DNA of 14,879 nt from Dysgonamonadaceae bacterium (lineage in GTDB: Bacteria; Bacteroidota; Bacteroidia; Bacteroidales; Azobacteroidaceae): the NCBI GenBank assembly GCA_031276105.1, contig JAISNS010000029.1, positions 1 through 14,879 of the forward strand, given 5' to 3'. Positions 1-14,879 of the stretch are shown in pieces. Each line of letters starts with the position of its first letter. Position 1 is the first letter of the stretch. The notes under the pieces are model-generated. The model saw only the letters and a program-made list of their open reading frames with translations. It was not told where the DNA came from and did no database searches. A program made the translations under genes and the position numbers.

Positions 1-261
1 CCCACACAGATTCTGTCTTAAAAATACTGTAGTCCCCTCTTCGCTTCCGCGTTTTATACTGTTGAGTTTACTCTACGGTATACCTTTTGTGTAACACTGT
101 TTATTCATAAAACACTTTCATCTTGTTTTTGAAAATATTAATGAAATGAATAGACCGAAAACCTCAAAGCCAATACAATATTCTACCAATAAGATGCTTT
201 ATTTTTTGTTATACATTGTAAATATTTCCTCTTTTTAGTAATCGTACTCCTATCCCGATCA

Positions 262-292
262 CAAAAGTACTGTTTTTCCCCATTTTCACCAA
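262..292 (-). promoter_or_regulatory. Leftward Bacteroidota-type promoter
   Basis: Read on the minus strand there is TACTTTTG (262-269), an exact match to the -7 consensus TAnnTTTG. A TTG (290-292) lies 20 bp upstream, as expected for the -33 element of the primary sigma factor in this phylum. Transcription would begin near 255 and run left, away from the fucosidase. No reading frame longer than about ten codons follows inside the window, so the product is a gene beyond the edge with a long leader, or a non-coding RNA. Confidence 0.5.
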
Positions 293-320
293 GTTTTTTC
301 TATTTTTTTATCTGTCTAAA

Positions 321-462
321 GATTCAAGTAGTAAATGCAACTATGATTTTTTTGTGCTATAAGTATTTTAGCTGCAATTTTTAACAACACATTATCAGTA
401 TCACATTATTTATTTATTTTCAACCTTTTACTTAGTATAAGGTTGCATTTACTACTTGAATC
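321..462. repeat. MITE-like element with perfect 21-bp inverted repeats
   Basis: Positions 321-341 (starting GATTCAAGTAG) and 442-462 (ending CTACTTGAATC) are exact reverse complements over 21 bp. They enclose 100 bp of AT-rich sequence with no reading frame. The match stops at both outer edges and decays immediately inside, which is typical of terminal inverted repeats of a small non-autonomous element. I see no target-site duplication (flanks TAAA and CGCG). The element sits 11 bp beyond the fucosidase stop, so it could alternatively form a large 3'-end hairpin in that transcript. Confidence 0.55.
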
Positions 463-473
463 CGCGGGAAGAA

Positions 474-1787
474 TTATTTTTTCTTCCCTGCGCAATCGAT
501 CGCTATAATTGAATCCATATCATCCAATTCGCCGTTGAATGTAAATGTTACGTTGCCGGTTTTCTTGTCCTTTTTCCAAATCAGTTTTGAATCAACATTC
601 AGCCAGCGGGCGGATTGGAAATCAGGAATATTCAACGTCAAAGTAGAAAGGGTTTTATCCAGGATGTGGACGTATTGGGTATTGCCTTTTGCGGTAACGG
701 CGCCCCATGGTTGAGGTGGTATTACTCCTTGTTGCGTGCCGTAAATGGTATAACCGTATTGCTGTAACCATTCGCCCATTTTTTTCAGGCGTTCTACACA
801 TTCGGGTTGAATTTGGCCGTTAGGCATTGGGCCGGTATTCAATAAGAGGTTTGCTCCCGTGCCGGCTGTTCGGATAAGCAAATGAAGCAATTCTTTGACC
901 GGTTTGAAGTTACTGTCGGTAATCGAAAATCCCCAGCTTTTGCTGATGGTTTCGCAGGTTTCCAGCGGAAGGCGCGACACTTCCTGGCCGCTTAGTCCGG
1001 ATTTATTTTCTCCGGGAACATCCCGCTCAAAAATCTGATAATCTTCCCCCGGCATCGGCGGCAGGTGATGATTGTTGGCTACTAAACATTCCGGCTGTAA
1101 ACGGTGAATTAATTCGTATATCTCCGGATAATGCCAATCGACAAACGTTTCGTGGGAAGTCCGGTTTTCGTGGGAAGTCTGATCCCAATGTCCGTCAAAC
1201 CAAATGCCTGCAACAGGGCCGTAATTGGTAAGGAGTTCGGTCAACTGGGCTTTCATGAATGTCAGGTAGGAATTCCAGTCGCTTTTTTCGGTTCTGCCGG
1301 TATCTTGTCCGGTACGGCCGGTTTCATATTGATAATCGGAACGCATCCAATCCAAGAGGGAGTAATAAAATACCAAGCGGATGCCTTCTTTATGACATTC
1401 GCCGGCCAACTGTTTAATCAAGTCTTTGCCGTAAGGCGTATTCATGATGTTCCAGTCCGATTGCCGGGTATCCCAATTACTGAATCCATCGTGATGACGC
1501 GACGTGAAGGTGATATACTTGACTCCCGCTTCTTTAGCGATTTTCACCCATTCCCGTGCATCGAAAGCGTGTGGATTGAATAAATCTTGTAAACGCCGAT
1601 AATCGCTGCCTTTGATGGGACGGTTGTTCATTACCCATTCGCCATCGCCTAAAACGCTGTAAGGCCCAAAATGAATGAACAACCCGAAACGCGCTTCTTC
1701 AAGCCATTTCGTATCCGGCTTCTGTGTTTGACTAAATAAATTGATTGTAAATAATAAGAGGATTAATGAATAACTGATTTTTTTCAT
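474..1787 (-). CDS. Secreted alpha-L-fucosidase, glycoside hydrolase family 29
   Basis: This enzyme hydrolyses terminal alpha-L-fucose from glycans with retention of configuration, probably in the periplasm or at the cell surface. I choose the start at 1787 (MKKISYSLILLLF), which gives 437 aa and a clean signal peptide ending near FSQ at residue 20. An in-frame ATG at 1847 would add a 20-residue tail that runs through the repeat hairpin upstream and spoil the signal. GH29 features are GLFIHFGPYS (35-44), RHHDGF (97-102), YYSLLDW (141-147), the probable nucleophile Asp198 in GIWFDGHW, NNHH (238-241), the SWGF motif (284-287) and LLLNTGP (314-320). A short C-terminal beta domain follows. Residues 204-215 hold a small duplicated motif (TSHENR, TSHETF). 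It lies downstream of pgk on the same strand, 105 bp away. No sulfatase or SusCD genes are visible beside it, so its substrate cannot be inferred. Confidence 0.93.
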   Translation of the reverse strand: MKKISYSLILLLFTINLFSQTQKPDTKWLEEARFGLFIHFGPYSVLGDGEWVMNNRPIKGSDYRRLQDLFNPHAFDAREWVKIAKEAGVKYITFTSRHHDGFSNWDTRQSDWNIMNTPYGKDLIKQLAGECHKEGIRLVFYYSLLDWMRSDYQYETGRTGQDTGRTEKSDWNSYLTFMKAQLTELLTNYGPVAGIWFDGHWDQTSHENRTSHETFVDWHYPEIYELIHRLQPECLVANNHHLPPMPGEDYQIFERDVPGENKSGLSGQEVSRLPLETCETISKSWGFSITDSNFKPVKELLHLLIRTAGTGANLLLNTGPMPNGQIQPECVERLKKMGEWLQQYGYTIYGTQQGVIPPQPWGAVTAKGNTQYVHILDKTLSTLTLNIPDFQSARWLNVDSKLIWKKDKKTGNVTFTFNGELDDMDSIIAIDCAGKKK

Positions 1788-1821
1788 GATATGATGGTAT
1801 TTGAAAATAAATAGAAAAATA

Positions 1822-1889
1822 GGTAAAAGACGAAAGGTAAAAGGCAAAAGACTCTTCCATTTGCCTTTCGCCTTTTACCTTTTGCCTTT
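1822..1889 (-). terminator. Hairpin of opposed heptamer arrays between pgk and the fucosidase gene
   Basis: On the minus strand, just after the pgk stop, come four near-identical heptamers of the type AAAGGYA (AAAGGCA, AAAGGTA, AAAGGCG, AAAGGCA). After a short spacer come four inverted heptamers (CTTTTGCC, TTTTACC and so on), then a T-rich tract. The two arms pair over about 19 bases with two mismatches, making an RNA hairpin with a purine arm and a pyrimidine arm. It may act as a pgk terminator, a processing site, or a dispersed genomic repeat. Its place in the leader of the fucosidase gene leaves an attenuation role possible. Confidence 0.5.
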
Positions 1890-1892
1890 CTT

Positions 1893-3158
1893 TCACTTTT
1901 TGCTTCGTATGGCTTTGATTCCCGGCAATTCTTTTCCTTCGATAAACTCCAACAAAGCGCCGCCACCGGTGGATACGTAGCTCATTTTGTCGGCGATGCC
2001 GAATTTATTTACGCAAGCGACGGAGTCGCCTCCGCCGACAAGCGAAAAAGCGCCGTTTTCCGTTGCTTTAACAATGGCTTTTCCTACGGCTTCCGAGCCA
2101 CCGGAAAAGTTATCAAACTCGAATACGCCCGTAGGTCCGTTCCACAAAATTGTTTTGGAATTTTCGATAACGGCGGCAAATTGTTTTTCGGTTTCCGGCC
2201 CAATGTCTAATCCTTCCCATCCTTCGGGAATAGCATCTACCGGAAGAATCTGTGTTTTGGCGTCGTTACTGAAACTGTCGGCAACTTTCGCATCAACTGC
2301 CAATACCAGATTGACGTTGTTGTCTTTGGCTTTTTGAATCAGGCTTAATGCCAAATCCAGTTTGTCGTCTTCGCAAATGGAGTTGCCGATTTTGCCTCCC
2401 AGCGCTTTGGTGAAAGTATAAGTCATGCCGCCGGCAATAATCAAATTGTCCACTTTGGTCAACAGATTTTCGATAATCTCAATTTTGGAAGAAACTTTCG
2501 ACCCGCCCATGATGGCTGTAAAAGGACGCGCCGTATTTTTTAATACCTTTTCGACTGCGTCGATTTCATTTTGCATCAGGTATCCGAACAGTTTATGGTT
2601 TTCGTCGAAATAGTCGGCGATGATGGCTGTGGAAGCATGAGCGCGATGAGCCGTACCAAAGGCATCGTTTACATAAACCGTTGCATAAGAAGCCAATTGC
2701 TTGGCCATTTCTTTTTGGTTTGCTTTTTCGGCTTTTTTGGCTGCCGATTTTTCTTCTTCGGAGGCATCGTCTTTCAATCCACGGGGTTTGCCTTCTTCGG
2801 CAGCATAAAAACGGAGGTTCTCTAATAAAAGAACTTGTCCGCCTTGTAGAGCAGCCGTTTTTTCAATGGCTTCTTCGCCTAAACAATCGTTGGCGAATGT
2901 TACTTCCGTTCCCAACAATTCGGATACGCGAGATAAAATGTGTTTGAGCGAATACTTGGCATCCACGCCTTTGGGACGTCCCAGGTGAGAACCGATAATA
3001 ACGCTACCTCCATCGGAGAGGATTTTCTTTAATGTCGGAATGGCCGCCCGGATGCGGGTGTCGTCGGTGATGTTAAACGTTTCATCTAAGGGTACGTTGA
3101 AATCTACACGTACAAATACTTTTTGCCCTGAAAAACTGAATTTGTCAATTGTTTGCAT
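1893..3158 (-). CDS. pgk: Phosphoglycerate kinase
   Basis: Cytosolic glycolytic enzyme that transfers phosphate between 1,3-bisphosphoglycerate and ADP to give 3-phosphoglycerate and ATP. The 421-aa length is normal for Bacteroidales. Visible motifs are VRVDFNVPL (16-24), the substrate-binding SHLGRPKG (57-64), [32 protein letters not shown], the nucleotide-site WNGPTGVFE and the C-terminal [10 protein letters not shown] Lys/Glu-rich insert ([19 protein letters not shown]) follows LLLENLRF; I recall this as usual for the phylum. The gene starts 24 bp after the serC stop on the same strand, so the two are probably cotranscribed, coupling production of 3-phosphoglycerate to its use in serine synthesis. 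No clear ribosome binding site precedes the ATG, as is common in Bacteroidota. Confidence 0.98.
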
Positions 3159-3182
3159 AATTTTAAATATTATATTGTTTCT

Positions 3183-4256
3183 TTAATTTATAGTCTTCAT
3201 TTCAAACTCCTGCATTGTTTCGATCAACGCCATTACGGCTTCTTTCGGCAGAGCGTTGTATGTTGAGGCTCTGAAGCCGCCTACCGAACGATGTCCTTTG
3301 ATACCTACCATTCCGCGGGCGGTGGCGAATTGATAAAACTCAGCTTCCAGCGATTGATATTCCTCGTTCATCACGAAGCAGATATTCATCAACGAGCGGT
3401 CTTCTACGGCAGCTGTTCCGTGGAACAATTTATTCCGGTCGATTTCGTCATACAGCAGGGCGGCTTTTTCTTTATTCCGTTTATACATGGATTCGACTCC
3501 GCCCAAGGCTTTTAACCATTTCAGGGTTTGCAAAGCGGCGTAAACAGGAACGACCGGAGGCGTATTGAACATGGAGCCGTCTTTGATATGCGTCCGGTAA
3601 TCCAGCATGGTAGGTATCGGGCGGCTTACTTTACCTAAAAGCTCTTCTTTTACGACAACAAACGTTACGCCGGCCGGAGCCAGGTTTTTTTGTGCGCCGC
3701 CATAGATAAGCCCGTATTTACCGACATCGACAGGGCGGGAAAAAATATCGGACGACATATCGGCAACCAACGGTACCGGCGAATCCAAATCGGTATGAAT
3801 TTCCGTTCCGAAAATGGTGTTGTTTGTCGTGATATGAAAATAATCCGCGTCGGACGGAATCGTGTAGTTTTTGGGGATATAGCTGTAATTAGCTTCTTTC
3901 GAAGAGGCGACTTCAACTACTTCTCCGAATAATTTGGCTTCTTTTTGCGCCTTATTAGCCCACGTTCCGGTGTTGAGGTAAGCCGCTTTTTTCTCTAATA
4001 GATTATAGGGGATCATGCAAAATTCCAGACTGGCGCCTCCGCCGAGGAACAAGACGGAATAACCGTCGGGAATGTCCAACAATTCTTTGAACAAAACGAC
4101 GGTTTCGTCCATCACCGCCTGAAAATCTTTGGATCGGTGGCTTATTTCCATAAGACTCAAACCGCTTCCTGCAAAATTCTCAATCGCCCGGCTGGTGTTT
4201 TCTATCGTTTCTTTGGGGAGGATAGAAGGTCCCGCATTGAAATTATACTTTTCCAT
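3183..4256 (-). CDS. serC: Phosphoserine aminotransferase
   Basis: PLP enzyme that converts 3-phosphohydroxypyruvate and glutamate to O-phosphoserine in serine synthesis; the same family also serves pyridoxal phosphate synthesis. The protein is 357 aa, the usual length. It opens with [11 protein letters not shown] (4-14), the family signature. It has the phosphate-cup LGGGASLEF (71-79), [11 protein letters not shown] (165-174) and the cofactor lysine Lys190 in [10 protein letters not shown]. The C-terminal [14 protein letters not shown] motif is intact. The next gene downstream is pgk rather than serA, which I recall as a frequent neighbour in Bacteroidales. A weak -7-like box (TAACTTCG on the minus strand, about 4291-4298) lies upstream with no good -33. 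Confidence 0.97.
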
Positions 4257-4349
4257 AACTGTTATAAATATTAAAAAATTAGAGTACGAAGTTACTGTTT
4301 TTTTAGCAAAATTTTATATGTTTCTGCAAATTTTTATCAACTTTAAAAT

Positions 4350-4380
4350 TGCTCCGTAACACTCAAAGCATTACGGAGCA
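4350..4380 (-). terminator. Terminator-like hairpin after the acyl-CoA dehydrogenase gene
   Basis: A perfect 10-bp stem (TGCTCCGTAA at 4350-4359 with TTACGGAGCA at 4371-4380) surrounds an 11-base loop. It begins 23 bases after the dehydrogenase stop. On the minus strand it is followed by AATTTTAAAG, a weak T tract. It therefore probably ends or protects the etf-acd transcript, ahead of serC. A second, smaller palindrome (ACAGGATTTCCTGT, 4382-4395) lies between it and the stop. On the plus strand that one is followed by six T's, so it could stop transcripts coming the other way. Confidence 0.6.
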
Positions 4381-4403
4381 CACAGGATTTCCTGTTTTTT
4401 CAT

Positions 4404-6110
4404 TTATTGTTTGTAGCAGCCTAAATTTTCGATATTAAATCCATTGATAAATTCGTAAATCTTGTTCACTTCCGCTTCGCCGTAATTGATATACACTTCC
4501 GCCGAGCGCTTGAACTCTTCCGGACAACGGTTGGCATCCTGCAACAACAGATAACCTAAAATGATGTGACCGGCACATTCCACCAAGCGACGAGCTTGAA
4601 AATCAATGTATTCGCTGTTTTTGGTATCGGCAACTTTCGGAACTAACCGTTCGTATAGCTCAACTAATTTCGCCAGACGAGTTTTCAAAGCGTCTAATTC
4701 GGGGCTAAGCGGCTCTTCCTGATAGGCTTTCATCTGCAACAGATAAGTACCCGTCAGGACGTGGCGAATGGCCGCTACGACCTGCAATTGAGTCGTCCCT
4801 TCGTAGATGTTGGTGATGCGGGCGTCGCGATAATAACGTTCGCACGGATAATCTTTCATGAAGCCCGACCCGCCGTGAATCTGGATGCAGTCGTAAGTAT
4901 TCTGATTGGCGTATTCGGTGTTCATCGCTTTTCCGAGCGGCGTAAAAGCATCGGCCAGTTTCTTGTATTTTTTCAGTTCTTCTTTTTCTGCCGGATCCAG
5001 TTTACGTTCTTTTTCAATATCTTCCAATACTTTGTAGATGTCCACGAAGCGAGCGGTTTCGTAAAGAACAGCGCGTGAAGCGTCTAATTTCGCCTTGATA
5101 TTGGCAATCATTTCGTAAACCGGCGGAAATTCGATAATGGCTTTGCCGAACTGTTTCCGGTCTTTGGCGTAGGCAACTGCTTCGCGATAAGCCGCTTCCG
5201 ACAAACCGGTCGCTTGCGCCATGATGCCTAAGCGGGCGCCGTTCATCAACGACATGACGTATTTAATCAGTCCCAAACGACGGGAACCGCAGAGTTGCGC
5301 TTTGGCGTTTTTGTAGGTCAATTCGCAGGTAGGCGATCCTTTGATGCCCATTTTGTTTTCGATGCGGCGGACATTTACGCCTCCATCGCGCTTGTCGTAA
5401 ATGAACATGGACAGACCGCGACCGTCTCGCGTTCCTTCTTCCGAACGCGCCAGAACCAAGTGAATATCAGCGTCTCCGTTGGTGATAAAACGTTTTACGC
5501 CGTTCAAACGCCAGCAATCGTTGGCTTCGTCATAAGTTGCTTTCAGCATGACGGCTTGGAGGTCGGAACCGGCGTCGGGTTCGGTCAAGTCCATCGACAT
5601 GGTTTCGCCGTTGCAAACGCGGGGAATGAATTGCTGACGTTGGGCTTCGTCGCCAAACTCATACAAGGTTTCCGCGCAATCTTGCAAAGCCCAAAGGTTG
5701 CAGAAACCGGCGTCGGCGCGAGCTGCCATATCGGAGGCCATGATGAAAGCGACCATCGGGAAATTCAATCCTCCGTAACGGCGCGGCATCGACAGCCCCA
5801 TTAAACCGGCTTGCGTGGTTGCTTTCAGGTTTTGTACCGTTCCTTTGGCATATTGTACGCGGTTGTTGCTGACGGTTGGCCCTTGAGCGTCCACGTCTTC
5901 CGCATTCGGCGCTACTACTTCGCCAATCACTTCGCCGGCAATTTCCATTACTTTTTCGTAACTGTCCATCGCATCTTCGAAGTCGAAAGGCGCATAATCA
6001 AATAAATCTTTTTCCGTGTAATTCCGTTCTTTCAGTTCCACGATTCGCTTCATCAACGGATGATGCAAATGGTGTTTCATCGACGGATTGTCTAAATAAA
6101 AATTAGCCAT
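4404..6110 (-). CDS. Acyl-CoA dehydrogenase, long (568 aa) Bacteroidota type
   Basis: FAD enzyme that introduces or removes the alpha-beta double bond of acyl-CoA thioesters, exchanging electrons with an electron-transfer flavoprotein. The N-terminal, middle and C-terminal acyl-CoA dehydrogenase domains are all present: MDLTEPDAGSDL (173-184), WRLNGVKRFITNG (200-212), AYAKDRKQFGK (313-323), IQIHGGSGFMKDYPCERYYRDARI (409-432) and the catalytic-base motif IYEGTTQLQ with Glu437. At 568 aa it is far longer than the classical 380-aa enzymes. The extra length is an N-terminal lead of about 40 residues, a charged helical insert near 355-385, and a C-terminal helical extension of about 110 residues. 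It lies in the same strand series as etfB and etfA, its probable redox partners, but is separated from them by the satD-DUF3307 pair. It starts 28 bp after the DUF3307 stop. Physiological substrate is unknown. Confidence 0.94.
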   Translation of the reverse strand: MANFYLDNPSMKHHLHHPLMKRIVELKERNYTEKDLFDYAPFDFEDAMDSYEKVMEIAGEVIGEVVAPNAEDVDAQGPTVSNNRVQYAKGTVQNLKATTQAGLMGLSMPRRYGGLNFPMVAFIMASDMAARADAGFCNLWALQDCAETLYEFGDEAQRQQFIPRVCNGETMSMDLTEPDAGSDLQAVMLKATYDEANDCWRLNGVKRFITNGDADIHLVLARSEEGTRDGRGLSMFIYDKRDGGVNVRRIENKMGIKGSPTCELTYKNAKAQLCGSRRLGLIKYVMSLMNGARLGIMAQATGLSEAAYREAVAYAKDRKQFGKAIIEFPPVYEMIANIKAKLDASRAVLYETARFVDIYKVLEDIEKERKLDPAEKEELKKYKKLADAFTPLGKAMNTEYANQNTYDCIQIHGGSGFMKDYPCERYYRDARITNIYEGTTQLQVVAAIRHVLTGTYLLQMKAYQEEPLSPELDALKTRLAKLVELYERLVPKVADTKNSEYIDFQARRLVECAGHIILGYLLLQDANRCPEEFKRSAEVYINYGEAEVNKIYEFINGFNIENLGCYKQ

Positions 6111-6138
6111 TATTGTTTAATTTTTGAAATTGTTAATA

Positions 6139-6867
6139 TTAAATTTGACAAATAGATATAAATAAAATTAATTCACTGTAAGCAATTCCCAAGAGAATTG
6201 CAATACCAAAACTCAGAAAAGAACCGATTAAGAGATATTCTGTTTGAGCCGTATCGCTGTCTTTGAATCTCAAAATGGACTTTGCGGCAATGATAAAACC
6301 TACTGCGGCAAATTGATCGAATGAAATCAGAATGAAAGACAAAACACGTTCCAGAAAACCGATTACCCTGCCTGCTTTCAACAGTTGTTCGTTATCTTTC
6401 TCTTTTTTAGCAATAACAATATTATTTGCTTCCATGTATTTCTTGATAAAAATATTGGATGGCTTTGAAGATGCAATGACAGCAAACAGGATGAAAACCG
6501 GATTTATCGAAATGAAAGGGGGATATTGAATCAACGCTTTTTTCGAAAACAGATACACAACGCCGGTGATAATGAGCAAATGCAAAATCTGATCAATGAA
6601 AAAAAGATAATTTTCCGCTATTCCTTTCCGAAATAAATAACTTTTTGTAACATCCAGCAAGAAGTGAAAAGCGGCAATAAGCAAAGCTGCCCACCAGAAA
6701 GAAACCGAAAAAGAAAGAACCCAAGAACAAACAAAAACGACGGCAATGTGGTAAAAATACACCTTACTGATTTTTTTACTGTTTTTTACGTCGCACCAAG
6801 TTTGCGGTTGAAAGTTAAAGTCGGCCAATGTGTGGGCTGTGAACTGAAGGATTAATAAGGTATGCAT
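6139..6867 (-). CDS. DUF3307 family multi-pass membrane protein
   Basis: Inner-membrane protein of unknown function, 242 aa, with about six or seven hydrophobic segments (roughly 1-12, 38-73, 90-107, 119-135, 168-195, 212-232). It shows the recurrent polar motifs I associate with DUF3307 (PF11750): HTLADFNFQ (His12, Asp16, Gln20), Trp24 and Lys28, His40, HFLLDVTK (His68, Asp72, Lys75), and DQILH (Asp92, His96). A conserved C-terminal block is GRVIGFLERVLSF (166-178), AAKSILRF (194-201) and TEYLLIGSFLS (209-219). Repeated His/Asp pairs near membrane boundaries could bind a metal or form an active site; that is my inference. The ATG is one base after the satD stop, so the pair is surely cotranscribed and probably works together. 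Its GC is low (about 28% in one counted line). The neighbouring acyl-CoA dehydrogenase gives about 52%. Confidence 0.8.
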   Translation of the reverse strand: MHTLLILQFTAHTLADFNFQPQTWCDVKNSKKISKVYFYHIAVVFVCSWVLSFSVSFWWAALLIAAFHFLLDVTKSYLFRKGIAENYLFFIDQILHLLIITGVVYLFSKKALIQYPPFISINPVFILFAVIASSKPSNIFIKKYMEANNIVIAKKEKDNEQLLKAGRVIGFLERVLSFILISFDQFAAVGFIIAAKSILRFKDSDTAQTEYLLIGSFLSFGIAILLGIAYSELILFISICQI

Positions 6868-6868
6868 G

Positions 6869-7546
6869 TTAAATAATTATTTTTTCAAAGTAATCTACGG
6901 CGCTTTCCACGGCAAACCAGCCTGCTGCTGTGGAATGTTGGTTAATGGTAGATTGACCTTTAGTTAATATTCCGGTTATTTCTTTTTCCGATTTGTTTAA
7001 TAATTTATAAAAGATGATTTGGCTTTGCGCTCTTTTGTATTTGGAAAATAAAACGTCCAAAAGGTCGAAAACAGGAAGCATCGATTGATTCCATTCTTCA
7101 TTTTTACTTTTGAAAACCAGCGTATTTTTCACTTTTTTATCACGCAAAGACATTTCATTAACGGCTCTTCCCGATAGATAAATGGCTTCCCCGTCGATGA
7201 TTCCTTTTCTTTTATTCCAAATAGAAAGTTCGCCTATTCCAATCGCAATTCTAATTCCGTATTCTCTGAAATCTTTTATTTTTTTATTGGAAATTTTATC
7301 GGCTTTCATATCCAACGACTTAACAAACGATTTCATTAACAAGGCAACTCGTAAAGCCAAACGGGGTTCTTCCAGTACACATTCAATGTAATCGCCTTTG
7401 ATTAAGCGGCCAAAGAATATTTTAGTACCCAAAGTTTGTCTTAAAATATTCAACAGCTTCATCAATTCTTTTTCAAGAAACAATCGTTGCTCTACATTTA
7501 ACGAAGTAGAAGAAACAATGTCGGCAGATATAGTTGCTTTGTTCAT
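6869..7546 (-). CDS. SatD-like protein: cyclase-fold-like domain plus helix-turn-helix
   Basis: A 225-aa cytosolic protein that I place in the SatD family (PF16264, named after a gene in a Streptococcus mutans acid-tolerance operon). The N-terminal part resembles a degenerate class III nucleotide cyclase: ISADIVSST (Asp9 where the first metal ligand would be), RLIKGDYIECVLEEPRLALRVAL (Asp52 as the second, 47-69), then YGIRIAIGIGEL (96-107) and IDGEAIYLSGRAVNEM (117-132). In the last block Arg127 fits the catalytic arginine, but Tyr123 replaces the usual Asn. The C-terminus (about 172-212) reads as a helix-turn-helix: RAQSQIIFYKLLNKSEKEIT, then KGQSTINQHSTAAGW. It is cotranscribed with the DUF3307 gene (one-base gap). 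It lies directly downstream of the tandem palindrome array, which it may bind. GC is only about 27% in one counted line, against 47-52% in etf and acd, suggesting separate origin. Family call fairly sure; cyclase and DNA-binding roles are inference. Confidence 0.72.
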   Translation of the reverse strand: MNKATISADIVSSTSLNVEQRLFLEKELMKLLNILRQTLGTKIFFGRLIKGDYIECVLEEPRLALRVALLMKSFVKSLDMKADKISNKKIKDFREYGIRIAIGIGELSIWNKRKGIIDGEAIYLSGRAVNEMSLRDKKVKNTLVFKSKNEEWNQSMLPVFDLLDVLFSKYKRAQSQIIFYKLLNKSEKEITGILTKGQSTINQHSTAAGWFAVESAVDYFEKIII

Positions 7547-7550
7547 CTTG

Positions 7551-7558
7551 CAAATATA
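7551..7558 (-). promoter_or_regulatory. Putative -7 box abutting the satD-like start
   Basis: On the minus strand TATATTTG matches the Bacteroidota -7 consensus TAnnTTTG exactly and is followed by only CAAG before the ATG. No TTG is seen at the usual distance upstream. If used, the transcript would start within a few bases of the start codon and be essentially leaderless. The palindrome array begins 16 bp upstream of the box, a position suited to control by a bound regulator. Confidence 0.4.
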
Positions 7559-7574
7559 CGCAAAATTATTGGGA

Positions 7575-7690
7575 AACCCGGAATATCGGTAAATTTACCG
7601 ATAAAACCCAAATATCGGTAAATTTACCGATAAACCCAAAATATCGGTAAATTTACCGATAAACCCGGAATATCGGTAAATTTACCGATA
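7575..7690. repeat. Four tandem 29-bp units, each with a perfect 20-bp palindrome
   Basis: The palindrome TATCGGTAAATTTACCGATA occurs unchanged at 7584-7603, 7613-7632, 7642-7661 and 7671-7690, exactly 29 bp apart. The 9-base linkers are AACCCGGAA, AAACCCAAA, AACCCAAAA and AACCCGGAA, so the palindromes are invariant while the linkers vary. The array fills the gap between the etfA stop (ends 4 bases away) and the satD-like gene. As DNA it looks like a four-site operator for a dimeric regulator. As RNA each unit folds into an 8-bp stem with an AATT loop, which could cap the etfBA message. It does not resemble CRISPR, because the linkers are only 9 bases. Confidence 0.95.
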
Positions 7691-7694
7691 AAAG

Positions 7695-8714
7695 TCATTT
7701 GCTGTTCTTTTTGTAATACTTAATCATCTTTGGGATAACGGTTTCCGCTTCACCCGTAATCACATAATCGGCAATTGCGTTGATGGGAGCATTCGGATCG
7801 TTGTTGATAGCGATAATCATAGAGGCATCCTGCATTCCGGCGATGTGCTGAATTTGGCCGGAAATACCGCAAGCAATATAGAGTTTCGGGCGAACGGTTA
7901 CTCCGGTTTGACCGATTTGCCGCTCGTGTTCGGCAAAACCGGCGTCCACAGCCGCACGGGAAGCGCCTACTTCTGCGCCGATGGTGTTGGCCAAGTCGTA
8001 GAGCAAACCGAAATTTTCTTTCGACCCCATGCCGTAGCCTCCGGCAACAATGATAGGTGCGCCTTTGATATTCACTTTCGACGCTTCGATATGACGTTCG
8101 ATAACGCTTACAACAAAATCCGCATCGGAGATATATTTTTTCACATCGTAGGAAACGGTTTTACCCTGATAATTAGCGTCTAAGATTTCTTTTTTCATCA
8201 CTCCTTCGCGAACGGTTGCCATTTGAGGGCGATTGTCGGGATTGACGATTGTCGCCACAATGTTTCCGCCAAAAGCCGGACGGATTTGATACAAAAGATC
8301 GGTATAGGTTTTCCCTTCCTTTTTTTCTTCGTGGTCGCCGATTTCCAATGCGGTACAGTCGGCGGTTAAGCCGCTGAACAATGCGGATGAAACGCGCGGC
8401 CCCAAGTCGCGGCCAATGCTGGTTGCACCCATAAAAGCGATTTGCGGCTTTTCGGCTTCAAACAGCTTGACCAAGATAGAAGTATGAGGCAGAGAGGTAT
8501 AAGGATACAAACGGGCATCGTCGAAGAGATGAAGCACGTCCACTCCGTAAGGAAACACCTGTTCGCCGATTGTTTCCAGCGATTGACCGACGGCAACGGC
8601 TTCCAAGCGGCAATTCAGCCGGGTGGCAAGCGTGCGACCTTTGGTAAGGAGTTCGAGACTGACGTCTTCCACTTTTCCGTTTTCTATTTCGAGATATACA
8701 AATAAATTATTCAT
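7695..8714 (-). CDS. etfA: Electron transfer flavoprotein, alpha subunit
   Basis: FAD-carrying subunit of the heterodimeric electron-transfer flavoprotein. Its 339 aa comprise an N-terminal alpha/beta domain and the typical C-terminal FAD domain: GASRAAVDAGF (250-260), QIGQTGVTV (266-274), GISGQIQHIAGM (283-294) and AINNDPNAPI (302-311), then ADYVITGEAETVIPKMI. It starts four bases after the etfB stop, so the two subunits are made from one message. The gene ends four bases before the palindrome array, which may therefore form the 3' end of the etfBA transcript or control what follows. Its expected client is the acyl-CoA dehydrogenase encoded three genes downstream. Confidence 0.97.
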   Translation of the reverse strand: MNNLFVYLEIENGKVEDVSLELLTKGRTLATRLNCRLEAVAVGQSLETIGEQVFPYGVDVLHLFDDARLYPYTSLPHTSILVKLFEAEKPQIAFMGATSIGRDLGPRVSSALFSGLTADCTALEIGDHEEKKEGKTYTDLLYQIRPAFGGNIVATIVNPDNRPQMATVREGVMKKEILDANYQGKTVSYDVKKYISDADFVVSVIERHIEASKVNIKGAPIIVAGGYGMGSKENFGLLYDLANTIGAEVGASRAAVDAGFAEHERQIGQTGVTVRPKLYIACGISGQIQHIAGMQDASMIIAINNDPNAPINAIADYVITGEAETVIPKMIKYYKKNSK

Positions 8715-8718
8715 CTTT

Positions 8719-9591
8719 TTATCCGATTGTGTGATTGGTAATTAATTCTACCATTAATTCTTCGATTTGTTGGTCGGAAGAATCAAGGGTTTTACTCTCT
8801 TTGGCCTGAAAAACGACGTTTTCGATCTTCTTCACTTTGGTGGGCGATCCGGAAAGTCCGCACTGTTTCGCGTCGGCGTTCACGTCGGCCGCGCTCCATT
8901 CGTTGAGAAAAAGGCAAGTGCGCGAATGACAGAGATTAACGTAGTCGTTGCTTTCGGCTTGCCGTTCGGAAACGGTTTTGGCATATTTGTATTTCTGAAT
9001 CAGTTTGGCGTTGCGCGGACGGCAGTCGGGCGCCGAACCATTGACCGTTACCAAAAGGGGCAAATGACCTTCGACGATTTCGACGCCTCGTTCCAAGCGG
9101 CGTTTAACCGTGATTTTCCCGTTGGCGATCGATTGAATTTCTTCGGCATAAGTAATCTGCGAAATACCCAGTTTTTCGGCAACCTGCGGGCCAACCTGAG
9201 CCGTATCGCCGTCAATGGCTTGACGACCGGAAATAATCAGGTCGAAATCGCCGATTTTTTTTATCGCCATGTGAAGGGCATAACTGGTTGCCAGCGTATC
9301 GGCGCCGGCAAAAACGCGGTCGGTGAGCAGATAGCCGCCGTCGGCGCCTCTGAATAATCCTTCACGGATAATGTCTGCCGCACGGGGAGGCCCCATGGTG
9401 AGCAGGGTAACGGTCGAACCGGGGAATTGATCTTTCAAGCGTAGCGCTTGTTCCAAGGCGTTCAAGTCTTCCGGATTGAAAATGGCCGGAAGAGCGGCGC
9501 GATTGACCGTTCCATCGGCTTTCATCGCGTCTTTTCCTACATTTCGCGTATCCGGCACTTGCTTGGCCAGTACAATAATTTTTAGACTCAT
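8719..9591 (-). CDS. etfB: Electron transfer flavoprotein, beta subunit
   Basis: Nucleotide-binding partner of EtfA, 290 aa. It starts MSLKIIVLAKQVPDT and contains RAALPAIFNPEDLNALEQAL (31-50), the adenine-nucleotide or second-FAD loop AIDGDTAQVGP (125-135) and the C-terminal GLSGSPTKVKKIENV (245-259). The DGDTAQVG form, rather than the DDDxNQTG form of mitochondrial-type beta subunits, is that of ETF groups containing flavin-based electron-bifurcating members; whether this protein bifurcates is inference. Its reductive partner would be the 568-aa acyl-CoA dehydrogenase, with NADH and ferredoxin or a quinone system on the other side. It is the first gene of its leftward operon and has a good promoter 40 bases upstream. 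GC is about 47% in a counted line. Confidence 0.97.
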   Translation of the reverse strand: MSLKIIVLAKQVPDTRNVGKDAMKADGTVNRAALPAIFNPEDLNALEQALRLKDQFPGSTVTLLTMGPPRAADIIREGLFRGADGGYLLTDRVFAGADTLATSYALHMAIKKIGDFDLIISGRQAIDGDTAQVGPQVAEKLGISQITYAEEIQSIANGKITVKRRLERGVEIVEGHLPLLVTVNGSAPDCRPRNAKLIQKYKYAKTVSERQAESNDYVNLCHSRTCLFLNEWSAADVNADAKQCGLSGSPTKVKKIENVVFQAKESKTLDSSDQQIEELMVELITNHTIG

Positions 9592-9630
9592 TGTTTAATT
9601 AAATATTGGAGTTAAACTAAAATGTGAGTG

Positions 9631-9659
9631 CAAAATTAATGCTTTTCAGCTAATAACAA
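9631..9659 (-). promoter_or_regulatory. Promoter of etfBA
   Basis: Read on the minus strand, TTG (9657-9659) is followed after 18 bp by TAATTTTG (9631-9638), an exact match to the Bacteroidota -7 consensus TAnnTTTG. Transcription would start near 9625, leaving a leader of about 35 bases before the etfB ATG. It is the only good promoter I see ahead of etfB, in the 187-bp gap after the DUF4831 gene. Confidence 0.6.
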
Positions 9660-9778
9660 GCTAAAGCAAGGTAAAAATTGCACAAATGAACGAAAATTGA
9701 GCAAAAAACAGGTGAAAAGCAAAGTAAAAATGCAACTATAACGAAGTGTATATCATGCTTGTTATCCCCTATTTTCGG

Positions 9779-10882
9779 CTACTGTATAATCTGTTTGACG
9801 GCTCCCGTATGAGGATAGAAAAAAATTTGCACCGGCGCTTTTTTATCTTCAAACAAAGAAGTCGCCAATATTTGGGTTGCGCCGAATTGAGTAACCGGAT
9901 GTTCGCCTTTGTAGAAGCAGTTTAAACCGTAATAAACTTCTACGAAAGCTGTTCCGGGAATATTATAAACGATGCTTTGCGGCTCTTTGGCTTTTCTTTT
10001 CGGATCGACTTCCGGTATTTCTACCGTTTTCAAATCTTTCAGGTTGATATAGACCGGACTTCCGCTCAAATCATCAACGGAAACAATTCCTCTGTATTTT
10101 GAAAAACGGAACAAGATTTCTTTTTCCATATCTGCCACCGGTTCGATACTGAATTTATCGTTTTTCTTCTCTGTTTGACTGGAACCGGTGAACAATTCCA
10201 TCCATATTTTTTCTTGTTCATCCAAGTTGGCTAAGACAATTTTCAGCGCTTCACCATCTCTGGGGGCATTTTCTGCTTCTCCGGTTAATATATCCGAACG
10301 ACTTTCGCGAATCCGGTAAATTTGTTTGGCCGCTATTTCGGCCATTTTACTAACCGAACCTGCCCGTAGATATTCTTCGGTATAAACAGATTGTGTATTG
10401 ATCGGGGGTTTCAGAGTCGCCGGATTGGATGGATTGTCCGTTTTTTTTATTTCAGCAGAAATTTGGGGGTTGTACTCGGCATTGATGGTGCAAATCAAGC
10501 CATTTTCGGTCAGATATACATAAGGAGCCGTTGTTTTTGCCTTAAATTCAATCAGATAAGATTCATTTTTATTCGGAATTCCTAATGCTTTGACATTTAC
10601 TTTGTCCAGAGTATAATAAGTCAAATCTTCCGATATAACCGATTGACTGTCAATTCCCAAATATTTGGAGGCATACTTGGCATAAATGCCGGCTTTTTGT
10701 TTGGTTTCGCTATATTCTACTTCTATTTCCAATAGGGTTTTGGGGAGAAAATATTGAATCCCATAATTATTGCTTTTGATAGCATTTATTTTCACAACAT
10801 TTGTTTGAGCTTGCAATTGTAAACTCAACAAACTCAATATACTCCCCATTATCAGGAGAGTAATTTTTTTTTCAGGTTTCAT
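9779..10882 (-). CDS. DUF4831 family exported protein
   Basis: Protein of unknown function, 367 aa, with a standard signal peptide (MKPEKKITLLIMGSILSLLS, cleavage probably after LQAQ near residue 26). The mature part would be periplasmic or outer-membrane associated, with no lipobox cysteine. Recognisable family-like stretches are GIQYFLPKTLLEIEVE (42-57), KYASKYLGI, a middle AAKQIYRIRESRSDILTGEAENAPRDG region, and a beta-rich C-terminus with IVYNIPGTAFVEVYYG. The assignment to DUF4831 (PF16115), a Bacteroidota-restricted family, is from memory of these motifs. The gene begins seven bases after the nnr stop, so it is probably the second gene of a two-gene operon. That does not reveal a function, because Nnr is a housekeeping repair enzyme. 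Confidence 0.8.
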   Translation of the reverse strand: MKPEKKITLLIMGSILSLLSLQLQAQTNVVKINAIKSNNYGIQYFLPKTLLEIEVEYSETKQKAGIYAKYASKYLGIDSQSVISEDLTYYTLDKVNVKALGIPNKNESYLIEFKAKTTAPYVYLTENGLICTINAEYNPQISAEIKKTDNPSNPATLKPPINTQSVYTEEYLRAGSVSKMAEIAAKQIYRIRESRSDILTGEAENAPRDGEALKIVLANLDEQEKIWMELFTGSSQTEKKNDKFSIEPVADMEKEILFRFSKYRGIVSVDDLSGSPVYINLKDLKTVEIPEVDPKRKAKEPQSIVYNIPGTAFVEVYYGLNCFYKGEHPVTQFGATQILATSLFEDKKAPVQIFFYPHTGAVKQIIQ

Positions 10883-10889
10883 TTGTCAA

Positions 10890-12413
10890 TTATTGAGGTT
10901 GGAGATATTGAAACGCACTTCCCAGATTATCAATAATATCACCGGCAATTAAACTCTCTTGAGAATGTTTTTTGGCGGCAATATCACCGGCTAAGCCATG
11001 GATATAAACTCCTATTTTGGCAGCGTCCAGCGAAGAATAATTTTGAGCCAGCAGTCCGGTTATAATTCCGGTCAAGATGTCGCCGCTTCCGGCGGTTGCC
11101 ATTCCCGGATTGCCGGTCGAATTGAAATAAATTTCCTGATCAGGAGTACACACAGCCGTATATGCTCCTTTTAACACAATAATACTTTTTAAGTTAGCAG
11201 CCAGATACAAAGCCTTTTGTATACGTTCGTAAGAAGAAACGCTTTCTCCTACCAAACGATCAAATTCGCCGATATGTGGGGTTAAAATAGAATTAGGCGG
11301 AATAATTCTCAACCATTCTTTCCCTTGACTGATAATATTTAAGGCGTCGGCATCCAGTACGATCGGCTTTTGAATTTGAGCAATTTGAGAGAATATTTCA
11401 ATCAGGGCAGAACCTGTTGCCGTATATTTACCGATTCCCGGGCCAATTCCAATCGTGGAATAAGTAGAAATATCGGGAATTTCACTGATAAAATTATTTT
11501 CTATATCAGCGATTACCATTGCTTCCGGAAAAGCCGTTTGCATAACATTTTCGCCACAAGCAGGTAAAAGGCTGGTTACCAAGCCGGCTCCCACTCTTAA
11601 ACAGGATTTTGCACATAAAACAGCCGCTCCGATTTTACCTTTGCTTCCCGCCACAATCAAAGCATGTCCCAAGTTATTTTTATATGCAAAGCGGTTTCTT
11701 GTTTGAAGAAGCGATACAATATCCTGCTGTTCTATATAATAAAAAGGGGTTTCTTGCCGAATAATCTCTTCCTGATTTAAACCGATATCCAACACTTCCC
11801 AGTTTCCGGTGTAAATACCTGTGTCGGACAATAAAAAGGCTAATTTGGGAAATTGAAAAGTAAATGTTTTATAAGCCCTTACAATCGTTTCGTGAGTATT
11901 TTGGGAGTTATCATCCATAAATAAACCGGATGGAATGTCGATGGAATAGATTTTGGCCTCAGTACTGTTGATATACTTAACAAGCGCTGCAAAGCCTCCA
12001 CTCAGCGGTTTGTTTAATCCGGAACCAAATATACCGTCGATAATGATATCTTCTTTTTCAATTTTAGGCGGAGTAAACCGATCTTTAATTTCGGTAAAAG
12101 CAATATTGGGAATAGATAAAATTTTAGATTTATTTGCATCACAATCTGCCGAAAGGTCATTTTTTGTATTCAGAAGGTAACATTTTATACGGTAATTTGC
12201 TGCTGCTAAAAGGCGAGCAATAGCCAATGCGTCGCCTCCGTTATTGCCGGGACCTGCAAAAATAAATATTCGACGATGATTGGAAACCTCTTTGGTAAAA
12301 GATTTTACGAATTGAATGGATGCACGTTCCATTAAATCTATGGAAGAAACAGGCTCCCGTTCGATAGTCGTCTTTTCTAACTCGGTAATTTGAGAAATAT
12401 TAAATATTTTCAT
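10890..12413 (-). CDS. nnr: Bifunctional NAD(P)H-hydrate repair enzyme (epimerase plus dehydratase)
   Basis: Cytosolic metabolite-repair enzyme that restores NADH and NADPH from their hydrated forms. The N-terminal half is the YjeF_N epimerase: FAGPGNNGGDALAIAR (52-67), IDGIFGSGLNKPL (125-137) and SIDIPSG (157-163). The C-terminal half is the ribokinase-like, ADP- or ATP-dependent dehydratase: HALIVAGSKGKIGAA (250-264), GIGPGIGK (322-329), VLDADALNII (352-361), LTPHIGEFDRL (377-387) and GNPGMATAGSGDILTG (434-449) with the catalytic Asp445. At 507 aa both halves are complete, as in the usual fused bacterial form. The start MKIFNISQITELE fits the family. A -7 box lies about 90 bases upstream. 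The DUF4831 gene follows after seven bases. Confidence 0.96.
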   Translation of the reverse strand: MKIFNISQITELEKTTIEREPVSSIDLMERASIQFVKSFTKEVSNHRRIFIFAGPGNNGGDALAIARLLAAANYRIKCYLLNTKNDLSADCDANKSKILSIPNIAFTEIKDRFTPPKIEKEDIIIDGIFGSGLNKPLSGGFAALVKYINSTEAKIYSIDIPSGLFMDDNSQNTHETIVRAYKTFTFQFPKLAFLLSDTGIYTGNWEVLDIGLNQEEIIRQETPFYYIEQQDIVSLLQTRNRFAYKNNLGHALIVAGSKGKIGAAVLCAKSCLRVGAGLVTSLLPACGENVMQTAFPEAMVIADIENNFISEIPDISTYSTIGIGPGIGKYTATGSALIEIFSQIAQIQKPIVLDADALNIISQGKEWLRIIPPNSILTPHIGEFDRLVGESVSSYERIQKALYLAANLKSIIVLKGAYTAVCTPDQEIYFNSTGNPGMATAGSGDILTGIITGLLAQNYSSLDAAKIGVYIHGLAGDIAAKKHSQESLIAGDIIDNLGSAFQYLQPQ

Positions 12414-12785
12414 GTCGTAAAAATTTATTACTTAATAATATAACTAATCCCAGCTTTCAATAGGATGTTTGTATGTTTCTATTGTAATTTGGGGATTTCG
12501 TTTGCAAAGTTAGCATTAAATTTCCAATATAGCTTATTATTTTCGTATCCCTTAATATATTTTGTGCACGTCAAGTTCACTTGTTTTCATAATCTTCTGT
12601 TTTTATGTGTTAAAATTATAAAAACGCCGGCTTGATATAAGGGGGCGGGTGAATTCGTCCCTTAAATTTTTATCCGTTTGTGTATAAAACGAGAATTTTA
12701 TGCTAACTTTGCAACATTCAAGTAGGGGAAACAGAAATAAATACCGGTTGAAATATAAATACATAACACATATAATAATATTACA
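12414..12785. promoter_or_regulatory. Divergent promoter region between nnr and the alcohol dehydrogenase gene
   Basis: This 372-bp gap carries no convincing gene. It holds two opposed promoters with an identical 14-bp core: minus-strand TAACTTTG at 12505-12512 for nnr and plus-strand TAACTTTG at 12704-12711 for the alcohol dehydrogenase. The core TGCTAACTTTGCAA is an exact inverted repeat at 12502-12515 and 12701-12714. For the rightward one, TTTG at 12677-12680 is a possible -33 element, although the 23-bp spacing is a little long. I see no -33 for nnr. The centre includes GTGCAC and CAAGTTCACTTG, short palindromic sites that might bind regulators. Confidence 0.5.
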
Positions 12786-13964
12786 ATGAACAATTTTAGA
12801 TTTTGGAGTCCCACCGAATTTGTGTTTGGGAAGAATACGGTAAAACATGTAGGCGCGTTAGTCAAAAAATATGGCGGTACAAAAGTATTGATTCATTACG
12901 GCGGTCGCTCGGCGGTTAAGAGCGGTTTGTTGGCGGATGTGGAAAATCATTTGCAAAACGAATTTGTCGAATATGTCAAATTAGGCGGCGTACAACCCAA
13001 TCCGGTGGATACGATGGTCTATCAAGGCATTGAATTGTGCCGGAAAGAAAATGTCAATTTCATTTTGGCGGTAGGCGGGGGAAGCGTCATTGATTCTGCC
13101 AAAGCGATTGCCGCCGGAGTGCCTTATGCAGGCGATTTTTGGAATTTCTTTGATGAAAAAGTCACGATCAACCGCGCCTTGCCGGTTGCTACGGTATTAA
13201 CTATTCCGGCCGCGGGGAGTGAAGCTTCTCCCAGTACGGTGATTACCAAAGAAAAAGAACGGTTGAAAAGAGGACATAGCAGTTCTTTGCTTTGTCCGGT
13301 TTTTTCGATTATGGATCCGGTTTTGACATTTACGTTGCCGGCCAATCAAACGGCTTACGGTATCGCCGACATGATGGCTCATGTGATGGAGCGTTATTTT
13401 ACGCAAACGTCGGGCGTGGAAGTCACCGACCGTTTGTGCGAAGCAATTTTGTCGGCGATTATCAAAGAGGCGCCGCTTGTACTCAAAGAACCGGAAAATT
13501 ACGCCGCCCGCGCCAATATCATGTGGGCGGGAACCGTTGCTCATAACGGCATTTGCGGCGTTGGACGCGACGAAGATTGGGCGACGCATGGCTTGGAACA
13601 TGAATTGTCCGCTTTATACGGCGTCGCTCACGGAGCCGGTTTAGCCGTTATGTTTCCTGCGTGGATGCAGTATGTATATACTTCCGGCATCGACCGGTTT
13701 GTTCAATTTGCTACTCGCGTCTATGGAATCGAAAACACCGGTGATAAGAAAGAAACAGCGTTGAAAGGTATTCATGCCCTGAAAAACTTTTTTTCATCCC
13801 TTGGTCTTCCGGTTAATTTTGAACAATTAGGAGCGCGAAAAGAAGATATCGACCGCTTGCTTCAGACATTGGCAATCAATTCCGGAGGAACTTTGGGCAG
13901 TTTTAGCAAGTTAGACATGAGTGATGCACGCGCCATTTATGAGATTGCCGCAGAAGTTCGATGA
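12786..13964 (+). CDS. Iron-type NAD(P)H-dependent alcohol dehydrogenase (YqhD/BdhA-like)
   Basis: Cytosolic group III alcohol dehydrogenase, 392 aa, reducing aldehydes or oxidising primary alcohols. The nucleotide-binding loop is AVGGGSVIDSAKAIA (95-109), followed by TIPAAGSEASPS (139-150). The metal site is complete: Asp195 and His199 in ADMMAHVMERYF, His268 in THGLEHELSALY, and His282 in VAHGAGLAV. This spacing matches Asp194, His198, His267 and His281 of E. coli YqhD almost exactly. Members of this subfamily usually prefer NADPH and act on short-chain aldehydes or butanol, so the substrate here is open. It is the only gene in the window clearly read rightward. It has its own promoter, with a leader of about 70 bases, and ends five bases before the stop of the convergent gene. 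Confidence 0.93.
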   Translation: MNNFRFWSPTEFVFGKNTVKHVGALVKKYGGTKVLIHYGGRSAVKSGLLADVENHLQNEFVEYVKLGGVQPNPVDTMVYQGIELCRKENVNFILAVGGGSVIDSAKAIAAGVPYAGDFWNFFDEKVTINRALPVATVLTIPAAGSEASPSTVITKEKERLKRGHSSSLLCPVFSIMDPVLTFTLPANQTAYGIADMMAHVMERYFTQTSGVEVTDRLCEAILSAIIKEAPLVLKEPENYAARANIMWAGTVAHNGICGVGRDEDWATHGLEHELSALYGVAHGAGLAVMFPAWMQYVYTSGIDRFVQFATRVYGIENTGDKKETALKGIHALKNFFSSLGLPVNFEQLGARKEDIDRLLQTLAINSGGTLGSFSKLDMSDARAIYEIAAEVR

Positions 13965-13969
13965 TTCTT

Positions 13970-14656
13970 TTACGAAAAATAATATTTTTTTCTTTCGTCT
14001 AAGATTCTTTTACATTTATTCAAATTAAATTTCAGAGCGTTGTAATCACAAGAGTGATTGGTTTGCATAATAGTTAGCGCAAGCGATGCTTCGTCGATAA
14101 AATGTTCGTCCAAGTGCATGATGTTGGAATCGGACGGAGGAGAAAGCGTGCGTAAATCTTCTTTAATAGCCTGTATTTCTTCTTTCAATTCCTTATTCCC
14201 TTTGTTTCCTAATTCAAGTTCAATCAATTGGATATGATTGAGCATTTGCAATATGTAATTTTCCTCTTCCTTTATCTGATTGGCATATTTATTGGCGTTA
14301 AAAGAGGAGTAAATGCCGATAGATAGCAATAAAAGCAATAATACGTGGAAGAGCAATAAGAGGTTAAAACTTAACCAATAATTGTGGGCTACGATTATTA
14401 ATATCAGGGCAAAAAGGATATAAAAAAACGAAAAAGTCCAGAGGATTCCCATCCCGCCGGTTTGCCTGTTGAAAACTTTCCAATTGTTTAATTTGTCTAT
14501 ATTGTTTAATATAAGCACTGTATAAATGATTGTAGCTACCGAAATATTTAACCAATAGATTAAATTGGCTTCCCGGTTGTGATATAAAAAATTAACTCCG
14601 TAAACAACGAGAAACTCTCCTGCGATTATCAAAAAGCATTTAAATATTGTTTTCAT
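13970..14656 (-). CDS. Membrane protein with C-terminal coiled coil, function unknown
   Basis: I do not recognise this family. From the start I prefer (MKTIFKCFLIIAGEF, 228 aa) it has four hydrophobic segments at about 4-24, 32-51, 70-90 and 96-116. A hydrophilic tail follows, with a likely coiled coil at about 125-170 (NQIKEEENYILQMLNHIQLI, then ELGNKGNKELKEEIQAIKED) and a short C-terminal helical region. An in-frame ATG at 14728 would add 24 residues, but a -7 box (TACTTTTG, minus strand) at 14708-14715 lies inside that extension, so transcription would begin after it. The gene converges on the alcohol dehydrogenase gene with only five bases between stops and has no visible operon partner. 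GC is low (about 33% in one line). Topology suggests a membrane-anchored scaffold or sensor, but nothing shows a ligand or catalysis. Confidence 0.7.
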   Translation of the reverse strand: MKTIFKCFLIIAGEFLVVYGVNFLYHNREANLIYWLNISVATIIYTVLILNNIDKLNNWKVFNRQTGGMGILWTFSFFYILFALILIIVAHNYWLSFNLLLLFHVLLLLLLSIGIYSSFNANKYANQIKEEENYILQMLNHIQLIELELGNKGNKELKEEIQAIKEDLRTLSPPSDSNIMHLDEHFIDEASLALTIMQTNHSCDYNALKFNLNKCKRILDERKKYYFS

Positions 14657-14707
14657 AAAACGCCCGCGAAATAGTAATTGAATATTGTGTGTGTATTTAT
14701 ATGCGGA

Positions 14708-14715
14708 CAAAAGTA
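14708..14715 (-). promoter_or_regulatory. -7 box for the membrane/coiled-coil gene
   Basis: TACTTTTG on the minus strand matches TAnnTTTG exactly. Transcription would start near 14702, about 45 bases before the ATG at 14656. This is the main reason for preferring that start over the upstream ATG at 14728. No -33 element is evident at the usual distance. Confidence 0.4.
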
Positions 14716-14774
14716 TGAAAAATATCAATAAAAATGAATATTGTTTCAGGCAAATTTTATATAGGATTAGGCGT

Positions 14775-14879
14775 TTAAGTCGCTGTATTTTTTAATTTGC
14801 GTATCAAACGTTTAGGCTCAGACCCTACCATCCTTTTAATAAGCAAATCGAAGATAGTATCCATGTTATTCCTCCGGTT
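14775..14879 (-). CDS. C-terminal end of a leftward gene, or a 29-aa small ORF
   Basis: A minus-strand frame enters from the right edge and stops at 14775. It reads NRRNN then MDTIFDLLIKRMVG and SEPKRLIRKLKNTAT. Either it is the last 34 residues of a longer protein, or translation begins at the ATG at 14864, giving a basic 29-aa peptide. A GGAGG (minus strand, 14871-14875) sits six bases before that ATG, an ideal Shine-Dalgarno sequence and the best in the window, which supports the small-ORF view. Shine-Dalgarno sequences are however little used in Bacteroidota. I do not recognise the family. Confidence 0.35.
   Translation of the reverse strand, partial: NRRNNMDTIFDLLIKRMVGSEPKRLIRKLKNTAT

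What the first reader, a model, noticed from the sequence alone, without database searches (positions are those of the whole stretch)
7575..7690. Four-unit tandem palindrome array between etfA and the satD-like gene
Four invariant copies of a perfect 20-bp palindrome, exactly 29 bp apart, separated by 9-base linkers that vary. Unchanged palindromes with drifting linkers suggest selection on the palindrome rather than recent copying alone. 29 bp is about 2.75 helical turns. It could be a cooperative multi-site operator, a set of RNA hairpins protecting or ending etfBA mRNA, or a recombination or replication-associated site.
Basis: partly seen in the sequence, partly recalled or inferred. Interest (0 to 1): 0.8.

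Follow-up and report, generated by a model that had tools for sequence, protein, structure and literature searches.

The report
Operator array of a SatD-like repressor
The four repeated mirror-image DNA sites sit just in front of a two-gene unit found across the Bacteroidota, and the letters of such sites change in step with the predicted DNA-reading helix of the first gene's protein, so they are likely the landing strip through which that predicted regulator switches its own genes off.

Summary
In detail: four exact copies of TATCGGTAAATTTACCGATA (7584-7690), 29 bp apart, with no other copy in the host assembly at up to 3 mismatches. The array belongs to the satD-like/DUF3307 gene pair, not to etfA. 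In a scan of periods 20-40 bp upstream of satD in 159 related loci, 129 gave a strong array, all at 28 or 29 bp, against 6 of 373 control upstreams. The word drifts between lineages; the spacing does not. DUF3307 directly follows satD in 112 of 113 loci. The SatD-like protein models as a nucleotidyl-cyclase-fold domain plus a C-terminal helix-turn-helix. Recognition-helix residues 203, 199 and 200 covary with the variable half-site triplet more than any other SatD or DUF3307 column. In 3 loci the array stands before DUF3307 instead of satD. Most likely it is the autoregulatory operator of a nearly single-operon repressor, read as alternating 6-bp half-sites every 14/15 bp. Binding, sign of control and ligand are untested. 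RNA-hairpin and dispersed-repeat readings are disfavoured. My searches showed no description of it.

The parts
7584..7603 (.). Operator copy 1 (nearest the satD-like start): TATCGG-N8-CCGATA
   Evidence: its half-sites begin 57 and 43 nt before the ATG
7613..7632 (.). Operator copy 2
7642..7661 (.). Operator copy 3
7671..7690 (.). Operator copy 4
7551..7568 (-). Two neighbouring Bacteroidota -7-like elements, TAATTTTG (7561-7568) and TATATTTG (7551-7558), just before the ATG; predicted promoter (motif recalled)
   Evidence: TAnnTTTG within 45 nt of the ATG in 40 of 91 related loci vs 11 of 439 control stretches
6869..7546 (-). satD-like gene, 225 aa: predicted cyclase-fold + HTH regulator
7103..7546 (-). 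N-terminal class III nucleotidyl-cyclase/GGDEF-like fold (residues 1-148)
6926..6955 (-). Predicted recognition helix, residues 198-207 (QSTINQHSTA), with S199, T200, Q203
6139..6867 (-). DUF3307 membrane protein, 242 aa; one base lies between it and the satD-like stop codon; predicted operon partner

Best explanation
The array is a row of four 20-bp palindromic sites directly upstream of the satD-like/DUF3307 gene pair, and it is likely the operator that the SatD-like protein binds cooperatively to repress its own operon. Shown: an array of this kind is kept at a 28- or 29-bp period upstream of this gene pair across the Bacteroidota, and its variable bases covary with three residues of the modelled recognition helix. 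The conserved units are 6-bp half-sites in alternating orientation, 14 bp apart within a dyad and 14 or 15 bp apart across a linker, so the array reads as an almost evenly spaced train. Inferred: each half-site takes one HTH, neighbouring protomers touch along the train, and the bound chain blocks the promoter. Inferred and least certain: the cyclase-fold domain binds a nucleotide or metal-nucleotide ligand whose level releases the DNA and lets the membrane protein be made.
For: Position and spacing: 129 of 159 satD upstreams score at least 12 in a period scan of 20-40 bp, all 129 at 28 or 29; controls 6 of 373 (two of them arrays just before DUF3307), shuffles 2 of 159. Base identity at a lag is 0.399 at 29 and 0.352 at 28 (0.28-0.33 at most other lags, with further rises at 56 and 58) in 100 loci, against 0.261 at both in 276 controls. 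Linkage: DUF3307 directly downstream in 112 of 113 loci. In L170, L172 and L175 the array lies between satD and DUF3307 instead. Specificity: residue 203 Q goes with G at half-site position 7 in 42 of 43 loci, G with T in 11 of 11, E with G in 11 of 12, K with C in 9 of 10; residue 200 A goes with A at position 6 in 18 of 19, T/S with G in 46 of 55 (n=91). For positions 5-7 together Q203, S199 and T200 rank 1-3 of 425 SatD plus DUF3307 columns (n=87). At 35-50% and 50-80% cyclase-domain identity, same residues 200+203 mean same bases 6-7 in 82% of 128 and 93% of 167 pairs, against 23% of 911 and 18% of 380 when they differ; 0 of 60 control column pairs reach it in either band (pairs are not independent). 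Copies within an array share the arm word (82-100% per position) but not the linkers (33% at the edge). Dedicated site. Promoter: in 19 of 40 loci with TAnnTTTG the last dyad centre lies 15-17 bp upstream of it, so a bound protein would cover the core promoter.
Against: No binding or expression data exist here. Residue 203 R pairs with mixed bases (C4 T2 G2 A2 of 10). In the most distant pairs (under 25% identity) the 200+203 rule gives no real gain (0.04; 2 of 23 controls reach it), and over all pairs under 35% 3 of 52 controls reach its gain. T200's rank depends on the redundancy cut: for the triplet it is 2nd at 95%, 3rd at 80% and 8th at 65%. For position 5 alone at the 95% cut E161 ranks first. 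In the nearest-pair test V18 and A128 scored above Q203. 30 of 159 loci score under 12 and 10 of these give no array: three have it before DUF3307, L064 has a foreign-looking upstream, and L097, L155 and L166 show none by eye. The last dyad centre varies from -11 to -131, and in the window it lies 25 and 35 bp upstream of the two candidate -7 elements, so promoter blocking is not uniform and activation is possible.
Confidence: 0.82

Rival explanations
1. The same array bound by the SatD-like protein, but as an activator (or a dual regulator) of satD/DUF3307 rather than a repressor.
For: The last dyad centre is often around -40 from the ATG and can lie more than 100 bp upstream; in the window no copy overlaps the predicted -7 elements. 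The HTH resembles sigma-70 region 4 in up to 3 of 29 relatives.
Against: In 19 of 40 loci with a recognisable -7 element the last dyad centre is 15-17 bp upstream of it, and in close relatives (L019, L021, L024) the last dyad centre is 18 nt from the ATG, on top of the -7 region.
Confidence: 0.14
2. RNA hairpins at the 3' end of etfBA mRNA that end or protect the transcript.
For: As RNA the region folds far better than shuffles (z -9.98); two terminator-like matches against 0.3 expected; etfA lies directly upstream in the same direction.
Against: Upstream gene is divergent in 28 of 91 loci; the array sits before DUF3307 in three loci; copies within an array share one word and that word tracks satD recognition-helix residues, which hairpins would not need.
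Confidence: 0.03
3. A dispersed or mobile repeat, or a recombination, partition or replication site, that happens to lie beside satD.
For: Tandem copies with identical words look like recent copying; the satD/DUF3307 pair sits in varied neighbourhoods, as mobile units do.
Against: No other copy in the host at up to 3 mismatches; in 24 genomes searched for their own word (14, 10 including the host) exact dyads lie almost only in satD arrays; none of the 12 window proteins scanned against Pfam is a recombinase or partition protein, 2 of them without a match; only 1 viral contig and 1 plasmid held a relative.
Confidence: 0.01

Closest known systems
SatD family (Pfam PF16264; named after Streptococcus mutans SatD, recalled)
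   Same: 18 of 29 aligned relatives match PF16264 at E up to 0.001; the window protein matches weakly over residues 92-185
   Different: The window protein is below the gathering score (18.9 vs 29 bits). In the listings I saw the family has no stated regulator role; here it is predicted to be a transcription factor with a mapped operator.
Class III nucleotidyl cyclases / GGDEF / Cas10 palm fold
   Different: Fused to a C-terminal HTH and tied to a cognate operator array; catalytic activity not shown; no sequence match to any PDB chain at E up to 1.
Local autoregulators with tandem palindromic operators (for example TetR/LexA-type repressors; recalled)
   Same: HTH protein, dyad sites in its own promoter region, operon with one further gene
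   Different: Different fold; trains of 2-7 dyads at an almost fixed 28/29-bp period kept across a phylum while the word drifts.
Pycsar (uridylate/cytidylate cyclase plus membrane effector; recalled)
   Same: A cyclase-fold protein encoded with a membrane protein; cUMP synthase 7r65 and uridylate cyclase 8jsz are among the fold matches
   Different: No PADLOC match for either protein; the cyclase-fold protein here carries an HTH and an operator.

Membership tests
SatD family PF16264 | Profile score at or above the gathering cut-off | tested here: not met
   18.9 bits against 29, E 0.0012; called SatD-like for this reason. 18 of 29 relatives match at E up to 0.001.
DUF3307 PF11750 | Profile score at or above the gathering cut-off | tested here: met
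   77.3 bits against 23 for window 6139-6867
Class III nucleotidyl cyclase | Cyclase (palm) fold of the catalytic domain | tested here: met
   AF2 model pLDDT 92.9. The same list holds GGDEF and Cas10 palms, so the fold does not single out cyclases.
Class III nucleotidyl cyclase | Two metal-binding aspartates | tested here: inconclusive
   D9 and D52 are invariant in 29 diverse relatives; their match to the cyclase aspartates rests on recalled motifs, not on a structural alignment.
Class III nucleotidyl cyclase | Transition-state Asn/Arg pair and cyclase activity | not testable with these tools
   R127 is invariant in the 87 rows of A2 but not in the wider A3; no assay.
HTH autoregulator with own operator | HTH domain | tested here: met
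   Helices 172-182, 187-194, 198-207; sigma-70 region 4 or other HTH profiles hit a few of 29 relatives, not the window protein itself
HTH autoregulator with own operator | Dyad sites in the promoter region of its own gene, largely unique in the genome | tested here: met
HTH autoregulator with own operator | Site word covaries with recognition-helix residues | tested here: met
   mixed
HTH autoregulator with own operator | Binding and repression shown | not testable with these tools
   needs bench work
Pycsar defence | Match to PADLOC cyclase or effector models | tested here: not met
   0 families at E up to 1 for both proteins

The most novel reading that the evidence does not exclude
SatD-like proteins are a phylum-wide class of nucleotide-gated repressors: a retooled nucleotidyl-cyclase domain senses or turns over a nucleotide while its HTH tail builds a helical protein filament on an evenly spaced train of alternating half-sites; the nucleotide state dissolves the filament and releases a membrane protein of unknown fold (DUF3307) that acts on the same signal, and in some lineages a type I restriction-modification system has been placed under the same switch.
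Probability: 0.15. Interest if true: 0.88.

Novelty: new variant of a known kind. Interest (0 to 1): 0.68.

Why it matters
It gives a predicted function to a protein family known mainly by name: a regulator made of a cyclase-fold domain and an HTH, with its operator, its target gene and a partial residue-to-base recognition code, all from sequence. It also pairs an uncharacterised membrane protein (DUF3307) with a dedicated switch, so that the gene can be turned on or off on purpose and its role found. The fixed 28/29-bp spacing under drifting words is a natural experiment on how a protein chain assembles on DNA.

Tried and rejected

Rows left out of the counts: own-genome copies of the locus (L005, L099, L132); near relatives L006-L010 and L012 (the same loci are L019 and L021-L025) and L011 (the N8-loop case), read by eye only; fragments L014 and L179-L181; the distant L018, L178 and L183; duplicates L013, L162 and L171; L184 (read by eye only). 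each returned at most 30 loci. The 159 loci still hold some genomes fetched twice; searches use 91 and one search uses 87 loci, after removing proteins over 80% identical and arrays scoring under 10.

Full report
OBSERVATION. The window holds four exact copies of the 20-bp palindrome TATCGGTAAATTTACCGATA at 7584, 7613, 7642 and 7671, 29 bp apart; shuffles give none. The assembly in which the window lies has no further copy with up to 3 mismatches. The looser dyad TATCGG-N8-CCGATA occurs once more in that assembly, inside an open reading frame on another contig. The array lies between the stop of etfA (7695) and the ATG of a 225-aa gene on the minus strand (7546), which is followed after one base by a DUF3307 gene. 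All run the same way, so neighbourhood alone does not say to which gene the array belongs.

WHOSE ARRAY IS IT? In the nearest relatives tandem palindromes stand directly before the satD-like ATG, by eye also where the upstream sequence is not etfA (L011, L012), and with other words: TATCGGTAAAAATACCGATA, with the loop of the middle copy reversed, in L009; ATTATCGG-N8-CCGATAAT in L011; AATTCGGT... in L012. For 159 satD upstreams I scored every period from 20 to 40 bp. 129 scored at least 12, and all 129 had their best period at 28 or 29; 80 scored at least 20. Of 373 upstream regions of other genes in the same loci 6 reached 12, and of 159 shuffles 2 did. Two of those six controls are arrays between satD and DUF3307 (L170, L175) and two (L034, L037) a second short array beyond DUF3307; L172 also has its array between the two genes. 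Ten of the 159 gave no array: the three just named, L064, whose upstream has 61% G+C against 38% in its gene, and L097, L102, L127, L155, L166 and L168; two more had another best period. A count that assumes no palindrome agrees: base identity at a lag is 0.399 at 29 and 0.352 at 28 bp, with further rises at 56 and 58, in 100 loci, and 0.261 at both in 276 controls. The DUF3307 gene follows satD directly in 112 of 113 loci; the other contig ends after 46 bp. The genes further out vary: upstream neighbour codirectional in 57, divergent in 28 and not found in 6 of 91 loci; the downstream neighbours of 34 loci match 62 Pfam families in all.

ANATOMY. Across arrays the arms at positions 5-10 from the centre are palindromic in 80-98% of copies and alike between neighbouring copies in 82-100%; the inner 8 bp are alike in 54-68% and the linker edges in 33%. 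The unit is therefore two 6-bp half-sites, 14 bp centre to centre, with 15 bp (period 29) or 14 bp (period 28) to the next dyad: an almost even train of alternating half-sites. In the window the half-sites begin at -144, -130, -115, -101, -86, -72, -57 and -43 from the ATG. The half-site pattern is mostly [A/T]TAT followed by a variable triplet. Relatives with N at residue 202 have period 29 in 42 of 45, those with S have 28 in 34 of 42. Copy number is 2-7, most often 3 (56 of 91).

WHAT BINDS IT? The satD-like protein was modelled with mean pLDDT 92.9: residues 1-148 form a class III nucleotidyl-cyclase/GGDEF/Cas10-like palm, and residues 172-207 a helix-turn-helix with recognition helix 198-207. 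Across 91 loci (no two proteins over 80% identical) the triplet follows the helix: residue 203 Q goes with G at position 7 in 42 of 43, E with G in 11 of 12, G with T in 11 of 11, K with C in 9 of 10; residue 200 A goes with A at position 6 in 18 of 19 and T or S with G in 46 of 55. R at 203 is mixed. Ranked by excess mutual information with the triplet, Q203, S199 and T200 come first, second and third of 199 SatD and 226 DUF3307 columns; the best DUF3307 column reaches 0.63 against 1.07, 0.76 and 0.74 (n=87). Since the columns share one history, this speaks for contact, not only for kinship. The ranking is not perfect: for position 5 alone a DUF3307 column (0.42) comes close to S199 (0.44), and at a 65% redundancy cut T200 falls to 8th for the triplet, though it stays first for position 6. 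In pairs of loci with 35-50% or 50-80% identical cyclase domains, sharing residues 200 and 203 means sharing bases 6 and 7 in 82% and 93%, against 23% and 18% otherwise, and none of 60 control column pairs does as well; under 25% identity there is no real gain. One telling case is L157, whose cyclase domain is 76% identical to that of L104 (helix QNSVSGR, word CGT), but which has QSGVSRR and the word TTACC, like the distant QAAVSRR group. The nearest-pair test was mixed: V18 and A128 scored above Q203. The window itself was not in these counts, and its S199, T200, Q203 with word CGG fit the table.

HOW IT LIKELY WORKS. A Bacteroidota-type -7 element (TAnnTTTG, motif recalled) lies within 45 nt of the ATG in 40 of 91 loci against 11 of 439 control stretches, and in 19 of those 40 the last dyad centre is 15-17 bp upstream of it. 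A protein on that dyad would cover the core promoter, so repression is the likelier sign. In the window the last dyad lies 25 and 35 bp upstream of two candidate -7 elements at 7551-7568, so activation cannot be excluded. The three loci with the array between satD and DUF3307 suggest that DUF3307 is the gene that must be controlled. Exact dyads are almost absent elsewhere: 27 of 33 exact TATCGG-N8-CCGATA matches in 10 genomes lie in satD arrays; the other 6 are single sites, where the reversed control pattern gives 0. In 14 genomes whose word is TTATTAG or near it, all 17 exact matches lie within the fetched satD loci (13 genomes; the 14th has one-mismatch copies only), and one-mismatch hits elsewhere number 21, against 88 for the reversed control pattern (my count). 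So this is mainly a one-operon regulator, inferred to be autoregulatory. What the cyclase-fold domain senses is unknown; two aspartates, D9 and D52, are invariant in 29 diverse relatives and sit in motifs that resemble the metal-binding sites of class III cyclases (recalled).

A LEAD ON TARGETS. In L034, L037 and L053 SatD-type dyads lie between DUF3307 and a type I restriction-modification gene (HsdM in L034 and L037, HsdR-like in L053), and in L063 an HsdM-like gene follows DUF3307 at once. Four loci, chosen by eye and without a background rate, are a lead and no more.

RIVALS. As RNA the region folds strongly (z -9.98) and two terminator-like hits are found, but tandem perfect palindromes fold well as RNA whatever their role; the divergent neighbours, the displaced arrays and the covariation with a DNA-reading helix speak against an RNA role. 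A dispersed repeat is disfavoured by its near absence elsewhere. An activator role for the same protein and site is the serious rival.

NOVELTY. My searches (listings only, open-licence papers only) showed no account of SatD-like proteins as regulators, of their operator, or of the pair with DUF3307. Operator arrays with a local HTH repressor are a known kind; the cyclase-fold regulator, the phylum-wide fixed train of half-sites and the drifting word make it a new variant.

Noticed in passing
window 4404-9591: In the window the satD-like/DUF3307 pair stands between etfBA and an acyl-CoA dehydrogenase gene, all on the minus strand; in relative L019 an acyl-CoA dehydrogenase also follows DUF3307. 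The pair looks like an insertion into an etf/acyl-CoA dehydrogenase cluster.
   Followed up: partly
L034 and L037 after DUF3307 (about 3900-3992); L053 about 3940; L063 3934: SatD-type dyads lie between DUF3307 and a type I restriction-modification gene in L034 and L037 (HsdM) and L053 (HsdR-like); in L063 an HsdM-like gene follows DUF3307 at once. SatD may control restriction there too.
   Followed up: partly
L170, L172, L175, downstream of satD: No array before satD; instead an array of satD type lies between satD and DUF3307.
   Followed up: yes
L184 2892-2939: The only viral-collection relative (IMG/VR) also shows, by eye, two dyads (ACACCC...GGGTAT) 29 bp apart before its satD-like gene and a DUF3307-like start after it.
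   Followed up: partly
window 6139-6867; alignment A4: DUF3307 has polar residues invariant in 28 sequences (H40, Q93, H96, N138, E173, R174, K196, E210) and its AF2 model (pLDDT 91.2) has no convincing PDB match; it may be an uncharacterised membrane enzyme or transporter.
   Followed up: partly
L064 upstream of 525: The 190 bp before satD have 61% G+C against 38% in the gene and carry no array; possibly a chimeric contig.
   Followed up: partly
proteins P0017, P0019, P0032: Public names for close homologs are inconsistent: fumarate hydratase, RNA polymerase subunit sigma-70, SatD family protein.
   Followed up: no
window 9779-10882: DUF4831 protein (E 5.3e-109) upstream of the etf genes, function unknown.
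   Followed up: no
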